DNA from: Bacteroidaceae bacterium
Lineage (GTDB): Bacteria; Bacteroidota; Bacteroidia; Bacteroidales; Bacteroidaceae
NCBI GenBank assembly: GCA_017442185.1
Contig: JAFSAT010000025.1
Span: forward strand, 62,001 to 126,000
Length of the DNA: 64,000 nucleotides
Direction: 5' to 3'
Positions within the stretch are counted from its first letter, which is position 1, and every line of letters begins with the position of its first letter. Shown here piece after piece: positions 1 to 64,000 of this stretch. Made by a program: the position numbers and the translations under genes. The notes below the pieces were generated by a model that searched no databases, was not told where the DNA came from, and worked only from the letters and a program-made list of their open reading frames with translations.

Positions 1-73
1 CACTTGCAAGGGCAATTGCTTCGCAATGGAGCATCAGCATCAATAGTGCGGCGTACTTTGAAAATCTGTTCAT
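1..73 (-). CDS. N-terminus of an exported protein, cut by the window edge
   Basis: The minus strand reads ATG at 73-71 and stays open to the edge. The visible 24 residues begin MNRFSKYAALLMLMLHCEA, with a short basic N-terminus, a hydrophobic core and small residues, as in a signal peptide. No function can be assigned. The region upstream (74-300) holds the hairpin repeat also seen next to tRNA-Arg, and in this direction the repeat ends in a TATCTTTG box that could serve this gene. Confidence 0.6.
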   Translation of the reverse strand, partial: MNRFSKYAALLMLMLHCEAIALAS

Positions 74-427
74 AAATTTTATTTAAAAGTATTTACTGTT
101 TCGTTTTATCTTATTACGCATTTCCTTGAACTTTACACTTTTTTCAGGAAGTTCATCTGATAAGGTCTACCTCAAAGATAGCAACAAACGAGCGAAATAA
201 TATCAAGCTTGCTTGACTATTTTTTCACAGCGAGTGCCGTCTTATCTTCGAGATTTATCTCAAAGGTAGGTAAAAAAGGTCTACCTCTCAAAATAAAAAT
301 TCCTTTTTTTATAAACAAAAGTAAAAAATGAACCGATTGTTGAAAAAAACAGCTTTAAAGTGGCAGGTGCTGCAAAAAAAAGTACTACTTTTACGGAAAT
401 TTGATTGTAGATACATTTATTCAGAAT
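74..427. other. Intergenic region with a hairpin repeat, no gene
   Basis: This 354-bp gap lies between divergent genes. It holds one diverged copy of the hairpin element (177-263). Around it is the direct repeat AAGGTCTACCTC at 162-173 and 276-287. The rest is AT-rich. A short minus-strand open frame at 281-559 runs into the plus-strand gene and has no family look, so it is not called. Confidence 0.7.
177..270 (-). repeat. Hairpin element, single diverged copy (same family as 44885-45154)
   Basis: Shares with the tandem array the blocks ACGAGCGAAATAATATCAAG, CTTGCTTGA and CAGCGAGTG, followed by a TATCTTCGAG hairpin. The stem here is GAGAT-TT-ATCTC, where the array has GAGGC-TT-GCCTC: two base pairs changed on both sides, which keeps the pairing. 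Read on the minus strand the unit starts with TACCTTTG (268-261) and ends with TATCTTTG (180-173), both matching the -7 consensus TAnnTTTG. Confidence 0.75.
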
Positions 428-1465
428 ATGAGAGTATATATTTCGGCATTGCTGTTTTTGTTGCACTCCTTGGTGTTCGTGCTGTCGGCCCAAGAGAGAA
501 AATATGAGGTCTACAGTGTGGGTTTCTACAATTTGGAGAACCTCTTTGATACTATACATGATGCGGGAAAGAACGATTTTGAGTATCTTCCCGACGGGGT
601 TAATAAGTGGGGCACAATGAAATATTCTGCCAAACTGAAGAATATGGCAACGGTGCTCAACGAAATGTCGGCCGATATGTTGCCTATGGGAATGTCGGCA
701 GTGGGGGTGTCAGAGGTTGAGAATTACAGAGTGCTCGACGACCTTGTAAACCATCCGGTGCTTGCCCATCGCGGTTGGAAGGTTGCACACATCGAGGGCC
801 CTGATACTCGCGGAGTGGATTGTGCATTGCTCTATAATCCAAAACTTTTTAAACAGATTGATAGTCGATTGGTTCCTTATATCACTGAGGAAAACGATAC
901 CACTTACAAAACACGCGGATTCCTTGTCGTGAGCGGACAGATGGCAGAGGAACGTGTGCATATTGTGGTGAACCATTGGCCCTCGCGCTATGCTTCGTCG
1001 CAGTCCCGTGAACGTGCAGGAGTGTTGGTGCGTGCTATTAAAGATTCTCTGCTGAGTGTCGACCCGCAGTCGAAAATAATAATAATGGGTGATATGAACG
1101 ACGACCCCGACGACAAAAGCATGAAAAACAGTCTTGGTGCAATGCGTGAGCAGAAGCAGATAAAAACATCGGGCGACCTATACAATCCCTGGTGGAACAT
1201 ATTGCGTAACAAGGGGCTCGGAACACTGAAATATCGCGGAAAGTGGAATCTTTTCGACCAAATTGTGGTGAACGGAAATCTTGTGGGCAAAGACCGCACC
1301 ACATTGAAATATTGGAAACCCGAGATTTTTACACGCAGCTATATGTTGCAGCAAGAGGGTAAATATAAAGGCTCGCCCAAACGTACACATGCCGGCGGAG
1401 TGTGGCTCAACGGTTACAGCGACCACCTTCCGGTGATTATTTATCTTATTAAGGAGCAAAAATAA
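428..1465 (+). CDS. Secreted endonuclease/exonuclease/phosphatase family protein
   Basis: 345 residues from the ATG at 428. An upstream in-frame start at 401 would put nine polar residues ahead of the signal peptide, so it is less likely. Residues 1-22 form a signal peptide ending in SAQ. The EEP fold motifs are present in order: GFYNLENLFD (catalytic Asn/Glu near 35-37), VNHWPSR, GDMNDDP and the terminal YSDHLPV with the Asp-His pair. Families of this type cleave phosphodiesters in nucleic acids, phosphoinositides or related substrates in a metal-dependent way. The actual substrate cannot be read from sequence. The protein is probably periplasmic or outer-membrane facing. It converges on the superoxide dismutase gene across a shared inverted repeat. 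Confidence 0.85.
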   Translation: MRVYISALLFLLHSLVFVLSAQERKYEVYSVGFYNLENLFDTIHDAGKNDFEYLPDGVNKWGTMKYSAKLKNMATVLNEMSADMLPMGMSAVGVSEVENYRVLDDLVNHPVLAHRGWKVAHIEGPDTRGVDCALLYNPKLFKQIDSRLVPYITEENDTTYKTRGFLVVSGQMAEERVHIVVNHWPSRYASSQSRERAGVLVRAIKDSLLSVDPQSKIIIMGDMNDDPDDKSMKNSLGAMREQKQIKTSGDLYNPWWNILRNKGLGTLKYRGKWNLFDQIVVNGNLVGKDRTTLKYWKPEIFTRSYMLQQEGKYKGSPKRTHAGGVWLNGYSDHLPVIIYLIKEQK

Positions 1466-1522
1466 CATAATCATAAAACAGGAGCGCTAAATTAAATAGC
1501 GCTCCTGTTTTATGATTATGTT
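1464..1522. terminator. Bidirectional terminator, 26-bp perfect stem including both stop codons
   Basis: Arms 1464-1489 and 1497-1522 are exactly complementary around a 7-nt AT loop. The arms take in parts of the stop codons of the plus-strand nuclease gene (1463-1465) and the minus-strand superoxide dismutase gene (1523-1521). The GC core is CAGGAGCGCTA, flanked by A/T runs that give a U tract in either direction. Confidence 0.85.
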
Positions 1523-2138
1523 ACACATCCATACGGCTCTCTACCATCTCCCAATCGACAATCTCCCATATACGTTTGACATGCTCGGTGCGGCGATTTT
1601 GATAGTCGAGATAATAGGCGTGCTCCCAAACATCTATTCCGAAGAGGGGTTTCATGCGGTAGCGCATGGGATTGTCGCCATTGTGACAGCGCATAATGTC
1701 GAGCTTGCCACTCTCGTCTTGGGTGAGCCACACCCAGCCCGAACCGAAAAGTGCTGCACAAGCCTCTTCCATCTTGCTTTTAAATGTCTCGAAATTGCCA
1801 AAGTCGAAGCGGATGGCACTTAGCAGAGTGCCATGAGGGCGGTTGTTCTGTGGAGAGTAGGGGCTGAATTGCTCAAAATACAATGCGTGATTAAGCACCT
1901 GTCCCGCATTGTTCAACAGCGGCCCCTCGGGAGCGCTTGTCACAATCTCGTGCAACGTCATATCTTCATAGTCGCAGCCCTGTACCAAGCGGTTGAGATT
2001 GTCGAGATATGTTTTCAGGTGCTTGCCATAGTGACACTCTATTGTCGCTTGGCTTATCACAGGCTCAAGTGCACTCGCAGGATAAAGAAGAACGGGCATT
2101 TGGTAGCCGGTTGCTCTGTTTTTGGTTATTATGCTCAT
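1521..2138 (-). CDS. sodB: Superoxide dismutase, Fe/Mn type
   Basis: 205 residues, close to the usual 190-205 for the family. It dismutates superoxide to hydrogen peroxide and oxygen in the cytoplasm. The N-terminal helical hairpin has HYGKHL (His36 as first metal ligand) and NHALYFEQ (second His). The C-terminal domain has DVWEHAYYLDYQNR with the Asp and His ligands. Whether iron or manganese is used cannot be read with confidence; Bacteroidales enzymes are often cambialistic. An internal Met14 could also be the start, because the fold begins near YQMPVLLYP. The gene is monocistronic. It functionally complements the ahpC-ahpF peroxidase pair at 32-34 kb. Confidence 0.95.
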   Translation of the reverse strand: MSIITKNRATGYQMPVLLYPASALEPVISQATIECHYGKHLKTYLDNLNRLVQGCDYEDMTLHEIVTSAPEGPLLNNAGQVLNHALYFEQFSPYSPQNNRPHGTLLSAIRFDFGNFETFKSKMEEACAALFGSGWVWLTQDESGKLDIMRCHNGDNPMRYRMKPLFGIDVWEHAYYLDYQNRRTEHVKRIWEIVDWEMVESRMDV

Positions 2139-2195
2139 ATTTATAATTGTTTTTTTTGATTATGTATCTAAATAACAAGGTTTATTATTTCAATG

Positions 2196-2227
2196 TTCGT
2201 GCATTTAGCCAAATTTCACTATCTTCG
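2196..2227 (+). promoter_or_regulatory. Promoter for the UvrD-like helicase gene
   Basis: TTCG at 2196-2199 and TATCTTCG at 2220-2227 with a 20-nt spacer fit the Bacteroidota sigma-ABfr promoter pattern in its TTCG variant. It predicts a leader of about 130 nt that contains two AAACAGCTTC motifs (2318-2327 and 2346-2355). Confidence 0.6.
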
Positions 2228-2364
2228 CAACGGCGAAAATCAATTAAAAGTTTCTTATATAGAAGAGCTTTTTTTGTAAATTTGTAAATTAGAAAACGTT
2301 GTTTCTTTCAATAAAATAAACAGCTTCCGGGTGTGATGAAAATAGAAACAGCTTCATATATTAT

Positions 2365-4725
2365 ATGATGATAGATTACGAAGAAGAACTAAACGCGGCT
2401 CAACTTGATGCAGTGCGCTACCTCGATGGGCCATCATTGGTTATTGCAGGAGCCGGCTCGGGAAAAACAAGAGTGCTTACATATAAAATAGCCTATCTGC
2501 TTGAACAGGGCTACGAGCCTTGGGCGATACTTGCATTGACATTCACCAATAAAGCGGCACGGGAGATGAAAGAGCGTATAGCTCTTAGAGTGGGAGAACG
2601 CACCGCCTCTTATCTGTGGATGGGCACTTTTCACTCTGTATTCTCAAAGATATTGCGTCGCGAAGCTGCACTCATCGGCTACGACTCTAATTTTACCATC
2701 TACGACCAGAGTGACTCGCGAAGCCTTATAAAGACAATCATCAAGGAGATGGAGCTGGACGAAAAGCTGTATAAGCCATCCCATTTGTCCGAACGTATAT
2801 CCTCGGCAAAGAGCCGTCTTGTCTATCCCGAGGACTATGCACGCGACAGAGAATTGATTGCCGATGACCAACGCGCCCGCATCCCATCGGCACACGAGGT
2901 GTATAGTCGCTATACGGCTCGTTGCCGTCAGGCAAATGCTATGGATTTCGACGACCTTCTGCTTAACACTTACCGCCTGTTTGATGAACACCCCGAGGTG
3001 TGCGAAAAATATGTGCGACAGTTTCGTTATGTGCTTGTAGATGAGTTTCAAGATACAAACTATGTGCAGGGCTGTATAGTGTGGCAGCTCACTCAGGCAC
3101 GACGTGCCATTTGTGTGGTGGGCGACGATGCACAGAGCATCTATTCGTTCCGAGGGGCGAACATCGGCAACATATTGGGCTTTCAAGAGCGCTACGGCAA
3201 TGCCGCCGTTTTTAAGCTCGAACGAAACTACCGCTCCACAAAAATGATAGTCAACGCAGCCAACAGCCTGATTTCAAAAAACACCGAGCAGATACAAAAG
3301 AATGTCTTCTCGGAACGTGGCGAGGGTGAGCCGCTTATCGTATGCCCGGCATATTCCGACTACGAAGAGGTGGAACTTGTTGCCAATCGTGTTGCCGAAC
3401 TGCGCAGAGTACATGGTCTTTCGTACAAGGATATTGCCATTCTGTATCGCACCAATGCTCAATCGCGTATATTTGAAGAGGCTTTTCGCAAACGCGCCTT
3501 TCCTTATAGAATATATGGCGGTCTCTCGTTCTATCAGCGTAAAGAGGTCAAAGATACAATCTCATATTTCAGGCTCGCATGCAATCTGCGCGACGAAGAG
3601 GCGCTCAAACGTGTGATAAATTATCCGGCACGCGGAATAGGTGAGACAACGCTGCGAAAAATCATAAACCTTGCGGCCGACCTCGGAGTAGACCTGTGGA
3701 GTGTGCTCTCGCAACCCCTTGTATATAATTTGGAGGTGAACAAAGGCACTCTTGGCAAATTGCAAAAGTTCACCGAGATGATAGAGAGGTTCAGTGCCGC
3801 AGTGTCGAACAGCGACGCCCTGTCGGCAGCGCGTGATATTGTGCAGTCATCTGGGCTGTGGAACGAAATATTCCGCGATACAACCGTCGAAGGAAAAAGC
3901 CGTAAGGAGAATATGGAGGAGCTGATGAGCGCAATAGCCGATTTTGTTGACACCCGTCGCGAAGAGGGCAACAGCGAGAATCGTCTCATGGATTATATAA
4001 ACAGTGTGCAGCTGCTCACCGACCAAGATATCGAAGGTGACGGTAATAACGACTTTATCACCATGATGACTGTGCACTCGGCCAAAGGACTTGAATTTCC
4101 GGCGGTCTTTATTGTGGGGCTCGAAGAGGAGCTTTTCCCAAATGCGATGGCACAAAATTCCATGCGCGAACTTGAAGAGGAGCGTCGTCTGTTCTATGTT
4201 GCAATAACACGTGCCATGGATTTCTGTATGCTCTCTTTTGCCAAGAGCCGTTACCGTTTCGGCAGTTTTGAATTTTGCGAGCCGAGCCGCTTCCTTAAAG
4301 AGATAGACGGCAGATATATCGCAATGCGCGGCGGAGTGCAAAGAACGGCAATGCGCGGTGTCGGGGTAGTCGAACAGAGGGAACCTTCTTTTGCCGCTAC
4401 AATGGAGCGCAGGCCGGTCGACCGGCAAATATCCGCACCCAAGGCGCCGCCGCGCCCCAATCCCTACGTTGCGGCAGCCGAACGCGAGCGACAGGCGTCG
4501 CGTCTGCAACGGGTGAGCGATGCTGTTCATGTATCGACGCCAAAAGCAAGTGATGCTGCGCTGTGTGCAGGTGCCACAGTGCGTCACGACCGATTCGGAA
4601 TAGGCGAAGTGCTGTCGCTCGAAGGTGCCGGCATTAACGCAAAGGCCAAAATACGATTCAGAGTAGTTGGTGAGAAAACTTTATTGCTCAGTTGGGCTAA
4701 ATTAACAGTTGTGGACAATGAATAA
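2365..4725 (+). CDS. UvrD/PcrA-type superfamily 1A DNA helicase
   Basis: 786 residues. The order of SF1A motifs is complete: Q motif near residue 13, Walker A AGAGSGKTR (Lys34), motif Ia TFTNKAAREM, motif II VDEFQDTN, motif III GDDAQSIYSFRGA, motif IV NYRSTK, motif V TVHSAKGLEFP and motif VI YVAITRA. The C-terminal ~60 residues, after a proline-rich linker, look like the PcrA/UvrD tail (VRHDRFGIGEVLSLEG). The family unwinds DNA 3'-5' in nucleotide excision and mismatch repair and strips RecA or stalled RNA polymerase. Two adjacent ATGs (2365, 2368) are possible starts. The stop overlaps the next gene's start, so the two are translationally coupled. Confidence 0.95.
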   Translation: MMIDYEEELNAAQLDAVRYLDGPSLVIAGAGSGKTRVLTYKIAYLLEQGYEPWAILALTFTNKAAREMKERIALRVGERTASYLWMGTFHSVFSKILRREAALIGYDSNFTIYDQSDSRSLIKTIIKEMELDEKLYKPSHLSERISSAKSRLVYPEDYARDRELIADDQRARIPSAHEVYSRYTARCRQANAMDFDDLLLNTYRLFDEHPEVCEKYVRQFRYVLVDEFQDTNYVQGCIVWQLTQARRAICVVGDDAQSIYSFRGANIGNILGFQERYGNAAVFKLERNYRSTKMIVNAANSLISKNTEQIQKNVFSERGEGEPLIVCPAYSDYEEVELVANRVAELRRVHGLSYKDIAILYRTNAQSRIFEEAFRKRAFPYRIYGGLSFYQRKEVKDTISYFRLACNLRDEEALKRVINYPARGIGETTLRKIINLAADLGVDLWSVLSQPLVYNLEVNKGTLGKLQKFTEMIERFSAAVSNSDALSAARDIVQSSGLWNEIFRDTTVEGKSRKENMEELMSAIADFVDTRREEGNSENRLMDYINSVQLLTDQDIEGDGNNDFITMMTVHSAKGLEFPAVFIVGLEEELFPNAMAQNSMRELEEERRLFYVAITRAMDFCMLSFAKSRYRFGSFEFCEPSRFLKEIDGRYIAMRGGVQRTAMRGVGVVEQREPSFAATMERRPVDRQISAPKAPPRPNPYVAAAERERQASRLQRVSDAVHVSTPKASDAALCAGATVRHDRFGIGEVLSLEGAGINAKAKIRFRVVGEKTLLLSWAKLTVVDNE

Positions 4726-5887
4726 AGAACAAATCATGCAGGTGCCCTCTCCCTGCTACGTAATGGAAGAGGCTCTGCTGCGTCGCAATCTGAAACTCAT
4801 AAGCAGAGTGGCGCGTGAGGCAGATGTAGAGATAATTCTTGCATTTAAGGCTTTTGCACTATGGAAGAGCTTTCCCATATTTCGCGAGTATATAAATTCG
4901 GTAACGGCAAGCTCCATACACGAAGCCCGTCTCGCAAGAGAGGAATTCGGCAGTCTTGCTCACACTTTCTCACCCGCGTACACCGATGAGGAATTTGACG
5001 AGATAATGCGTTGCAGCAGCCATATATCGTTTAATTCCCTTACACAGTACCAACGCTTCTATGAGCGCACGAAAGATGCGCCACACTCAATATCGTGCGG
5101 AATAAGAATAAATCCCGAATATTCCGAAATTGAGACAGAATTGTATAATCCCTGTGCGCCCGGCAGTCGTTTCGGTGTGACGGCCGACTCTCTGCCAGAG
5201 AATTTGCCAAGCGGAATAGAGGGGTTTCACTGCCATTGCCACTGCGAGTCTGATTCATACGCTCTTGAACATAGCCTTGAACATATAGAGCGGAAGTTCG
5301 GAAGGTGGCTCTCCTGTCTCAAATGGCTCAATCTTGGAGGCGGTCATCTTATGACACGCGCAGATTATGATGTTGAGCATCTCATCGAACTGCTTAAGGG
5401 GTTGAAGAGCCGATACCCTAATCTGCATATAATACTTGAGCCGGGGTCGGCCTTTGCATGGCAGACAGGAAGTTTGGTCTCATCGGTGGTGGATGTTGTC
5501 GAAAGCAGGGGAATACGCACCGCAATACTCAACGTCAGCTTCACTTGCCACATGCCCGATTGTCTCGAAATGCCTTATCAGCCTCGTGTAACCGACGCCG
5601 AAAGCCTCGATGCAGACGCTGTAAAAGGTGCACCCTTTAACGAGAATATCTATCGTTTGGGTGGTAACAGCTGTCTCAGTGGTGACTATATGGGCAGTTG
5701 GCGCTTTCAAGCACCTTTGCGTGTGGGCGACAGAATTGTGTTTGAGGATATGATACATTATACCACAGTAAAGACAAATATGTTTAACGGAATATCGCAT
5801 CCCTCTATTGCCCTGCTGCATGTCGATGGTGAACTTGAAATTCTCAAACAATTTGTTTATGAGGATTATCGTGATAGAATGTGCTGA
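4718..5887 (+). CDS. nspC: Carboxynorspermidine decarboxylase
   Basis: 389 residues from the ATG at 4718, which overlaps the helicase stop codon (4723-4725). The alternative TTG at 4709 is less likely. It is a fold-III PLP decarboxylase of the alanine racemase-like group. The PLP lysine is in LAFKAFALWK (Lys44), followed by EGFHCHCHCES, the GGGH loop at LNLGGGHLM and the phosphate-binding EPGSAF. CHMPDCLEMPYQPR and GNSCLSGDY are typical of NspC. It decarboxylates carboxynorspermidine or carboxyspermidine, the last step of the alternative spermidine route used by many gut Bacteroidales. Its partner carboxy(nor)spermidine dehydrogenase is not in this window. Confidence 0.92.
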   Translation: MNKEQIMQVPSPCYVMEEALLRRNLKLISRVAREADVEIILAFKAFALWKSFPIFREYINSVTASSIHEARLAREEFGSLAHTFSPAYTDEEFDEIMRCSSHISFNSLTQYQRFYERTKDAPHSISCGIRINPEYSEIETELYNPCAPGSRFGVTADSLPENLPSGIEGFHCHCHCESDSYALEHSLEHIERKFGRWLSCLKWLNLGGGHLMTRADYDVEHLIELLKGLKSRYPNLHIILEPGSAFAWQTGSLVSSVVDVVESRGIRTAILNVSFTCHMPDCLEMPYQPRVTDAESLDADAVKGAPFNENIYRLGGNSCLSGDYMGSWRFQAPLRVGDRIVFEDMIHYTTVKTNMFNGISHPSIALLHVDGELEILKQFVYEDYRDRMC

Positions 5888-5965
5888 TACTCAAATGTTT
5901 TTTTGTCTTAGAGGAACCCTCGGATAAAAAAGTTTGTGATTTGCCGAAAAAAAAGTCGAAAAAGT

Positions 5966-5996
5966 TTTGCAGATTTTAAAAAATGACGTACCTTTG
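5966..5996 (+). promoter_or_regulatory. Promoter of the tRNA-Gly/Leu cluster
   Basis: TTTG at 5966-5969 and TACCTTTG at 5989-5996 with a 19-nt spacer are an exact match to the Bacteroidota housekeeping promoter. Transcription should start near 6002, about 155 nt before the first tRNA. Confidence 0.85.
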
Positions 5997-6155
5997 CACC
6001 CGTTGAAAGAGTACGGCGGGTGACTTTAGTGAAAGTCTTTGCTCGAAGTGCTAAACTGAATCTTAAAGTCTTTGATTATTAGTCGAAAGACAATGCAGGG
6101 CAGGAGCAGCAAAATAATGCCGGATTCTGTGTTATAATCAAAGATTGTTTGTGCT
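5997..6155 (+). ncRNA. Structured leader upstream of the tRNA cluster (candidate)
   Basis: From the predicted start, CACCCG/CGGGTG can pair (5997-6002 with 6017-6022), then GACTTT-AGTG-AAAGTC forms a hairpin (6022-6037). Further on, TCTTTGATTAT at 6069-6079 is perfectly complementary to ATAATCAAAGA at 6134-6144 and encloses about 54 nt. There is no open reading frame. It may be an RNA processed away from the tRNA precursor or a small RNA in its own right. I do not recognise a known family. Confidence 0.4.
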
Positions 6156-6228
6156 GCGGAAATAGCTCAGTTGGTAGAGCACAACCTTGCCAAGGTTGGG
6201 GTCGCGAGTTCGAGTCTCGTTTTCCGCT
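6156..6228 (+). tRNA. tRNA-Gly (GCC)
   Basis: 73 nt with a complete cloverleaf: acceptor GCGGAAA/TTTCCGC, D arm AGCTCAGTTGGTAGAGC, anticodon GCC in the loop of CCTTGCCAAGG, T arm GGTTCGAGTCTC-like. CCA is not encoded. It is the first tRNA of the cluster and identical to the copy at 6480. Confidence 0.95.
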
Positions 6229-6268
6229 CAAAATCAAACAACGCGTGAACCGGAGTGTTTTACAAGAA

Positions 6269-6349
6269 GCCCAGGTGGCGGAATGGTAGACGCGCTCGTT
6301 TCAGGTGCGAGTGTTGAGAGACGTGCAGGTTCGAGTCCTGTTCTGGGCA
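6269..6349 (+). tRNA. tRNA-Leu (CAG)
   Basis: Class II tRNA with acceptor GCCCAGG/TCTGGGC, D arm GGCGGAATGGTAGACGC, anticodon loop TTCAGGT (CAG), a variable arm around GTTGAGAGAC and T arm GTTCGAGTC. CCA is not encoded. Confidence 0.93.
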
Positions 6350-6378
6350 CTCGGTGCTGCGCGCAATGAATTTGGAAT

Positions 6379-6465
6379 GGAGAAGTGGCGGAATTGGTAG
6401 ACGCGCTACTTTGAGGGGGTAGTGGCCGTTGGGTCGTGTGAGTTCGAGTCTCATCTTCTTCACCA
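6379..6465 (+). tRNA. tRNA-Leu (GAG)
   Basis: Class II tRNA with acceptor GGAGAAG/CTTCTTC, anticodon loop TTGAGGG (GAG), a long variable arm and T loop GTTCGAGTC. It is the only tRNA in the cluster whose 3' CCA is encoded (6463-6465). Confidence 0.93.
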
Positions 6466-6479
6466 AAAAAACTTTATTT

Positions 6480-6552
6480 GCGGAAATAGCTCAGTTGGTA
6501 GAGCACAACCTTGCCAAGGTTGGGGTCGCGAGTTCGAGTCTCGTTTTCCGCT
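6480..6552 (+). tRNA. tRNA-Gly (GCC), second identical copy
   Basis: Identical over all 73 nt to the gene at 6156-6228. It lies 14 nt after tRNA-Leu(GAG), so the four genes are probably cut from one precursor. Confidence 0.95.
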
Positions 6553-6557
6553 CTTAG

Positions 6558-6592
6558 TTAGCAAGAACAACATTTGTTGTTCTTGCTAATTT
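6558..6592 (+). terminator. Hairpin after the tRNA cluster
   Basis: TTAGCAAGAACAACA and TGTTGTTCTTGCTAA pair perfectly around a short loop and are followed by a T-rich run (TTTTTTTATAT). This fits intrinsic termination of the tRNA operon. Confidence 0.8.
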
Positions 6593-6678
6593 TTTTATAT
6601 GTGCAGTGTATGGATTTTGATATAAATTAATTTGATATAAAGTAAAAGGAGAGATTGAAAAATCTCTCCTTTTACTTG

Positions 6679-6760
6679 TACCCAGACCCGGGATCGAACC
6701 GGGATGGGTTGCCCCACTGGTGTTTGAGACCAGCGCGTCTACCGATTCCGCCATCTGGGC
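6679..6760 (-). tRNA. tRNA-Leu (CAA)
   Basis: Class II tRNA on the minus strand: acceptor GCCCAGA/TCTGGGT with a G1-U72 wobble, anticodon loop CTCAAAC (CAA), variable arm, T arm GGTTCGATCCC. CCA is not encoded. It converges with the plus-strand cluster. Confidence 0.93.
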
Positions 6761-6777
6761 ATTTGTTAAATGCGTTG

Positions 6778-6808
6778 CAAAGGTATGGCTTTTTTTGATA
6801 TTAGCAAA
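6778..6808 (-). promoter_or_regulatory. Promoter of tRNA-Leu (CAA)
   Basis: On the minus strand TTTG (6808-6805) and TACCTTTG (6785-6778) are 19 nt apart, an exact Bacteroidota promoter about 18 nt before the tRNA 5' end. Confidence 0.85.
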
Positions 6809-6843
6809 GAAAAATATGTTTTTTTTGAAAAAACTTTTTGTTT

Positions 6844-6876
6844 CCTTGTCAGTTCCAACGGTTTTTACTAATTTTG
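6844..6876 (+). promoter_or_regulatory. Promoter of rplM-rpsI
   Basis: CTTG at 6844-6847 and TAATTTTG at 6869-6876, 21 nt apart, fit the consensus. The predicted start near 6882 leaves a 185-nt untranslated leader. Confidence 0.65.
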
Positions 6877-6880
6877 CAGG

Positions 6881-7065
6881 CCGATTATTATCAGCCCATG
6901 AATGGGCGCATGGCGCTTCAGGTCTCTGAGTGAGCAATCGGGCAGTCCAGCCAACAGCCTGTGCAAAGCGTGAAGAGGGTTCTTGTGAAGTCCTTAAAAT
7001 TCCGAATATAGGGCTGCAAGGGAGTGTCAAGAAATGGAATTATTAACTTTTTTAAATGAATTAAA
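6881..7065 (+). promoter_or_regulatory. Structured leader of rplM-rpsI, candidate ribosomal-protein leader
   Basis: The leader opens with CCGATT (6881-6886), which pairs with AATCGG (6936-6941) and closes a domain. Inside it GCCCA-TGAA-TGGGC (6894-6907) is a strong hairpin and GCGCATGGCGC a second possible one. L13 binds and represses its own leader in other phyla. By analogy this could be an autoregulatory site, but no known consensus was recognised. ATG-AAT-TAA at 7056-7064 forms a two-codon frame just before the GTG start. Confidence 0.45.
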
Positions 7066-7527
7066 GTGGATACTTTAAGCTACAAAACTATTTCAGCAAA
7101 CAAAGCAACAGCAAACAAAGAGTGGGTTGTTGTTGATGCTACCGACCAAGTGCTTGGTCGCCTTGGCTCAAAGGTTGCCAAGATTCTAAGAGGTAAGTAT
7201 AAACCTTGCTTTACACCCAATGCAGATTGCGGTGATAACGTTATTATCATTAACGCTGACAAGGTAAGAATGACAGGAAACAAATGGACGGATCGTATAT
7301 ATCTGCGCTTCTCCGGTTATCCCGGCGGTCAGAAGTCTTTCAGCCCCGCAGATGTTGCCAAAGGCTACAAAGGTTACGAGCGTCTTATTAAGCACGTTGT
7401 ACGCGGTATGCTCCCCAAGTCTCGCCTTGGCGATCACATCCTCAACAACCTTTATGTTTATGAAGGTCCTGAGCACAAGCATGCAGCACAGTCACCCAAA
7501 ACTATAGATATTAACTCATATAAATAA
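7066..7527 (+). CDS. rplM: 50S ribosomal protein L13
   Basis: 153 residues beginning MDTLSYKTISANKA, the N-terminus typical of Bacteroidales L13, which supports the GTG start at 7066. No in-frame ATG fits upstream. Conserved blocks include VVVDATDQVLGRLGSKVAKI, CGDNVIIINADKV, YPGGQK and VRGMLPK. L13 is an early-assembling 23S rRNA-binding protein of the large subunit. It is co-transcribed with rpsI, 9 nt downstream, as in most bacteria. Confidence 0.97.
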   Translation: MDTLSYKTISANKATANKEWVVVDATDQVLGRLGSKVAKILRGKYKPCFTPNADCGDNVIIINADKVRMTGNKWTDRIYLRFSGYPGGQKSFSPADVAKGYKGYERLIKHVVRGMLPKSRLGDHILNNLYVYEGPEHKHAAQSPKTIDINSYK

Positions 7528-7536
7528 GGAAAGCAG

Positions 7537-7923
7537 ATGGAAATGGTAAATGCATTAGGCAGACGTAAAAGCGCAGTTGCCCGTATTTTCGTTACTGAAG
7601 GTACCGGAAAAATTACTATAAATAAAAAGGATCTGCTGGAATACTTCCCCTCAAGCATTCTTCAGTATGTTGTAAAGCAGCCTCTGATGAAGTTGGATGT
7701 TGTTGAGAAGTACGATATTAAGGTTAATCTGGACGGTGGTGGTTACACAGGCCAATCACAGGCTCTGCGTTTGGCTATCGCTCGCGCTCTTGTTAAGATA
7801 AACCCCGAGGATAAGAAAGCTCTTCGTTCAGAAGGATTCCTTACACGCGATGCTCGTGAGGTTGAGCGTAAAAAGCCCGGACAGCCCAAAGCACGTCGTA
7901 GATTCCAGTTCAGTAAACGTTAA
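7537..7923 (+). CDS. rpsI: 30S ribosomal protein S9
   Basis: 128 residues, full length for the family. It carries NALGRRKSAVARIFV at the N-terminus, the GGGYTGQSQALRLAIARAL core and the basic C-terminal tail KARRRFQFSKR, whose last residues reach the P-site tRNA in the small subunit. It forms an operon with rplM. No clear terminator follows; the rpsB leader begins within about 20 nt. Confidence 0.97.
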   Translation: MEMVNALGRRKSAVARIFVTEGTGKITINKKDLLEYFPSSILQYVVKQPLMKLDVVEKYDIKVNLDGGGYTGQSQALRLAIARALVKINPEDKKALRSEGFLTRDAREVERKKPGQPKARRRFQFSKR

Positions 7924-8062
7924 TATTCGGCCCGAAAAAAGACGTTTAGTATCTAAACCACTTTGGACTCCATCGGTGTTTTTCTATTGGTGGGCTACCA
8001 AAGAGGTTGGTTAACAAGGGATTAATTAAAAAAGAAGGTAAACGATTTAAATTTAAAAAACA
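7924..8062 (+). promoter_or_regulatory. Structured leader upstream of rpsB-tsf
   Basis: Two pairings stand out: GTTTAG-TAT-CTAAAC (7944-7958), and CTTTGG (7961-7966) with CCAAAG (7998-8003), which encloses a smaller CCA/TGG helix. S2 regulates its own operon through a leader in gamma-proteobacteria. A similar role here is inference from position and structure. Confidence 0.4.
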
Positions 8063-8887
8063 ATGTCAAGAATTACATTTGAAACACTTTTGGAGGCCGG
8101 TGCACACTTCGGTCACTTGAAACGTAAATGGAATCCCGCAATGGCTCCCTACATCTTCATGGAGCGTAACGGTATCCACATTATAGACCTGCATAAGACT
8201 GCTGCAATGGTAGATACAGCTGCCGAAGCACTGAAGCAGATTGCAAAGAGCGGAAAGAAGATTCTCTTTGTTGCAACAAAGAAACAGCTCAAGGATATTG
8301 TTGCCGAGAAGGCACAGTCGGTAGGTATGCCCTACGTGATAGAGCGTTGGCCCGGTGGTATGCTCACAAACTTCCCCACCATCCGTAAGGCTGTTAAGAA
8401 GATGGCTACCATTGACAAACTTACCGAGGACGGTACATACTCTAACCTCTCAAAGCGCGAGGTTCTTCAGATATCTCGTCAGCGTGCCAAGCTCGACAAG
8501 AACCTTGGTTCAATTGCCGACCTTACTCGTCTTCCTTCGGCTATCTTCGTGGTAGACGTAATGAAGGAGTATATAGCTGTTCACGAGGCTAACCGTTTGG
8601 GTATCCCTGTATTCGCAATCGTGGATACAAACTCAAACCCCAATGACATAGATTTTGTGATTCCCGCAAACGACGATGCTACAAAGTCAGTAGAGGTTAT
8701 CCTCGACGCATGCTGCGCAGCCATCGCCGAAGGTATCGAGGAGCGCAAAATAGAGAAGGTTGACACAGAGTCGGCCGAGGGTGAAGAGGAGAATGCCGAG
8801 GCTAAGAAGACAGCTCGTCGCCGCACAACACGTGCTCGCGCTAACAAGGCTAATGAGAACGAAGGCGTAGCAGAAGCTGCCGAATAA
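8063..8887 (+). CDS. rpsB: 30S ribosomal protein S2
   Basis: 274 residues. The S2 core spans about residues 1-225: FETLLEAGAHFGHLKRKWNP, FMERNGIHIIDLHKT, VATKKQ, ERWPGGMLTNF, VVDVMKEYIAVHEANRLGIP and VDTNSNP. A ~45-residue acidic then Arg/Ala-rich tail extends past the usual length, which is common in Bacteroidales. It sits on the solvent side of the 30S body and is needed for bS1 and translation initiation. It is followed 33 nt later by tsf, the conserved pair. Confidence 0.97.
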   Translation: MSRITFETLLEAGAHFGHLKRKWNPAMAPYIFMERNGIHIIDLHKTAAMVDTAAEALKQIAKSGKKILFVATKKQLKDIVAEKAQSVGMPYVIERWPGGMLTNFPTIRKAVKKMATIDKLTEDGTYSNLSKREVLQISRQRAKLDKNLGSIADLTRLPSAIFVVDVMKEYIAVHEANRLGIPVFAIVDTNSNPNDIDFVIPANDDATKSVEVILDACCAAIAEGIEERKIEKVDTESAEGEEENAEAKKTARRRTTRARANKANENEGVAEAAE

Positions 8888-8920
8888 TTTATTTTTTAAC
8901 GATTAAATTCAATTAATACT

Positions 8921-9742
8921 ATGGCTGTAACAATGGCTGATATTACCAAGCTCCGCAAAATGACAGGTGCTGGTATGATGGATTGCAAGAACGCACTTAC
9001 CGAGGCTGACGGCGATTTCGATAAAGCAATGGAGGTTATCCGCAAGAAAGGACAGCTGGTGGCTGCAAAGCGTAGCGACCGCGAGGCTTCAGAGGGTTGC
9101 GTTATTGCAAAGGTGGCAGATGGCTTTGCCGCTATCATAGCTCTTAAGTGCGAGACAGACTTCGTTGCAAAGAACGAAGACTTCATTAAACTTACAAACG
9201 ATATACTTGATGCAGCAGTAGCAGCAAAGTGCAAGACTATCGAGGAGGTGCAGGCACTTCCCCTTGGCGATGGCACTGTGCAGGATGCAGTTGTAGCACG
9301 TAGCGGTATCACAGGCGAGAAGATGGAACTTGATGGTTACAAAACTCTCGAAGGTGAGAATATCTACGTATACAACCACCAAAAGAAGAATATGCTCTGC
9401 ACAATGGTAGCACTCAGCAAGGCTAACGACGAGGCCGGTCATGAGATTGCCATGCAGATTGCAGCTTCTGCACCCCTTGCACTTACAAGTGAAGACCTCG
9501 ACCCCGAACTTGTAGCTCGCGAGCGTCAGGTGGCAGAGGAAAAAGCACGCGAAGAGGGCAAGCCCGAGAATATGGTTCCCCGCATTGCTGAGGGCCGTAT
9601 ACAGAAGTACTACAAAGAGGTTTGTCTGCTCCAGCAAGGCTACTGCCAGAATGAGAAGATTTCTGTTGCAGAATTCCTCAAAGGCTTTGACAAAGAGCTT
9701 ACAGCTACCGGATTCCAGCGTTTCACACTGCGTGCAGAATAA
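8921..9742 (+). CDS. tsf: Elongation factor Ts
   Basis: 273 residues. The N-terminal UBA-like domain has ITKLRKMTGAGMMDCKNAL. The central domain carries the EF-Tu-contacting CETDFVAKNEDF, and two core subdomains follow (HEIAMQIAASAP; LLQQGYCQNEKISVAEFL). It exchanges GDP for GTP on EF-Tu. An internal Met at codon 5 could be an alternative start (ATG 8921 or 8933). It is the last gene of the rpsB-tsf operon. Confidence 0.97.
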   Translation: MAVTMADITKLRKMTGAGMMDCKNALTEADGDFDKAMEVIRKKGQLVAAKRSDREASEGCVIAKVADGFAAIIALKCETDFVAKNEDFIKLTNDILDAAVAAKCKTIEEVQALPLGDGTVQDAVVARSGITGEKMELDGYKTLEGENIYVYNHQKKNMLCTMVALSKANDEAGHEIAMQIAASAPLALTSEDLDPELVARERQVAEEKAREEGKPENMVPRIAEGRIQKYYKEVCLLQQGYCQNEKISVAEFLKGFDKELTATGFQRFTLRAE

Positions 9743-9750
9743 TAGAAACA

Positions 9751-9815
9751 ATTTTGCATATAAAAACAATAGGAGGGACAAATTTTGTCCCTCCTATTGT
9801 TTTTATATGCAAAAT
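9751..9815 (+). terminator. tsf terminator, 32-bp perfect inverted repeat
   Basis: Arms 9751-9782 and 9784-9815 are complementary along their whole length around a single central T. The GC-rich centre is AGGAGGGACAAA. It is far longer than needed for an intrinsic terminator and ends 38 nt before the next start codon. Confidence 0.85.
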
Positions 9816-9853
9816 ATTACTATATTGTACCCGATTGTAAAACAAAGATTAAT

Positions 9854-11533
9854 ATGCGCAGAATATACGATTTGTTGCTCATCGCTCTGTTTCTGTTTCT
9901 CTGTGCCGACACAAATGCACAGACAACCGAAGATTTGTGCAAGGGTGATGGAGTGTTGCGATTCTATCGTCTTGCACTTCCCGTTACACATACGAGCTTT
10001 ATCGAGGATTTTAATGAAGAAACCGATAAGGTGAAAGAATTTTGGCAGGATGCCGAAGATTTCATGAACAGACTCTATATCCCGTTGGGATTTTGCTTCG
10101 ATGTGATAGAAGATGAGTCGCTTGTAATGAGTAGCGATAATCTCATAGACGAGAAATCGACAAATTCCTTAAGTCACGGCACTGAGCTTTTGAATACAAT
10201 AATAGGCGATGATAATTATGATGTAGGATTGTGGATAGCGCTGCCGCTCAATTGGGATAATAAGGGAGTATCATTCATTGGCGGAGCATACGACCCGGGA
10301 AAAAAGGCCGGAGGATATGCAATAAAAGAGCTGATATCCGTGGCGCACGAGGTGGGGCATCTTTTTGGTGCCATACATCCGCACGACGATGGCAACCACA
10401 TTGAGGCCGGCTTAGGGCAGAGTGTGATGGGCTACGGTGGCCCATGTGATTTCTTCGCTTTATCGTCGATACAGCAGATTTATAAGTGGAACGACGAAAA
10501 AAACGGAGCTTATTATGCAGATAGGGCACGCACTCAGTTAGTGGGTGAAGATTATGGAGGTAACTATGTCTATGGTGTAAAGGTTGATAATAGTGCGCCT
10601 GTGATAGATGAGAGGTTGATGAAAAGGGTTTATGATGTTCCAAGGGGAGGCTGCTTTGGGATTCCCGTGTATGCGACGGATGCAGATGGCGATATGCTCA
10701 TGTATGCGGTGCAGCCCTCGGACGATGGGACACCTTTTTGTGCATACGCTCCATCCACAGACAACGTGGTGAATTTCAGTCCGCAATTTATTCTTTTTCC
10801 GAATGACGACTATTTTTATATTGTCGATGGAACCGATATGAAGTCGCTGAATCCCGGGATATATAACTTTTGGGTGGGTGTGAATGACTTACCGTCGGAT
10901 GCGGAACTTACATTGGAGGCAATGGAGGCTGCTCCCTTTTACAGCAGATATTCTATCTTCAAGTGTGCGGTGAGGGTTGTCGGCGGTGTTGGCTTCGAGG
11001 TCTCCTTGCAACCGGATGTTAATGAGTATGCAGCGGGCGACGAGGTGCTTGTAACATGGGGGGTGAATAGAGAGGTTTTTAATGATAATACCAGAGTGCG
11101 TATAACCCTCTCTGACGATTATGGCAAGAGCTTTAAATATATTTTGGCTGAGAATGTGCCTGCTTGTGACGGATGTTGCAGTGTAAGATTGCCGAATGTT
11201 GCCATCGGTAAGGTTCTTGTGAACTTCGGCAGCGAGGCTCGTCTGCTGTCGGGGGGAATTATTCGTGTAGAAGAGATTGATGGTGTTGCTTATGCACTCT
11301 CTTCGATGTCGCCCTCCGACGCGACGTGGAAGAACTGTGTGGGTGGCTTTATCGTTAATGGTGATGAAACATCAGTGAATGTTACCGATGCTGTTCCTCT
11401 TGCTCCGGCGGATGTTTTTGATGTTGCCGGGCGTATCATTAAACGCGGTGTTTATGATATATATAATGAGGAACTTGATTGTGGGGTGTATGTTTTTCGT
11501 GGTAAGAAGGTTGTAATCTCCTCTTCATTTTAA
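9854..11533 (+). CDS. Secreted zinc metalloprotease of the metzincin clan with C-terminal sorting-like tail
   Basis: 559 residues from ATG 9854; longer frames would start inside the terminator palindrome. Residues 1-22 are a signal peptide ending TNAQ. The zinc site is HEVGHLFGAIH (His165, Glu166, His169, His175), the extended HExxHxxGxxH of metzincins. It is followed by SVMGYG, which resembles the Met-turn, as in reprolysin-like M12B enzymes. The region after residue 240 has beta-rich, Ig-like features. The last ~40 residues (VFDVAGRIIKRG ... CGVYVFRGKKVVI) resemble type IX secretion cargo tails. It is likely exported to the cell surface. The substrate is unknown, and the neighbouring surface proteins share the tail. 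Confidence 0.75.
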   Translation: MRRIYDLLLIALFLFLCADTNAQTTEDLCKGDGVLRFYRLALPVTHTSFIEDFNEETDKVKEFWQDAEDFMNRLYIPLGFCFDVIEDESLVMSSDNLIDEKSTNSLSHGTELLNTIIGDDNYDVGLWIALPLNWDNKGVSFIGGAYDPGKKAGGYAIKELISVAHEVGHLFGAIHPHDDGNHIEAGLGQSVMGYGGPCDFFALSSIQQIYKWNDEKNGAYYADRARTQLVGEDYGGNYVYGVKVDNSAPVIDERLMKRVYDVPRGGCFGIPVYATDADGDMLMYAVQPSDDGTPFCAYAPSTDNVVNFSPQFILFPNDDYFYIVDGTDMKSLNPGIYNFWVGVNDLPSDAELTLEAMEAAPFYSRYSIFKCAVRVVGGVGFEVSLQPDVNEYAAGDEVLVTWGVNREVFNDNTRVRITLSDDYGKSFKYILAENVPACDGCCSVRLPNVAIGKVLVNFGSEARLLSGGIIRVEEIDGVAYALSSMSPSDATWKNCVGGFIVNGDETSVNVTDAVPLAPADVFDVAGRIIKRGVYDIYNEELDCGVYVFRGKKVVISSSF

Positions 11534-11605
11534 AGAGTATTTTTTTTTAAATATCTTGTTGCAGAAAAAAGTAAAAAGAATCTTTTGAATATAAAAACAG
11601 CCATC

Positions 11606-11667
11606 ATACGCATAAAATAACCCCAAAAAGCTTCTCGTCTGACTTTTGGGGTTTATTTTATGCGTAT
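11606..11667. terminator. Bidirectional terminator between the protease gene and the hexosaminidase remnant
   Basis: ATACGCATAAAATAA plus CCCCAAAA on the left pairs with its complement on the right (11644-11667). The only flaw is one missing A in the left arm. It separates convergent coding sequences. Confidence 0.8.
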
Positions 11668-11679
11668 CATAAAGTTGGA

Positions 11680-11959
11680 TTATCTTACGTAAATCTTTTT
11701 GCCGTTTACGATATAAATTCCATTCTCGGGGTTTTTTACTTTGTTTCCCATAAGGTCGTAGATGGTGTTTGCTTCGGCTCCTTTGGGGGACTATCCATAA
11801 TTTTGTGTAAATAGAGATTACAGGGTTCACTTCACACTTCAAAGTTCCGCTCTTTATTTTTACTTCTTGCGGCTTTGGTAGCAGGTGGGTGACTTTGGCT
11901 GCCAAAGGTAGTGTTGCCATCATGGCAATTGCAGTCAGTGTAAGCAGGATTCTTTTCAT
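11680..11959 (-). pseudogene. Remnant of a secreted hexosaminidase-like protein: N-terminus fused out of frame to the C-terminal tail
   Basis: From ATG 11959 the frame encodes a signal peptide (MKRILLTLTAIAMMATLPLAA) and about 30 residues resembling the start of GH20 beta-N-acetylhexosaminidases (VTHLLPKPQEVKIKSGTL). After about codon 54 the meaningful frame shifts. The other frame reads ANTIYDLMGNKVKNPENG, then IYIVNGKKIYVR and a stop at 11680. So the two ends of one gene survive while the catalytic middle (many hundreds of codons) is deleted. The surviving tail matches that of the next gene. The enzyme family is inferred from a short stretch and is less certain than the gene's decay. Confidence 0.7.
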
Positions 11960-12014
11960 TCTTAGGTTGGTTTTGTTTGTGGTTATCTTTCGGTTGTTAT
12001 TCTATTTAAAACAT

Positions 12015-12054
12015 CACAGCCGTAACAAGAGGTGTTCCCTCTGCTACGGCTGTG
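12015..12054. terminator. Terminator after the 939-residue surface protein gene
   Basis: CACAGCCGTA pairs with TACGGCTGTG, with an inner AGAGG/CCTCT helix extending the stem. It lies 27 nt beyond the stop on the minus strand. Confidence 0.7.
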
Positions 12055-12080
12055 TGTTTATTTATTGTTTTGCTTTATTC

Positions 12081-14900
12081 TCACTTAACCAAAACTTTTT
12101 TACCATTGATAATGTAGATGCCCTTTGTGGGGTTCTCTATGCGACGTCCTGTGAGGTCGTATATTCCATTGTGGTTTTCAACGGTTTTTATCTCTTCTAT
12201 GGCTGTCTCACCCTCTACGTACTCTTCTACGCGGAATGCCGATGTGTAACCATCGTTCCAGAAAGGAGCACTTGCACCGTCGTAGTTGGTACCGTTGCTA
12301 AGGATTACAACATAACCGTCTGACCAAACGTTATTTGTTGCGTGCCATCCACGGTAGCTGTGCCATGCAAGACAACCGAATACATCTGCGGGCTGTGCAA
12401 CTACGTAGCTGCTGGGAACAAGTTTCTCAAGCTTGATGTGTGTCATCTCGTCCTTACCTTCCTGAAAGCCAGTGGTGTTGCCATTGTCGCGCAACCAGTT
12501 TACTCCATTGTAATTAGAGTGGTATACAAGGTATTTGTCGTCGCCTGTCTTGAATGAGAATGCTGTATCTATTGATGCAACTGTTTCGCTGTCATCCTCG
12601 TATGTGTAGCGCTCGCTCATTTCGCACTCGAATGCTGCCGATGTGGGATATGATTCACCCTCTACAACGGGTACGATGGCAATGTCCTCGCCTGTGTAGT
12701 TCAGATAGAATTTGTTTCCGTTCTTTGCCACTACGGTGAAGGCATATTTCTTTCCATATTCGGGAAGAGTAACGTCTCTTGTGCTGATGTATGTAGTGAT
12801 AGCCTCCTGCATTGTCTCTTTGAGTGCTGTGATGGGGCGTTCCGATATTGAGTCGATTGCTGCCTGAAGTGCTGCACGGGGAGCCTCGGCGGGGTAGCCT
12901 ACTCCGGTGAGTGCTATAAGCTCTTTGGCTTGGTTTACAAGTGCAATTGTCTCTTCGTCGTCATTTTCGGCTACGAGCTTGGCTATATACTCTGTCAGTG
13001 CCACGAGTGCTTCTGTGGTCTCCATTACGAGTACCTCAGTAGCATCGGGATTGTTGTAAACGGCTTCGGCTGCAAGGAGCATGTCGTATAGCTCTTTTAC
13101 ATTGTCGATGTAGGGGATGTACTCATCGCCACCTGAAATGTTCTTTCTGAACGGAGTCTCCAATGAGAACTCTGCCATGTGGAAGTAGTTGTGCTCGGCT
13201 CCGGCTCCAATTCTGTCGTAGTTTGTTTTTGTAACCATGAAACGGATGTAGCGATATGCTTCGTCTGCTTCGATGGGCTCTGATACGTATGTTTTATTGT
13301 GGCCGACGGGCAGTCCGCTGTTAATGCAGATGATGTCGGTAAATTCTATATTGTCGTTGCTGCCTTGGATGTAAAGTTCCTGTATGTGGTCGTTGTCGGC
13401 GGCACGTGTCATATAGCGGAAACCGAATTCGCTCAGTTCGTTGCCTGCACCAAGGTCGATGGTGATGTTGTGTGCGTTTCCATCCTCAGAAAGACCGTTC
13501 TCGCTCCAATTTGAGTGGAAATAGGTTGCAGGATTACCGTCGAACATTTCATCTATTGAGCCTTCATTGGGCTCGGGAGCGTTTGTCCATACGTAGTAGG
13601 ATGCAGCCGGGTCGCTTCCTTGCAATGCGTAAGGCTCGCCGCCAATTTCGGTGTAACCTGCATCGCTGTCAATGATGTATCTTGCCTCTTCAATTGCTGC
13701 GCCAAGGGCTTCCATAAGGGCTGCATCGGCTTTCTCGGTGTCGCGAACAGTAAGAATCAGTGTCGAACCTGAATCGGCGCCGGATGTCCAATATGCCAAA
13801 GCGGGCTGACGGGTGTTCAATGCGTAGGTTGTACCGTGCTGGTAAACGTATATTCCGTTTTCTGCATAGGGGCTGCCTTTTGCATACCAATAGGGTATCT
13901 GATCTTCCCAAAGGTCGGCTTCGTTGTAGAGCAGGGGATATGTGCTGCCACCGTTGGTGCCGTCGAGCGAGGGATCGGTTGATGCAAGTACCATACCTTC
14001 GCCGGCTGCCATGTTTACTATCTGGAACTTGAAGGGGTTACCTACGAATGCCCATGTGTAGGCATCTTCGCTGCCTTCGGGTACGGTTTGAACGGCACCT
14101 GCACCTGCATTACCTGCGGGGATGTATTCCTGGTCGGGGGTGTAGCCCAAGTACCATTTGTTGCCTGCGTGAATGGTCATGTAGTACCATACTTTGATGC
14201 TTTCAAAGTCGCTTGCGAAGCGGATGCTGTTGTCGTATGTGCACTCGAGCTCTATTGTCTCGTCACCTGATACTGCGCCCTCGATTGTTGAGGTGATTTC
14301 TACACCGTAAGGCAGCAATGTGGGTGAGGGGTATGATGCACCGATAATGGCTGTAAGCTCTTCGATGGCTGCAATTTCTCCGTTAAGAACGTAGCAGTAG
14401 GTGATGGTGCAGTTTGTTACCTCTTCGAGTGTTACAACGAAATTGCTGAGGGTTATACCCTTGTTGGCACCTGTGAAAAGGAATGATGCGCTTCTCTCTT
14501 TAAGTCCGTTTACAGATATGCTCTGTATGTCGGTTGAGGGTGTGTAGGTAGAATCACCAATGGTGAGTGTAACATCGTCGGTGTATTCGGCTGCTTTTAC
14601 AAAGTCGAAACTGTAGCCGGCTACGCAATATCCTTCGGGAACTGTGAGTGTGTATGCGCTATAACCACTCTGACCTACATAGATTTGCAGATTGTCGTTT
14701 GCATCTACTGTCATGTTATTGGCTCCTACACTAAGGGTGACGATTGGCTCATCGTAGCTCTCCCAAACAGAGTGCCATGTGCCGTTTGCATTGCTTTGTG
14801 TAAATTGGCCTGTGGTGTTGTCGATAGTGACTGTCACCTGTGCCATTGCTGTTGCCGCAAACATCAGCATCAGCGAGAAGAATAGTGTAAATTTCTTCAT
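12081..14900 (-). CDS. Large secreted surface protein with an F5/8 type C (discoidin) domain
   Basis: 939 residues with a signal peptide (MKKFTLFFSLMLMFAATAMA). The N-terminal third is beta-rich and unassigned. Around residues 440-590 lies a discoidin-like region: DEMFDGNPATYFHSNW, NITIDLGAGNELSEF, QELYIQGSNDNIEF and YRYIRFMVTKTN. This is the fold used for carbohydrate or lipid binding. An alpha-helical, FIVAR-like spacer (about 600-720) and another beta region follow. The last 27 residues, IYDLTGRRIENPTKGIY then IINGKKVLVK, form a tail shared with the pseudogene next door. No catalytic motif was seen, so an adhesin or glycan-binding role is inferred. Codon choice is regular and the gene is intact. 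Confidence 0.7.
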   Translation of the reverse strand: MKKFTLFFSLMLMFAATAMAQVTVTIDNTTGQFTQSNANGTWHSVWESYDEPIVTLSVGANNMTVDANDNLQIYVGQSGYSAYTLTVPEGYCVAGYSFDFVKAAEYTDDVTLTIGDSTYTPSTDIQSISVNGLKERSASFLFTGANKGITLSNFVVTLEEVTNCTITYCYVLNGEIAAIEELTAIIGASYPSPTLLPYGVEITSTIEGAVSGDETIELECTYDNSIRFASDFESIKVWYYMTIHAGNKWYLGYTPDQEYIPAGNAGAGAVQTVPEGSEDAYTWAFVGNPFKFQIVNMAAGEGMVLASTDPSLDGTNGGSTYPLLYNEADLWEDQIPYWYAKGSPYAENGIYVYQHGTTYALNTRQPALAYWTSGADSGSTLILTVRDTEKADAALMEALGAAIEEARYIIDSDAGYTEIGGEPYALQGSDPAASYYVWTNAPEPNEGSIDEMFDGNPATYFHSNWSENGLSEDGNAHNITIDLGAGNELSEFGFRYMTRAADNDHIQELYIQGSNDNIEFTDIICINSGLPVGHNKTYVSEPIEADEAYRYIRFMVTKTNYDRIGAGAEHNYFHMAEFSLETPFRKNISGGDEYIPYIDNVKELYDMLLAAEAVYNNPDATEVLVMETTEALVALTEYIAKLVAENDDEETIALVNQAKELIALTGVGYPAEAPRAALQAAIDSISERPITALKETMQEAITTYISTRDVTLPEYGKKYAFTVVAKNGNKFYLNYTGEDIAIVPVVEGESYPTSAAFECEMSERYTYEDDSETVASIDTAFSFKTGDDKYLVYHSNYNGVNWLRDNGNTTGFQEGKDEMTHIKLEKLVPSSYVVAQPADVFGCLAWHSYRGWHATNNVWSDGYVVILSNGTNYDGASAPFWNDGYTSAFRVEEYVEGETAIEEIKTVENHNGIYDLTGRRIENPTKGIYIINGKKVLVK

Positions 14901-15137
14901 ACGGTTTTGATTTAAATTAATAATAGGTTTATTGCTTATGTTGTATTATATTTTATTGCAATTGTCTGCCCTCATAATCGCAAATATAAATAAAAAAATA
15001 ATATAATATAATATATTATCTGTTTTTTGTTTAAATTTTTCAATAGCAACCGAATTTAGTACTTATTTGTCAGATATAAAGCAGGTGCAGATTATGGTGG
15101 TGTCTGTGTGATTTGTGTTTTTCTTGTTTACAGCTTC
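14901..15137. other. AT-rich spacer between the surface-protein and rnhB genes
   Basis: Minus-strand TATATTTG (14988-14981) could be the -7 box for the surface protein gene; no convincing -33 was found. Positions 14995-15020 are almost pure A/T (TAATATAATATATTATC). No gene is visible. Confidence 0.45.
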
Positions 15138-15752
15138 TTATTCGCCAAAATCTATTCGCAGTTGTTGCGGCTCTTCGCCTAACAGATTGTAGCTCAATCG
15201 GTGATAGGGTGTGGTTCCAAATTCTCTGATGGCTGTGCGGTGCTTTGCGGTGGGGTAGCCTTTGTTTTCTTTCCAACCATATTGGGGATACTCGTTGTGC
15301 AGTGTTTGCATGTAGTCGTCGCGGTAGGTTTTTGCAAGCACCGATGCTGCTGCTATGCTCATGTATGTTGCGTCGCCTTTTACGACGGTGGTATGTGGTA
15401 TGTCGGGATAGGGTGTGAATTTGTTTCCGTCTATGAGTAGGTGCCGAGGGCGCACCGATAGCTTGTCTATGGCGCGATGCATTGCCAATATTGATGCACG
15501 CAGTATGTTGATGCGGTCTATCTCTTGTGCCGTCACTATGCCGATGGCCCATGCAATGGCATCTTTTTTTATTGTTTCGCGCAGCGTGTTTCGTTGTTTT
15601 TCTGTAAGTTTTTTTGAATCGTTCAGAAGCTCGTTCTCATAGTCGTGCGGCAGGATTACGGCTGCTGCGTATACATCGCCGGCAAGGCAGCCGCGTCCGG
15701 CTTCGTCGCATCCTGCTTCTATTATATTCGGATTTAGGAATGGTTTCAGCAT
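15138..15752 (-). CDS. rnhB: Ribonuclease HII
   Basis: 204 residues, normal length. The catalytic acidic residues are in [16 protein letters not shown] (Asp-Glu pair), the later LLIDGNKF Asp, and the [19 protein letters not shown] block. It removes RNA from RNA-DNA hybrids, notably single ribonucleotides misinserted in DNA. It lies 7 nt beyond sufS, so it probably rides on the long rimP-to-suf transcript. Confidence 0.95.
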
Positions 15753-15759
15753 TGTATTT

Positions 15760-16971
15760 TTATCGAAACATTTCTTTTACGCGGTTGATTCCTGCGATGA
15801 GGGTGTCTATCTCCTCTCGTGTGTTGTAGAGTGCAAATGATGCTCGTACAGTGCCCGGCAGGTTCAGATGGTCGATGAGCGGTTGGGCACAGTGGTGTCC
15901 GGTGCGTACTGCTATTCCCAATTGGTCGAGCAGTGTGCCTAAATCTGCCGGGTGTATGTTGTCGATTAGGAATGAGACTGCCGAATTGTCGGGCTTACCT
16001 ATGATGCGCATCGACTCGATGTTGCTCAATTGTTCCACAGCATATTGTGTGAGACTGCGCTCGTGTGCGGCGATGTTTTCTATCCCTATCTCTTCGATAA
16101 AATCTATTGCGCGTCCTAATGCGATTGCACCAATGTAGTCGGGGGTGCCTGCCTCGAATTTATAGGGTAGGTCGTTGTATGTGGTTTTTTCAAATCGGAC
16201 TGTTTTAATCATTTCGCCGCCGCCGTGGTAGGGCTGCATGGCTTTGAGCCATTTTTCTTTGCCATAGAGCACTCCTATTCCTGTGGGGGCATACATCTTA
16301 TGTCCGCTGAAAACCAAAAAGTCGGCATCTGATGCTTGAACATCGGTTTTGATGTGTGGTGTGCTTTGTGCTCCGTCGATGAGGATGGCTGCTCCGTGGG
16401 AGTGTGCCGTGTCGATGCACTCTTTTATGGGGTTGGTGCTGCCGAGTACATTGGATATGTGTGTGATGCTCACGAAGCGTGTGCGCTCGGTGAAGAGTGC
16501 CCGATAGGCTTCCATGTCGAGTGTGGTGTCGCTGTTGAGTGGGATGACTTTCAGCACCAGTCCCATGCGGTTGCAAAGCATTTGCCAAGGGACGATGTTG
16601 CTGTGGTGTTCCATTGTGGATATTATCACTTCGTCGCCCTCTTTTAGGAATGTGCCACCGAATGAATTTGCCACCAGATTTATACTCTCTGTGGTTCCGC
16701 GAGTGAATATAACCTCGTGGCTGTGTGTGGCGTTTATGAAGCGGCGCACCTTTTCGCGTGCCTCTTCCATCTGCACTGTTGCCACTTGCGACAGATGGTG
16801 TATGCCGCGATGTACGTTGGCATTTATTGTGCAATAGGCTGTGCTTATTGCATCTATGACGCATTGTGGCTTTTGTGTAGTGGCTGCATTGTCGAGGTAT
16901 ATAAGGGGCTTCCCGTGTACCTGTTGTTGCAGTATCGGGAATTGTTGGCGTAGGTTGTGTGGGTCGAGCAT
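15760..16971 (-). CDS. sufS: SufS-type cysteine desulfurase (group II)
   Basis: 403 residues. PLP signatures are [11 protein letters not shown] at the N-terminus, THISNVLGS, and the Schiff-base lysine in [17 protein letters not shown]. The active-site cysteine sits in [10 protein letters not shown] near residue 360 in the short loop typical of SufS rather than IscS. It mobilises sulfane sulfur from cysteine for Fe-S cluster assembly, passing it to an acceptor (SufE or SufU, not in this window) or to SufB. It is 3 nt from sufD, at the end of the sufBCDS set. Confidence 0.96.
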
Positions 16972-16974
16972 CTT

Positions 16975-18324
16975 TTATAATTGTTTCTTGCAAAGTGTGC
17001 ATCCTTTGCAGCGGTTAAGCTCTCCGCGGAAACGTTTTTCTATGAGCATGTGAAGGCGTTCGCGTATTGGCTCTATTGTTATATTTTCTATTATTTCTCC
17101 GGCAAAAGCATACATCAGCAGGTGGCGGGCTTCATCAAGCGGAATTCCGCGCTGTTGCATATAAAAGAGGGCGTTGTTGTCGAGCTGTCCAACGGTGGAG
17201 CCGTGACTGCATTTTACATCGTCGGCATATATCTCAAGCTGTGGTTGTGCATACATGCGGGCGCAGTCTGTGAGGCACAGGTTGCGGTTTGTTTGTTGTG
17301 ATACGGTGTGCTGTGCATCGGGTTGTATGAGCATTTTGCCCGAAAATACTCCGCATGATTGTTCGTCGAGGATGTATTTATATAGCTCGTTGCTTGTGCA
17401 ATGGCCCACTTTGTGTTCTATCAGTGTGTGGTTGTCGGTGTGTTGCTGTTTGTCGCAAATGGCAAGGCCTGTGAGGTTTGCTTCGGCACCTTCTCCGGCA
17501 AGGGTTACTTTGGTGCTGTTGCGGGTGAATCCGTTGGTAAGGGTGATGTTACAGTGGTTCAATCGGCTGCCGGCTTGCTGTTTTATGTATGTTTGTGAAA
17601 GTCGGTTGTTGCTGTAGCCTGTCTCTTCTATTTCAAAAAGATTGAGCGTTGCCGAGCGACCGAGAAACACTTCGGCTGTTTGCAACGAAAGTGTCTTTTT
17701 GTCGCTTGCTGCATGGTCGCAGATTAGCAGGTTTGCTTCTGCTCCCTCTTCGAGAATGATGAGAATACGGCGATTGCTCATCTGTTCGATGTTTGTATGA
17801 AGAATTGTCACAAGTTGTATGGTTTCTTCTACTTTAGTGCCTTTGGGGATGTAGAGAAAAAGACCATCCTGTGTGAATGTGGTGTTGAACTGTGCGATAC
17901 TGTCGCCACTCCCTGCTTGTGCATTGTAATAGGGGAGTATAAGCTCGCGGTGTGTTTTTGCAAATTCGTTCAGGCTGCCCAGAAGTACTCCTTCGGGCAT
18001 GGGACTGATGTTTGCCGGTGGGGGGCAATAGCTGTCGTTTACTATAAATTCCTGATGTGCTCTCAGATTGGGAACTTCGCAGGTGAAACTGTCGTGTGGG
18101 GCTGCATTTGCTTTTATACGCCCTAAGTTCATTCCGTAGTCGGCGGCAAAGAGCTTGGCTGCATCGCTGCGGAGGTACTCCTCGTCTTTGCGTCCGGGGA
18201 ATCCCGAGGCCTTGAATTTCTGAATGGCTTCTGCACGTTTCTCGTTGAGGAGTGCTGCGCTGTTCTCTTCTATCAATTGCCGGTGACGGTCGAAAATTTC
18301 TATGTATTCTTTCTCGTTGCCCAT
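16975..18324 (-). CDS. sufD: Fe-S cluster assembly protein SufD
   Basis: 449 residues with the SufBD right-handed beta-helix domain from about residue 130 to 420. Family features include YCPPPANISPMPEGV, LNHCNITLTNG, CSHGSTVGQLDNNALFYMQQRG and the C-terminal cysteines RCKGCTLCKKQL. It is the structural partner of SufB in the SufBC2D scaffold; a histidine and a cysteine at the SufB-SufD interface help cluster formation. The gene sits 4 nt after sufC. The C-terminal CxxC-type pair is noteworthy but not rare in Bacteroidales. Confidence 0.94.
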   Translation of the reverse strand: MGNEKEYIEIFDRHRQLIEENSAALLNEKRAEAIQKFKASGFPGRKDEEYLRSDAAKLFAADYGMNLGRIKANAAPHDSFTCEVPNLRAHQEFIVNDSYCPPPANISPMPEGVLLGSLNEFAKTHRELILPYYNAQAGSGDSIAQFNTTFTQDGLFLYIPKGTKVEETIQLVTILHTNIEQMSNRRILIILEEGAEANLLICDHAASDKKTLSLQTAEVFLGRSATLNLFEIEETGYSNNRLSQTYIKQQAGSRLNHCNITLTNGFTRNSTKVTLAGEGAEANLTGLAICDKQQHTDNHTLIEHKVGHCTSNELYKYILDEQSCGVFSGKMLIQPDAQHTVSQQTNRNLCLTDCARMYAQPQLEIYADDVKCSHGSTVGQLDNNALFYMQQRGIPLDEARHLLMYAFAGEIIENITIEPIRERLHMLIEKRFRGELNRCKGCTLCKKQL

Positions 18325-18328
18325 CGTT

Positions 18329-19087
18329 TCAGTTTTGAGGATTTTTTATCCAATCGTAGCCGCGTTCTTCAAGCTCCAATGCAAGTTCGGGGCCGGCGGT
18401 TTTTACTATTTTTCCGTTGTATAGTACGTGCACTATGTCCGGCTTTATGTAGTCGAGAAGGCGTTGATAGTGTGTTATCACAAGTGTGGATGTGTCGGGG
18501 CGTTTGAGCTTGTTTACACCCTCGGCAACTATGCGCAGTGCGTCTATATCGAGTCCTGAGTCTGTCTCGTCGAGTATGCTGAGTGTCGGCTCTAACATTG
18601 CCATCTGGAATATTTCGTTGCGCTTTTTTTCTCCGCCGCTGAATCCTTCGTTCACCGAGCGGTTGGCCAATTTGCTGTCGAGATTTACGAGGGCGCGTTT
18701 TTCGCGCATCAGTTTGAGAAAGTCTGTTGCGCTCATGGGTGATTCACCATGATATTCGCGTTTGGCGTTTATGGCTGCTCGCATGAAATTTGTCATGCTT
18801 ACGCCGGCTATCTCCACGGGATATTGGAACGAGAGGAAGATGCCTTCGTGGCTGCGCTCTTCGGGTTTAAGTGTCAGAAGGTCTTTGCCTTTGTATATTA
18901 CTTCGCCCTCGGTGACGGTGTAGGCCGGATGTCCCACAAGCACGTTGCTCAGGGTGCTTTTGCCCGAACCGTTGGGGCCCATTATGGCGTGTACCTCTCC
19001 CGGCTTTACGGTGAGGTTGATGCCTTTGAGTATCTCCTTGCCGTCTATGCTTGCATGGAGGTTTTTTATTTCTATCAGATTTTCCAT
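18329..19087 (-). CDS. sufC: SufC ATPase of the Fe-S assembly scaffold
   Basis: 252 residues. ABC ATPase signatures: Walker A GPNGSGKST (Lys43), a Q-loop at SFQYP, signature-like NEGFSGGEKKR, Walker B SILDETDSGLD, H-loop TLVITHYQR. Full length for SufC. It binds SufB and SufD and drives the rearrangement that allows cluster building. It acts in the cytoplasm and is not a transporter subunit despite the fold. Confidence 0.97.
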   Translation of the reverse strand: MENLIEIKNLHASIDGKEILKGINLTVKPGEVHAIMGPNGSGKSTLSNVLVGHPAYTVTEGEVIYKGKDLLTLKPEERSHEGIFLSFQYPVEIAGVSMTNFMRAAINAKREYHGESPMSATDFLKLMREKRALVNLDSKLANRSVNEGFSGGEKKRNEIFQMAMLEPTLSILDETDSGLDIDALRIVAEGVNKLKRPDTSTLVITHYQRLLDYIKPDIVHVLYNGKIVKTAGPELALELEERGYDWIKNPQN

Positions 19088-19107
19088 TTTTTTCTTGTTG
19101 TTGGTTG

Positions 19108-20553
19108 TTATCCTACGGAGCCTTCGAGTGATACGCTAAGCAGTTTTTGTGCCTCTATGGCAAATTCCATGGGTAGCTTGTTGAGTACCTCTTTGGCATA
19201 TCCGTTTACTATAAGTCCTATGGCTTCTTCGGTGCCAATTCCGCGTTGATTGCAGTAGAATAGTTGGTCTTCGGATATTTTTGAGGTTGTTGCTTCGTGC
19301 TCTATGATGGCACTGTCGTTGTGTATGTCCATGTAGGGGAATGTGTGTGCTCCGCATTTGCTGCCCAGAAGCAGTGAGTCGCACTGACTGTAGTTGCGGG
19401 CATTGTCGGCATTCTTGCTCACGCGAACAAGGCCTCGATAGGAATTTTGGCTCTTGCCTGCCGATATTCCTTTGCTTATTATGGTGCTGCGGGTGTTGCG
19501 TCCAAGGTGTATCATCTTGGTGCCGGTGTCGGCTTGTTGAAAGTTGTTTGTGACGGCTACTGAGTAAAATTCTCCTTGTGAATTGTCACCGCGCAGTATG
19601 CAACTGGGATATTTCCATGTTATTGCCGAGCCTGTCTCAACCTGTGTCCAAGATAGCTTGCTGTTGTTGCCGCGGCAGTCGCCGCGTTTGGTTACAAAGT
19701 TGTATACTCCTCCGTTGCCTTGTGCATCGCCCGGGTACCAATTCTGTACTGTGCTGTATTTAACTTCGGCATTCTCGCATACTATAATCTCTACAATTGC
19801 GGCGTGCAGTTGATTCTCGTCGCGCATGGGGGCTGTGCATCCTTCGAGGTACGAGACATAGCTGTTATCGTCGGCCACTATCAGGGTGCGTTCAAACTGT
19901 CCGGTGTTGGCGGCATTTATTCTGAAGTATGTGGATAGCTCCATTGGGCAGCGTACTCCCTTGGGTATGTATACGAATGAACCATCGCTGAATACTGCAC
20001 TGTTGAGTGCGGCAAAAAAGTTGTCGCGATAGCTTACCACTGTGCCAAGATAGGTGCGTACAAGGTCGGGATATTCTTGTATGGCCTCGCTCATGGAGCA
20101 GAAGATTATGCCTTTTTCTTTCAGTTCCTCTTTGAATGTTGTTTTTACCGACACTGAGTCCATCACGGCATCTACTGCTGTGTTGCTGAGTGCCAGACGC
20201 TCTTCGAGGGGGATGCCCAACTTGTCAAAGGTCTTCATCAGCTCGGGGTCTATCTCCTTGTTCTGCTTTTTGCTTTTCTTTGTCGGGTCGGCGTAGTATG
20301 ATATGCTTTGATAATCAATGGCCGGGATGTTAAGATGTGCCCATGTGGGCATCTCCAATGTCAGCCAATATCTGTATGCTTGCAGGCGAAACTCGAGCAT
20401 CCATTCGGGTTCGTGCTTTTTTTGTGAGATTAGCTTTATTACATCCTCGTTCAGTCCGCGCTCTATAATCTCGGTCTTTATGTTGCTTACGAATCCGTAC
20501 TCGTAGGCCTTATCGGCTATTTTTTTGAATATGTTCTTACTGTTTTTTTTCAT
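19108..20553 (-). CDS. sufB: Fe-S cluster assembly protein SufB
   Basis: 481 residues, the usual length. Conserved SufB segments include [72 protein letters not shown], and [13 protein letters not shown] near the end, containing the cysteine implicated in nascent cluster binding. SufB receives sulfur from SufS. Its start overlaps the end of the cvpA-like gene by 17 nt, so translation may be coupled. Confidence 0.97.
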
Positions 20554-21037
20554 TTATCTCTTTTTTCACCTCTCCAAGTGCCGAGAGTGTGGCATCCTGT
20601 GCGTACTTGTATATTTTGGATTTGCTTTGTGATTCTTTGCCGAACATCTCAACGCCGGGCAGCAGGCTTTGTGCCGATATTGTGGCACCAACTACTAACA
20701 ATATAGCAATACATGTGCTGAAGAGTGCTCCCAATATCTTATTTATGAAATTGAGATGTATAACCTTAAGCAATGCTGAAATAAGCCATCCCGCAATCTT
20801 GAATATCAATACTGCTATTATTATTATTCCGACGAATGCCAACAGGTTGCATGCAAAGTGGCTCCACCCTGTGGCACTCATTATCTTTTCGGATATGGTT
20901 GTGTAGAACAGAATGGCTTGCATAATGCCTATAACAATTCCGGCACCGGTGGATAGTTGGCTTATCAGTCCCTTAAAGTAGCCTGTTATAAAGCCTATCA
21001 CTATGGCTGCAACAAGTAAAATGTCGAGGTTGTTCAT
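20537..21037 (-). CDS. CvpA family inner-membrane protein
   Basis: 166 residues with four predicted membrane helices (about residues 4-20, 26-50, 60-90 and 100-125). The N-terminal pattern [22 protein letters not shown] matches CvpA/colicin V production proteins. A charged tail of about 35 residues probably faces the cytoplasm. The family's cellular role is not settled; in E. coli it affects colicin V production and envelope stress survival. Its place between infB and sufB is a recurring Bacteroidales arrangement. Confidence 0.85.
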
Positions 21038-21098
21038 CTTTTGGTGTTTTTTTGGCAGGCAGATGCTTTTGCATCTGCCTGCATTGTCAGTCGGGGTA

Positions 21099-24038
21099 TC
21101 AGAGTTTTTGTTTTACTTCTACCTCTACGAAGGTTTCAATTATATCACCAACTTTTATGTCGTCTTGCGATGTGAGGCTTATACCGCACTCAAAGTTGGT
21201 GCCAACCTCTTTAACGTCGTCCTTGAAGCGTTTGAGGGCTGCAAGGCTGCCTGTGTGTATAACAATGCCGTCGCGTATGAGGCGTGCACGGTCGGTGCGT
21301 TTCACTTTTCCTTCGCGCACCATGCAACCGGCCACTGTGCCCACTTTGCTTATGTGGAATGTTTCGCGCACTTCGATGGTTGCGGTAATCTCCTCCTTCA
21401 CGATGGGGGCAAGCATACCTTCCATGGCGGCTTTTACCTCTTCTATCGCATCGTAGATGATGGAGTAGAGGCGTATGTCGATTCCTTCGTTCTCGGCCAT
21501 CTTGCGTGCCGTTACCGAGGGGCGTACTTGGAAACCTACGATTATGGCATCTGATGCTTCGGCAAGGCTTACGTCGGACTCGGAAATCTGACCTACGGCT
21601 TTGTGTATTACGTTCACCTGTATTGTCTCTGTCGAGAGCTTTATGAGTGAGTCGCTCAATGCCTCTATCGAGCCGTCTACGTCGCCCTTTACAATGATGT
21701 TCAGTGTCTGGAAGTTTCCGAGGGCTATGCGGCGTCCCACTTCGTCGAGTGTAAGCATCTTTTGTGTGCGCAATCCTTGTTCGCGTTGCAGTTGCTCGCG
21801 CTTGCTTGTGATTTCTCGGGCTTCGCGTTCGCTCTCTACTACGTTGAATATATCGCCTGCTGCCGGTGCGCCGTTAAGGCCGAGGATGAGTGCGGGCTCT
21901 GCCGGACGTACCTCTTTGATGCGTTGGTTGCGCTCGTTGAATATGGCTTTTACCTTGCCCCACTGTGTTCCGGCAACAACAATGTCGCCTATGCGCAGTG
22001 TTCCGTTTTGTACCATCACTGTGGCTACGTAGCCGCGTCCTTTGTCGAGTGTCGACTCTATTACCGAACCTGTGGCTTTGCGGTCGGGGTTGGCTTTAAG
22101 GTCGAGTAGTTCGGCTTCGAGCAGTACTTTTTCCATAAGTTCCTCTACGCCCATGCCTTTTTTTGCCGATATTTCTTGTGATTGGTATTTTCCGCCCCAA
22201 TCTTCGACAAGCATATTCATCTGTGCCAGCTCTTCTTTGATGCGGTTGGGGTCGGCCGAGGGTTTATCGCATTTGTTTATGGCAAACACGATGGGTACAC
22301 CGGCTGCCATTGCGTGGTTAATGGCCTCTTTTGTCTGGGGCATCACGTTGTCGTCGGCTGCAATGATGATGATTGCTATGTCGGTGATTTTGGCTCCGCG
22401 GGCACGCATGGCGGTGAAGGCTTCGTGGCCGGGGGTGTCTAAGAAGGTTATGTGTTTGCCATTCTCCATCTTCACGTTATAGGCACCGATGTGTTGGGTG
22501 ATTCCTCCTGCTTCGCCGGCTATTACGTTGGATTTGCGTATGTAGTCGAGGAGTGATGTCTTTCCGTGGTCTACGTGTCCCATCACTGTGATGATAGGTG
22601 CACGTGGCAGAAGATCTTCTTCGTTGTCTTTTTCTTCTTCGATGGCGTTAGCAACATCTGCGCTAACATATTCGGTGCTGAATCCGAATTCTTCGGCTAC
22701 AAGGTTGATTGTTTCGGCATCGAGACGTTGGTTTATCGACACCATGAGACCTATGCTCATGCAGGTGGCAATAACTTGTGTCACCGATACGTTCATCATG
22801 CTGGCAAGCTCGTTTGCCGTAACGAATTCGGTGAGCTTTAGCACTTTGCTCTGCTCCATGCGATCCATTGCCATTTGTTGCTGGCGCTCTGCTGCCAGCT
22901 CTCGCTTGTCTTTGCGATATTTTGCCGAACTTTTTTTGCCGCGGCCTGTGAGACGTTCCAGTGTCTCTTTTATCTGCTTTGATACGTCTTCGTCGCTCAC
23001 TTCTGATTTATCGAAGCGCTTGTGCTGACGGTCGCGGTCGCGACGGCTGCCTTGTGAGGGGTTTTCGGAATTTTTGTTTTTGTTGCGATTGCCCGACCAC
23101 TCTTGTTGCATGTCGTTGCTCTGTACGCTGTCGATGCTGACGCGTTGGTTGCCGCCTATGCGTGCGCGTTTTTTCTTTTTTTCGCTGTTGCTTTGTGCGC
23201 CGCCTTGGCTCTTTTGTGCCTCTTTTTGTTGTTTGCGCTGTTCTTCGCGCTGACGCTCTTTTTCTTCGCGCTCTTTTCGCTTCTCTTCTTTGCTCTTTTT
23301 CTTTGGACGTGTAGATTGATTTATGGCTGATAAATCTATCTTGCCCACTACGTTGAAGCTGGGTTTAATATCTTCTATCTGTGTGAGCGTTGCCTGAGGA
23401 GCGGGCTTCTCATCTTTTGCGGGTATTGAGGTCTCTTCTGCTGTATTTTGAGGCTTTTCTTCTGTTATTCGGGGTGTCTCTTTCAGCGGCTCGGCTTTTG
23501 GCTCGGCTTTTGGTTCTGCTATTTGCTCGATTTTTGGCTCGGGCTTCTGCTCGGGCTTTGGTTGGGGCTTTTGCTCTTCGTGCTTTTTCTCAACCGGTTT
23601 CTGAGGTTTTTGTTCGGCCTTTGCCTTGTCGCTGCTTTTGTTTGTTTGTCCCTTGCGGTTAAGGGCGTCGAGGTCTATTCTGCCCATTACTTTTATAATG
23701 GGTTCTGCCGGCTTTTCCTCTTTTTTGGGAGCTTCGGACTTTGCTTCGGGAGCCGGTTGTTCTTTTGTCTCTTCCTGTCGTGGAGCCGGTGCTGCCTTTT
23801 GCTCTGCTGCGTGTGTCGGTTTTTTATCTCTGTTCTGACGTTCTTTGGTGAACTTGTCCGACTGAAGGCGTGCATCCTTGTCGCTGCTGAATGCTTCTAT
23901 CAGAAGGTTGTATCCATCTTCGGGCACAACTGCATTTGGGTCTTCTTTTATTTCGAAGCCTTTCTTTTGCAGGAACTCCACGATTGTGCTTAGTCCAATG
24001 TTAAGCTCTTTCTGTACTTTATTGAGTCTTATCTTCAT
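21099..24038 (-). CDS. infB: Translation initiation factor IF-2
   Basis: 979 residues. The N-terminal IF2_N helix ([20 protein letters not shown]) is followed by about 330 residues of low-complexity Lys/Glu/Pro/Gln spacer (roughly 60-370), then a second IF2_N block. The GTPase domain carries G1 [16 protein letters not shown]3 [12 protein letters not shown] and G4 NKCD. Domains II, III and the C-terminal fMet-tRNA-binding domain follow ([20 protein letters not shown]). It places initiator tRNA on the 30S subunit and promotes 50S joining. It lies 12 nt after nusA, as in the widely conserved rimP-nusA-infB operon. Confidence 0.97.
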
Positions 24039-24050
24039 TCGTTCTCTCTT

Positions 24051-25337
24051 TTAGTTTTGTATTTCGCTCTCTGCGGTCTTTTCTTCTTCAAACTCGGCTC
24101 TGAGGACGCTCAGAACGTGGTCTACTGTATCTTCCTCTAAGTCGGCTTTTTCTATGATGGCCTCGCGGGGAGCGTTTAGTACCGCTTTGGCGGTGTCAAG
24201 CCCGATTTTCTTTATTGCTGTAATTATCCATTCGTCTATCTCGTCGCTAAATTCGTCGAGGTAGATGTCGTCCTCTTGTGTGCTCTCTTCAATCTCGCGG
24301 TATACGTCGATGGTGTATTCGGTGAGCATGCTGGCGAGCTTTATGTTGAGTCCGTTTTTACCTATGGCAAGTGAAACTTCTTCGGGCTTCAGATATACGT
24401 CGGCGCTCTTCTTCTCTTCGTCGATGTATATTGTGAATACTTTGGCCGGGCTTAGTGCACGCTTTATGAATAGTTCGGTGTTTGAGGTGTAGTTGATTAC
24501 GTCGATATTTTCGTTGCGTAGTTCTCTCACAATACCGTGGATGCGCGAACCTTTTACGCCTACACATGCTCCGACAGGGTCGATTCGCTCGTCGTATGTC
24601 TCTACGGCTATTTTTGCTCGTTCTCCGGGGATGCGTGCTATTCGCTTTATGGTGATTAGACCGTCGTTAATCTCGGGAACTTCAAGCTCGAACAGGCGTT
24701 GAAGGAACATTGGCGATGTGCGGCTGAGTATAATTTTGGGGTTGTTGTTCTGATTGTCGACACGGGCTACTACGGCACGCACGTGGTCGCCTTTGCGATA
24801 GAAGTCCGAGGGTATCTGCTCGGTCTTTGGCAAAATAAGTTCGTTGCCTTCGTCGTCAAGCAGAAGCATCTCTTTCTTCCATATTTGGTAGACTTCGCCG
24901 CTAACTATAGTGCCTACCTTTTCGTTGTATTTGTGGAAGAGGCTGTCTTTCTCAAGCTCAAGAATCTTTGATGCAAGGGTTTGACGAAGGTTCAGTATGG
25001 CGCGGCGGCCGAACTCGGCAAAGTTTACTATCTCGCTTACGTCTTCTCCAATTTCAAAGGAGTCGTCAATCTGCTGTGCTTCGCTAAGGGATATTTCAAA
25101 ATTGCTGTCTTTTACGTCGTTGTCTGCAACAACGGTGCGACGGCGTTGTATCTCAAAGTCTCCGCGGTCTGGGTTTACTATCACTGAATAGTTCTCGTCG
25201 GTACCGAACATGTTCACAAGCACTTTGCGAAAGCTCTCTTCGAGCACGCTTATCATTGTTGTGCGGTCGATGTTCTTTGATTCTTTGAATTCTTGAAATG
25301 TATCAAGAAGGCTGATTGTTTCTTCTTTTCTTGCCAT
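24051..25337 (-). CDS. nusA: Transcription termination/antitermination factor NusA
   Basis: 428 residues. An N-terminal RNA polymerase-binding domain (1-130) is followed by an S1 domain (about 135-200, GTIVSGEVYQIWKK), then KH domains with GACVGVKGSRIHGIVREL and AIGKNGLNIKLAS. The acidic C-terminal part carries one helix-hairpin-helix-like segment (TAKAVLNAPREAIIEKADL) rather than the two long AR repeats of E. coli. NusA modulates pausing and hairpin-dependent termination. The leader of its own operon contains an intrinsic terminator-like hairpin (25865-25890), so autoregulation is plausible. Confidence 0.96.
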   Translation of the reverse strand: MARKEETISLLDTFQEFKESKNIDRTTMISVLEESFRKVLVNMFGTDENYSVIVNPDRGDFEIQRRRTVVADNDVKDSNFEISLSEAQQIDDSFEIGEDVSEIVNFAEFGRRAILNLRQTLASKILELEKDSLFHKYNEKVGTIVSGEVYQIWKKEMLLLDDEGNELILPKTEQIPSDFYRKGDHVRAVVARVDNQNNNPKIILSRTSPMFLQRLFELEVPEINDGLITIKRIARIPGERAKIAVETYDERIDPVGACVGVKGSRIHGIVRELRNENIDVINYTSNTELFIKRALSPAKVFTIYIDEEKKSADVYLKPEEVSLAIGKNGLNIKLASMLTEYTIDVYREIEESTQEDDIYLDEFSDEIDEWIITAIKKIGLDTAKAVLNAPREAIIEKADLEEDTVDHVLSVLRAEFEEEKTAESEIQN

Positions 25338-25338
25338 T

Positions 25339-25806
25339 TTATTTGAAATTTATAATATACTTTGTGTATTTTACTTCGTCGTAGGCCGAATGTATCTCCT
25401 CTTCTACTAATTGGGGATGCTTGCTCCCCTCTACTTTTTCTTTCTTGGTAACGCCTATGACAAATTCTTGCTCGTTTGCTGCTTTGAGCACTCCTTTGAG
25501 CTTTTTACCGGCTTTGGTTAAAACTTCTACCTCTTTGCCTATGTGTATGATGTATTGTTGCAGAACTTTGAACGGTTGACCCAGGCCTGCCGAGCCCACT
25601 TCCAGCTCGTAGTCCTCTGTGTCGCGGCTTAGACCTGCCTCTATGTGGCGGCTCAGGTCGGCGCAGTCTTCAATCCACACTCCGTCGGCGTGGTCAATCT
25701 CTACTGTGATTTTGTCGTCTTTACTTATGGCAACGTCAACCAGAAAATACTCTTTGCCGTTGAGCCACTCTTGTGTCAATTCAATAACTCTCTGCTTGTC
25801 AATCAT
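25339..25806 (-). CDS. rimP: Ribosome maturation factor RimP
   Basis: 155 residues, full length. The N-terminal alpha/beta domain includes VEIDHADGVWIEDCADLSRH and LEVGSAGLGQPF (family consensus EVSSPGLDRPL). A C-terminal Sm-like beta domain follows. RimP helps assemble the 30S head. It is the first gene of the operon, with nusA one base downstream of its stop, and the promoter lies about 100 nt upstream behind a leader hairpin. Confidence 0.93.
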   Translation of the reverse strand: MIDKQRVIELTQEWLNGKEYFLVDVAISKDDKITVEIDHADGVWIEDCADLSRHIEAGLSRDTEDYELEVGSAGLGQPFKVLQQYIIHIGKEVEVLTKAGKKLKGVLKAANEQEFVIGVTKKEKVEGSKHPQLVEEEIHSAYDEVKYTKYIINFK

Positions 25807-25864
25807 AAACTTTAGAATGTTCTAAAATTGGATGGTTTAGTGGGTGAATATGTTTTTTGACAAA

Positions 25865-25890
25865 AAAGAGGGGCTTATCGGCCCCTCTTT
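25865..25890 (-). terminator. Terminator-like hairpin inside the rimP-nusA-infB leader (candidate attenuator)
   Basis: On the minus strand AAAGAGGGGC and GCCCCTCTTT pair perfectly over 10 bp around a 6-nt loop, and the 3' arm runs into a T-rich tract (TTTTTTGTC). The hairpin begins about 10 nt after the predicted start of the rimP transcript and ends 59 nt before the rimP start codon. It therefore lies in the leader, not after any gene. Confidence 0.65.
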
Positions 25891-25906
25891 ATCATCAATT
25901 GCAGTG

Positions 25907-25938
25907 CAAAAATAGTAATATTTGGCGCTACTGCCAAA
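25907..25938 (-). promoter_or_regulatory. Promoter of the rimP-nusA-infB operon
   Basis: Minus-strand TTTG (25938-25935) and TATTTTTG (25914-25907) are separated by 20 nt, matching the Bacteroidota consensus. The expected start near 25900 places the hairpin at 25865-25890 in the leader. Confidence 0.7.
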
Positions 25939-25981
25939 TGTTTGATGTTTTTTTTAGTATCTTCGCCAAAAATATTTGTTT

Positions 25982-26380
25982 ATGCGCAGAGTTAAGGGTA
26001 GGGATGCTAATATGAAGTTTCTCTATGGCAGTGTTTTTTTCTTTTTTGTGATATTAATGACTATCGGGCTTTTTGTGTATTTTACGTTGCAGAAGCATTG
26101 GTATCGGCCCGATGCTGTATCGAATGGCTATGAGATTACATTCTCTCGGCAGTTTGCCGGGTTGGATTATGATTTATATTTAAATGACAGCCTTATTTAC
26201 GAGGGGTGTCCGGTGAATGTCGATACTGTGTTGCGTGTACAACCTTTTGTTGATGATAATGCTCTTCTGGTGGTGGAGCGGAGCAGCGACAAGGTTACGA
26301 TTCTTGAGATTGGGAGGCGTGGCAAGGTGCTTGTGTGCTTTGGGCGCGATGGTAATATAACGGCCGACGTCAAAGAGTAA
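25982..26380 (+). CDS. Small membrane-anchored protein of unknown function
   Basis: 132 residues from ATG 25982; a TTG two codons earlier is less likely. One hydrophobic helix near residues 15-38 (LYGSVFFFFVILMTIGLFVY) follows a basic N-terminus, so the chain is probably anchored in the inner membrane with the C-terminal ~95 residues outside. That part looks beta-rich (TFSRQFAGLDYDLYLNDSLI). No family was recognised. The gene is divergent from rimP and convergent with the S41 protease. A TATCTTCG box at 25958-25965 may be its -7 element. Confidence 0.6.
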   Translation: MRRVKGRDANMKFLYGSVFFFFVILMTIGLFVYFTLQKHWYRPDAVSNGYEITFSRQFAGLDYDLYLNDSLIYEGCPVNVDTVLRVQPFVDDNALLVVERSSDKVTILEIGRRGKVLVCFGRDGNITADVKE

Positions 26381-26391
26381 CGTCGGCCGTT
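26359..26391. terminator. Inverted repeat with the stop codon in its loop
   Basis: AACGGCCGACGT and ACGTCGGCCGTT pair perfectly over 12 bp. The stop codon of the plus-strand gene (26378-26380) sits at the loop edge. It lies between convergent genes; a poor T tract follows, so termination strength is uncertain. Confidence 0.65.
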
Positions 26392-26410
26392 GCTTGTATG
26401 TCGCGGTCTG

Positions 26411-28096
26411 TTAATCTTCTGCGTCGGCTGTTACGGTGTTAGCTGGGATGAGTATGCTGTTGTATTTTTCTCTGTCGTTCAGCAGGCGGAAGCTCTCTTC
26501 AAGATCTATGTCGTCGCGCAGGCTGTATGTTATTTCGCCTCTCTGTCCGTGAAATCTTCTCACTATCTCGTCGCCTAACATTCGTTTTACATGTTTCGAG
26601 AAATGTTCAAGGGCATATTCGAGGTTGTGTTGCAGTTTTTTCTCAAGCGCAGCTGTCTCTTCTTTTGTCACCTCTTCGTAGCCTTCAAATTTTATCATTT
26701 CTTTTAGCTGTTTGAGTATTTTGCTGCTTTGCATGTCGTAGCTGAAGCCGCTTGCGATTAGTTGTTTTTTGAATTTTTCATAATCTTTATCGCTTACTTC
26801 GTAAATCTCGGCGGGGGCAATGCTGTCGTTCTCTATGCGGTATTGTGTGGCAAAATCAAATATTGTCATATCTTGCAGCAGGTAAAAAAGCAGGGTGGAG
26901 AGCTCCTCTCCCTTGGGCTCTACGTCTGGACGTATGCCGCCGCCGTCGCGCACTTCGCGTCCGGCTGCAGTGTGGAATATATTGGTGAGGCTGTCGGGGA
27001 TGCGTTGTACTTTGCCGTCGATGCCGCGGTGGCTGTAATCTAATGCTTGGATGCAACGTCCGCTTGGGATGTAATATTTTGATGTGGTGAGCTTCAGGTA
27101 TCCGTTGCCGGGCAGTTGGCGTGTCGTTTGAACAAGGCCCTTGCCGTAGGTGCGTGAGCCTACCACTATTGCGCGGTCGAAATCTTGTAGCGAGCCTGCC
27201 AGTATTTCTGCGGCCGAGGCTGTCTGTCCGTCCACAAGTATTATCAGTGGTGATTCTGTGTCGATAGGTTCCCGAGTGGTTTTGTACTCTTCGTTAACTC
27301 TTTGGGTCTTCCCCTTTGTTGTTACAATTGTTTTTCCTTTTGGAATAAATAGGTTGACTATGTTCACCGATTCTACTAACGAACCGCCGCCATTGCCGCG
27401 CAGGTCGATTATGAACGATGTTGCACCGCGCCCTTTGAGGTCTACTATCGCACGACGCATATCTTTTGAACAGTTTTCTGTAAAGCTCTCGAATTGTATG
27501 TAGCCTATACTGTCGTGCAGTATATTATAATATGGTATAGGTGGCATTGAGATGCTGGCGCGTTCCATGCTTATTGTGAGTGGCTTTTTTTCGCCCGGAC
27601 GTTCTACTGTCACGGTTAATTTTGTGCCCGGCTCTCCGCGTAGCATGTTGCTCACGCTGTCGGTGCTCATTCCGCGAACATCTATGCCGTCGATGGTGAT
27701 AATTGCGTCGCCTATCTTCAGTCCGGCCTTTGCCGCAGGCATATTTTCGTAGGGGTCGGAAATGACTGTTGTGTTTTTCCCGGTATGCAGACGTATTACA
27801 GAGCCAATGCCTGCATATTTTCCTGTTATCATCATTTTTAGTTCATCGGCTTCCTCCTCGGAATAGTAAACGGTGTAGGGGTCGAGGCTTCCGAGCATGG
27901 CTTCTATGCCGCTTTTGATTATTTTCTCGGGGGCAATGGTGTCTACATAAAAAAGGTCAAGCTCTTTGATTATTGAATTGAATATGGATAATTGTTGCGA
28001 TAGACGGAAATTGCGTCTGTCGCTGCTGAAAGAAAACATCATACATATTGCAAACAATGCAAGAGGTAATACTAGTATGGAGATTTTTTTACGCAT
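26411..28096 (-). CDS. S41 family C-terminal processing protease with PDZ domain
   Basis: 561 residues. An N-terminal signal/anchor (ILVLPLALFAICMMFSFSS) is followed by the N-terminal cap, a PDZ domain (about 90-175, GIGSVIRLHTG ... GLKIGDAIITIDG) and the tail-specific protease domain. The catalytic Ser is in VDGQTASAAEILAG and the Lys in RTYGKGLVQT. A C-terminal region of about 180 residues extends past the protease domain. CtpA-type enzymes trim or degrade periplasmic proteins. Minus-strand TATCTTCG at 28126-28119 is a likely -7 box. Confidence 0.9.
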   Translation of the reverse strand: MRKKISILVLPLALFAICMMFSFSSDRRNFRLSQQLSIFNSIIKELDLFYVDTIAPEKIIKSGIEAMLGSLDPYTVYYSEEEADELKMMITGKYAGIGSVIRLHTGKNTTVISDPYENMPAAKAGLKIGDAIITIDGIDVRGMSTDSVSNMLRGEPGTKLTVTVERPGEKKPLTISMERASISMPPIPYYNILHDSIGYIQFESFTENCSKDMRRAIVDLKGRGATSFIIDLRGNGGGSLVESVNIVNLFIPKGKTIVTTKGKTQRVNEEYKTTREPIDTESPLIILVDGQTASAAEILAGSLQDFDRAIVVGSRTYGKGLVQTTRQLPGNGYLKLTTSKYYIPSGRCIQALDYSHRGIDGKVQRIPDSLTNIFHTAAGREVRDGGGIRPDVEPKGEELSTLLFYLLQDMTIFDFATQYRIENDSIAPAEIYEVSDKDYEKFKKQLIASGFSYDMQSSKILKQLKEMIKFEGYEEVTKEETAALEKKLQHNLEYALEHFSKHVKRMLGDEIVRRFHGQRGEITYSLRDDIDLEESFRLLNDREKYNSILIPANTVTADAED

Positions 28097-28240
28097 AATT
28101 TTTATCTGTTTATGTTGCGAAGATACATCTTTCGTGCTTTATAATGCCTCTTTTTGCCGTTATTTTAACTCTATAAATGCTTATTTTGTTCTGTTGAAGA
28201 TGAAAATATAATTTTTTTTGAAAAAAAAAGTTGAAAATGC

Positions 28241-28271
28241 TTGCACGGTAAAAAATAAAGTTATACCTTTG
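28241..28271 (+). promoter_or_regulatory. Promoter of tRNA-Asn
   Basis: TTGC at 28241-28244 and TACCTTTG at 28264-28271 with a 19-nt spacer. The start would fall near 28277, 20 nt before the tRNA. Confidence 0.8.
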
Positions 28272-28296
28272 CAACGTCAAACAAAAAGGACAACAT

Positions 28297-28370
28297 TCTT
28301 CAATAGCTCAGTTGGTTAGAGCACCTGACTGTTAATCAGGGGGTCGTAGGTTCAAGTCCTACTTGAAGAG
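28297..28370 (+). tRNA. tRNA-Asn (GTT)
   Basis: 74 nt cloverleaf with acceptor TCTTCAA/TTGAAGA, D arm AGCTCAGTTGGTTAGAGC, anticodon loop CTGTTAA (GTT), T arm GTAGGTTCAAGTCCTAC. CCA is not encoded. No integrase or duplicated 3' end is seen nearby. Confidence 0.96.
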
Positions 28371-28387
28371 CAGAAAAGTTAAAGCGC

Positions 28388-28425
28388 TGAAAATCAAGCC
28401 GTAAAGCAAGATTTTCGGCGCTTTT
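28388..28425 (+). terminator. tRNA-Asn terminator
   Basis: AAGCGCTGAAAATC and GATTTTCGGCGCTT form a near-perfect stem followed by TTCTTTGTTT. Confidence 0.7.
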
Positions 28426-28726
28426 CTTTGTTTATGTTTGCAAAAAATGGGGGCTCAACGTAAAATTCTGAGAGATTTCACCTGCAAAGTCTGGGGGCTA
28501 AGCAAAAAAAACGGGCGAAATCGCGCAAAAAAAAGCCAAAAAAAGCAAAGCGCTTGCAAATAGCTTGCAAATTTGCAAGCAAAAACATTGCAAAAACAAA
28601 ATTCTATTTAGACACGAGGTCGGGTGGTGCTTCCTGCCCTATTGGTTAAAATAAAAAAAGTGCACAACGTTGTAGCAACGTTGTGCACTTCCGGTTACGT
28701 ATGATTAGAGTAGTTTTTTTGTTTGT
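28426..28726. other. Non-coding spacer with GCTTGCAAA motifs
   Basis: No gene is visible. The stretch has a purine-rich, A-run-dominated middle, a partial duplication GGGGGCT (near 28450 and 28492), and the perfect 18-bp palindrome GCTTGCAAATTTGCAAGC at 28563-28580, preceded by another GCTTGCAAA at 28552. No DnaA boxes were recognised. Confidence 0.5.
28658..28690. terminator. Terminator of the nucleotidyltransferase gene
   Basis: AAGTGCACAACGTTG and its exact complement (15 bp) flank a 3-nt TAG loop. On the minus strand a run of T residues follows (complement of ATAAAAAAAG). Confidence 0.85.
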
Positions 28727-29632
28727 TTAGAACAACTTGTCGGGATATTCGCCTGCATCAACCAAAGATTGGATTTTTGCAACGGTACCGGGACGGTCGT
28801 TCGCGTATGTTACACCGAACCACTGTGCTGTTGTGTCGAGAACTTCGCATGTGGCTCTGTCTGTTGTTGTGAGGTTGTTTACGACAAGTGGAATGAAGTA
28901 CTCTGCTTTTGGCTTGTCGGCATTCTCTTTAAGGAAGTCTATGAACTGCTCTTCGGAGTGTTTGAAGTAGTCGGGTGTGAAGCCCCAGAAATTCATTGAC
29001 ACGGGTGCCTCTTCGGCAACGGGCTGCCATTCGCCTTGCTCGTCTTTGTAGCAGATAGGGCCGTCAACGCGCATTATTTCGGTGCGCTCTACTACGCCTG
29101 TAAGCATATTTTGTTCGTTCTTCTCGCATATACCGCGTGCCACACTGCCATTCTCGCTGAGTGTGTTGCATATACGGAAACCTACCATGCTGTATTTGCC
29201 TGTGCTTCCTTCGGGAAGATCGCTGAGCCATTTGCCCATTACTGCAAAAGCGTCACGTCCGTAAAAATCATCGGCATTGATAACAGCGAATGGTTCCTTT
29301 ATGACATCTTTACCCATGAGAACTGCGTGGTTGGTACCCCATGGCTTTGTGCGCTCAGCGGGTGCTGTAAAGCCCTCGGGCAGATTGTCTATGGCTTGAA
29401 ATACTAATTCGGTGGGAATATGTCCCTCATATTTGCTGAGTACTTTTTCGCGGAAGTCTTGTTCAAAATCTTTTCTGATGACGAAGACCAGCTTACCGAA
29501 TCCGCCGCGTATGGCGTCAAAGATTGAATAATCCATGATTGTTTCGCCATTAGGGCCAAGTCCGTCCAATTGTTTCAGACCACCGTAGCGGCTGCCCATT
29601 CCGGCAGCCAAAACAAAAAGTGTAGGTTTCAT
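28727..29632 (-). CDS. NTP-transferase family sugar nucleotidyltransferase
   Basis: 301 residues. The N-terminal nucleotide-binding motif is LFVLAAGMGSRYGGLKQLDG, the GxGxR-K pattern of sugar-1-phosphate nucleotidyltransferases. The metal-binding Asp pair lies in VINADDFYGRDAF, and PWGTNHAVL contacts the nucleotide base. The Rossmann-like domain fills most of the chain, and no acyltransferase hexapeptide domain is fused. It probably makes an NDP-sugar for envelope glycans. The exact sugar and base are not readable. It stands alone, with a TACCTTTG box (minus strand, 29710-29703) upstream. Confidence 0.8.
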   Translation of the reverse strand: MKPTLFVLAAGMGSRYGGLKQLDGLGPNGETIMDYSIFDAIRGGFGKLVFVIRKDFEQDFREKVLSKYEGHIPTELVFQAIDNLPEGFTAPAERTKPWGTNHAVLMGKDVIKEPFAVINADDFYGRDAFAVMGKWLSDLPEGSTGKYSMVGFRICNTLSENGSVARGICEKNEQNMLTGVVERTEIMRVDGPICYKDEQGEWQPVAEEAPVSMNFWGFTPDYFKHSEEQFIDFLKENADKPKAEYFIPLVVNNLTTTDRATCEVLDTTAQWFGVTYANDRPGTVAKIQSLVDAGEYPDKLF

Positions 29633-30053
29633 AATTGTGTTATTTATAGAATTTGTTAAAGTTTCGGTTGTTTTTTTTAATATGTCTGTGTTTCTATTGT
29701 TGCAAAGGTATATAATTTGTTCCTAAATAAATAATTATTTCTTAACTTTTTTTCTTGTTTTTTTGCTTGGTAATGAAATTGTAGAGTCAATCGGCAAGTG
29801 CGATATTATGAAGTAAATTTGCAAAAGCACTTATTCGGTCGTTTCTAATATTGTTTAAGTTACTTCTTGGTAGCTGCAAAATCAGAAACAATTTAAATTT
29901 CCAATAAATATTTTCTTAACAAGAACAGTATGGATAGTTTAGCCATTTTGAATATAAAATAATTGCCTGTATTAATTTAAACAATTTCTAACTTTTATCT
30001 TGCTTTTTCAAAATAGCTCTTAAAAAGTTTTTTTTAGAAAAGTATTCAAAAAT
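29633..30053. other. Divergent intergenic region with palindromic element copy A
   Basis: Holds the promoter of the nucleotidyltransferase gene (minus-strand TACCTTTG at 29710-29703) and a copy of the dispersed palindromic element (29884-29990). The rest is over 70 percent A/T. No gene is visible. Confidence 0.6.
29884..29990. repeat. Palindromic dispersed element, copy A
   Basis: Ends AGAAACAATTTAAATTT and AATTTAAACAATTTCT are inverted relative to each other. The interior CATT/ATTTTCTTAAC ... ACAGTAT ... TTTAGCCATTTT aligns with copies at 35853 and 39069. About 107 bp. Confidence 0.55.
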
Positions 30054-30084
30054 TTTGTTTAGTGACGGGTAATGATTAGCTTTG
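30054..30084 (+). promoter_or_regulatory. Promoter of the upxY-like gene, which decides its start codon
   Basis: TTTG at 30054-30057 and TAGCTTTG at 30077-30084 with 19 nt between them. The -7 box lies downstream of an in-frame ATG at 30072, so that ATG cannot be on this transcript. The start at 30120 follows a ~30-nt leader. Confidence 0.75.
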
Positions 30085-30119
30085 CATTTGGTAAAATATG
30101 TTTTTTGTCAATAAATGGG

Positions 30120-30698
30120 ATGATTGAGGGAACTGTTGACAGTGATGATAAAGTTTGCTGGTATGTGCTGAGAGTTACATATCAGCGCGAATTATTGGCA
30201 AAAGACAAGCTTGTTGCTATGGGCATTTCTTGCTTCGTCCCTATGACAACGGTGAAGCAGCTTGGCAGTAACGGGCGATATACCAAAAAAAAAGTTGCGG
30301 CATTGCATAACTATTTGTTTGTGCAATCTACACGCAAACAGATTGATGAGATAAAGCACACCAAGATTCCTTGGCTGAGGTATGTGATGGTGAGCATGAG
30401 GGATAAATCGAAGCATGTGATGATTGTTCCCGACAAGCAGATGCAGAGCTTCATAACCATTGTGCAAAAGGAGGATGAACGTACTATGTTTCTGAATCCC
30501 GATGAGGTGTATCTGTCGCAAGGAGACAGAGTGGTTGTTACAGGAGGCCCGTTTGAGGGGGTCGAGGGTGTGTTGATGAGAGTAGGCAAGAGAGCGCGAG
30601 GCAGAAGCGTGGTGGTTAAAATAGACGGTGTGGCAGCTGTGGCTACAGCTGTGATATCGAGTGACTTAGTGCAGAGAATAGACGACGCCCGTCAATGA
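30120..30698 (+). CDS. UpxY-type transcription antiterminator (NusG-like)
   Basis: 192 residues from ATG 30120, chosen because a promoter overlaps the upstream ATG. The NusG N-terminal domain begins CWYVLRVTYQRELLAKDKL with GISCFVPMTT. A linker and the C-terminal KOW domain follow (LSQGDRVVVTGGPFEGVEGV). In Bacteroides, UpxY proteins bind at the 5' end of their own capsule operon and stop early termination. Here only one further gene follows, so either the locus is reduced or the protein acts on that gene or elsewhere. No UpxZ partner is present. Confidence 0.8.
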   Translation: MIEGTVDSDDKVCWYVLRVTYQRELLAKDKLVAMGISCFVPMTTVKQLGSNGRYTKKKVAALHNYLFVQSTRKQIDEIKHTKIPWLRYVMVSMRDKSKHVMIVPDKQMQSFITIVQKEDERTMFLNPDEVYLSQGDRVVVTGGPFEGVEGVLMRVGKRARGRSVVVKIDGVAAVATAVISSDLVQRIDDARQ

Positions 30699-30768
30699 AA
30701 GAGGAGCGTCTCCTGTCTCTTGAAAATTATAGAAATGTATTTAAGGAATTTTTAAATATAATAAATGT

Positions 30769-31938
30769 ATGATGGATTCTTTATATTTAGTATTTGTGTC
30801 GTTCCTCATGGCATTTGTGGCAACTTTATGGATGCATCCTAAAGTGCTGAAAATTGCCTTTATGAAAAATTTGGTGGACAACCCCGACCATCGTAAATTG
30901 CAACGTCGCCCCACTCCTGTGATGGGTGGAATTGCGGTCTTTTTCGGAATGTTGATAGGTATGTGCAGCTCACAGATTTTCTCTGCCAATAATATGTTTA
31001 TTTATCTTGTGGCGATGATGATAATGCTGTATGTAGGAACCATCGACGATATTTTGGATTTGTCGCCTCGCCTGCGTTTCGCACTCGAGATAACTGTTGT
31101 GGTGATACTTATCTTGGTTACCGGGAATTCTATTTCTGATTTCTTCGGTCTGTGGGGTGTCTACGAGATATCAATCTGGCTTGCTGCCCCTCTTACGGTG
31201 TTGGCAGCTGTGGGCATAATAAATGCAATAAATCTGATTGACGGTGTAAATGGTCTTTCCACAGGTTTTTGCGTGATGGCATGTACCTTGTTTGCAATCC
31301 TTTTTTATATGTCGGGCAATATTACAATGGCAATTATTGCAATGTCAGCTGCCGGAGCAATAGTGCCGTTCTTTATGCACAATGTGTTTGGAAACGACAC
31401 AAGAATGTTTATTGGCGACGGAGGTGCTTTGGTGATGGGAATCGTAATGTCTATTTTTGTAATGAATGTCTTGGATACAAGCTCGATGTCTGCAAAATTA
31501 GTTGAGGAGAGTGGAGTGGGACTGATTCCATTCTGTGTGGCAGTGCTATCTGTGCCGGTTTTTGATACACTGCGTGTAATGTCTACGCGTATAATACGCG
31601 GGACATCGCCTTTTAATGCCGATAAGACACATTTACACCACCTTTTCATCGACCTTGGCTTTTCTCATATAGGTACAACCATATCTATTCTCACTCTGAA
31701 CACCTTGGTAGTGGCTTGTTGGTTCCTGTCATTTATTCTGGGTGCATCGGTAGATGTTCAATTGTATGTGGTTCTTGTTATGAGCGTGCTGGTTACTTTC
31801 GTATTATATGGAGTGATGCGTGTTCAGATAAGGAAGAATGGCGCTCTGTGCAGAATGTTCAATAAAGTGGGTAAGTTCACATTCGTCGAAAAGAGTGGTG
31901 CATGGGCTAAATTAGAGAAAATCATAGACTCGATTTAG
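30769..31938 (+). CDS. WecA/TagO-like undecaprenyl-phosphate sugar-1-phosphate transferase
   Basis: 389 residues with ~11 hydrophobic segments, the MraY/WecA topology. Motifs: DNPDHRKLQRRPTPVMGGIA near the N-terminus, GTIDDILDLSPRLRF with the Mg-binding Asp pair, NLIDGVNGLSTG, FMGD-like FIGDGGALVMG, and the cytoplasmic HLHHLFIDLG substrate loop. It transfers a HexNAc-1-phosphate from a UDP-sugar to undecaprenyl phosphate and so starts a surface glycan. It lies 70 nt after the upxY-like gene, presumably in one transcript. The downstream glycosyltransferases, flippase and polymerase must be elsewhere. Confidence 0.9.
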   Translation: MMDSLYLVFVSFLMAFVATLWMHPKVLKIAFMKNLVDNPDHRKLQRRPTPVMGGIAVFFGMLIGMCSSQIFSANNMFIYLVAMMIMLYVGTIDDILDLSPRLRFALEITVVVILILVTGNSISDFFGLWGVYEISIWLAAPLTVLAAVGIINAINLIDGVNGLSTGFCVMACTLFAILFYMSGNITMAIIAMSAAGAIVPFFMHNVFGNDTRMFIGDGGALVMGIVMSIFVMNVLDTSSMSAKLVEESGVGLIPFCVAVLSVPVFDTLRVMSTRIIRGTSPFNADKTHLHHLFIDLGFSHIGTTISILTLNTLVVACWFLSFILGASVDVQLYVVLVMSVLVTFVLYGVMRVQIRKNGALCRMFNKVGKFTFVEKSGAWAKLEKIIDSI

Positions 31939-32015
31939 AATTTCTTGTGTATAAAATAATATTAATGAATCTTCATACAAAATTACCATATATATTCAGA
32001 GATTGTTAATCAATT

Positions 32016-32079
32016 AAGATATAAAAAAGTCAGTCGCCCGACGTACTACGCTGTCGGGCGACTGACTTTTTTATATCTT
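32016..32079 (+). terminator. Terminator of the upxY-wecA unit, 27-bp perfect stem
   Basis: Arms 32016-32042 and 32053-32079 are exactly complementary, with the GC core AGTCAGTCGCCCGAC and flanking A/T runs. The loop is 10 nt. Confidence 0.9.
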
Positions 32080-32225
32080 GTAGTTCAAAGGACGTTCCCC
32101 GGCTTATTGAACAATATTCTTTTGCAAACTCTTTTCTCCTTTTTTCGTTATTATTTAGCAACTGTTTACTGCTTGTGGTAATATAAAGTGGTATATATAG
32201 CGCAAAAAATAGTTATTTATGACTA

Positions 32226-32256
32226 TTGTCAAGGAGAGAAAAATGTAATTACTTTG
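32226..32256 (+). promoter_or_regulatory. Likely promoter of ahpC-ahpF
   Basis: TTG at 32226-32228 and TTACTTTG at 32249-32256, 20 nt apart, deviate from the consensus only at the second -7 base. OxyR control is usual for this pair in Bacteroides, but no operator was recognised. Confidence 0.5.
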
Positions 32257-32312
32257 CAATTGAAATAATTACAAAAATAAAATAATTAAAAAACAATTTA
32301 AATACTGATATT

Positions 32313-32879
32313 ATGAGTTCAATTATCAATTCACAAGTTCCCGATTTTAAGGTTCAGGCGTTTCATAATGGTGAATTTAAGTCTGTAAGTAATAAAGATA
32401 TAGAAGGCAAATGGGCTATATTCTTCTTCTATCCTGCCGATTTTACATTTGTTTGTCCCACTGAGCTTGTCGACCTTGCCGAGAAGTATCCTCGCTTCAA
32501 GGAGATGGGTGTCGAGGTCTATTCTGTAAGTACCGACTCTCATTTTGTTCATAAGGCATGGCATGATGCTTCAGAGAGTATAAGAAAGATTGAGTATCCC
32601 ATGCTTGCCGACCCCACCGGTGCACTCTCGCGTGCTTTCGGGGTTATGATTGAGGAGGATGGAATGGCTTATAGAGGTACCTTTGTAGTGAATCCCGAGG
32701 GTAAGATAAAATTAGCTGAGATTCATGACAACAGCATAGGTCGTAACGCCGACGAACTTTTGCGCAAGGTTGAGGCTGCACAATTCGTGGCAACACACGA
32801 TGGTGAGGTGTGTCCTGCAAAATGGCAAAAAGGGGGCGAAACGCTTAAGCCAAGCATCGACCTTGTAGGTAAAATATAA
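32313..32879 (+). CDS. ahpC: Peroxiredoxin, alkyl hydroperoxide reductase subunit C
   Basis: 188 residues, the standard length. The peroxidatic cysteine is Cys48 in FTFVCPTEL and the resolving cysteine is in GEVCPAKW near residue 169, so this is a typical 2-Cys Prx1/AhpC enzyme. PADFTFVCPTE and the later arginine in GALSRAFGV complete the active site. It reduces hydrogen peroxide and organic hydroperoxides in the cytoplasm and is re-reduced by AhpF, encoded 68 nt downstream. Confidence 0.97.
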   Translation: MSSIINSQVPDFKVQAFHNGEFKSVSNKDIEGKWAIFFFYPADFTFVCPTELVDLAEKYPRFKEMGVEVYSVSTDSHFVHKAWHDASESIRKIEYPMLADPTGALSRAFGVMIEEDGMAYRGTFVVNPEGKIKLAEIHDNSIGRNADELLRKVEAAQFVATHDGEVCPAKWQKGGETLKPSIDLVGKI

Positions 32880-32947
32880 TATTTGACTTTTCTAAGGCTT
32901 CTGCAAGAAAAACAGATTTTAAACAACTTCTAAATTAATAGAATGTT

Positions 32948-34498
32948 ATGTTGGATAATGCGATAAAACTACAAATAAAGAATCTTTTTTCTGCCATAGA
33001 TGCGCATTATACTTTTCGCATAGAAACCCACCCTCAGCACCCCAAGCGTGCTGAGCTGGTGGGCATGTTAAAGGATGTGGCAGAATGTTCCGATAAATTG
33101 AATTGTGAGATTTTGGATGCGGAGGGTCTCTCTTTTGAAATTCTTAAAGAGGGGCGTAGCACGGGTGTCAGATTCCGAGCCGTACCCGGTGGACATGAAT
33201 TTTCTTCGTTGCTGTTGGCTGTACTGAATGCCGATGGCAAGGGAAAGAATCTGCCCGATGAACACACTGCGCACCGAATAGCTGCACTCAAGGGTGAGAT
33301 TAATCTTACAACATACGTGTCGTTAAGTTGTACCAATTGCCCCGATATTGTGCAGGCACTTAATGTGATGGCGCTGCTTAACCCCAATATTACTCACGAA
33401 GTGGTGGACGGGGCTATATACGATGAAGAGGTTGAGCGTTTGAAGGTGCAGGCTGTGCCCACTGTTTTTGCCAACGGTACTCAAATACATGTAGGCAGGG
33501 GGAGCATGGGAGCACTGCTCGATAAACTGAATGATGTGTATGGCAGCGATGAGCCGGTTAGGAGCGTTGTGCGTGAATATGACGTGATTGTGGCGGGCGG
33601 CGGCCCGGCCGGTGTTGCATCTGCCATATACTCTGCGCGTAAAGGGCTTAAGGTTGCTGTGGTTGCCGAGCGAGTGGGAGGGCAGGTAAATGAGACTGTT
33701 GGAATAGAGAATATTCCCTCGGTGCCATATACAACAGGAAAGCAGCTTGCCGAGAATCTTTACAAACATCTTACCGAATATGCTGTGGAGATTCTCGATA
33801 ATCGTCGCATTGAGAATGTTTATATAGAGGAGACACTCAAGGTGCTCTCTCTAAAAGGGGGCGAAATATTGAAAGCACCTGCGTTGATTGCCGCCACAGG
33901 CGCCGGCTGGCGCAAGCTGAACGTTCCCGGTGAAGCGGAATATATAGGACGTGGAGTGGCATTCTGTCCGCATTGTGACGGACCTTTTTACAAAGGAAAA
34001 GAGGTTGCTGTGATAGGCGGAGGAAACTCAGGGGTTGAGGCTGCAATAGACCTTGCCGCCATCTGCTCCAAAGTTACGGTTTTTGAATTTTTGGAAACAA
34101 TGAAGGCCGATAATGTGTTGCAAGAGAAACTTCGCTCTCTTCCCAACGTTACAGTCTTTACAAACACGCAAACTGTGCGTATCGAGGGTGACGGCAATAA
34201 GGTAACGGGGCTTGTTAAACGCGACCGTTCCACGGGCGAAGAGAGCCTCTATCCTTTGGATGGTGTCTTTGTGCAAATAGGGCTTACGGCAAACGGTGCT
34301 CTGTTTAAAAACATTGTTGATGTGAACAGTGCAGGTGAGATTCCCATTGATAAAAATTGCCGCACCGGTGTAAAAGGTTTTTATGCAGCAGGTGATGTAA
34401 GTGATGTCACATATAAGCAAATTATAATTTCGATGGGCGAGGGTGCAAAGGCCGCATTGTCGGCATTTGAGGATCGTGTGCGAGGAGAATTGCAATAG
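32948..34498 (+). CDS. ahpF: Alkyl hydroperoxide reductase subunit F
   Basis: 516 residues. The N-terminal tandem thioredoxin-fold domain (1-200) has the CxxC SCTNCPDIV. The flavoprotein part has the FAD-binding GGGPAGVASAIYSARKG, the redox CPHCDGPF, the NAD-binding VIGGGNSGVEAAIDLA and the C-terminal FAD motif GFYAAGDVSDV. Electrons pass from NADH through FAD and the two disulfides to AhpC. It forms an operon with ahpC, and its end converges on the plug-like gene. Confidence 0.97.
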   Translation: MLDNAIKLQIKNLFSAIDAHYTFRIETHPQHPKRAELVGMLKDVAECSDKLNCEILDAEGLSFEILKEGRSTGVRFRAVPGGHEFSSLLLAVLNADGKGKNLPDEHTAHRIAALKGEINLTTYVSLSCTNCPDIVQALNVMALLNPNITHEVVDGAIYDEEVERLKVQAVPTVFANGTQIHVGRGSMGALLDKLNDVYGSDEPVRSVVREYDVIVAGGGPAGVASAIYSARKGLKVAVVAERVGGQVNETVGIENIPSVPYTTGKQLAENLYKHLTEYAVEILDNRRIENVYIEETLKVLSLKGGEILKAPALIAATGAGWRKLNVPGEAEYIGRGVAFCPHCDGPFYKGKEVAVIGGGNSGVEAAIDLAAICSKVTVFEFLETMKADNVLQEKLRSLPNVTVFTNTQTVRIEGDGNKVTGLVKRDRSTGEESLYPLDGVFVQIGLTANGALFKNIVDVNSAGEIPIDKNCRTGVKGFYAAGDVSDVTYKQIIISMGEGAKAALSAFEDRVRGELQ

Positions 34499-34516
34499 CG
34501 TTATTACACTCTTTTT

Positions 34517-34577
34517 TCTCACACAGTTTTTAATCTGTTCTTTGTTTTAAGAGGCTGATTACTGAAACTGTGTGAGA
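34517..34577. terminator. ahpF terminator with long loop
   Basis: TCTCACACAGTTT (34517-34529) pairs with AAACTGTGTGAGA (34565-34577), 13 bp around a 35-nt loop, followed by eight T residues. Confidence 0.75.
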
Positions 34578-34593
34578 TTTTTTTTGCAGCTTC

Positions 34594-35832
34594 TTAATCT
34601 TTATATATAATCTGCTTTACCCCTATCAATTTGTCATATCTGTCGCCGAATGTACGATGATAAACGAGTATCAGGTATTCATTCTCGGTTTGGTAAAAAT
34701 TGCCCTCGACAGGCTCGGTTTGTGCGTGTGTATCATCGTCAGGCAGCCATATATATTGATAGTTGTATACTCCGAATTTCATCAACTGTGTAGATACATA
34801 GGCGCTTGCTTCGTTGTCATACGTCATAATATTGGAGTCTCTAAATTTGTTGCCCCACCAATCGCCAAGCAGGTAATAATCTCCTCCGCTTTTATACGGT
34901 GTGTCTAATTTAAAGTGAACAAGTGCATAGTCGGCTTCTATTGCTGAGCCGCTTCCCTCGAGTGTGTTGGTAAAGAAACGTCCATCTTCGTCATAGTGAT
35001 TAAAATAGCTGCCGGTCTCCTTTTCGGGATATAAATCAACGTGATAAAATTCTTGGTCGTAGGATATGTGTTCAACTCCCATTCCGGGGGAGTAGGGGTC
35101 GGTGATTTCAAAACGACGATATTCGTTTCCGGCATCAAATATAAGTTCTTTCATGTGGCTGTACTCCAATGTGTTGCCGGTTATATATTGGGGTTTGATG
35201 TTTGTTACCTTGTTGTCTGAGCGGCGATTCTGGGTGACAGTCAATTTTATATCCGATGCGGGTGTTTGTATGTTGTAGCCCGAGTGGTTTATAATTATGT
35301 TCAGTTGCTGGTGTGTGCTGTTTCGGTCTATCTCGGTGTCGCTGCTTACGGTGGCGTGTATACTCACCTTATGCTCTACTGCTGCAAAACCGAAAATGGC
35401 CACAGGCTCCTCGTCGGCATCGTCGTCGAAGATTTCAACTTTATAGTTGCCCGATAGCTTCAGCGATACATCCTCGTTGGGCAGACTGAATCGATAGTGC
35501 GTATATTGTTGTGTTGTATTTTCGGAATTTTGCCAATCTTCGATGGGGCGATTGTTGAATCCGTCAAGATAATCTGCCGTAAACAATTCTGATGGTTCCC
35601 AATCGGCGTTGCAGTGTGTTATACGGTAGGTGTAGCGCTTGTATATGTGTGATAATTCGTCGAATGAAAAATCTATCTTGTCGTTGCTGCCTATGTTTAT
35701 AACAGGTGGGGTGTCCCAGCTGTCATTAATTATCATTTGCATGGCGCGTATGGATGCGGAGCGCGACTCTGTGAATTGCGCTGTTGCAACCGTGGGGATA
35801 AAGATGCTTATAAATAATATTAGTTTGTGCAT
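34594..35832 (-). CDS. Type IX secretion plug-like protein (DUF5103 family)
   Basis: 412 residues with signal peptide MHKLILFISIFIPTVATA. Family features of DUF5103 run through the chain: the paired beta domains, TYRITHCNADWEPSELFTADYL near residue 70, HYRFSLPNEDVSLKLSGNY, and a C-terminal second domain with YLLGDWWGNKFRDSN and YQYIWLP. In Flavobacterium the Plug protein closes the periplasmic side of the SprA translocon. This assignment is by family resemblance from memory and the role is inferred. The gene is not near other T9SS genes except porQ, 22 kb away. Confidence 0.75.
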   Translation of the reverse strand: MHKLILFISIFIPTVATAQFTESRSASIRAMQMIINDSWDTPPVINIGSNDKIDFSFDELSHIYKRYTYRITHCNADWEPSELFTADYLDGFNNRPIEDWQNSENTTQQYTHYRFSLPNEDVSLKLSGNYKVEIFDDDADEEPVAIFGFAAVEHKVSIHATVSSDTEIDRNSTHQQLNIIINHSGYNIQTPASDIKLTVTQNRRSDNKVTNIKPQYITGNTLEYSHMKELIFDAGNEYRRFEITDPYSPGMGVEHISYDQEFYHVDLYPEKETGSYFNHYDEDGRFFTNTLEGSGSAIEADYALVHFKLDTPYKSGGDYYLLGDWWGNKFRDSNIMTYDNEASAYVSTQLMKFGVYNYQYIWLPDDDTHAQTEPVEGNFYQTENEYLILVYHRTFGDRYDKLIGVKQIIYKD

Positions 35833-36264
35833 TTTTTAGTACTATGAACTTGGAAACTGTTTGAATTTCTAAAAAATATTTCCTTGATAAAACTGTATTG
35901 TTTGTTTCGCCATTTTTATATTCAAAAATGTCTGTTCTTTTCTTTTTTGCGGTTGCATAACCTGCTATCAGCTCATAAAAAATAAATCAACATACTATTT
36001 TTGCTCTATAAAAATGCGATATAAATTCAAACAGCTTCTTAGTTTTGAATTTATCTCGTTGAATTTTATATGGTTATTCTTTTGAAAATATTTTAATTTT
36101 GAATTTTTGTTTGCTAAGATAGTGAATTAATAGGAATTTGTTGCTATATTTAGGAGCAGTTTAGTATTTATTAAAAGTAGGAAAATAAGGTGTCTTTTTA
36201 TTTTTAGGGGCACATGGCGGGCTATGTAATTTAAACCGCTTCTTGGATATTTGGTATTAGAAAT
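35833..36264. other. Divergent intergenic region holding palindromic element copy B
   Basis: 432 bp, strongly A/T-rich. It holds element B (35853-36040), a further TTTAAACCGCTTCT motif at 36230-36243 close to the plus-strand gene, and a possible minus-strand -7 box TATCTTAG at 36121-36114. That box would give the plug-like gene a leader of about 275 nt. No gene is seen. Confidence 0.55.
35853..36040. repeat. Palindromic dispersed element, copy B (longest)
   Basis: Ends GAAACTGTTTGAATTTCT and ATTCAAACAGCTTCTT are inverted. The interior shares AAACTGTATTGTTTG and TTTCGCCATTTTT with copies A and C, and CTATTTTTGCTCTATAAAAA and GCGATATAAATT with C. It carries about 75 bp more in the middle than C. 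Confidence 0.6.
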
Positions 36265-37098
36265 ATGATGCGTGCAGTAGTTTTTATAATATCGGTGCTT
36301 TTTGTGTTTGCAGTGTCGGCCGAAAATATTTACGAATCTTCGGATAGTGTGCGCGTGGAGCAACTTATGCGCAAGATGCAGTGCTTCGATGGTGAAAAGA
36401 CGCTTTTTGCGGCACGTTGCTTTTTGGGAGTACCATACGTCGCAGGGACGCTGGAGCAGGGTGTCGAAGAGCCGCTTGTTATAAATACTCGTGAATTTGA
36501 TTGTACCACATTTGTTGAGAGTGTGGCTGCGGCTGTGCTTGCCGTCGAGAGGGGGGATGCCACTTTTGCGGCTTTTTGTAGATGGCTCGAGTGTCTGCGT
36601 TATCGAGGAGGGGTGCGCAACGGATACGAAAGCCGCCTGCATTATATTTCCGAATGGGTGGCAGATGCCGGCATAAAGGCTATAATGGATGAGGTGTATA
36701 CCCCCTTGCATACGGCTGTGAAGCATCTAAACCTTGATTTTATGAGCAAGCATCCGGGCAGCTATCCGCGTCTTATGAATGATTCGAGTATGGTAGAGAA
36801 GATTGCCGCATTTGAACAGCTTTTTCGTGGGGTGGATGTGTCATATATTCCAAAAGAATTGCTCGACTGTGCGCCTGACGCTCTTCCAATTGTGGATGGG
36901 GATATAATTGCTCTTGTAACGGCAATTGACGGGCTTGACGTGTCGCACGTGGGGTTTGCTTTTTGGAGAGATGGCAAACTGTCTCTTTTGCATGCCTCAA
37001 GTTCCGAGGGTATGGTGGTTGCCGATTCTCGTACTCTATATGAATATATGAAAGGTAAGAAGAATCATCTTGGCATAAGGGTGTTCAGGCTGAGGTAG
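36265..37098 (+). CDS. Exported DUF1460 protein, N-acetylmuramoyl-L-alanine amidase-like
   Basis: 277 residues (276 if the second ATG is used). Signal peptide VVFIISVLFVFAVSA. The DUF1460 core is an NlpC/P60-like cysteine hydrolase fold: NTREFDCTTFVESVAAAVLA carries the likely catalytic Cys, and VSHVGFAFWRDG the His. LRYRGGVRNGYESRLHYISEW is highly typical. Bacteroides members cleave peptidoglycan fragments. It is monocistronic and ends 9 bp from the convergent glycerophosphotransferase-like gene with no terminator between. Confidence 0.85.
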   Translation: MMRAVVFIISVLFVFAVSAENIYESSDSVRVEQLMRKMQCFDGEKTLFAARCFLGVPYVAGTLEQGVEEPLVINTREFDCTTFVESVAAAVLAVERGDATFAAFCRWLECLRYRGGVRNGYESRLHYISEWVADAGIKAIMDEVYTPLHTAVKHLNLDFMSKHPGSYPRLMNDSSMVEKIAAFEQLFRGVDVSYIPKELLDCAPDALPIVDGDIIALVTAIDGLDVSHVGFAFWRDGKLSLLHASSSEGMVVADSRTLYEYMKGKKNHLGIRVFRLR

Positions 37099-37107
37099 CG
37101 GCACTGT

Positions 37108-38160
37108 TTATTTGCGTTTGATGCGTCCGAAAGTCTTAATGCTTGTATATTTTCTCCATAAATTCACTTTGCGTTCAGTGGGCACTCCGTACCTCTTTAT
37201 GTAGTCTTCGGCTGCCGAGAGCATGCGTTCGGCGACTTTGCCATCTAAATATGGGTCGTAATTCTCTATTATCCATCTGCGTCGGGCTATGGCCTCTTTG
37301 TCGCTTATTGCCTCGGTATAGGCTTTGTGCAGTTCTTGCGGCTCTTGTATATTGCTCCAACATATATGTTTGGATGCAGATTTTAATGTAACGACGGGCT
37401 TGTTCAGTAACAAAAATTCGTATACTGTGGATGATGTGTCGCTAATCATAAGGTCGGCCATCAATTGGTATTTTGTTACACTGAAATCGTCTACCCACAA
37501 TATGTTTTTCTCTGTGGCTGCAAGTTGTTTATACTCCTCTACCCATTCTTTGGCTGTGAGTGGGTGGAATTTCATCATCAGTATTATATCTTCGCTATGC
37601 ACAAGTTGTACGAGTGCTTCTTTTATGCTGTTTAAGGATGTCAGCTTGGGCGAAAATGTTGGGGCGTATAGTACGATGCTGCTTTTGCCGTGTTTTTGTA
37701 GCAGAGCTTTTTTTTCGTTGTCAAAATCGTGCAGGTGCTTTTTTATCCAGTCTTGTTTAGGCCATCCTGTCTCTACAACCTCGAAATTTTTGTGTTTCTC
37801 GGCAAGCTCTTTGAACCGTTTTGTGAAGAACGGCCCCTGTGTGAAGTATGTGTCAAAGTAGTGGCGTATGATGAAGTGCCCTTTTTTCTCTCCTGCATAC
37901 CCATGAAACACTTGTATCTTCACGCCCGGCAGATAGTATGGCACGATGTTTCCCGGAACAAAAATTGCTTCGGGTGAAAAGTCGTAGACCTCTTGTATCG
38001 AGGTGGTGTATTCTACTTCGTCCTTTAGTGGAAACTCCGGAAATTTTGGGGCGTGTACGTACCAAAGTATTTTGTGTGTGCCTTTGGAATAGGCATATTC
38101 GTGTATGGGGTGCAGTATTGCCACTGCATATTTGTTTTCACAAAAAAGTACTATGCGCAT
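37108..38160 (-). CDS. CDP-glycerol glycerophosphotransferase (TagB/F)-like enzyme
   Basis: 350 residues of GT-B architecture. VPGNIVPYYLPGVKIQVFHGYAG holds the N-terminal catalytic-like His. The C-terminal domain has KFHPLTAKEW and LMISDTSSTVYEFLLLNKPVV, the nucleotide-diphosphate binding block of the CDP-glycerol transferase family. Gram-negative Bacteroidales lack teichoic acid, so it more likely adds a polyol- or glycerol-phosphate group to an LPS or capsule glycan. That is inference. There is no signal peptide; it is probably peripheral on the cytoplasmic membrane. Confidence 0.75.
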   Translation of the reverse strand: MRIVLFCENKYAVAILHPIHEYAYSKGTHKILWYVHAPKFPEFPLKDEVEYTTSIQEVYDFSPEAIFVPGNIVPYYLPGVKIQVFHGYAGEKKGHFIIRHYFDTYFTQGPFFTKRFKELAEKHKNFEVVETGWPKQDWIKKHLHDFDNEKKALLQKHGKSSIVLYAPTFSPKLTSLNSIKEALVQLVHSEDIILMMKFHPLTAKEWVEEYKQLAATEKNILWVDDFSVTKYQLMADLMISDTSSTVYEFLLLNKPVVTLKSASKHICWSNIQEPQELHKAYTEAISDKEAIARRRWIIENYDPYLDGKVAERMLSAAEDYIKRYGVPTERKVNLWRKYTSIKTFGRIKRK

Positions 38161-38194
38161 ATATTTGCCGTGTAATATACGTAATGTGAGAAAA

Positions 38195-38241
38195 AAGAAA
38201 AGAGAGATGCCGGAATGGTGCTCCTGCGACCCTCTTTTCTT
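38195..38241. terminator. Terminator after the OmpA-like lipoprotein gene
   Basis: AAGAAAAGAG pairs with CTCTTTTCTT around a GC-rich 27-nt loop. Located between the lipoprotein stop and the start of the next minus-strand gene. Confidence 0.5.
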
Positions 38242-38257
38242 GCTTTGCTAAAAATGT

Positions 38258-38947
38258 TTATTGTAATTGTCCGTTGTTTGCTGCGTTTATCATGGCTTCG
38301 CTGGCATACATGTATACCTCTACTCTGCGATTTTTTGCGCGACCCTCAACTGTCGAATTATCTGCAACCGGTTCTTTTGAGCCGAAGCCTTCGACATTCT
38401 TTATCTGAGCGGGAGAGACGCCCAAGGTCTTAAGATAGCTTGCCACCGAATTTGCACGATTAACCGAAAGGGGGTCATTTATGGCATCGCTTCCGGTAGA
38501 ATCTGTGTGGCCGAATATGGCAACATCTGCATCGTTGTATTCTTTTAATATGTTTGCAAATTCACGAAGATTCTTTTTGGCTTCGGCGTTAAGGTCATAT
38601 TTGTTGGTTGCAAAAAGCACGCCTGAGTCGAATGTTACCTTTACGGCTGTGAGATTGTTTGCATCGGTAACTGTCTCTACCGTTGCATTTTGAATCTCGG
38701 CTGCGGCCTCGGCTGCTTTGTCCATTCTGCGTCCTATGATGGCGCCTGTTCCTGCACCTACCGCTGTTCCCACCGCTGCACCTACCGCTGTGTTGCCTGC
38801 AAGTTTTCCTACTATTGCACCAAGAACGGCACCGCCGCCTGCACCTATCAAGCCGCCTTTGGCTGTGTTATTCATGCTGCCGCATCCGCTCAATAAGATC
38901 AGCGCGCAAAGTGCAGCGCACATTGTTTTTAAACTGAAATTCTTCAT
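38258..38947 (-). CDS. OmpA-family lipoprotein with glycine-zipper domain
   Basis: 229 residues. The lipobox LLSGCGS places the acylated Cys near residue 22. A glycine-zipper stretch follows (about 32-72: GGLIGAGGGAVLGAIVGKLA and similar), then an OmpA C-terminal peptidoglycan-binding domain with TFDSGVLFATNKYDLN, FGHTDSTGSD, LSVNRANSVASYL and GRAKNRRVEVY. It probably ties the outer membrane to peptidoglycan. A minus-strand TATCTTCG at 39024-39017 is a likely -7 box. Confidence 0.92.
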   Translation of the reverse strand: MKNFSLKTMCAALCALILLSGCGSMNNTAKGGLIGAGGGAVLGAIVGKLAGNTAVGAAVGTAVGAGTGAIIGRRMDKAAEAAAEIQNATVETVTDANNLTAVKVTFDSGVLFATNKYDLNAEAKKNLREFANILKEYNDADVAIFGHTDSTGSDAINDPLSVNRANSVASYLKTLGVSPAQIKNVEGFGSKEPVADNSTVEGRAKNRRVEVYMYASEAMINAANNGQLQ

Positions 38948-39399
38948 AATCTATAATTTTATAATGTAAAATATTGCAGTTGAATTATCATACAAATATT
39001 GTGGTATTGTAGTTTGCGAAGATAATGAAAAAATATAAGAAGCAGTTTAATTTTATATTAAATTTATTGGAGGCTGTTTAATTTTATAAAAAACATTTTC
39101 TTAACTGAAACTGTATTATTCGTTTCGCTATTTTTGCTCTATAAAAAATAGCGATATAAATTTAAACAACTTCAAAACCTTTTCTTATGCAACCTCTTAT
39201 AGAGTGAGTAAACTTGTGTGAATAAAATTTACATTTGCCGATATATCCAGCAAAAAATATCATACATCAAAATCCTGATTGAGATTTTGGGAGCATATAT
39301 GAATAAATTTTATTATTTTTGCAACCGCATAGAATGGCTTGTATTTTGCAGGTGCATACATGTTTAAGTCAAGTAAGAAAATAATAGAAAAGTGAAAAT
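38948..39399. other. Divergent intergenic region with palindromic element copy C
   Basis: 452 bp. Holds the -7 box of the lipoprotein gene (39024-39017, minus), element C (39069-39173) with an extra half-copy at 39038-39056, and a TATTTTTG box for proS at 39314-39321, whose nearest TTTG (39286-39289) is 24 nt away. No gene is visible. Confidence 0.6.
39038..39173. repeat. Palindromic dispersed element, copy C with extra left half
   Basis: Left ends AGAAGCAGTTTAATTTTAT (39038-39056) and GGAGGCTGTTTAATTTTAT (39069-39087). Right end ATAAATTTAAACAACTTC (39156-39173). Inside, CGCTATTTTT and AAAAATAGCG (39126-39153) form a strong hairpin. Confidence 0.6.
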
Positions 39400-40878
39400 A
39401 TGGCAGAACTTAAAGATTTGACAAAACGCAGCGAGAGTTATTCACAGTGGTATAACGACCTTGTTATAAAGGCCGACCTTGCAGAACAATCGCCGGTACG
39501 TGGTTGTATGGTTATTAAACCATACGGCTATGCAATTTGGGAGAAGATACAGCGTACACTCGATGATATGTTTAAAGAGACGGGGCATGTAAACGCATAT
39601 TTCCCCCTGCTTATACCTAAATCTTTTCTCAGTCGTGAGGCCGACCACGTGGAGGGCTTTGCCAAAGAGTGTGCAGTGGTTACACACTATCGTCTGAAGA
39701 ATGCACCCGACGGCAGCGGAGTGGTTGTCGACCCGGCTGCCAAGCTCGAAGAGGAGATGATAATACGTCCGACTTCGGAGACAATCATTTGGAGCACATA
39801 CAAGAATTGGATACAGTCGTATCGTGACCTGCCTATCAAAGTGAACCAGTGGGCTAATGTGATGCGTTGGGAGATGCGCACACGACTGTTCCTGCGTACA
39901 GCGGAATTTCTTTGGCAAGAGGGGCACACTGCTCATGCCACGCGCGAAGAGGCCGAGGAAGAGGCACGCACCATGCTTCACGTTTACAACGACTTTGCCA
40001 ATAACTACATGGCGTTGCCGGTGGTGATGGGTGTGAAATCGGCCAATGAGCGTTTTGCCGGTGCACTCGATACATACACAATCGAGGGAATGATGCAGGA
40101 TGGAAAAGCCTTACAGTGTGGAACATCACACTTCCTCGGACAAAATTTTGCCAAGGCCTTTAATGTGCAGTTTGTCGATAAACAGAATAAGCTCGATTAT
40201 GTTTGGGCTACATCGTGGGGCGTTTCCACTCGTTTGATGGGTGCGCTGATTATGACACACTCCGATGATAATGGTCTTGTGCTTCCTCCTGCACTTGCGC
40301 CAATTCAGGTGGTTGTCGTGCCTATATACAAGAATCAAGAACAACTTGATGCCATTAGCGCCAAGGTGAGCGAATTTACATCCGAGCTGCGCAAAATGGG
40401 AGTGAGTGTGAAATTTGACGATGCCGACAATAAACGCCCCGGCTTTAAATTTGCCGAATATGAGCTGAAAGGAGTGCCTGTGCGTTTGGTGCTCGGAGCA
40501 CGCGACCTTGAGAATGGTACCATAGAGGTTATGCGACGCGACACACTCGAGAAAGAGACACGCCCCATCGACGGTATCAGCACATACGTAAAAGAGCTGC
40601 TCGACGAGATACAGAAGAATCTGCACAAAAAAGCGCTTGACATGCGAGAGGCATGCACACGCACAGTCGACACTTATGATGACTTTAAAGTGGAGATAGA
40701 GAAGGGTGGATTTATACTTGCTCATTGGGATGGCACTCCCGAGACCGAAGAGCTGATAAAGAACGAAACAAAGGCAACCATACGCTGTATTCCATTAGGC
40801 TGGGATGAGACGCCCGGTGTATGTATGGTGACAGGCAAACCCTCGGCTCGTCGTGTACTTTTTGCAAGAGCTTATTGA
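39400..40878 (+). CDS. proS: Prolyl-tRNA synthetase, eukaryote/archaea-like form
   Basis: 492 residues, matching the short ProRS type without the bacterial editing insertion. Class II motifs: motif 2 around [25 protein letters not shown], the proline-binding TSE at RPTSETIIW, and motif 3 with [14 protein letters not shown] ... [17 protein letters not shown]. An anticodon-binding domain follows (residues ~290-390) and a C-terminal zinc-like domain ends the chain. It charges tRNA-Pro. Confidence 0.96.
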
Positions 40879-40931
40879 TGATGCGAAAGTGAACATCACA
40901 GTTGTTAATGTAATTTTGCTTATACACTCCT

Positions 40932-42698
40932 ATGCAATATTTAATAATGTCATTAGTTCTGTGGGGCTTGGGGCATGGTGCATATCTGATGCTTAATAAA
41001 GGTATTATGCATAATGCCAAAGGCCAACAATTGCGCCGTTATCTTGTGGCTTCGATATTGGCCGTTGCACCCGCAGGTATTGTCGGAGCAGATGTCTGTT
41101 CTCCGGCAATGCTAATGGTGTTGCTGACGTCGTTAACGTGGATGATAAGCTATCCGCTTATGTACCATTTGACAAACAGACACGCCTCGCCCGAATATGA
41201 CAATCATTTTGATATGGCATTCGGAATATATGTATATGGTTGGCTGTCGGGGCTTTTGATTGCAGTTCCCGGTGCAGGGTATTTTGTGGGCTTTCTGGAA
41301 TTTCTTTTGTTGATGCTGCCAATATCATTATGGATATACTACGTAGTGTGCAAAGGATGTATAGACGCCGCCGGCATGAAAATGTTGCAAGAGACACATT
41401 ACAACGAAATTATAGAATTTATTCGCTCTTTCCATCCGGTGAGGGTTATTCTGTCGGGTGTCGGCATTGCTCTTGTGCTGGCGTGTTGCGTGGCCGTGAC
41501 AATCTCAGATACCCATCTACATGGTAATCTTGAAATCTGGCAGACGATTGCTGTTGTTGCTCTTGTATTGTTCTTTACAGTTTATCTGTGGAAACCGAAA
41601 CGCGGATTGTTTGTGAGAACCGGTGTTGCCGAACTTTACGATGTTGTTAAAGAATATGTCAGCAACAACGAAAAGTATATCAGCAATATGAAGCAGAGAA
41701 CAGAGGGGTTGCAAGTAACGCAAAGGGTAAAAAACGATACGCCTCACAGCATCTTTCTTGTGATTGGAGAGTCTGCATCACGCGATTTCATGAAAGCCTT
41801 CAACAATTCTGTGGATGTGGAAAATACTCCGTGGATGAATAATTTAATGCAGAATGAAAAGCAGTGTGTGATGTTCCCGAATGCCTACGCTTGCGGAACA
41901 CAAACTGTCCCGACGCTCGAAAAGGCTCTTACGGAGTATAATCAATATGATGGCGGACAATTCTTTACATCGTGTTCAATTGTTGATGTTGCCCATAAAC
42001 TTGGTTACAAGGTACATTGGTATAGCAATCAAGGGCATTTGGGCGCAGCCGACACTCCTATTACGCTTGTCGCAAACACCTCGGAGGTTGCAAAATGGAC
42101 TAAACAGGAGCTTAATAAGGTTCAATATGATGAGGCTCTATTGGACTTCCTCGACGAAATAGACTCTGAATGCAATAATTTCGTGGTACTCCATCTTAAA
42201 GGAAGCCATTTTAATTTTGAGAATCGCTTTCCTGAGAAAAATCGTCAGTGGGGCAGGCCGGGTGTTAACGATAATATTGCGAACTATAAAAATTCCATAC
42301 ATTATACCGACAGCGTATTACAACGCTTTTTCGATTATGGATGTAAAAAGCTGAATATGCAAGCTATGGTATATCTTTCCGACCATGGCTGTTCGCCCAA
42401 ACATCCTCGTGAACGCAGTTTTGTTAAATTTATGCATTCGCGTATTCCTTTGATGGTGTGGATGAGTGAGCGTTATATGCAGTTGCACCCCGAAAGAGCC
42501 GAGGCGCTAAGAGCCAACAGCGGATGCCATTGGACAAATGACTTGTTGTATGAACTTGTGTGTGGGGTGTTTGATGTTGAGAGCAATCATTTTAAAGAGA
42601 GTAATTCTTTGGCACATAAGGAGTACTCTCATACAGCCGACACGTTGCTGAATGGTAAGATAAAACTTTCCGAGGATAGCGGAATTATTGATTTGTAA
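40932..42698 (+). CDS. EptA-like phosphoethanolamine transferase (sulfatase fold)
   Basis: 588 residues. Five hydrophobic helices in the first ~215 residues are followed by a periplasmic alkaline phosphatase-like domain. Catalytic features: FLVIGESASRDFM (metal Glu), CGTQTVPTLEKAL with the Thr nucleophile, HLKGSHFNFENRFP, and YLSDHGCSPK with metal Asp-His. This family moves phosphoethanolamine from phosphatidylethanolamine to lipid A or core sugars, lowering surface charge and aiding resistance to cationic peptides. It ends 4 bp from the convergent GT10 gene, so their transcripts probably overlap. Confidence 0.88.
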   Translation: MQYLIMSLVLWGLGHGAYLMLNKGIMHNAKGQQLRRYLVASILAVAPAGIVGADVCSPAMLMVLLTSLTWMISYPLMYHLTNRHASPEYDNHFDMAFGIYVYGWLSGLLIAVPGAGYFVGFLEFLLLMLPISLWIYYVVCKGCIDAAGMKMLQETHYNEIIEFIRSFHPVRVILSGVGIALVLACCVAVTISDTHLHGNLEIWQTIAVVALVLFFTVYLWKPKRGLFVRTGVAELYDVVKEYVSNNEKYISNMKQRTEGLQVTQRVKNDTPHSIFLVIGESASRDFMKAFNNSVDVENTPWMNNLMQNEKQCVMFPNAYACGTQTVPTLEKALTEYNQYDGGQFFTSCSIVDVAHKLGYKVHWYSNQGHLGAADTPITLVANTSEVAKWTKQELNKVQYDEALLDFLDEIDSECNNFVVLHLKGSHFNFENRFPEKNRQWGRPGVNDNIANYKNSIHYTDSVLQRFFDYGCKKLNMQAMVYLSDHGCSPKHPRERSFVKFMHSRIPLMVWMSERYMQLHPERAEALRANSGCHWTNDLLYELVCGVFDVESNHFKESNSLAHKEYSHTADTLLNGKIKLSEDSGIIDL

Positions 42699-42702
42699 TC
42701 TG

Positions 42703-43746
42703 TTATTTTATAAAGGCTTTCTTGTTGAATAGTCGTGCCAAAGTACGTTGTAGTTTGAAGATGTTGCGCTTGATGAGGTAGTTATATATATTATGTATGC
42801 TGTGCAACGAATTTGCAGGCTTAACTGTGATGCTCTTCTTGGGTTTTGAGGGGTCTAATGTGTCGAGACATCGTGCAATGTAGTTGAACATGTTGTATTC
42901 GTCGAGACACATTCTTTTACACTCCCTAAGCAGGGGCTTTGCCGTTTCGTAAGTGTCTTGCGCAAGAAGCGCATCTATGGTTTTTACGCACTCATCAAAG
43001 TTGTTTATGTCTATTGCAGTGTATGAGCCCTCGGGAAAATAGTCGCCTATGTTGGTGCAGCCATAGTAGATGGGGTAGCTTTCACCGATATAACAGTCGG
43101 CAATCTTTTCTGTCCAATAGTATTTGGCAGAGGTGTTCTCTATTACAATTTGGTATTTGTATGGCCGGGTTACCTCTAACTTATCTTGGAAATCTCTGTA
43201 TCCTCGCCCGAATACGTCGAGCTTGTCGCCATAATACTCTTTGAGGCGTTCTACAAATTCGATTCTCTTAAGGTGTCCGCTTGTGAATGCTTTGTTGCTG
43301 CTGACCACCGATATGAGTTTTGTTTTTTGCGGTGTGGGTGTTGCACGCAATGTGTCAAAATCTACAGGCGGTCTTTTTGCTTTTGCTGCGGGCAAGGATA
43401 GTCCGGCGAACCAAGGCAATATTGCCGGGGTGTATATTACGTTTTTGTGTTTCAGTGTCTCCTGGCATGAACAAACGATGCCGAATTGTCGACAATAGTC
43501 GTTGGGGTAGGCGAGTACGTTTAACGGCTCGCTTGTGGTGAGCATAAGATTTTCGGGAGCAACGTTGAAGGTGGTCTTCTTTTTTAATGTCTTGCCGCGT
43601 ATGACAACAAAATCGGGGTCGGGTATAATCTCATTTATGTAGAATAGGTATTTCCCACAAGATGATATACCTTGCTGTCCCTTGGTTTGTCTCAGAAGCC
43701 CTTTGCTGGAGCCTCCTGTTTGTGTTATCAGTATAACTTTATACAT
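42703..43746 (-). CDS. Glycosyltransferase family 10 (alpha-1,3/4-fucosyltransferase-like)
   Basis: 347 residues. The GT10 core motif is at about residues 200-240: YKYQIVIENTSAKYYWTEK, then IADCYIGESYPIYYGCTNIG and FPEGSYTAIDI. This matches the GDP-fucose-binding region of bacterial and animal alpha-1,3-fucosyltransferases. A basic C-terminal tail (LQRTLARLFNKKAFIK) could hold it at the membrane. It overlaps the LpxL-like gene by 8 bp, so the two are coupled and both act on envelope glycolipid or surface glycans. Confidence 0.85.
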   Translation of the reverse strand: MYKVILITQTGGSSKGLLRQTKGQQGISSCGKYLFYINEIIPDPDFVVIRGKTLKKKTTFNVAPENLMLTTSEPLNVLAYPNDYCRQFGIVCSCQETLKHKNVIYTPAILPWFAGLSLPAAKAKRPPVDFDTLRATPTPQKTKLISVVSSNKAFTSGHLKRIEFVERLKEYYGDKLDVFGRGYRDFQDKLEVTRPYKYQIVIENTSAKYYWTEKIADCYIGESYPIYYGCTNIGDYFPEGSYTAIDINNFDECVKTIDALLAQDTYETAKPLLRECKRMCLDEYNMFNYIARCLDTLDPSKPKKSITVKPANSLHSIHNIYNYLIKRNIFKLQRTLARLFNKKAFIK

Positions 43747-44716
43747 CTTTCTGTTTCTCCTTTTCTTTTCTTGCTTTTTCTCTTTCCGCCAAAATGCGTC
43801 GGTCTTCGATACGCTTTTTTTCGCGTGCTATTTGTCCCTCTCGTGTACGCTTCCATCTGTTGTGTGTCCACAACCACAGTTCGGGGCTCTCTTTTATGCT
43901 CTCTTCGAGTATCTTATAATATTGGTTTGTTAATTCAAGTTCGGGAAGAGTGGATGCGTCGTCGGCCATTGGCTCAAAGTGTGCAATGTATTTACCTCTT
44001 CTTATACGTTTGAATCGCAAAAAGAATACAGCGCTGCTTGTGCGGCGTGCAATTTTTTCGGTTCCTGTAAATACGGGGGTTTCTTGATTGAAAAATGTGA
44101 GCCAGTGGTTTATGGCTTCCCATGTGGGCACTTGGTCGGCAATGAAGCCTATTAAAAACTTTTGTCCCTGTTTGCCTATCTCTACTATTCGGCGCAGTGT
44201 GGCGGCCATTGCTATATTCTCCGAACCATATTGGTTGCGCAGTTTCTTGAAGAGATTGTCGAAACGTTTGTTTTCTAACGGGTGGTATATCTGTCCTATT
44301 GCAAGATTTTCGTGATTAAGCCACAGTGGCATTGAGGTTGCAAATTCCCAATTGAATGTATGTGCCATGTAAACGACTACCGATTGGTTGCGTTCTATTG
44401 CTGCGTTCACTTCGTCAAGCCCGGTGAATTGCAGACGCCTACGCACTCTCTCTTTGCTCATGCCGTAGAATTTCATCGTCTCTACAAAATAGTCGCACAG
44501 AGCATGATAAAATCTCTTCTCGATTGAGATTATTTCGTCCATGCTCTTTTCTGGGAATGAATTTGTGAGATTTTTGCGTACTATCTTGCGGCGGTAACGG
44601 GCAATGTAGTATATCGGATAATAGAGAAAGTCTGAGATGCAGTATAGTATTCTGAACGGTAGCAGCGACATCAGATACCAAAAAAACAGAACTAAATAGA
44701 AAAATACAGCCGACAT
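43739..44716 (-). CDS. LpxL/LpxM-type lipid A acyltransferase
   Basis: 325 residues from ATG 44716; the upstream frame start adds 12 polar residues before the membrane helix. One N-terminal helix (FFYLVLFFWYLMSLLPF) is followed by the lysophospholipid acyltransferase domain with the HX4E catalytic motif at HTFNWE near residue 118 and a later FIADQVP block. The C-terminus is a highly charged Lys/Arg/Glu coiled segment. It adds a secondary acyl chain to lipid A at the inner membrane. Confidence 0.88.
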   Translation of the reverse strand: MSAVFFYLVLFFWYLMSLLPFRILYCISDFLYYPIYYIARYRRKIVRKNLTNSFPEKSMDEIISIEKRFYHALCDYFVETMKFYGMSKERVRRRLQFTGLDEVNAAIERNQSVVVYMAHTFNWEFATSMPLWLNHENLAIGQIYHPLENKRFDNLFKKLRNQYGSENIAMAATLRRIVEIGKQGQKFLIGFIADQVPTWEAINHWLTFFNQETPVFTGTEKIARRTSSAVFFLRFKRIRRGKYIAHFEPMADDASTLPELELTNQYYKILEESIKESPELWLWTHNRWKRTREGQIAREKKRIEDRRILAEREKARKEKEKQKDV

Positions 44717-44765
44717 TGTTTGATTTTGTGTAGGGTTTATATGTGGTCGCAAATGTGTTTGTTTG

Positions 44766-44839
44766 TGACTCCGCTGGGATTCAAACCCAGGACCTTCGGA
44801 ACCGGAATCCGATGCTCTATTCAGCTAAGCTACGGAGCC
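44766..44839 (-). tRNA. tRNA-Arg (CCG)
   Basis: 74 nt on the minus strand: acceptor GGCTCCG/CGGAGTC, D arm AGCTTAGCTGAATAGAGC, anticodon loop TTCCGGT (CCG), T arm CTGGGTTTGAATCCCAG. CCA is not encoded. Its upstream region is the tandem hairpin array. Confidence 0.95.
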
Positions 44840-45293
44840 ATCATGCCATGGCTGCGAGTGGCTTCTCTTCTCGCAATGGACAAAGATACGAATAAACGAG
44901 CGAAATAATATCAAGCTTGCTTGAATATTTTTTCTTAGCGAGTGGAAGTATCTTCGAGGCTTGCCTCAGTGATACGAATAAACGAGCGAAATAATATCAA
45001 GCTTGCTTGAATATTTTTCTCAGCGAGTGTAAGTATCTTCGAGGCTTGCCTCAATGATACGAATAAACGAGCGAAATAATATCAAGCTTGCTTGAATATT
45101 TTTTTCTCAGCGAGTGGAAGTATCTTCGAGGCTTGCCTCAAAGGTACGAATAAATTATTCAAAAATCACGTTAATTTGTAAAAAACGCTCTTATTGCCTT
45201 TTTCTCCTCTGCAATATCCGGAATTTTCTCGACTGCGATGTTTGATAAATCGCTCGCTTTACCGTAATAAATCAGAAAATATGCTTCTCGATT
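44840..45293. other. Long gap upstream of tRNA-Arg and asnA, occupied by the tandem array
   Basis: The array fills 44885-45154. The remaining 140 bp up to the asnA promoter is A/T-rich with no gene. The tRNA-Arg promoter must lie within the array or at its edge: minus-strand TATCTTTG at 44888-44881 is the closest -7 match. Confidence 0.6.
44881..45154 (-). repeat. Tandem array of three ~86-bp hairpin units with embedded -7-like boxes
   Basis: Units begin at 44885, 44971 and 45056, with a truncated fourth start at 45143. Unit lengths are 86, 85 and 87 bp and they differ at only a few sites. Each holds CAAGC-TT-GCTTG (inner hairpin) and GAGGC-TT-GCCTC, whose stem extends outward to GTATCTTC on one side and AAAGGTAC (or a variant) on the other. 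Minus-strand boxes at unit borders read TACCTTTG, TATCATTG, TATCACTG and TATCTTTG. A related single unit is at 177-270. Confidence 0.85.
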
Positions 45294-45325
45294 CTTGCAA
45301 TGACAAATAAATGATGTTATCTTTG
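45294..45325 (+). promoter_or_regulatory. Promoter of asnA-ung
   Basis: CTTG at 45294-45297 and TATCTTTG at 45318-45325 with 20 nt between them. The predicted leader is about 65 nt. Confidence 0.7.
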
Positions 45326-45396
45326 CAAGCAAAATTGCAAAGCAGTTTGAATTGTGATATATATTTATCCTATTTTAACGACAAATTGTCAGTAGA

Positions 45397-46434
45397 ATGA
45401 AACTTTACGAACTTCCGGGCGAATATAAACCGTTGCTCGACCTTAAACAGACTGAGCTTGCCATAAAGCAGATAAAGGAGATTTTTCAGTTGAACCTTTC
45501 ATCCTCGCTCTGTTTGAGGCGTGTAACAGCTCCGCTGTTTGTGTTGCAAGGCACCGGGCTTAACGATGATTTGACAGGAACCGAGCATGCGGTAAGTTTT
45601 CCTATTCAAGATATGAATGGGGCTGTGGCCGAGGTGGTACATTCGCTTGCAAAATGGAAGCGTGTCACCCTTGCCGATTATGAGATTACTCCCGGGCATG
45701 GTATTTATACGGATATGAATGCCATTCGTGCGCATGAAGAGCTGGATAATCTTCATTCTCTGTACGTAGATCAATGGGATTGGGAGCGTGTCATGACCGA
45801 GGATGAGCGAACAGTGGCATTCCTTTGCAGTGTGGTAGAGGATATTTACACTGCTATATTACACACAGAATTTGCCATAAGCGAACATTATCCGCAGCTG
45901 GTACCGTCGCTGCCAAAGAAAATTACTTTTATTCACTCGGAGGAGCTGCTTGCAAAATATCCAACCCTAACGGCTAAAGAACGCGAAGAACGCATAACAC
46001 GCGAGTTCGGCGCCGTATTTATAATAGGTATAGGTGGAAAACTGAGCAATGGCGAGCCGCACGATAATCGTGCACCGGACTATGACGATTACAGCACGCG
46101 CAACGAGGCCGGCTATGAGGGGTTGAACGGCGACCTTCTCATCTGGTCGGAGGTTCTGGGAAAAGCAGTGGAGCTTTCATCGATGGGTATACGCGTGGAT
46201 AAAAAAGCCCTGCTCCATCAGTTGCAACTGTCGGGAAAAGAGGAGCGTCTAGAATTATATTTTCACAAACGACTGCTCGCCGGAACATTGCCGTTGAGTA
46301 TTGGTGGCGGAATAGGACAGTCGCGTTTGTGTATGTTGCTTTTGAAAAAGGCACATATAGGCGAAATTCAGGCGAGCATCTGGCCCTGCGAAATGCGTAG
46401 CGCTTGCAAGGCTTTGAATATACCTCTTATTTGA
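45397..46434 (+). CDS. asnA: Aspartate-ammonia ligase (AsnA-type asparagine synthetase)
   Basis: 345 residues, slightly longer than the 330 of E. coli AsnA. Fold of class II aminoacyl-tRNA synthetases. Conserved segments: LCLRRVTAPLFVLQGTGLNDDLTGTE, VHSLAKWKR, GIYTDMNAIR, LHSLYVDQWDWE and GGGIGQSRLCMLLLKKAHIGE. It makes asparagine from aspartate, ammonia and ATP, unlike the glutamine-using AsnB. It is first in a two-gene unit with ung, 19 nt apart. Confidence 0.96.
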   Translation: MKLYELPGEYKPLLDLKQTELAIKQIKEIFQLNLSSSLCLRRVTAPLFVLQGTGLNDDLTGTEHAVSFPIQDMNGAVAEVVHSLAKWKRVTLADYEITPGHGIYTDMNAIRAHEELDNLHSLYVDQWDWERVMTEDERTVAFLCSVVEDIYTAILHTEFAISEHYPQLVPSLPKKITFIHSEELLAKYPTLTAKEREERITREFGAVFIIGIGGKLSNGEPHDNRAPDYDDYSTRNEAGYEGLNGDLLIWSEVLGKAVELSSMGIRVDKKALLHQLQLSGKEERLELYFHKRLLAGTLPLSIGGGIGQSRLCMLLLKKAHIGEIQASIWPCEMRSACKALNIPLI

Positions 46435-46453
46435 TTACGAAATTTCCAATATC

Positions 46454-47119
46454 ATGGACGTAAGAATAGAGGAGAGCTGGAAAGAGCAACTTGCCGAGGA
46501 ATTTTCCCGTCCCTACTTTGAGCAATTGGTAACTTTCGTGCGCAATGAATATATGAGCGGAACGCCCGTTTATCCCCCGGCGAAACTTATCTTCAATGCG
46601 TTCGACCATTGCCCGTTCAATAATGTAAAGGTGGTTATTTTGGGGCAAGACCCTTATCACGGCGCAGGTCAGGCAAACGGTTTGTGCTTCTCGGTTAACA
46701 AAGGTGTGCCTTTTCCACCCTCGCTGATGAATATCTTCAAGGAGGTCTCCGATGATACGGGTGCTCCACCTCCTGCGGATGGCGATCTTACACGTTGGAG
46801 CAACCAAGGTGTATTGTTGCTCAATGCCACACTTACTGTGCGCTCGGGCTGCGCCGGTTCTCATCAGAAAAAAGGTTGGGAAGAATTTACAGATGCAGTA
46901 ATACGAATACTTGCGCAAAAGCGCGAACATCTTGTGTTTATTCTTTGGGGCAGCTATGCACAAAAGAAAGGTGCCTTTATCGACCGCAATCGCCATCTTG
47001 TGCTCTCCTCGCCACATCCATCACCCCTGTCGGCCTATCATGGTTTTTTTGGTAATCACCATTTTTCTTTAGCAAACGACTATTTGCAATCACACGGAAA
47101 AGCACCCGTCGTGTGGTGA
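46454..47119 (+). CDS. ung: Uracil-DNA glycosylase family 1
   Basis: 221 residues. Family 1 motifs: the water-activating GQDPYHGAGQANGLCFSV (catalytic Asp near residue 65), PPSLMNIFKE, GVLLLNATLTVR, the VFILWGSYAQKK block, and HPSPLSAYHGFFG, whose His and Leu flip and extrude uracil. Full length. It removes uracil from DNA to start base excision repair. Pairing with asnA gives no clear functional link. Confidence 0.97.
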   Translation: MDVRIEESWKEQLAEEFSRPYFEQLVTFVRNEYMSGTPVYPPAKLIFNAFDHCPFNNVKVVILGQDPYHGAGQANGLCFSVNKGVPFPPSLMNIFKEVSDDTGAPPPADGDLTRWSNQGVLLLNATLTVRSGCAGSHQKKGWEEFTDAVIRILAQKREHLVFILWGSYAQKKGAFIDRNRHLVLSSPHPSPLSAYHGFFGNHHFSLANDYLQSHGKAPVVW

Positions 47120-47197
47120 AGTGCACAGTGAAAACTGCTCCTTTGTACTAAAAAAACTTAACATCAGACGAAGTTCTCAAATTTTGTCTAAAAACTT

Positions 47198-47229
47198 TTT
47201 GCGACAGGAAAGTTTTCTTTGTAACTTTG
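47198..47229 (+). promoter_or_regulatory. Promoter of the TetR-efflux operon
   Basis: TTTG at 47198-47201 and TAACTTTG at 47222-47229, 20 nt apart, 27 nt before the TetR start. No obvious operator palindrome was found around it. Confidence 0.7.
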
Positions 47230-47256
47230 CACGCAAAACGTGGCAAACATTAAAAA

Positions 47257-47937
47257 ATGGCAAAAAAAGGAGAAAACAGTGCAGGAGATGTGCGTTTGCG
47301 CATAATAGAGTGTGCAAGCAAACTTTTTCTTACACGTGGAATAAAAGATGTAAAGATGGATGATATAGCCAAGGAGCTATCCATGAGCAAGAGAACCATC
47401 TATGAACGTTTCCCGGATAAGCAGGAATTACTTTTTGAATGTCTCAAACGCATCCATATTTTCATTGCAGAAAAATCTCGCCCCTATCTTAGAGATTCAT
47501 CGCACAGCAGCCTTGATGTTGCACTATATCTGTATGATATATATTTCAATGTGTTGAGTCGCGTAAATAAAAAATTCTTTATAGAACTTGCACGCTATCC
47601 CGAGGTGCAGCAAGTGAGCAACAAGCATAAGGATATTCGTCGTCGCCGATTCGAGGCATGGATGCAAAAGTGTGTCGACGATGGATTTTTCAGAAAAGAT
47701 ATAAACTTTGAAATCCTGCTCTATATTTTGCAGCGCGATATAGAATTGCTAAGCACCACCGACAATTTCCCACAATATACAGCGCATGAGCTTGGACGTG
47801 CATTCATTCTTTTCTATCTGCGTGGAATATGCACAGATAAAGGGCAAGATGTGATAGAGGAATATATACGCAGCAAAGAGAAGTACGAAGAATTCAAATT
47901 TGAAGAATTTTCAGAAAACAGATATAAGAAAAAATAA
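47257..47937 (+). CDS. TetR/AcrR family transcriptional regulator
   Basis: 226 residues. The N-terminal helix-turn-helix spans about residues 13-60: RLRIIECASKLFLTRGIKDV then MDDIAKELSMSKRTIYERF. The C-terminal ligand-binding part is helical and specific. It is the first gene of an efflux operon and probably represses it, as AcrR-type regulators do; the inducer is unknown. Its stop is followed by tolC-like 14 nt later. Confidence 0.9.
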   Translation: MAKKGENSAGDVRLRIIECASKLFLTRGIKDVKMDDIAKELSMSKRTIYERFPDKQELLFECLKRIHIFIAEKSRPYLRDSSHSSLDVALYLYDIYFNVLSRVNKKFFIELARYPEVQQVSNKHKDIRRRRFEAWMQKCVDDGFFRKDINFEILLYILQRDIELLSTTDNFPQYTAHELGRAFILFYLRGICTDKGQDVIEEYIRSKEKYEEFKFEEFSENRYKKK

Positions 47938-47951
47938 ATACACAGAGAGTT

Positions 47952-49277
47952 ATGAACAGGAAAATGCGATTAAAAACAGTCACTGCAATGTTGGTGCTCT
48001 TCGCAACACTGACTTTTGCGCAAGAAAGCAAGCCGAAAATGAATCTTACGCTCGACAGGGCGGTAGAGCTTGCACTAAGCGAAAACCCTACCATTAAAGT
48101 AGCCGAGCAGGAGATACAACTCAAAGAGGTATCTAAAAAAGAGGCTTGGCAAAACCTACTCCCTTCCGTTACTCTTGACGGGACAATATCCTACAACATA
48201 AAAGTTGCAGAGATAAAAACCAGCATGGGTAGCTTTAAAATGGGTATGGACGATTCAAATACATGGAACGGAGCCATCAACGTATCATTGCCGCTATATG
48301 CTCCGGCAGCCTATCGCACCATAACCATGACCAAGCGAGATATAGAACTTGCAGTCGAAAAGAGCCGAGGCTCCAAAATAGACCTGATTAATCAAGTAAC
48401 TAAAGCATTCTACCAGCTTATGTTGGCACAAGACTCATACGAGGTGTTGATGCAAAACTACAAACAAGCCGAGCTGAACTACGATATAGTAAAAGCAAAA
48501 TTCGAGCAGGGCAGTGTAAGCGAATATGACAAGATAAGTTCCGAGGTGCAACTGCGCAGCGCATGGCCCAATGTCGTGAGCGGACAGAATGCAGTGGAAC
48601 TCGCCAAATTACAACTGAAAGTGCTTATGGGCATAACAGCAGATGTAGATATTGTAACAGATGACAAGCTCATCAACTATGAGAACGAGATGCAGAAAAC
48701 CACAATCGAAGCAAGCAATCTCTCGCTCGACAACAACAGCACACTGCGTCAGATAGACCTCAACGGTGAACTGTTGAACCAGACTCGCAAGATGCTGAAG
48801 ACAAACTTTCACCCCACTATCGCTCTTGTAGGTTCCTATCAATATCAATCAATGTCCAATACAAATTGGGAAATAAACAACTACAATTGGAGCAACGCCT
48901 CGTCACTAACACTGTCGCTCAGTATTCCTCTGTTCAAGGCAAGTAACTTCACAAAGCTGAAAAGCAACAAGATACAACAGTGGCAACTTGCCGAGAATCG
49001 TCTGAACACAGAGCGCATGTTGCGCATGCAGGCACAAAGCTACCTCGATAATATGACAGCAAGCGCCGAGCAGCTTCAATCAAACAAGCAAGCAGTGGAA
49101 CTTGCCAAGAAAGGTTTGCAGATAAGCCAAAAACGCTACGATGTGGGCAAAGGAACAATCTTGGAACTGAATAATTCCCAAGTATCTCTTACAAACGTAC
49201 AACTAACATACAATAATTCCATTTACGAATATCTTGTGGCAAAATCGGAATTAAACACAGTTTTAGGAAAAGAATAA
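47952..49277 (+). CDS. TolC-family outer-membrane efflux channel
   Basis: 441 residues with signal peptide (TVTAMLVLFATLTFA). Two repeats of the outer-membrane efflux domain (about 40-230 and 250-435), each with the long helical pattern typical of TolC (LDRAVELALSENPTIKVAEQ; YDVGKGTILELNNSQVSLTN). No lipobox. It forms the trimeric outer-membrane duct for the adaptor and RND pump encoded next. Confidence 0.93.
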   Translation: MNRKMRLKTVTAMLVLFATLTFAQESKPKMNLTLDRAVELALSENPTIKVAEQEIQLKEVSKKEAWQNLLPSVTLDGTISYNIKVAEIKTSMGSFKMGMDDSNTWNGAINVSLPLYAPAAYRTITMTKRDIELAVEKSRGSKIDLINQVTKAFYQLMLAQDSYEVLMQNYKQAELNYDIVKAKFEQGSVSEYDKISSEVQLRSAWPNVVSGQNAVELAKLQLKVLMGITADVDIVTDDKLINYENEMQKTTIEASNLSLDNNSTLRQIDLNGELLNQTRKMLKTNFHPTIALVGSYQYQSMSNTNWEINNYNWSNASSLTLSLSIPLFKASNFTKLKSNKIQQWQLAENRLNTERMLRMQAQSYLDNMTASAEQLQSNKQAVELAKKGLQISQKRYDVGKGTILELNNSQVSLTNVQLTYNNSIYEYLVAKSELNTVLGKE

Positions 49278-49292
49278 AAAAATATACACACA

Positions 49293-50306
49293 ATGAAACA
49301 GTTAAAATTATTTACAATTGCCGCCGTTGCACTATTGTGCTCATGCGGCCCCAAAGAGAGCGAGACTGCAACAACTGCGCACGAAGCCGACCTTCCTAAA
49401 GTGAAGGTTGCAAAAGTTACGGTAGAAGAGGTTGCACAGATAGGCAATTACACAACAACCGTAGAGGCTGAGGTTAAGAACAATATCATCCCCAATTCAC
49501 CCCTGCGTATCGACAAAATACTTGTAGAGGTTGGTGATAACGTTAAAAAAGGTCAAAAACTTGTAGAGCTTGATGCCAGCAATCTTGAGCAGCTACGCCT
49601 TCAGGTAGAGAATCAGCGTGTGGAATTTAACCGCGTAGCAGAGCTATACAAAGTGGGAGGCTCATCAACAGCCGAGTATGACAATGCAAAAACCGCACTC
49701 GAGGTAAACGAAAAAGCCCTAAAGAATCGTTTGGAAAATACCGTGCTTGTAAGTCCCATAGACGGAGTGGTGTCGGCAAGAAATTATGACAACGGCGATA
49801 TGTATGGCGGAAACCCCATTTTGGTGGTGGAACAGATTACTCCTGTTAAGATGAAGGTTAATATAAGCGAAGCAAACTTCACCAAAGTACACAAAGGCGA
49901 CGATGTAGAGCTTACATTTGCTACCTACGGTGACGAGGTTTTCAAAGGCAAGGTGAACATTGTATATCCTACCATCGACCCTGCCACACACACATTCCCC
50001 GTAGAGATAACCTTAGCCAACAACAACCGCAAAGTGCGTCCCGGAATGTTCGGACATGCAGTAGTGAACTTCGGAGCAGTTTTGCATGTAGTAGTTCCCG
50101 ATGTTGCAGTTGTTAAACAATCAGGCAGTGGCGACTATTATGTGTATACCATAGAAAATGGAAAAGCTGTGATGAATAAAGTGCAATTGGGTCGTCGCAT
50201 GGGTGACAAATATGAAATTGTCTCGGGTCTTGAAAACAACCAAGAGGTTGTTATTGCCGGACAGACAAACCTGCCCAACGGTGCCGAAGTAGAGGTAATA
50301 AAGTAA
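49293..50306 (+). CDS. RND efflux periplasmic adaptor lipoprotein
   Basis: 337 residues. Lipobox ALLCSCGPK, with the acylated Cys near 18. A short helical hairpin (QLRLQVENQRVEFNRVAELY) sits between the two lipoyl halves (KNNIIPNSPLRIDKILVEVGDNV; NTVLVSPIDGVVSARNYDNG). Beta-barrel and membrane-proximal domains end the chain (GKVNIVYPTIDPATHTFPV; VRPGMFGHAVV). It bridges the pump and the TolC-like channel. Confidence 0.93.
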   Translation: MKQLKLFTIAAVALLCSCGPKESETATTAHEADLPKVKVAKVTVEEVAQIGNYTTTVEAEVKNNIIPNSPLRIDKILVEVGDNVKKGQKLVELDASNLEQLRLQVENQRVEFNRVAELYKVGGSSTAEYDNAKTALEVNEKALKNRLENTVLVSPIDGVVSARNYDNGDMYGGNPILVVEQITPVKMKVNISEANFTKVHKGDDVELTFATYGDEVFKGKVNIVYPTIDPATHTFPVEITLANNNRKVRPGMFGHAVVNFGAVLHVVVPDVAVVKQSGSGDYYVYTIENGKAVMNKVQLGRRMGDKYEIVSGLENNQEVVIAGQTNLPNGAEVEVIK

Positions 50307-50332
50307 CACAACACCAATAAAAAAGAGACTAT

Positions 50333-53300
50333 ATGAGTTTATATGAGAGTTCAGTAAAAAGACCCATCATGACAACGCTCTGTTTTATGGCGATTGTCCT
50401 CTTCGGTGTCTTTTCGTTCAGCAAACTGCCTATCGACCTCATGCCCGACATTGAGACAAATACCATCATGGTGTTCACCTCCTATTCGGGTGCAAGTGCG
50501 TCGGATATTGAGAATAACGTTACACGCCCACTCGAGAATACATTAAATTCAGTGGAGCATCTCAAACACATAACCTCCGATTCTCGTGAGAATATTTCGG
50601 TTGTTACTTTGGAATTTGAATTTGGTTACGATATTGACGACCTCACAAACGATGTGCGAGACAAATTGGATATGGTATCTTCGGCACTTCCCGAGGGCGT
50701 AAGCACCCCCATCATCTTCAAATTCTCGGCCGACATGATTCCTATCCTCATGCTCACTGTGAATGCAGAGGAGAGTATGCCTGCGTTGTATAAGATTTTG
50801 GACGACAACGTGGCAAACCCTCTTGCACGTATCGACGGAGTTGGTACGGTATCAATTGCCGGTGCCCCACAGCGTGAGATAAATATTTATATGGATCCTG
50901 TGAAAATGGAGGCATATAATATTCCCATCGAAACCGTAAGCAATATAATAGCTTCTGAGAATCGCAATATCCCCGGTGGTAACTTCGATATCGGAAACAA
51001 CACCTATGCCTTGCGTGTAGAGGGTGAGTTTGAATCTCCTCTGCAAATAATGGATCTTGTAGTGGGTACACACAATGGTGCCAACGTCTATCTGCGTGAT
51101 ATTGCCCGCATGGTCGACAGCACACAGGAGCGTGCACAAGAGGCTTATACCAATGGCAAACAAGGTGCCATGATTATTGTGCAAAAGCAGAGTGGCGGTA
51201 ACTCGGTTGCAATTTCCGAGGCGGTGAAGGCCGAACTTCCAAAATTGCAGAAGCGTCTACCCTCGGACATAGAGATTAATGTCCTTGTGGATACATCCGA
51301 AAATATTATTCTGACAGTGAACACACTTACAGAGACCATTCTCTATGCGCTTTTGTTCGTGCTTTTGGTGGTGTTCCTGTTCCTGGGACGCTGGAGGGCT
51401 ACGGTCATCATCGGTATAACAATTCCATTCTCTCTTATAGCATCGTTTATCTATCTGTTTGCATCGGGCGGTTCTATTAACATCATCTCGCTCTCGTGTT
51501 TGAGTATTGCAATTGGTAATGTGGTGGACGATGCCATTGTGGTGCTTGAGAATGTTACAACACACATCGAGCGTGGCTCAAGCCCTAAAGATGCTGCTGT
51601 TCATGGAACCAATGAGGTTGCCGTATCGGTTATAGCCTCTACACTCACCATGCTTGCGGTGTTCTTCCCGTTGACAATGGTAACAGGTATGGCCGGTGTG
51701 CTGTTTAAGCAGCTTGGATGGATGATGTGTATCATCATGATAGTATCTACTGTTGCTGCACTCTCGCTGACACCTATGATGTGTGCCAAGATGCTCAAAT
51801 TGCAAAAGAAACAGAGCCGATTCTTTAAGGTATTCTATACCCCCATAGGACGTGCCCTTGACAGGCTTGATGTGTGGTACGAGAAACGTATCAATTGGGC
51901 GGTGCGTCACCGTTGGACTGTTCTTTCAGTCTGTGGATTGCTGTTCGTGGGCAGCATGGCGCTTGCACCCGGCCTTAAGAGTGAGTTCTTCCCCTCTAAT
52001 GACAATGGTCGTGTAAGTGCAACCATCGAGATGCCGCTCGGTACACGTTTGGAGAGGTCTAAAGAGGTTGCTTCCAAACTTACAAGCATGTGGATGGAGC
52101 GTTATGGCAAGAATCTCGAGGCTTGTAACTATCGTGTGGGACAGGCCGACGAGGATAATGCCTTTGCTTCGATGAGCGACAATGGTGCTCACCTTATAAA
52201 CTTCAATATCAGTTTTGTTCCTGCAAGTGAGCGTGAAATAGGCCTTGAACAGATATGCGACGAAATGCGTGCCGATGTTAAACAGTTCCCCGAAATTGCC
52301 CGTAGCAATATTCAGCTTGGCGGTGGCGGTGGCGGCATGGGCGGTCAGAGCATGGCTACCTTTGAAATCTACGGTTACGATTTTGAAACAACCGACCGCC
52401 TTGCAAAAACTCTTGCCGACTCGTTGCGTGCATGGAACAAGGTTACACAGGTGAATATAAGCCGTAGCGACTATCAGCCCGAGTATCAAGTGGAATTCGA
52501 CCGCGAGAAACTTGCAATGCACGGCTTGAATCTGGCTACTGCGGCTACATACGTCCGCAACCGTTATAATGGTGCTCTTGCAACATACTATCGTGAGGAT
52601 GGTGATGAGTATGATGTAAAGGTACGCTACGAACCCGAGAGCCGTACCAGCATAGAGGATATCGAGAATATCCTTGTTTATACGAACAGCGGCAAGGCTG
52701 TGCGAATAAAGGAGCTGGGCAAAGTGGTACAGCGTGAAATGCCTCCTACAATTGAGCGCAAAGACCGTGAACGTATAGTCACCGTTGATGCCGTGCTTGC
52801 AGCCGGAACAGTGCTCAGCGAAGGTGTCGAGTATGGCAACAGAATAATCGACAAGATGGAAATTCCTACCGGTATTGCCATACAGGTGGCAGGTTCATAC
52901 GAGGATCAACAGGATTCGAACCGCGACCTCGGAACATTGGGTATCATAATAATTCTTTTGGTATTCATCGTGATGGCCTCGCAGTTTGAATCTCTCACAT
53001 ATCCCTTTATCATTATACTTTCGGTGCCCTTTGCATTCTGTGGTGTGATTCTCGCATTGCTGCTCACAAATACCACCCTGAGTGTGATGTCTATGCTTGG
53101 AGGTATCATGCTTATCGGTATTGTGGTGAAGAATGGTATTGTGCTCATCGACTATACCATGCTGTTGCGCGAGCGTGGATTGGGAATTATTCAAGCTTCG
53201 ATACGTGCGGGTCGCAGCCGTCTGCGTCCGGTGCTTATGACTACTTTGACAACAATCTTGGGTATGGTGCCTATGGCTGTCAGTCAGGGCGATGGTGCCG

Positions 53301-53506
53301 AGATGTGGCGTCCGCTGGGTGTATCGGTTATCGGCGGTCTTACAATATCTACCATAATGACGCTTATATATGTCCCCACAATGTACTGTGTGTTCGGTGG
53401 AAACGGTGTTAAACGTCGTCGCAAATTGTTAAAGAAGCAACGTGCACTTTCTGAATATTGGAAAGAGAATAAGAAAGAGGAGATGCTTATCTCTGCAAAG
53501 AAGTAA
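50333..53506 (+). CDS. RND family efflux permease (HAE1-like)
   Basis: 1057 residues with the two-fold RND layout: TM1 near residues 10-30, a large periplasmic loop, TM2-6 (335-485), TM7 near 525, a second loop, and TM8-12 (860-1030). TM4 carries SIAIGNVVDDAIVVLENV with the proton-relay Asp pair, and TM10 GIVVKNGIVLIDY with the Lys. A glycine-rich insert (LGGGGGGMGGQS) lies in the second loop. Substrates cannot be told; the HAE1 class exports drugs, bile acids or fatty acids using the proton gradient. Confidence 0.95.
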   Translation: MSLYESSVKRPIMTTLCFMAIVLFGVFSFSKLPIDLMPDIETNTIMVFTSYSGASASDIENNVTRPLENTLNSVEHLKHITSDSRENISVVTLEFEFGYDIDDLTNDVRDKLDMVSSALPEGVSTPIIFKFSADMIPILMLTVNAEESMPALYKILDDNVANPLARIDGVGTVSIAGAPQREINIYMDPVKMEAYNIPIETVSNIIASENRNIPGGNFDIGNNTYALRVEGEFESPLQIMDLVVGTHNGANVYLRDIARMVDSTQERAQEAYTNGKQGAMIIVQKQSGGNSVAISEAVKAELPKLQKRLPSDIEINVLVDTSENIILTVNTLTETILYALLFVLLVVFLFLGRWRATVIIGITIPFSLIASFIYLFASGGSINIISLSCLSIAIGNVVDDAIVVLENVTTHIERGSSPKDAAVHGTNEVAVSVIASTLTMLAVFFPLTMVTGMAGVLFKQLGWMMCIIMIVSTVAALSLTPMMCAKMLKLQKKQSRFFKVFYTPIGRALDRLDVWYEKRINWAVRHRWTVLSVCGLLFVGSMALAPGLKSEFFPSNDNGRVSATIEMPLGTRLERSKEVASKLTSMWMERYGKNLEACNYRVGQADEDNAFASMSDNGAHLINFNISFVPASEREIGLEQICDEMRADVKQFPEIARSNIQLGGGGGGMGGQSMATFEIYGYDFETTDRLAKTLADSLRAWNKVTQVNISRSDYQPEYQVEFDREKLAMHGLNLATAATYVRNRYNGALATYYREDGDEYDVKVRYEPESRTSIEDIENILVYTNSGKAVRIKELGKVVQREMPPTIERKDRERIVTVDAVLAAGTVLSEGVEYGNRIIDKMEIPTGIAIQVAGSYEDQQDSNRDLGTLGIIIILLVFIVMASQFESLTYPFIIILSVPFAFCGVILALLLTNTTLSVMSMLGGIMLIGIVVKNGIVLIDYTMLLRERGLGIIQASIRAGRSRLRPVLMTTLTTILGMVPMAVSQGDGAEMWRPLGVSVIGGLTISTIMTLIYVPTMYCVFGGNGVKRRRKLLKKQRALSEYWKENKKEEMLISAKK

Positions 53507-53525
53507 AAAATAAATTATAAGAATA

Positions 53526-53819
53526 ATGAAAAGTATATTTATAACTTTCGACCAGTCTAACAAAGATGCCGTATTGGCTCTGCTCGACCGCTATAATTGC
53601 CGTGGATATACATTTTTTGAGCAGGTGCAGGGGCGTGGCAGCAAAACCGGCGACCCGCATCATGGCTCGCACGCATGGCCATCAATGAACTCGGCTATCA
53701 TCACTATCGTAAGTGATGATAAAGTGTCGGTGTTGCTCGAAAAATTGAAAGAATTGGACGAGGAATTCGAACTGTTGGGTTTGCGAGCATTTGTGTGGAA
53801 CATAGAGCAGTGTTATTGA
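53526..53819 (+). CDS. PII-like small protein at the end of the efflux operon
   Basis: 97 residues in a ferredoxin-like beta-alpha-beta pattern: MKSIFITFDQSNKDAVLALL, a T-loop-like region (FEQVQGRGSKTGDPHHGSHA), then NSAIITIVSDDKVSVLLEKL and the terminal LRAFVWNIEQCY. This resembles PII-like sensors (including families found beside RND and metal transporters). It lies 19 nt after the pump gene, so it is the last cistron. The T-loop-like GDPHHGSH is rich in His and could bind a metal or nucleotide; that is inference. Confidence 0.7.
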   Translation: MKSIFITFDQSNKDAVLALLDRYNCRGYTFFEQVQGRGSKTGDPHHGSHAWPSMNSAIITIVSDDKVSVLLEKLKELDEEFELLGLRAFVWNIEQCY

Positions 53820-53841
53820 TTGCTTAAAAAATCCTTTATAC

Positions 53842-53882
53842 ACATTAATGGGTTGTGCCTTTTTGGCACAACCCATTAATGT
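53842..53882 (+). terminator. Terminator of the efflux operon, 18-bp perfect stem
   Basis: ACATTAATGGGTTGTGCC and its exact complement flank a TTTTT loop. It lies 22 nt after the PII-like stop. Confidence 0.85.
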
Positions 53883-53908
53883 ATGTTTGTCATAATTCTT
53901 TTTATTCT

Positions 53909-53940
53909 CTTGTAAAAATCATAAAGGTTGATTATTTTTG
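53909..53940 (+). promoter_or_regulatory. Promoter of the structured RNA and AlkD-like gene
   Basis: CTTG at 53909-53912 and TATTTTTG at 53933-53940 with 20 nt between. The expected start near 53945 coincides with the first base of the closing stem of the RNA described next. Confidence 0.7.
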
Positions 53941-53944
53941 CGTC

Positions 53945-54040
53945 AGAGGGTTGTCACGAGCAGAAAACTAATCGGCAGCTGCCGGCTGCAGTCTTACTGT
54001 AAGAACTGATTGTGGTGTTGCCGTCCACAGGCAGCCCTCT
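53945..54040 (+). ncRNA. Candidate ~96-nt multi-hairpin RNA (leader or small RNA)
   Basis: AGAGGGTTG (53945-53953) pairs with CAGCCCTCT (54032-54040), 9 bp with one wobble, and closes the whole domain. Inside are three hairpins: CGGCA-GC-TGCCG (53973-53984), CAGT/ACTG with inner CTT/AAG (53989-54008) and TGTGG/CCACA (54011-54029). The segment GAGCAGAAAACTAAT is left single-stranded. There is no ORF within it, and the AlkD-like start codon is 21 nt downstream. I do not recognise a known riboswitch core. Confidence 0.5.
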
Positions 54041-54061
54041 TATTTAGAAACAGCTTCTTTC

Positions 54062-54826
54062 ATGATAGAGAATATTCTTGAACCATTGGTATGTGGCAGA
54101 TTTCTCACCGAAGAGAAATATCGCGAGGGGCATCTGCGTATTTTGAATGTGCTTCCTGCTCGCAGAGTGATGGGGCTTCATGTTCCCGAGATGAAGAGTG
54201 TGGCCAAAAAACTTTCTCATTCTGCCGAGGAGTATATCGAGCGCTTTGTGACAGCTCCTCGGCATACGCTTTTCTATGAGGAGATGGTTGTGTGGGGTTA
54301 TCTCATTAATATGTGCAACTGTACCTTGGAACAACGTTTTAATCATTTGCACAGTTATGTTCCGGTGCTTGATAATTGGGCTGTATGCGATTCTTATTGT
54401 GCTCATGCAAAATGGATGGCAAAGGTTGACAGAGGAATACTGTGGAGCTTTCTCGCGCCCTATTTTGATTCTTTGCGCGAATTTGAGGTGCGCTTTGGTA
54501 TTGTGGCTTCTATGTGCTATATGCTTGAAGAGGAGTGGCTCAATGTTGTGTTTGAGAGGATTGATTCTGTTGATTTTGAGCGTATAACATCGGAATATCA
54601 TACAGTGAAGCGGCGTCCCGATAGGGTGCAGACGGGAGCTGTGCAGGGCGCGTCACCCTATTATGTGCGCATGGCTGTTGCATGGCTCTTGGCAACGGCG
54701 CTTGCAAAGTTTCCCGAACAGACGAGGGCTTTTGTTGCTGCTTCTTCTTTACCCGATGATGTTATCAGGCTGTATGTGCGAAAAGCTCGTGAGTCTTTTC
54801 GCACTCGCAACGTTGCCCCTTTGTGA
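54062..54826 (+). CDS. AlkD-like DNA alkylation repair protein
   Basis: 254 residues, all-helical, with HEAT-like repeats: RRVMGLHVPEMKSVAKKL, TLFYEEMVVWGYLINM and DNWAVCDSYCAHAKWM, the family's conserved Trp/Asp cluster. Next comes FEVRFGIVASMCYML and the C-terminal YYVRMAVAWLLATALAKFPE. The family excises N3- and N7-alkylpurines without base flipping. Some homologues have no catalytic Asp; here the DNW-D arrangement is present. It is preceded by a structured RNA that may control it. Confidence 0.88.
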   Translation: MIENILEPLVCGRFLTEEKYREGHLRILNVLPARRVMGLHVPEMKSVAKKLSHSAEEYIERFVTAPRHTLFYEEMVVWGYLINMCNCTLEQRFNHLHSYVPVLDNWAVCDSYCAHAKWMAKVDRGILWSFLAPYFDSLREFEVRFGIVASMCYMLEEEWLNVVFERIDSVDFERITSEYHTVKRRPDRVQTGAVQGASPYYVRMAVAWLLATALAKFPEQTRAFVAASSLPDDVIRLYVRKARESFRTRNVAPL

Positions 54827-54838
54827 CGTTGTTGCCTG

Positions 54839-54889
54839 AAAACAAGCGCAGCTGCTTTGCTTTTTGTTGCATGCAGCTGCGCTTGTTTT
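54839..54889. terminator. Bidirectional terminator between the AlkD-like gene and pfkA
   Basis: AAAACAAGCGCAGCTGC and its exact 17-bp complement flank a 17-nt loop, with T runs in both directions. Convergent genes share it. Confidence 0.85.
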
Positions 54890-54907
54890 ATGTATGTATA
54901 TGTTGTG

Positions 54908-55894
54908 TCAGGATGCAAGAATCTCTTGTGCGCGAACTGCGTCGCGGTCGAGGGGCTTGTCGTCTTTTATTGCTTTGGTGAAGGGAATATATACTACTTC
55001 GTTGTTGCGGCTTCCTATCATCACATTGCGCTGTCCTTCGAGAAGGGCGTCTATGGCGGCAACACCCAATCGGCTGGCCAGGATGCGGTCGTTGGCTGTG
55101 GGGCTTCCTCCGCGTTGCTGATAGCCGAGAATAGAGACGCGCACATCGAGCTCGGGGAAGCGCTCACGCATTCCTTCGGCAACCTCCATGATGTTGTAAT
55201 CTTTTTCGCGACCTTCGGCAAATAGTACTATGCTGCTGCTCTTTGTACGACGCAGACCATTGGCGATGAATTTGTTTATTGTTTCAAATTCGGGGTCAAT
55301 CTCGGGCAGAACGCAAGCCTCTGCGCCTGTTGCGATGGTGCCGTTGAGGGCGAGGAATCCTGCGTCGCGTCCCATTACTTCTACAATGAAGAGACGCTCG
55401 TGTGATGATGCGGTGTCGCGTATCTTGTCGACGCACTCCATTATGGTGTTCAGGGCTGTGTCGTAGCCTATGGTTGTGTCGGTTCCGTAAAGGTCGTTGT
55501 CTATTGTGCCCGGGAGTGCGATGCAGGGGATATCATACTCCTTGGCAAGGTTGTATGCGCCTGTGATGGAGCCGTCGCCGCCTATAACCACTAAGGCATC
55601 TATGCCCTCTTGTTGCAGGCGCTCATAGGCCTTGGCACGTCCTTCTTCGGTTTTAAACTCATCGCAACGGCTTGTCTTTAATATTGTGCCGCCACGTTGT
55701 ATGATGTTGCTGACGTCTTCGGTTCTGAACTCTTTTATCTCGCCTGTCATCAGGCCTTTATAGCCGCGATAGATTCCTTTCACTTTGATTCCGTGATAGA
55801 TACATGCGCGTGTGACGGCGCGTATCGCTGCATTCATGCCGGGTGCATCGCCGCCCGATGTGAGCACGCCGACGCAGTTGATTCTGTTCTTCAT
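54908..55894 (-). CDS. pfkA: ATP-dependent 6-phosphofructokinase
   Basis: 328 residues, PfkA type. Motifs: [19 protein letters not shown] (ATP site), [16 protein letters not shown], the catalytic [31 protein letters not shown], and C-terminal [22 protein letters not shown]. The Gly in GGDGS points to ATP rather than pyrophosphate as donor. It commits fructose 6-phosphate to glycolysis. It is the last gene of porQ-cmk-ispH-pfkA. Confidence 0.96.
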
Positions 55895-55907
55895 TTTTTT
55901 TGTTTTT

Positions 55908-56780
55908 TTATGGTTGTTCTTTGTATTTCAGTATTGTTTGTCTGCACTCTTCCATAAGCCATTTTGGGGTAGAGGTGGCTCCGCATATTCCGATAGTCTC
56001 TACGTTGTCGGTCAGTGTGAGGTCTATCTCTTGCGGGCCCTCTATCTGGTAGGAGGCAGGATTTATGCTGTGACATTCATCGAAGAGTATTTTACCGTTT
56101 GAACTTTTGCGTCCGCACACGAAAAATATCAATTGATGGCTGTTTGCAAATTCCCGTATGCTGCTCATGCGGTTGGCCACACGGCGGCATACTGTGTCGA
56201 AATGTTCTATTTTGCATCCTTTGTCGATGCGATCGTTTATGGCTTTTATTATCTGTTTGTAGCCGTCGAGTGATTTTGTTGTTTGTGAGTAGATGTATGT
56301 GTTTTTGTCGGTTGCTGTTTTCTCAATTTGTGAGGGGTCTTCCACTACTATGGCTTCTCCGCATGTTTGCCCTACAAGACCTAACACCTCGGCGTGTCCT
56401 GCCTGTCCGTGAATTATTATTTGTCTGTTCTCATGTGCGCTCTCTTGCCACTTCTTTTTTATGCGTTGCTGCAGCTTTAACACTACGGGGCATGTGGCGT
56501 CTATAAGGTGTAGGTTGTTGCGACGTGCGATGTTGTATGTTTCGGGCGGTTCGCCATGAGCTCTAAGTAACACTTTGGCATTGTGCAGTTTGCCGAATGT
56601 CTCGTGGTCTATTGTTATAAGTCCCATGCGTTTAAGGCGTTCACACTCTTTGCCGTTGTGTACTATGTCGCCAAGGCAATAAAGGGGCTCGCCTTTGGCA
56701 AGCTCTTCTTCGGCTTTTTCTATAGCTGTTGTCACGCCGAAGCAGAATCCCGATAGTTCGTCTATTTCTATCTTTAGCAT
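55908..56780 (-). CDS. ispH: 4-hydroxy-3-methylbut-2-enyl diphosphate reductase
   Basis: 290 residues from ATG 56780 (a longer frame starts 12 codons upstream inside cmk). The three [4Fe-4S] cysteines lie in [22 protein letters not shown] and [12 protein letters not shown]. The substrate-binding His residues and Glu are in [17 protein letters not shown] and [13 protein letters not shown]. It makes IPP and DMAPP in the last MEP-pathway step. It overlaps the cmk stop by 7 bp. IPP then feeds the polyprenyl synthase encoded at 59.6 kb. Confidence 0.96.
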
Positions 56781-57466
56781 TTTTTGGATATTCTGTTGAA
56801 TTGCTCCATGAGCCATGCTTTTTGTTCTTCGCGCGTCATGTTGCTGTTGTCGAGCAGCAGAGCATCGTCGGCTTTGCGCAGAGGGCTTACTTCGCGTGTT
56901 TGATCTATGTGGTCGCGTTCTTGAACATTGTGGAGTATCTCGTTGTAGTCGGCATTTTCGCCGCGGGCTGTCATTTCGTCGTAGCGGCGTTGTGCGCGTA
57001 CCTCGGCCGATGCTGTCACAAATACCTTCATCTCGGCATCGGGAAATACTGTGGTGCCGATGTCGCGTCCGTCCATTACTATGCCTTTGGCCTTTCCCAT
57101 TTCGCGCTGACGGTCAATAAGCCCGGTGCGTACAAAATCGAGCGCTGCCACAAGGCTCACTATACGTGATACTTGCAATGAGCGAATCTCTTTTTCTACA
57201 TTGCGTCCGTTCAATAGGGTGACAGAGGCTTTCGTCACAGGGTCAGCTTCAAAGGTTATGTTAATGTCACTCATTCTGTTACGGAGCTTTTCTGTGTCTA
57301 TTGATTGGCCGTTGACAAGACCCTCCTCGATACAGAAAAGTGCCACTGCGCGATACATGGCTCCGCTGTCGAAGTAGAGGTATCCTATGTTGCGTGCAAG
57401 CGATTTTGCCATTGTGCTTTTACCGCATGACGATAATCCGTCAATTGCAATTACTATTTTTCCCAT
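56774..57466 (-). CDS. cmk: Cytidylate kinase
   Basis: 230 residues. P-loop [18 protein letters not shown] at the N-terminus, [13 protein letters not shown] for nucleotide binding, and [34 protein letters not shown] with the LID and catalytic arginines. It phosphorylates CMP and dCMP. It is translationally coupled to ispH through an overlapping stop/start, and follows porQ in a conserved Bacteroidota order. Confidence 0.96.
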
Positions 57467-57496
57467 GTTCTATATTATTTTATAGTTTGTATTCAA

Positions 57497-58468
57497 TTAA
57501 AGTGTATATGATACATTAAACAGAAGCGACGATGAGGAGATGTGAAGTTTGCTGTATGAGACTCCTAATTTTATCTTCTTCAGTGTAAGCCCGGCTCCGG
57601 CTGTAAGGCCGTCCCATTTGGTTCCCTCGGATGATAGTTCCTCGGCCATACGGAAATTGTAACCTATGGATGCGTAGAAATTATTGCCTATAAGCAGGTC
57701 GGCGCCCAAAATTACATGTTTGAGCAGCATTTGTCCGAAGCTCTCTTCGCTGCTATCGGGATTGTAGAAATCGTCTTCATCCCATTTGTGCAGATTTGTC
57801 AAAGTTAATGATATTCGCAACGGAGCATGTGCCAGACGCTTTGTGAATCCCATCTGAATGTCAAACGGAATATCCTCGCTTTTGTCGTCGAAGGCTTTTA
57901 CCTGTCCGCCTAAATTGCGCAACACAAGGGAGGCCGAAAAATCACTCTCCTCGTTAAGATAGTTTATTCCCAAATCCACTCCAAGGGCTATCGAATGGAG
58001 ACTCTCATATTTAGAGTATATGAATTTACCCGAAATGCCGCCACTCCAGCGGTCGCTTAACAGGTAGCTGTATATAACAGACATTTCAATATCTTTGGCA
58101 TTGAAACTTCCTGTGGGGGTGTTGTCGACGGTGTAGCCGTCAAAATCGCCATAGTCGACATACCGTGCCGATAGTGCAGCCGATGAGCGTGAGCCGAACA
58201 TCATATTGAAAGCTGCTCCTGCCACTTTGCTATCGCTCATATATGTCATATATCCAAGATTGAGTGTGCGGTCTGAAACATTTGATAGCAATGCCGGGTT
58301 ATGCAGCGACAGGGTTATATCATCGTCGGGTAGCGAGATGTTGTTACCTCCTAATGCTGCGGCATGCGACGAGTAGGGCAATCGCAGAAAATTAAATGCA
58401 GTGCTGCCATCCTGTGCCATAAGTGCAACAGGAGAGAGCAAGAGTAATGTAAGAAGTATATTTTTCAT
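57497..58468 (-). CDS. porQ: Type IX secretion system protein PorQ
   Basis: 323 residues from ATG 58468, chosen because the signal peptide MKNILLTLLLLSPVALMAQ begins there. The chain is a predicted outer-membrane beta-barrel of the PorV/PorQ/LptO type, with FNFLRLPYSSHAAALGGNN at the mature N-terminus and LHNPALLSN. It ends in aromatic-rich strands and FNVSYTL. In Porphyromonas PorQ anchors the attachment complex that joins cargo to A-LPS. It is first in the porQ-cmk-ispH-pfkA operon. Confidence 0.85.
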   Translation of the reverse strand: MKNILLTLLLLSPVALMAQDGSTAFNFLRLPYSSHAAALGGNNISLPDDDITLSLHNPALLSNVSDRTLNLGYMTYMSDSKVAGAAFNMMFGSRSSAALSARYVDYGDFDGYTVDNTPTGSFNAKDIEMSVIYSYLLSDRWSGGISGKFIYSKYESLHSIALGVDLGINYLNEESDFSASLVLRNLGGQVKAFDDKSEDIPFDIQMGFTKRLAHAPLRISLTLTNLHKWDEDDFYNPDSSEESFGQMLLKHVILGADLLIGNNFYASIGYNFRMAEELSSEGTKWDGLTAGAGLTLKKIKLGVSYSKLHISSSSLLFNVSYTL

Positions 58469-58504
58469 CCAATATATTAAAAAGCCTGCAAAAAACTTAG
58501 CCAA

Positions 58505-58832
58505 ACTTGTTAGAATTAGAAGTTGTTTGAATGTCTTTCTATAAAAGAGCTGTTAAAAATCAAAGGAAATAAATTTAAACAGCTTCTAATCTGTTTGGCG
58601 AAGATACGCTATTTTTTTTAAAAGTATTTCCTTTTTACCTAATATAAAACGTAAAATATATATTTATAGTGTACGATTCGCGCAAACATCTGTTCGTGAC
58701 ACAACAGATTAGGCATGATAAACCACTCAAAAGTAAATTTAATAAAAAAAAGATAGTTATTAGTAGCGCAGTTTGAAAAATATTGTTTATTTTTGCCCGT
58801 TGTAACGTGTGAAACAAAATAAATCTAATATA
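58505..58832. other. Divergent intergenic region with palindromic element copy D
   Basis: 328 bp. It holds element D (58518-58587), a minus-strand TATCTTCG (58606-58599) that would start the porQ transcript just upstream of D, and a TATTTTTG box (58788-58795) pointing to the TonB gene. No gene is visible. Confidence 0.6.
58518..58587. repeat. Palindromic dispersed element, copy D (shortest)
   Basis: Ends AGAAGTTGTTTGAAT (58518-58532) and ATTTAAACAGCTTCT (58573-58587) are inverted and enclose 40 bp unlike the other copies. If the porQ promoter is at 58599-58606, the element lies wholly in the porQ 5' leader and could fold there. Confidence 0.55.
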
Positions 58833-59555
58833 ATGGCTAACGTAAAGAAACAGGAAGGCAGCCTTCTCGAAGTAAAGAAGAGCGCCGAAGCAAATCTTGA
58901 GACCAACAAGACAACATGGCTCTTGATTGGTTACGTGTTGGTGTTTGCAGCTTTGTTCGTGGCATTCGAGTACACAGAAACAGAGAAAAAGCAGACAGGT
59001 GAAATCATCAGTCAGGGAATCCTCCTCGAAGAGGAGATAATGGTGCCCATCACCCTTCCCGAGAAAAAGGTGGTACCTCCCCCTCCCCAAGCAAAGCAGA
59101 TTACCGAAATTCTTGAAATCGTAGAAGACGATGCCGAGATTGAGGAGAGCGAAATTATGTCGGTTGAGGATCAGGGTGAAGTTGTAGAAATCAACGAAGA
59201 GGCCAACATTGTAGTCGAGGAGGTTGTAGAAGAGGAGACAATCTATCAGGTTGTAGAGCAGCAGCCCGAATTCCCCGGCGGTATGAGAGCACTGATGAAA
59301 TATCTGCAAGACAATATCAAGTATCCCCGCATCAGCCGTGAGAATAATTCACAAGGTAAAGCATACGTGAACTTTGTCGTAAATACCGACGGCTCTATAC
59401 AAGATGTTGAGATAATGAAGAGCACAAGCGACATTTATCTTGACAAAGAAGCTGTGCGCGTGGTAGAGGCCATGCCTCGCTGGAACCCCGGAAAGCAGGC
59501 CGGAAAAGCGGTGCGTGTGCGCTTTACTCTTCCCGTGACATTCCGTTTGCAGTAA
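58833..59555 (+). CDS. tonB: TonB-family energy transducer
   Basis: 240 residues from ATG 58833. A cytoplasmic N-terminus of ~27 residues is followed by one helix (TTWLLIGYVLVFAALFVAFE). Then comes a periplasmic spacer with KKVVPPPPQAKQ and an acidic stretch, and the C-terminal TonB domain (about 150-240, FPGGMRALMKYLQDNIKYP ... AVRVVEAMPRWNPGKQAGKAV). It energises outer-membrane TonB-dependent transporters with ExbBD. The BtuB-like receptor at 63.6 kb is one possible client. Confidence 0.9.
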   Translation: MANVKKQEGSLLEVKKSAEANLETNKTTWLLIGYVLVFAALFVAFEYTETEKKQTGEIISQGILLEEEIMVPITLPEKKVVPPPPQAKQITEILEIVEDDAEIEESEIMSVEDQGEVVEINEEANIVVEEVVEEETIYQVVEQQPEFPGGMRALMKYLQDNIKYPRISRENNSQGKAYVNFVVNTDGSIQDVEIMKSTSDIYLDKEAVRVVEAMPRWNPGKQAGKAVRVRFTLPVTFRLQ

Positions 59556-59571
59556 TTTGCATAAAATACAG

Positions 59572-59609
59572 AAGAGGCTGCTCCACATACGGTGTAGCCT
59601 CTTTTTTTC
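59572..59609 (+). terminator. TonB gene terminator
   Basis: AAGAGGCT and AGCCTCTT pair over 8 bp, followed by a T run ending near 59609. Confidence 0.75.
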
Positions 59610-59637
59610 ATCATATACACCATAAAAAATAAAGAAT

Positions 59638-60612
59638 ATGTATAGCAGCGAACAGATAAGAGAGATGGTAAACAGTTTTATAGCCACGCTTGATATTGAA
59701 CGCGAACCAAAGGAACTGTACCGTCCGATAACATATACCCTTTCGCAAGGCGGCAAAAGAGTGCGTCCGGTACTTTTTCTCATGGCCTATAACATGTATA
59801 AAGATAATTTGCACGACGCCCTGTATCCTGCCGTAGCAATGGAGACCTATCATAACTACACACTCATACACGACGATGTGATGGATCGTGCCGCCATACG
59901 TCGCGGAATGCCCACGGTGGCAGCAAAATGGGGCGACAATGCAGCAATATTATCGGGCGACACAATGTTGGTGCTGGCATACGAATTTATCTCAAAATGT
60001 CCCACAGAAAAACTGCCCGCAATGTTGGCACTCTTTACACAGACAGCCAAGGAGATTGGTGAGGGGCAGCAATACGATATGGAATTTGAGACACGCGAGA
60101 ATGTCAGCGAAGAGGAGTATCTCGAAATGATACGCCTTAAGACATCTGTGCTCATGGCAGCCTCTTTGAAGATGGGTGCCATACTTGCAGGAGCCAACGA
60201 TGAAGACCAAGCCAACCTCTATGCCTATGGCGAAACAATGGGACTTGCTTTTCAACTTCAAGACGATATGCTCGATGTATATGGCGATGCAGCAGTGTTC
60301 GGTAAAAAAATAGGAGGCGACATAGTGTGCAATAAAAAGACTTATCTGCTTATAAAAGCCATGGAACAGGCCTCACCTGACGAACTTGATGCAATAAATG
60401 AGTGGATGGCAAAGGAACGGTTTGATGAACAGGCCAAGATTGAGTTCTTCACTGCTCTTTATGACAGGTTGGGAGTGCGCACTCGTTGCGAAGAGAAGAT
60501 AAACGAATTGTTCAACCGCTGCGACGCCTACATCGAAAAGGTATCGTTGCCGGCAGATAAAAAAACGGCACTAAAGGAATTTATAGACTCTTTGTTGAAC
60601 AGAAATCTTTAA
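59638..60612 (+). CDS. Trans-polyprenyl diphosphate synthase
   Basis: 324 residues. First aspartate-rich motif LIHDDVMDRA near residue 80, with QGGKRVRPVLFLMAY before it. Second motif FQLQDDMLDVYGD, preceded by AYGETMGLAFQ. The overall length fits the family of GGPP/octaprenyl-type synthases rather than cis-prenyl (UppS) enzymes. It extends allylic diphosphates with IPP for the quinone side chain or related lipid carriers. The product chain length is not readable with confidence. It is the first gene of a four-gene unit. Confidence 0.9.
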   Translation: MYSSEQIREMVNSFIATLDIEREPKELYRPITYTLSQGGKRVRPVLFLMAYNMYKDNLHDALYPAVAMETYHNYTLIHDDVMDRAAIRRGMPTVAAKWGDNAAILSGDTMLVLAYEFISKCPTEKLPAMLALFTQTAKEIGEGQQYDMEFETRENVSEEEYLEMIRLKTSVLMAASLKMGAILAGANDEDQANLYAYGETMGLAFQLQDDMLDVYGDAAVFGKKIGGDIVCNKKTYLLIKAMEQASPDELDAINEWMAKERFDEQAKIEFFTALYDRLGVRTRCEEKINELFNRCDAYIEKVSLPADKKTALKEFIDSLLNRNL

Positions 60613-60627
60613 GACGCATATACAAGA

Positions 60628-61344
60628 ATGCCTTATCGCAGACTTCCCAAGACCGACCAAGCACGCATAAGAACACTCACAATGGCGTTGAAAAGCAATG
60701 TGAGGGATGGAATTTTTATGAATGTCCTGACATTTGACACGTATCATCGTGTCGAGGAATTTCTCGCGCGTTTCTCGCGCGAGGTTGCCGAATACCGAAA
60801 ATGTGTAGTGGAGCAGTCGTCCAAACGAGGCAATCTCAAATACGAAGCAGCTCTGAAGCGTGCACGTATGTATGTTTCACATTTTATTCAGGTGTTGAGT
60901 ATGTCGATAGTGCGAGGAGAAATAGCACGCAGCAAACGCTCATACTATGGATTACCGCAGGACGAAGACTCCGTGCCCAATCTCTTCTCGGAGAGTGCGG
61001 TGCTTGAGTGGGGGCATCGTGCCATCGAAGGTGAACGTCGTCGGCAGGCCGAGGGAGGGGTTCCCATTTACAATCCCACAATGGGACGAATGTCGGTGGA
61101 ATATGAGATATTCAAGGAAATGTATGAAAGGCAACGCCATTTGGGACAGCGTACAGCCGAGACGTTGCAGAATATTGCCGCCATGCGTCCCGAGGCAGAT
61201 GCTATAATTCTTGAAGTATGGGGGCAGATAGAGAAGGCTTTTTCAAATTATCCTCCCGAGGAACGTATCAAAAAATGTGCGACATTCGGAGTGATATATT
61301 ATACCCGAACCGACCGTAAGAAAAAAGATGTTAAAAATGATTAA
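60628..61344 (+). CDS. Conserved hypothetical protein, helical
   Basis: 238 residues with no recognised domain. The chain is rich in Arg, Lys and Glu and predicted helical, with MPYRRLPKTDQARIRTLTMA at the N-terminus and two long amphipathic helices around YRKCVVEQSSKRGNLKYEAA and RMYVSHFIQVLSMSI. It begins 15 nt after the polyprenyl synthase stop and overlaps TatD by 8 bp, so it belongs to the same operon. No signal peptide or membrane segment. A structural or nucleic-acid-binding role is possible; nothing proves it. Confidence 0.7.
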   Translation: MPYRRLPKTDQARIRTLTMALKSNVRDGIFMNVLTFDTYHRVEEFLARFSREVAEYRKCVVEQSSKRGNLKYEAALKRARMYVSHFIQVLSMSIVRGEIARSKRSYYGLPQDEDSVPNLFSESAVLEWGHRAIEGERRRQAEGGVPIYNPTMGRMSVEYEIFKEMYERQRHLGQRTAETLQNIAAMRPEADAIILEVWGQIEKAFSNYPPEERIKKCATFGVIYYTRTDRKKKDVKND

Positions 61345-62125
61345 TCTTGTAGATACACATACACACCTTTTTGTAGAAGAATTTAACGAAGATAGCGACG
61401 CAGCAGTTCGGCGTGCCATAGAATCGGGGGTGCATCGTATGTGTCTGCCCTGCATAGATGCGTCAAGCGTGGGATTAATAAAAAACATGTGTACGAGATA
61501 CCCCGGTGTATGCTTTCCTATGATAGGGCTTCATCCTACCGAGGTTGGCGATGACTATCTTTACCAATTGGAGCAAATGCACTCATTGCTCTCTTCAGAC
61601 CCTGCATACATAGCAATAGGCGAGGTTGGCATAGACCTATATTGGGATACATCGCGCAGGGAATGGCAGCTCGATGCTTTTGAGCGACAGATATGTTGGG
61701 CACGCGATACTCATTTGCCATTGGTGATACATTCGCGCAATGCTTTTGACGAACTGTATTCCATTATGGATGCACATCGCAGCGATTCGCTTACCGGCAT
61801 TTTCCACTGCTTCTCGGGTACAGCCGATGAGGCACGCAGCCTGTTGAACTTCGACGGTTTTATGTTGGGAATCGGTGGAGTGCTCACATACAAAAAGAGC
61901 ACACTGCCCAAAGCCCTTATCGAGGCAGTTCCTCTTGAAAGAATTGTGTTAGAGACCGATTCGCCCTATTTGGCTCCCGTTCCGCACAGAGGAAAGCGAA
62001 ACGAGAGTGCATTTATAACACATACAGCAAAAACCCTTGCCGACATTTATGGCGTGAGCGTCGAACAGGTGGCAAAAATCACCACAGCCAATGCCGAAAA
62101 GATTTTTACAAAAATTGTATCATGA
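61337..62125 (+). CDS. TatD family metal-dependent hydrolase
   Basis: 262 residues from ATG 61337 (a start three codons upstream is possible). The metal His pair is in LVDTHTHLF. Further motifs: GLHPTEV, GEVGIDLYWD (the metal Glu), LPLVIHSRNAF, FHCFSGTADEA and the C-terminal ETDSPYLAP. TatD enzymes act as 3'-5' deoxyribonucleases or D-aminoacyl-tRNA deacylases; the exact substrate is uncertain. It overlaps its neighbours on both sides, implying translational coupling. Confidence 0.93.
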   Translation: MINLVDTHTHLFVEEFNEDSDAAVRRAIESGVHRMCLPCIDASSVGLIKNMCTRYPGVCFPMIGLHPTEVGDDYLYQLEQMHSLLSSDPAYIAIGEVGIDLYWDTSRREWQLDAFERQICWARDTHLPLVIHSRNAFDELYSIMDAHRSDSLTGIFHCFSGTADEARSLLNFDGFMLGIGGVLTYKKSTLPKALIEAVPLERIVLETDSPYLAPVPHRGKRNESAFITHTAKTLADIYGVSVEQVAKITTANAEKIFTKIVS

Positions 62126-63192
62126 TGAAAATTAACACAATAGATATTTTTGAAAATAGTAGAAAACCCGTTGTGGGAGCAGGCCCATGCAGTGCCGAGA
62201 GTGAAGAACAGGTTATGAGCATAGCACGCAGTTTAGCCTCTCGCGGTGTGACATTCTTTCGTGCAGGAATATGGAAACCCCGTACAAAGCCCGGATGCTT
62301 CGAAGGAGTGGGTGCGAAAGGATTGGCGTGGCTGAAGCGTGTGCACGACGAGCTCTCCATTCCTGTCGCAACAGAGGTTGCAACCCCTCAGCATGTGGAG
62401 CAATGTCTAAGTGCCGGGATTGATATTCTGTGGATTGGTGCTCGCACCACCACAAATCCATTCGCAGTGCAAGAGCTTGCCGATGCTTTGCGAGGAGTGG
62501 ATGTTCCGGTACTTGTAAAGAATCCCGTTAACCCCGACCTTGAATTGTGGATAGGTGCTCTCGAGCGTCTGAGCAATGCAGGTGTAACACGCATGGGAGT
62601 GATACACCGCGGCTTCTCATCGTATGGCGAGAAGATTTTTCGTAATTCACCACAGTGGCAACTGCCGCTTGAACTTAAACGTCGCCTCCCCTTGGTGCCT
62701 ATACTCTGCGACCCCAGCCATATTGCCGGTAAGCGTGAATTGCTTTCGATGCTTGCGCAAGAGGCCATGGATTTAAATTTTGACGGATTGATGATTGAGG
62801 CACATAATTGCCCCGAATGTGCCCTAAGCGACAATCGTCAGCAAATTGTGCCCGATGAACTGTTTATGATACTCGACAGATTGGTGCATCGTTCGAGCAA
62901 CAGCGGAGCAAACGAAATAGCACGCTACCGCGGATTGATTGATGAGATAGACGACAAAATAATGCACCTTATATCCAAACGCATGCAGATAGCACGTGAG
63001 ATAGGCGAGATAAAAAAAGAAAAAGGACTTACTGTTTTTCAGCCCGGGCGTTACAAGCAAGTGATGGAGCGTTTCGCGGCCGATAGCTCAGTGCATCGCC
63101 TGGATGTAGAGGCCATGAAAGATATTTTTGAAGCGATACATTCCGAGAGTATACGTCAACAGTTACGCATTGTAAATGATATAACCGATTGA
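62122..63192 (+). CDS. Bifunctional DAHP synthase / chorismate mutase
   Basis: 356 residues. The N-terminal KDO8P-type DAHP synthase domain (1-260) has VVGAGPCSAESEEQV, FFRAGIWKPRTKPG and IGARTTTNP, then VIHRGFSSYG and CDPSHIAG with the metal and phosphate sites. The C-terminal AroQ chorismate mutase domain (275-356) contains YRGLIDEIDDKIMHLISKR and REIGEIKKEKGLTVFQPGR. It catalyses the first step of the shikimate route and the branch step to prephenate. The fusion allows regulation of DAHP synthase by prephenate. Its ATG overlaps the tatD stop. Confidence 0.95.
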   Translation: MMKINTIDIFENSRKPVVGAGPCSAESEEQVMSIARSLASRGVTFFRAGIWKPRTKPGCFEGVGAKGLAWLKRVHDELSIPVATEVATPQHVEQCLSAGIDILWIGARTTTNPFAVQELADALRGVDVPVLVKNPVNPDLELWIGALERLSNAGVTRMGVIHRGFSSYGEKIFRNSPQWQLPLELKRRLPLVPILCDPSHIAGKRELLSMLAQEAMDLNFDGLMIEAHNCPECALSDNRQQIVPDELFMILDRLVHRSSNSGANEIARYRGLIDEIDDKIMHLISKRMQIAREIGEIKKEKGLTVFQPGRYKQVMERFAADSSVHRLDVEAMKDIFEAIHSESIRQQLRIVNDITD

Positions 63193-63251
63193 CGATTCTT
63201 CTGTTGTTGATTGATAGGGCAGTTTCATGAAAACAGCATTGATGTTATGAT

Positions 63252-63273
63252 AAGTGTGATAATGACCACACTT
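63252..63273 (+). other. Hairpin between the DAHP synthase stop and the terminator
   Basis: AAGTGTG and CACACTT pair over 7 bp around ATAATGAC. No T run follows, so it is probably an accessory stem rather than a terminator. Confidence 0.4.
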
Positions 63274-63281
63274 CGGCACTC

Positions 63282-63317
63282 TCCTGCATCTGCTTTTTTG
63301 CAGATGCAGGATTTTTT
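63282..63317 (+). terminator. Terminator of the polyprenyl-DAHP synthase operon
   Basis: TCCTGCATCTGC and GCAGATGCAGGA pair perfectly over 12 bp around TTTTTT and are followed by TTTTTT, a classical intrinsic terminator. Confidence 0.9.
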
Positions 63318-63326
63318 CTGCCTGTT

Positions 63327-63359
63327 TTTGTCTTTTTTCATTTTTTTGCCGTATATTTG
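63327..63359 (+). promoter_or_regulatory. Promoter of the cobalamin riboswitch and receptor
   Basis: TTTG at 63327-63330 and TATATTTG at 63352-63359 with 21 nt between them, just upstream of the riboswitch. Confidence 0.75.
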
Positions 63360-63369
63360 GCACGTCTTG

Positions 63370-63540
63370 TTCCGCAAAAGCCTTTCTCTAAGGTGCGGAT
63401 TAAAAGGGAAACAGGTGTAAGTCCTGTGCAGTCCCGCTGCTGTAAGCTCCAAAAGGTGCTTCATCCATTCATAAAAACCACTGCCACATAAGGCGGGAAG
63501 GTGGATGAGGCGGAGCGAGCCAGAAGACCTGCAAGACGAG
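63370..63540 (+). ncRNA. Cobalamin (B12) riboswitch
   Basis: The element has the core segments in order: AAAAGGGAAACAGGTG near 63402, GTCCTGTGCAGTCCCGCTGC, then CCACTGCCAC, GGCGGGAAGGTGGATGAGG and the B12 box AGCCAGAAGACCTGC (63518-63532). It binds adenosyl- or other cobalamins and typically shuts off translation or transcription of B12 uptake genes. The distance of ~70 nt to the receptor start allows an expression platform; ACCTT/AAGGT near 63557-63575 may be part of it. Confidence 0.93.
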
Positions 63541-63604
63541 TCAACAGCTCATAACACCTTCGAGGAAAGGTTCGAGTCTTTGTTTTATTTCAACAACATA
63601 CGTC

Positions 63605-64000
63605 ATGCGAATGATTCGCATAAGAAAAGCCTGTTTGGCAGGAGGTGTCGCCATTCTATTGCCAATGTGCACAATCTCTTCGCAGAACGAAAAGGTTAAT
63701 AGGTTAGATACAGTGATTGTTCAAGCCAAGCGCTACTCGGTGCACGATACCGCAATGCCTGCACAAATCCTCTCGGCCAAAGATATGCAGCAACGCGGAG
63801 CAACAAATGCCGCCGATGCACTTAAACACATGAGCGGTGTCACAGTAAAGGATTATGGCGGAATCGGCGGCATAAAAACAGTGGCAATACGCGGAATGGG
63901 TGCGCAACATACAGCTGTGTTCTACGATGGGGTTGCAGTGGGCGATTGCCAAAGCGGGCAGGTTGACCTTGGCCGATTTTCAACCGATAATCTTAATATG
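63605..64000 (+). CDS. BtuB-like TonB-dependent receptor, N-terminal part
   Basis: 132 codons visible and open to the edge. Start ATG 63605, with a second in-frame ATG at 63611. Signal peptide with CLAGGVAILLPMCTISSQ. The plug domain begins with a TonB-box-like LDTVIV, then QILSAKDMQQRGATNAADAL, MSGVTVKDYGG and the IRGMGAQHTAVFYDGVAVGD of TonB-dependent plugs. With the B12 riboswitch upstream it most likely imports cobalamin or a related corrinoid. Confidence 0.85.
   Translation, partial: MRMIRIRKACLAGGVAILLPMCTISSQNEKVNRLDTVIVQAKRYSVHDTAMPAQILSAKDMQQRGATNAADALKHMSGVTVKDYGGIGGIKTVAIRGMGAQHTAVFYDGVAVGDCQSGQVDLGRFSTDNLNM

Follow-up and report, generated by a model that had tools for sequence, protein, structure and literature searches.

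The array described here lies beside a tRNA gene in a 64,000-nt stretch of DNA from a member of the Bacteroidaceae, referred to throughout as the window. The gene, for tRNA-Arg(CCG), was found by ARAGORN on the minus strand at 44765–44839. On the array's other side is a plus-strand open reading frame of 345 aa (45397–46434; ORF list and orthologue search) that we take, by recognition rather than family search, to be aspartate-ammonia ligase (AsnA). The array itself, at 44881–45154, is one tandem repeat with a period of 85, 3.2 copies and 94% matches (TRF), and repeat searches of the window resolve it into three units, spaced 86, 85 and 87 apart, and a border remnant. Units 1 (86 nt, 44885–44970), 2 (85 nt, 44971–45055) and 3 (87 nt, 45056–45142) all lie on the plus strand. 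They are matched also by two covariance models: R1, built from 85 copies of the repeat, detects unit 2 at 44966–45061 (83 bits), and R2, made from divergent Bacteroidales relatives, detects units 1 and 3 at 44880–44976 and 45051–45148. The remnant, CAAAGGTACGAATAAA (45139–45154, plus strand), is the right border, recognized from its sequence and from a family-wide comparison of left and right borders; it repeats the left border GATACGAATAAA (44885–44896) in the manner of a target duplication. An earlier, sequence-only reading had given correct starts for the three units (44885, 44971, 45056) and for the remnant (45143).

Read towards the tRNA gene, the borders are TACCTTTG (45146–45139), TATCATTG (45059–45052), TATCACTG (44974–44967) and TATCTTTG (44888–44881), as that reading gave them, and the outer two fit TAnnTTTG, as it remarked. 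This motif is the -7 consensus of the Bacteroidetes primary sigma factor (PMC7366714). The left border of unit 1, TATCTTTG (minus strand, 44881–44888), is a -7 box 41 bases upstream of the 5' end of tRNA-Arg, and occupies the position that GCGAAGATA holds in the same promoter at empty sister loci. Three plus-strand features follow within the unit: hairpin H1, AAATAATATCAAGC-TT-GCTTGAATATTTTT (44903–44933; consensus and covariation counts), flanked by the conserved boxes CGAGCG and GCGAGTG; an arm, TATCTTCG (44949–44956), which by pairing counts forms helix P1 with the unit's own left border; and hairpin P3, GAGG-CTTG-CCTC (44956–44967), marked by compensated stem variation in the 85 copies. 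The arm recurs at 45034–45041 and 45121–45128, and both hairpins recur in units 2 and 3. Inside the array, a terminator scanner detected nothing resembling a terminator. A second, single copy of the family (CAAAGATAGCAACAAACGAG..., locus L062) lies on the plus strand at 172–270, with an R1 score of 92.3 bits and an E-value (roughly calibrated, as are all those of the covariance models) of 4.6e-18. The window also contains a cobalamin riboswitch (63350–63550, plus strand; Rfam RF00174, 116 bits).

The copy at 172–270, the dispersal of the family across the genome, and the pairing of the arm with the left border all go beyond what was noticed at first. A search with one unit at the level of blastn gives 66 matches in the organism's own genome, at some 37 places, singly or in tandem groups of up to four units. 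R1 finds 77 units there, and 10–99 per genome across the genus, with all 44 of 44 genomes positive. The sequence-only reading had proposed such a search, taking absence from other loci and genomes, together with a lack of mapped starts at the borders, as the sign of a local duplication without function; absence is clearly not what is found, and genus genomes carry copies by the dozen. R1 also detects divergent relatives elsewhere in the Bacteroidales (GCAAAGATAGTGAAAGGCGAGCGCAGAAAGCCAAACTTGTTTGAACTTTTTGCCGAGCCGCATCCTATTTTCGC, for example). Of 247 Bacteroidales genomes sampled, 25, from 18 genera and our own included, are scattered positives with R2; the sample is one genome per species, mostly MAGs, in which arrays break contigs and related genomes are not independent. 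Among 295 genomes from the rest of the Bacteroidota sample R2 is positive in none, a result that doubles as a control for specificity. Named carriers include replicons of Segatella copri DSM 18205, S. hominis and Phocaeicola massiliensis. In S. copri DSM 18205, one unit (L372, 1501–1586) lies upstream of an annotated gene for an HU-family DNA-binding protein. A pattern scan of named genomes yielded, among the matches listed, only uncultured Bacteroidales MAGs, nearly all labeled as from ruminant or deer gut; among viral contigs there was no exact-pattern match to either subfamily. Four contig ends in genome G000 fall inside arrays (C30:1, C36 end, C38 end and C14:1; L063, L067, L075 and L076). 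Because they carry the same locus-specific border letters, C30 and C36 probably meet in one array, and C38 and C14 in another.

Once all units are turned to face the same way, the arrays are locked in orientation to the gene on their left, which we call the fixed-side gene. In 118 of 125 non-redundant arrays (p 4e-27) transcription of this gene leads away from the array, and its called start lies a median of 53 bp from the array's edge, whereas the gene on the right is oriented at random (62:63). The same lock is seen in 25 of 31 arrays from other Bacteroidales families. Genes were called by a simple longest-ORF method, and some of the 7 arrays in 125 that break the rule do so, perhaps, on account of small genes that went uncalled. 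Fixed-side genes include the housekeeping genes miaA, mazG, nadA, purD and ribH, names assigned by recognition of the sequence rather than by family search. The unit's left edge, CAAA[G/T]ATA, is the fixed-side gene's -7 box, TAnnTTTG, read on the opposite strand, and the base after the box, in the promoter direction, is usually C. Exact TAnnTTTG occurs at 131 of 152 gene-proximal borders (86%), at 107 of 148 internal borders (p 0.004 for the difference between these two), and at 70 of 95 distal ends. The suggestion of intact boxes at the outer borders holds for this array and only partly as a rule, because most internal boxes across the family match as well. To judge by sequence, the borders may still work as -7 boxes. 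The arm sequence TATCTTCG had been taken for a -7 variant used elsewhere in the window, and this is probable: TATCTTCGC is found upstream of a same-strand ORF at five of its six occurrences in the window, and so TATCTTCG is probably a genuine and common native variant here. TAT[AC]TTTGC is so placed at two of its three occurrences.

Two of the three explanations first proposed for the array turn on these boxes. One holds that the tRNA-Arg promoter was duplicated locally, in tandem, to provide several start sites; it accommodates the -7-like box at every border and the better conservation of the box nearest the gene. The 60 bases between the boxes, however, are a family dispersed at dozens of genes, not tRNA-Arg promoter DNA, and empty orthologous promoters lack them. 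A chain of duplicated promoters fails as the origin of the array because the whole unit, not just the box, is dispersed, and we regard it as very unlikely. According to the other, the boxes would act as a sink, titrating the primary sigma factor. Each genome does have tens of extra -7-like boxes, but these are probably few beside its native promoters, the inner ones are less well conserved, and a sink would need neither fixed orientation nor hairpins. None of our findings requires a sink, and we find it scarcely credible.

Orthologous promoters were compared across the genus. Among 30 loci of the genus examined for each, own genome included, four are occupied at tRNA-Arg/asnA, two at nadA and one at purD. 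Empty tRNA-Arg promoters mostly read GCGAAGATAC..., that is, TATCTTCGC at -7; occupied ones all read CAAAGATA, and the letters of their hairpins differ between species. Since most sister species have no unit at the orthologous promoter, the family is a scattered one and not a conserved regulon. Non-coding, high in copy number, dispersed, and present or absent at orthologous sites, the repeat in these respects resembles a MITE. The tRNA-Arg promoter of genome G008 (L219) holds a variant unit that is longer by about 70 bases between its GCGAG box and its arm and has a different P3 stem, GAACATATGTTC.

Insertion may have left its mark in the borders. The left border equals the true right flank at three variable positions in 73, 44 and 43 of 86 arrays, where shuffling predicts 39.5, 26.5 and 21.5, and the excess fades some ten positions inward. 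Several targets that depart from consensus are clearly duplicated: CAAAATTGTTACAA (L168), CAAAGATGTCAAT (L032), AAAGATATTGACAA (L078) and a longer one at L083. True target duplication is not universal, however, since about half of the right flanks match the left border over CAAANATA only. Insertion at a staggered cut, and integration by way of the 8-base CAAANATA homology, would both be compatible with these data. Before a ribH-like gene (L083, 1780–1848), a 5'-truncated unit lies between the two copies of a 27-base direct repeat, CAAAGATANTAAAAAAGCATGATAAAT, far longer than the usual border copies.

The consensus of the unit begins gCAAA[G/T]ATAnn-AACAAACGAGCGAG-AAATATnAAGC-TT-GCTTnAATATTTTTC-ACAGCGAGTGCAGnn- and continues -TAT[C/A]TTCG-AGG-TTTA-CCT-CAAA[G/T]ATAnn. 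It comprises, in order, the left -7 border, the near-invariant boxes ACAAACGAGCGA and CAGCGAGTGCAG on either side of H1, the arm, P3, and the border copy. The two hairpins per unit that were originally proposed are real, and compensatory changes are found in 85 relatives. In these copies, 91.5% of cells are paired, and 20 of 26 pairs show double changes, with 251 double-changed cells, compared with 84 after shuffling and no more than 40 after sliding, for a structure drawn after the sequences had been seen. P3 stems vary widely, with compensation. The arm, TAT[C/A]TTCG, is an inverted -7-like sequence, and the enclosing helix forms between it and the left border of the same unit; the quasi-inverted ends of the unit, CAAAGATA and TATCTTCG, are both -7-like boxes. 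At the variable position of this helix, 99 of 130 pairs are Watson-Crick and 24 are G-U (51 and 15 expected), and none is A-C. Where the two borders are unlike, 55 arms pair with the left one alone and eight with the right one alone (p 1e-9), and a simple palindrome, in which the arm pairs only with the neighboring right border, was set aside on this count. The arm CCATCTT of S. copri stands opposite a left border AAGATGG, and the right border there reads AAGATAC. L168 (JAFOCD010000081.1) has a border, CAAAATTGTTACAA, other than a -7 box; it is duplicated all the same, and the arm there, ACAATTT, is complementary to it.

The mismatches hint at which strand folds. Read on the plus strand, 107 cells are G-U and 50 are A-C, most of the latter at two poorly paired positions, and at one position of H1 G-U is the commonest pair. 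Because G-U rather than A-C is tolerated, the plus strand, antisense to the fixed-side gene, would appear to be the folded one, as RNA or as single-stranded DNA. Folding of the array as a whole is better than that of shuffled sequence on either strand (z -5.5 and -4.6). These features might belong to a structured regulatory RNA or a protein-binding module, the plus strand being transcribed, or the DNA bound, so as to tune the adjoining promoter, with dispersal reflecting recruitment. The strong covariation, the use of wobble pairs on the plus strand, and the two near-invariant boxes would all suit such a module. Against it, occupied promoters vary between species and serve unrelated housekeeping genes, the folding of a single unit on the plus strand is unexceptional (z -0.9), and the signatures of the fold are also expected of mobile elements recognized as single-stranded DNA. 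Compensatory changes could come, too, from palindrome-correcting template switching, a process not expected, for its part, to retain the conserved A-C mismatch and bulge. A regulatory module seems to us unlikely, if less so than the two explanations built on the boxes.

We favor instead, with a probability of roughly 0.7, the view that a non-autonomous MITE- or REP-like Bacteroidales element, one that inserts at the -7 box, has expanded locally in tandem to give the array. A small mobile element aimed at -7 boxes, with the array as its footprint, was the third of the original proposals, and the one that has stood: copies are dispersed, orientation is fixed, target sequences appear duplicated, and most orthologous sites are empty. 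The folded unit would be copied in trans, by a putative enzyme, into another -7 box; alternatively, host recombination would act through CAAANATA, the short homology on either side of each unit. The -7 box at the target would be duplicated on insertion, leaving the gene with a box beside its start and with the element as new upstream DNA. Arrays of one to five units would then arise by slippage or by unequal exchange from border to border; tandem units have locus-specific letters in common. Movement, mobilization in trans, tandem growth, and any effect on the gene are what we infer from comparing sequences. Some units (L270, upstream of purD; L069, L080, and L073 near 5700) sit inside a longer MITE-like repeat, the ends of which resemble inverted TTAGAAGCTGTTTAAATTTT, and so units may also travel within another element.

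The obvious candidates for a mobilizing enzyme are scarce. Within the limits of assembly completeness, Y1 transposase (PF01797) is absent from the organism's own genome (94% complete) and from 39 of 44 genus genomes, and reverse transcriptase (PF00078) from the same genome and 27 of the 44. A retroelement is accordingly disfavored in this genome, and so is mobilization by a RAYT, or Y1, transposase. REP and BIME elements mobilized by RAYT (Y1 HUH) transposases are nevertheless, along with MITE-like elements, the nearest in kind: those of Escherichia coli and Pseudomonas are likewise short, dispersed, intergenic and hairpin-forming, and occur singly or in small tandem groups, and the Bacteroidales unit is itself a short, dispersed, intergenic palindrome whose stems have conserved imperfections. 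It differs in its anchoring at a -7 box, its single promoter orientation and its duplication-like borders, and most of its carriers have no Y1 transposase, although all 44 genomes of the genus carry the repeat. To our knowledge, border copies that resemble target duplications are not expected of HUH transposition. That this is a RAYT-driven REP element is, we think, highly improbable.

A bolder version of the mobile-element reading, which we offer tentatively and consider unlikely, is that of an order-wide class of selfish element, poor in enzymes, that would home to the -7 box of the primary sigma factor by means of the complementary part of its own fold. The arm would serve as a guide, or else would be rewritten from the target at insertion, and changes in the target (AAGATA, AATATA, AAGGTA, AAATTGT) would in this way come to be matched by changes in the arm.

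Other small elements can be compared with the repeat. Generic DDE-type MITEs are also non-autonomous, with quasi-inverted ends, and duplicate their target, as the Bacteroidales unit may do; in that unit, however, we recognized no constant terminal inverted repeat belonging to a known IS, the borders vary in length and match, and the target is a functional promoter motif. The Correia/NEMIS elements and the pneumococcal BOX and RUP elements are small, non-autonomous stem-loop elements found near promoters, and some carry promoters themselves. They differ in sequence and in host, and the Bacteroidales unit is distinguished from them by ends that are -7 boxes and by an arm whose changes track those of the left border. 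The nearest comparable element within the same order is BrickBuilt of Porphyromonas gingivalis, a MITE/minisatellite in which a 23-nt repeat lies between a leader and a tail with IS5-like terminal repeats; it, too, is intergenic, tandemly repeated, assembly-breaking and promoter-bearing, and in the parts of its description available to us anchoring at a -7 box does not appear (PMC4596501). Its 23-nt repeat, AGAYCATARTATCCTCTCRTRTG, has no match in the window at up to three mismatches. Rfam gave no relevant match to our repeat, whether at the gathering score or at E up to 5, and no description of it turned up in the literature searched, a scope that excluded most subscription journals and all preprints. 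This folded Bacteroidales repeat of about 85 bases is thus apparently undescribed. We rate its kind, the small non-autonomous palindromic repeat, as known, and its fixed anchoring at the -7 box, and the arm that co-varies with the border, as new.

In many gut Bacteroidales, cultivated Segatella copri among them, these repeats lie immediately upstream of ordinary genes, and they differ between species. Anchored as they are at promoters, they could be a common cause of regulatory variation, and of breaks in assemblies. If homing proves correct, host promoters become at once the landing sites of the element and its outward-facing -7 boxes. Because it lands on the -7 box itself, the family is a natural test of how an element might recognize a bacterial promoter; it is a test, as well, of the tolerance of a promoter for what lies upstream of that box.
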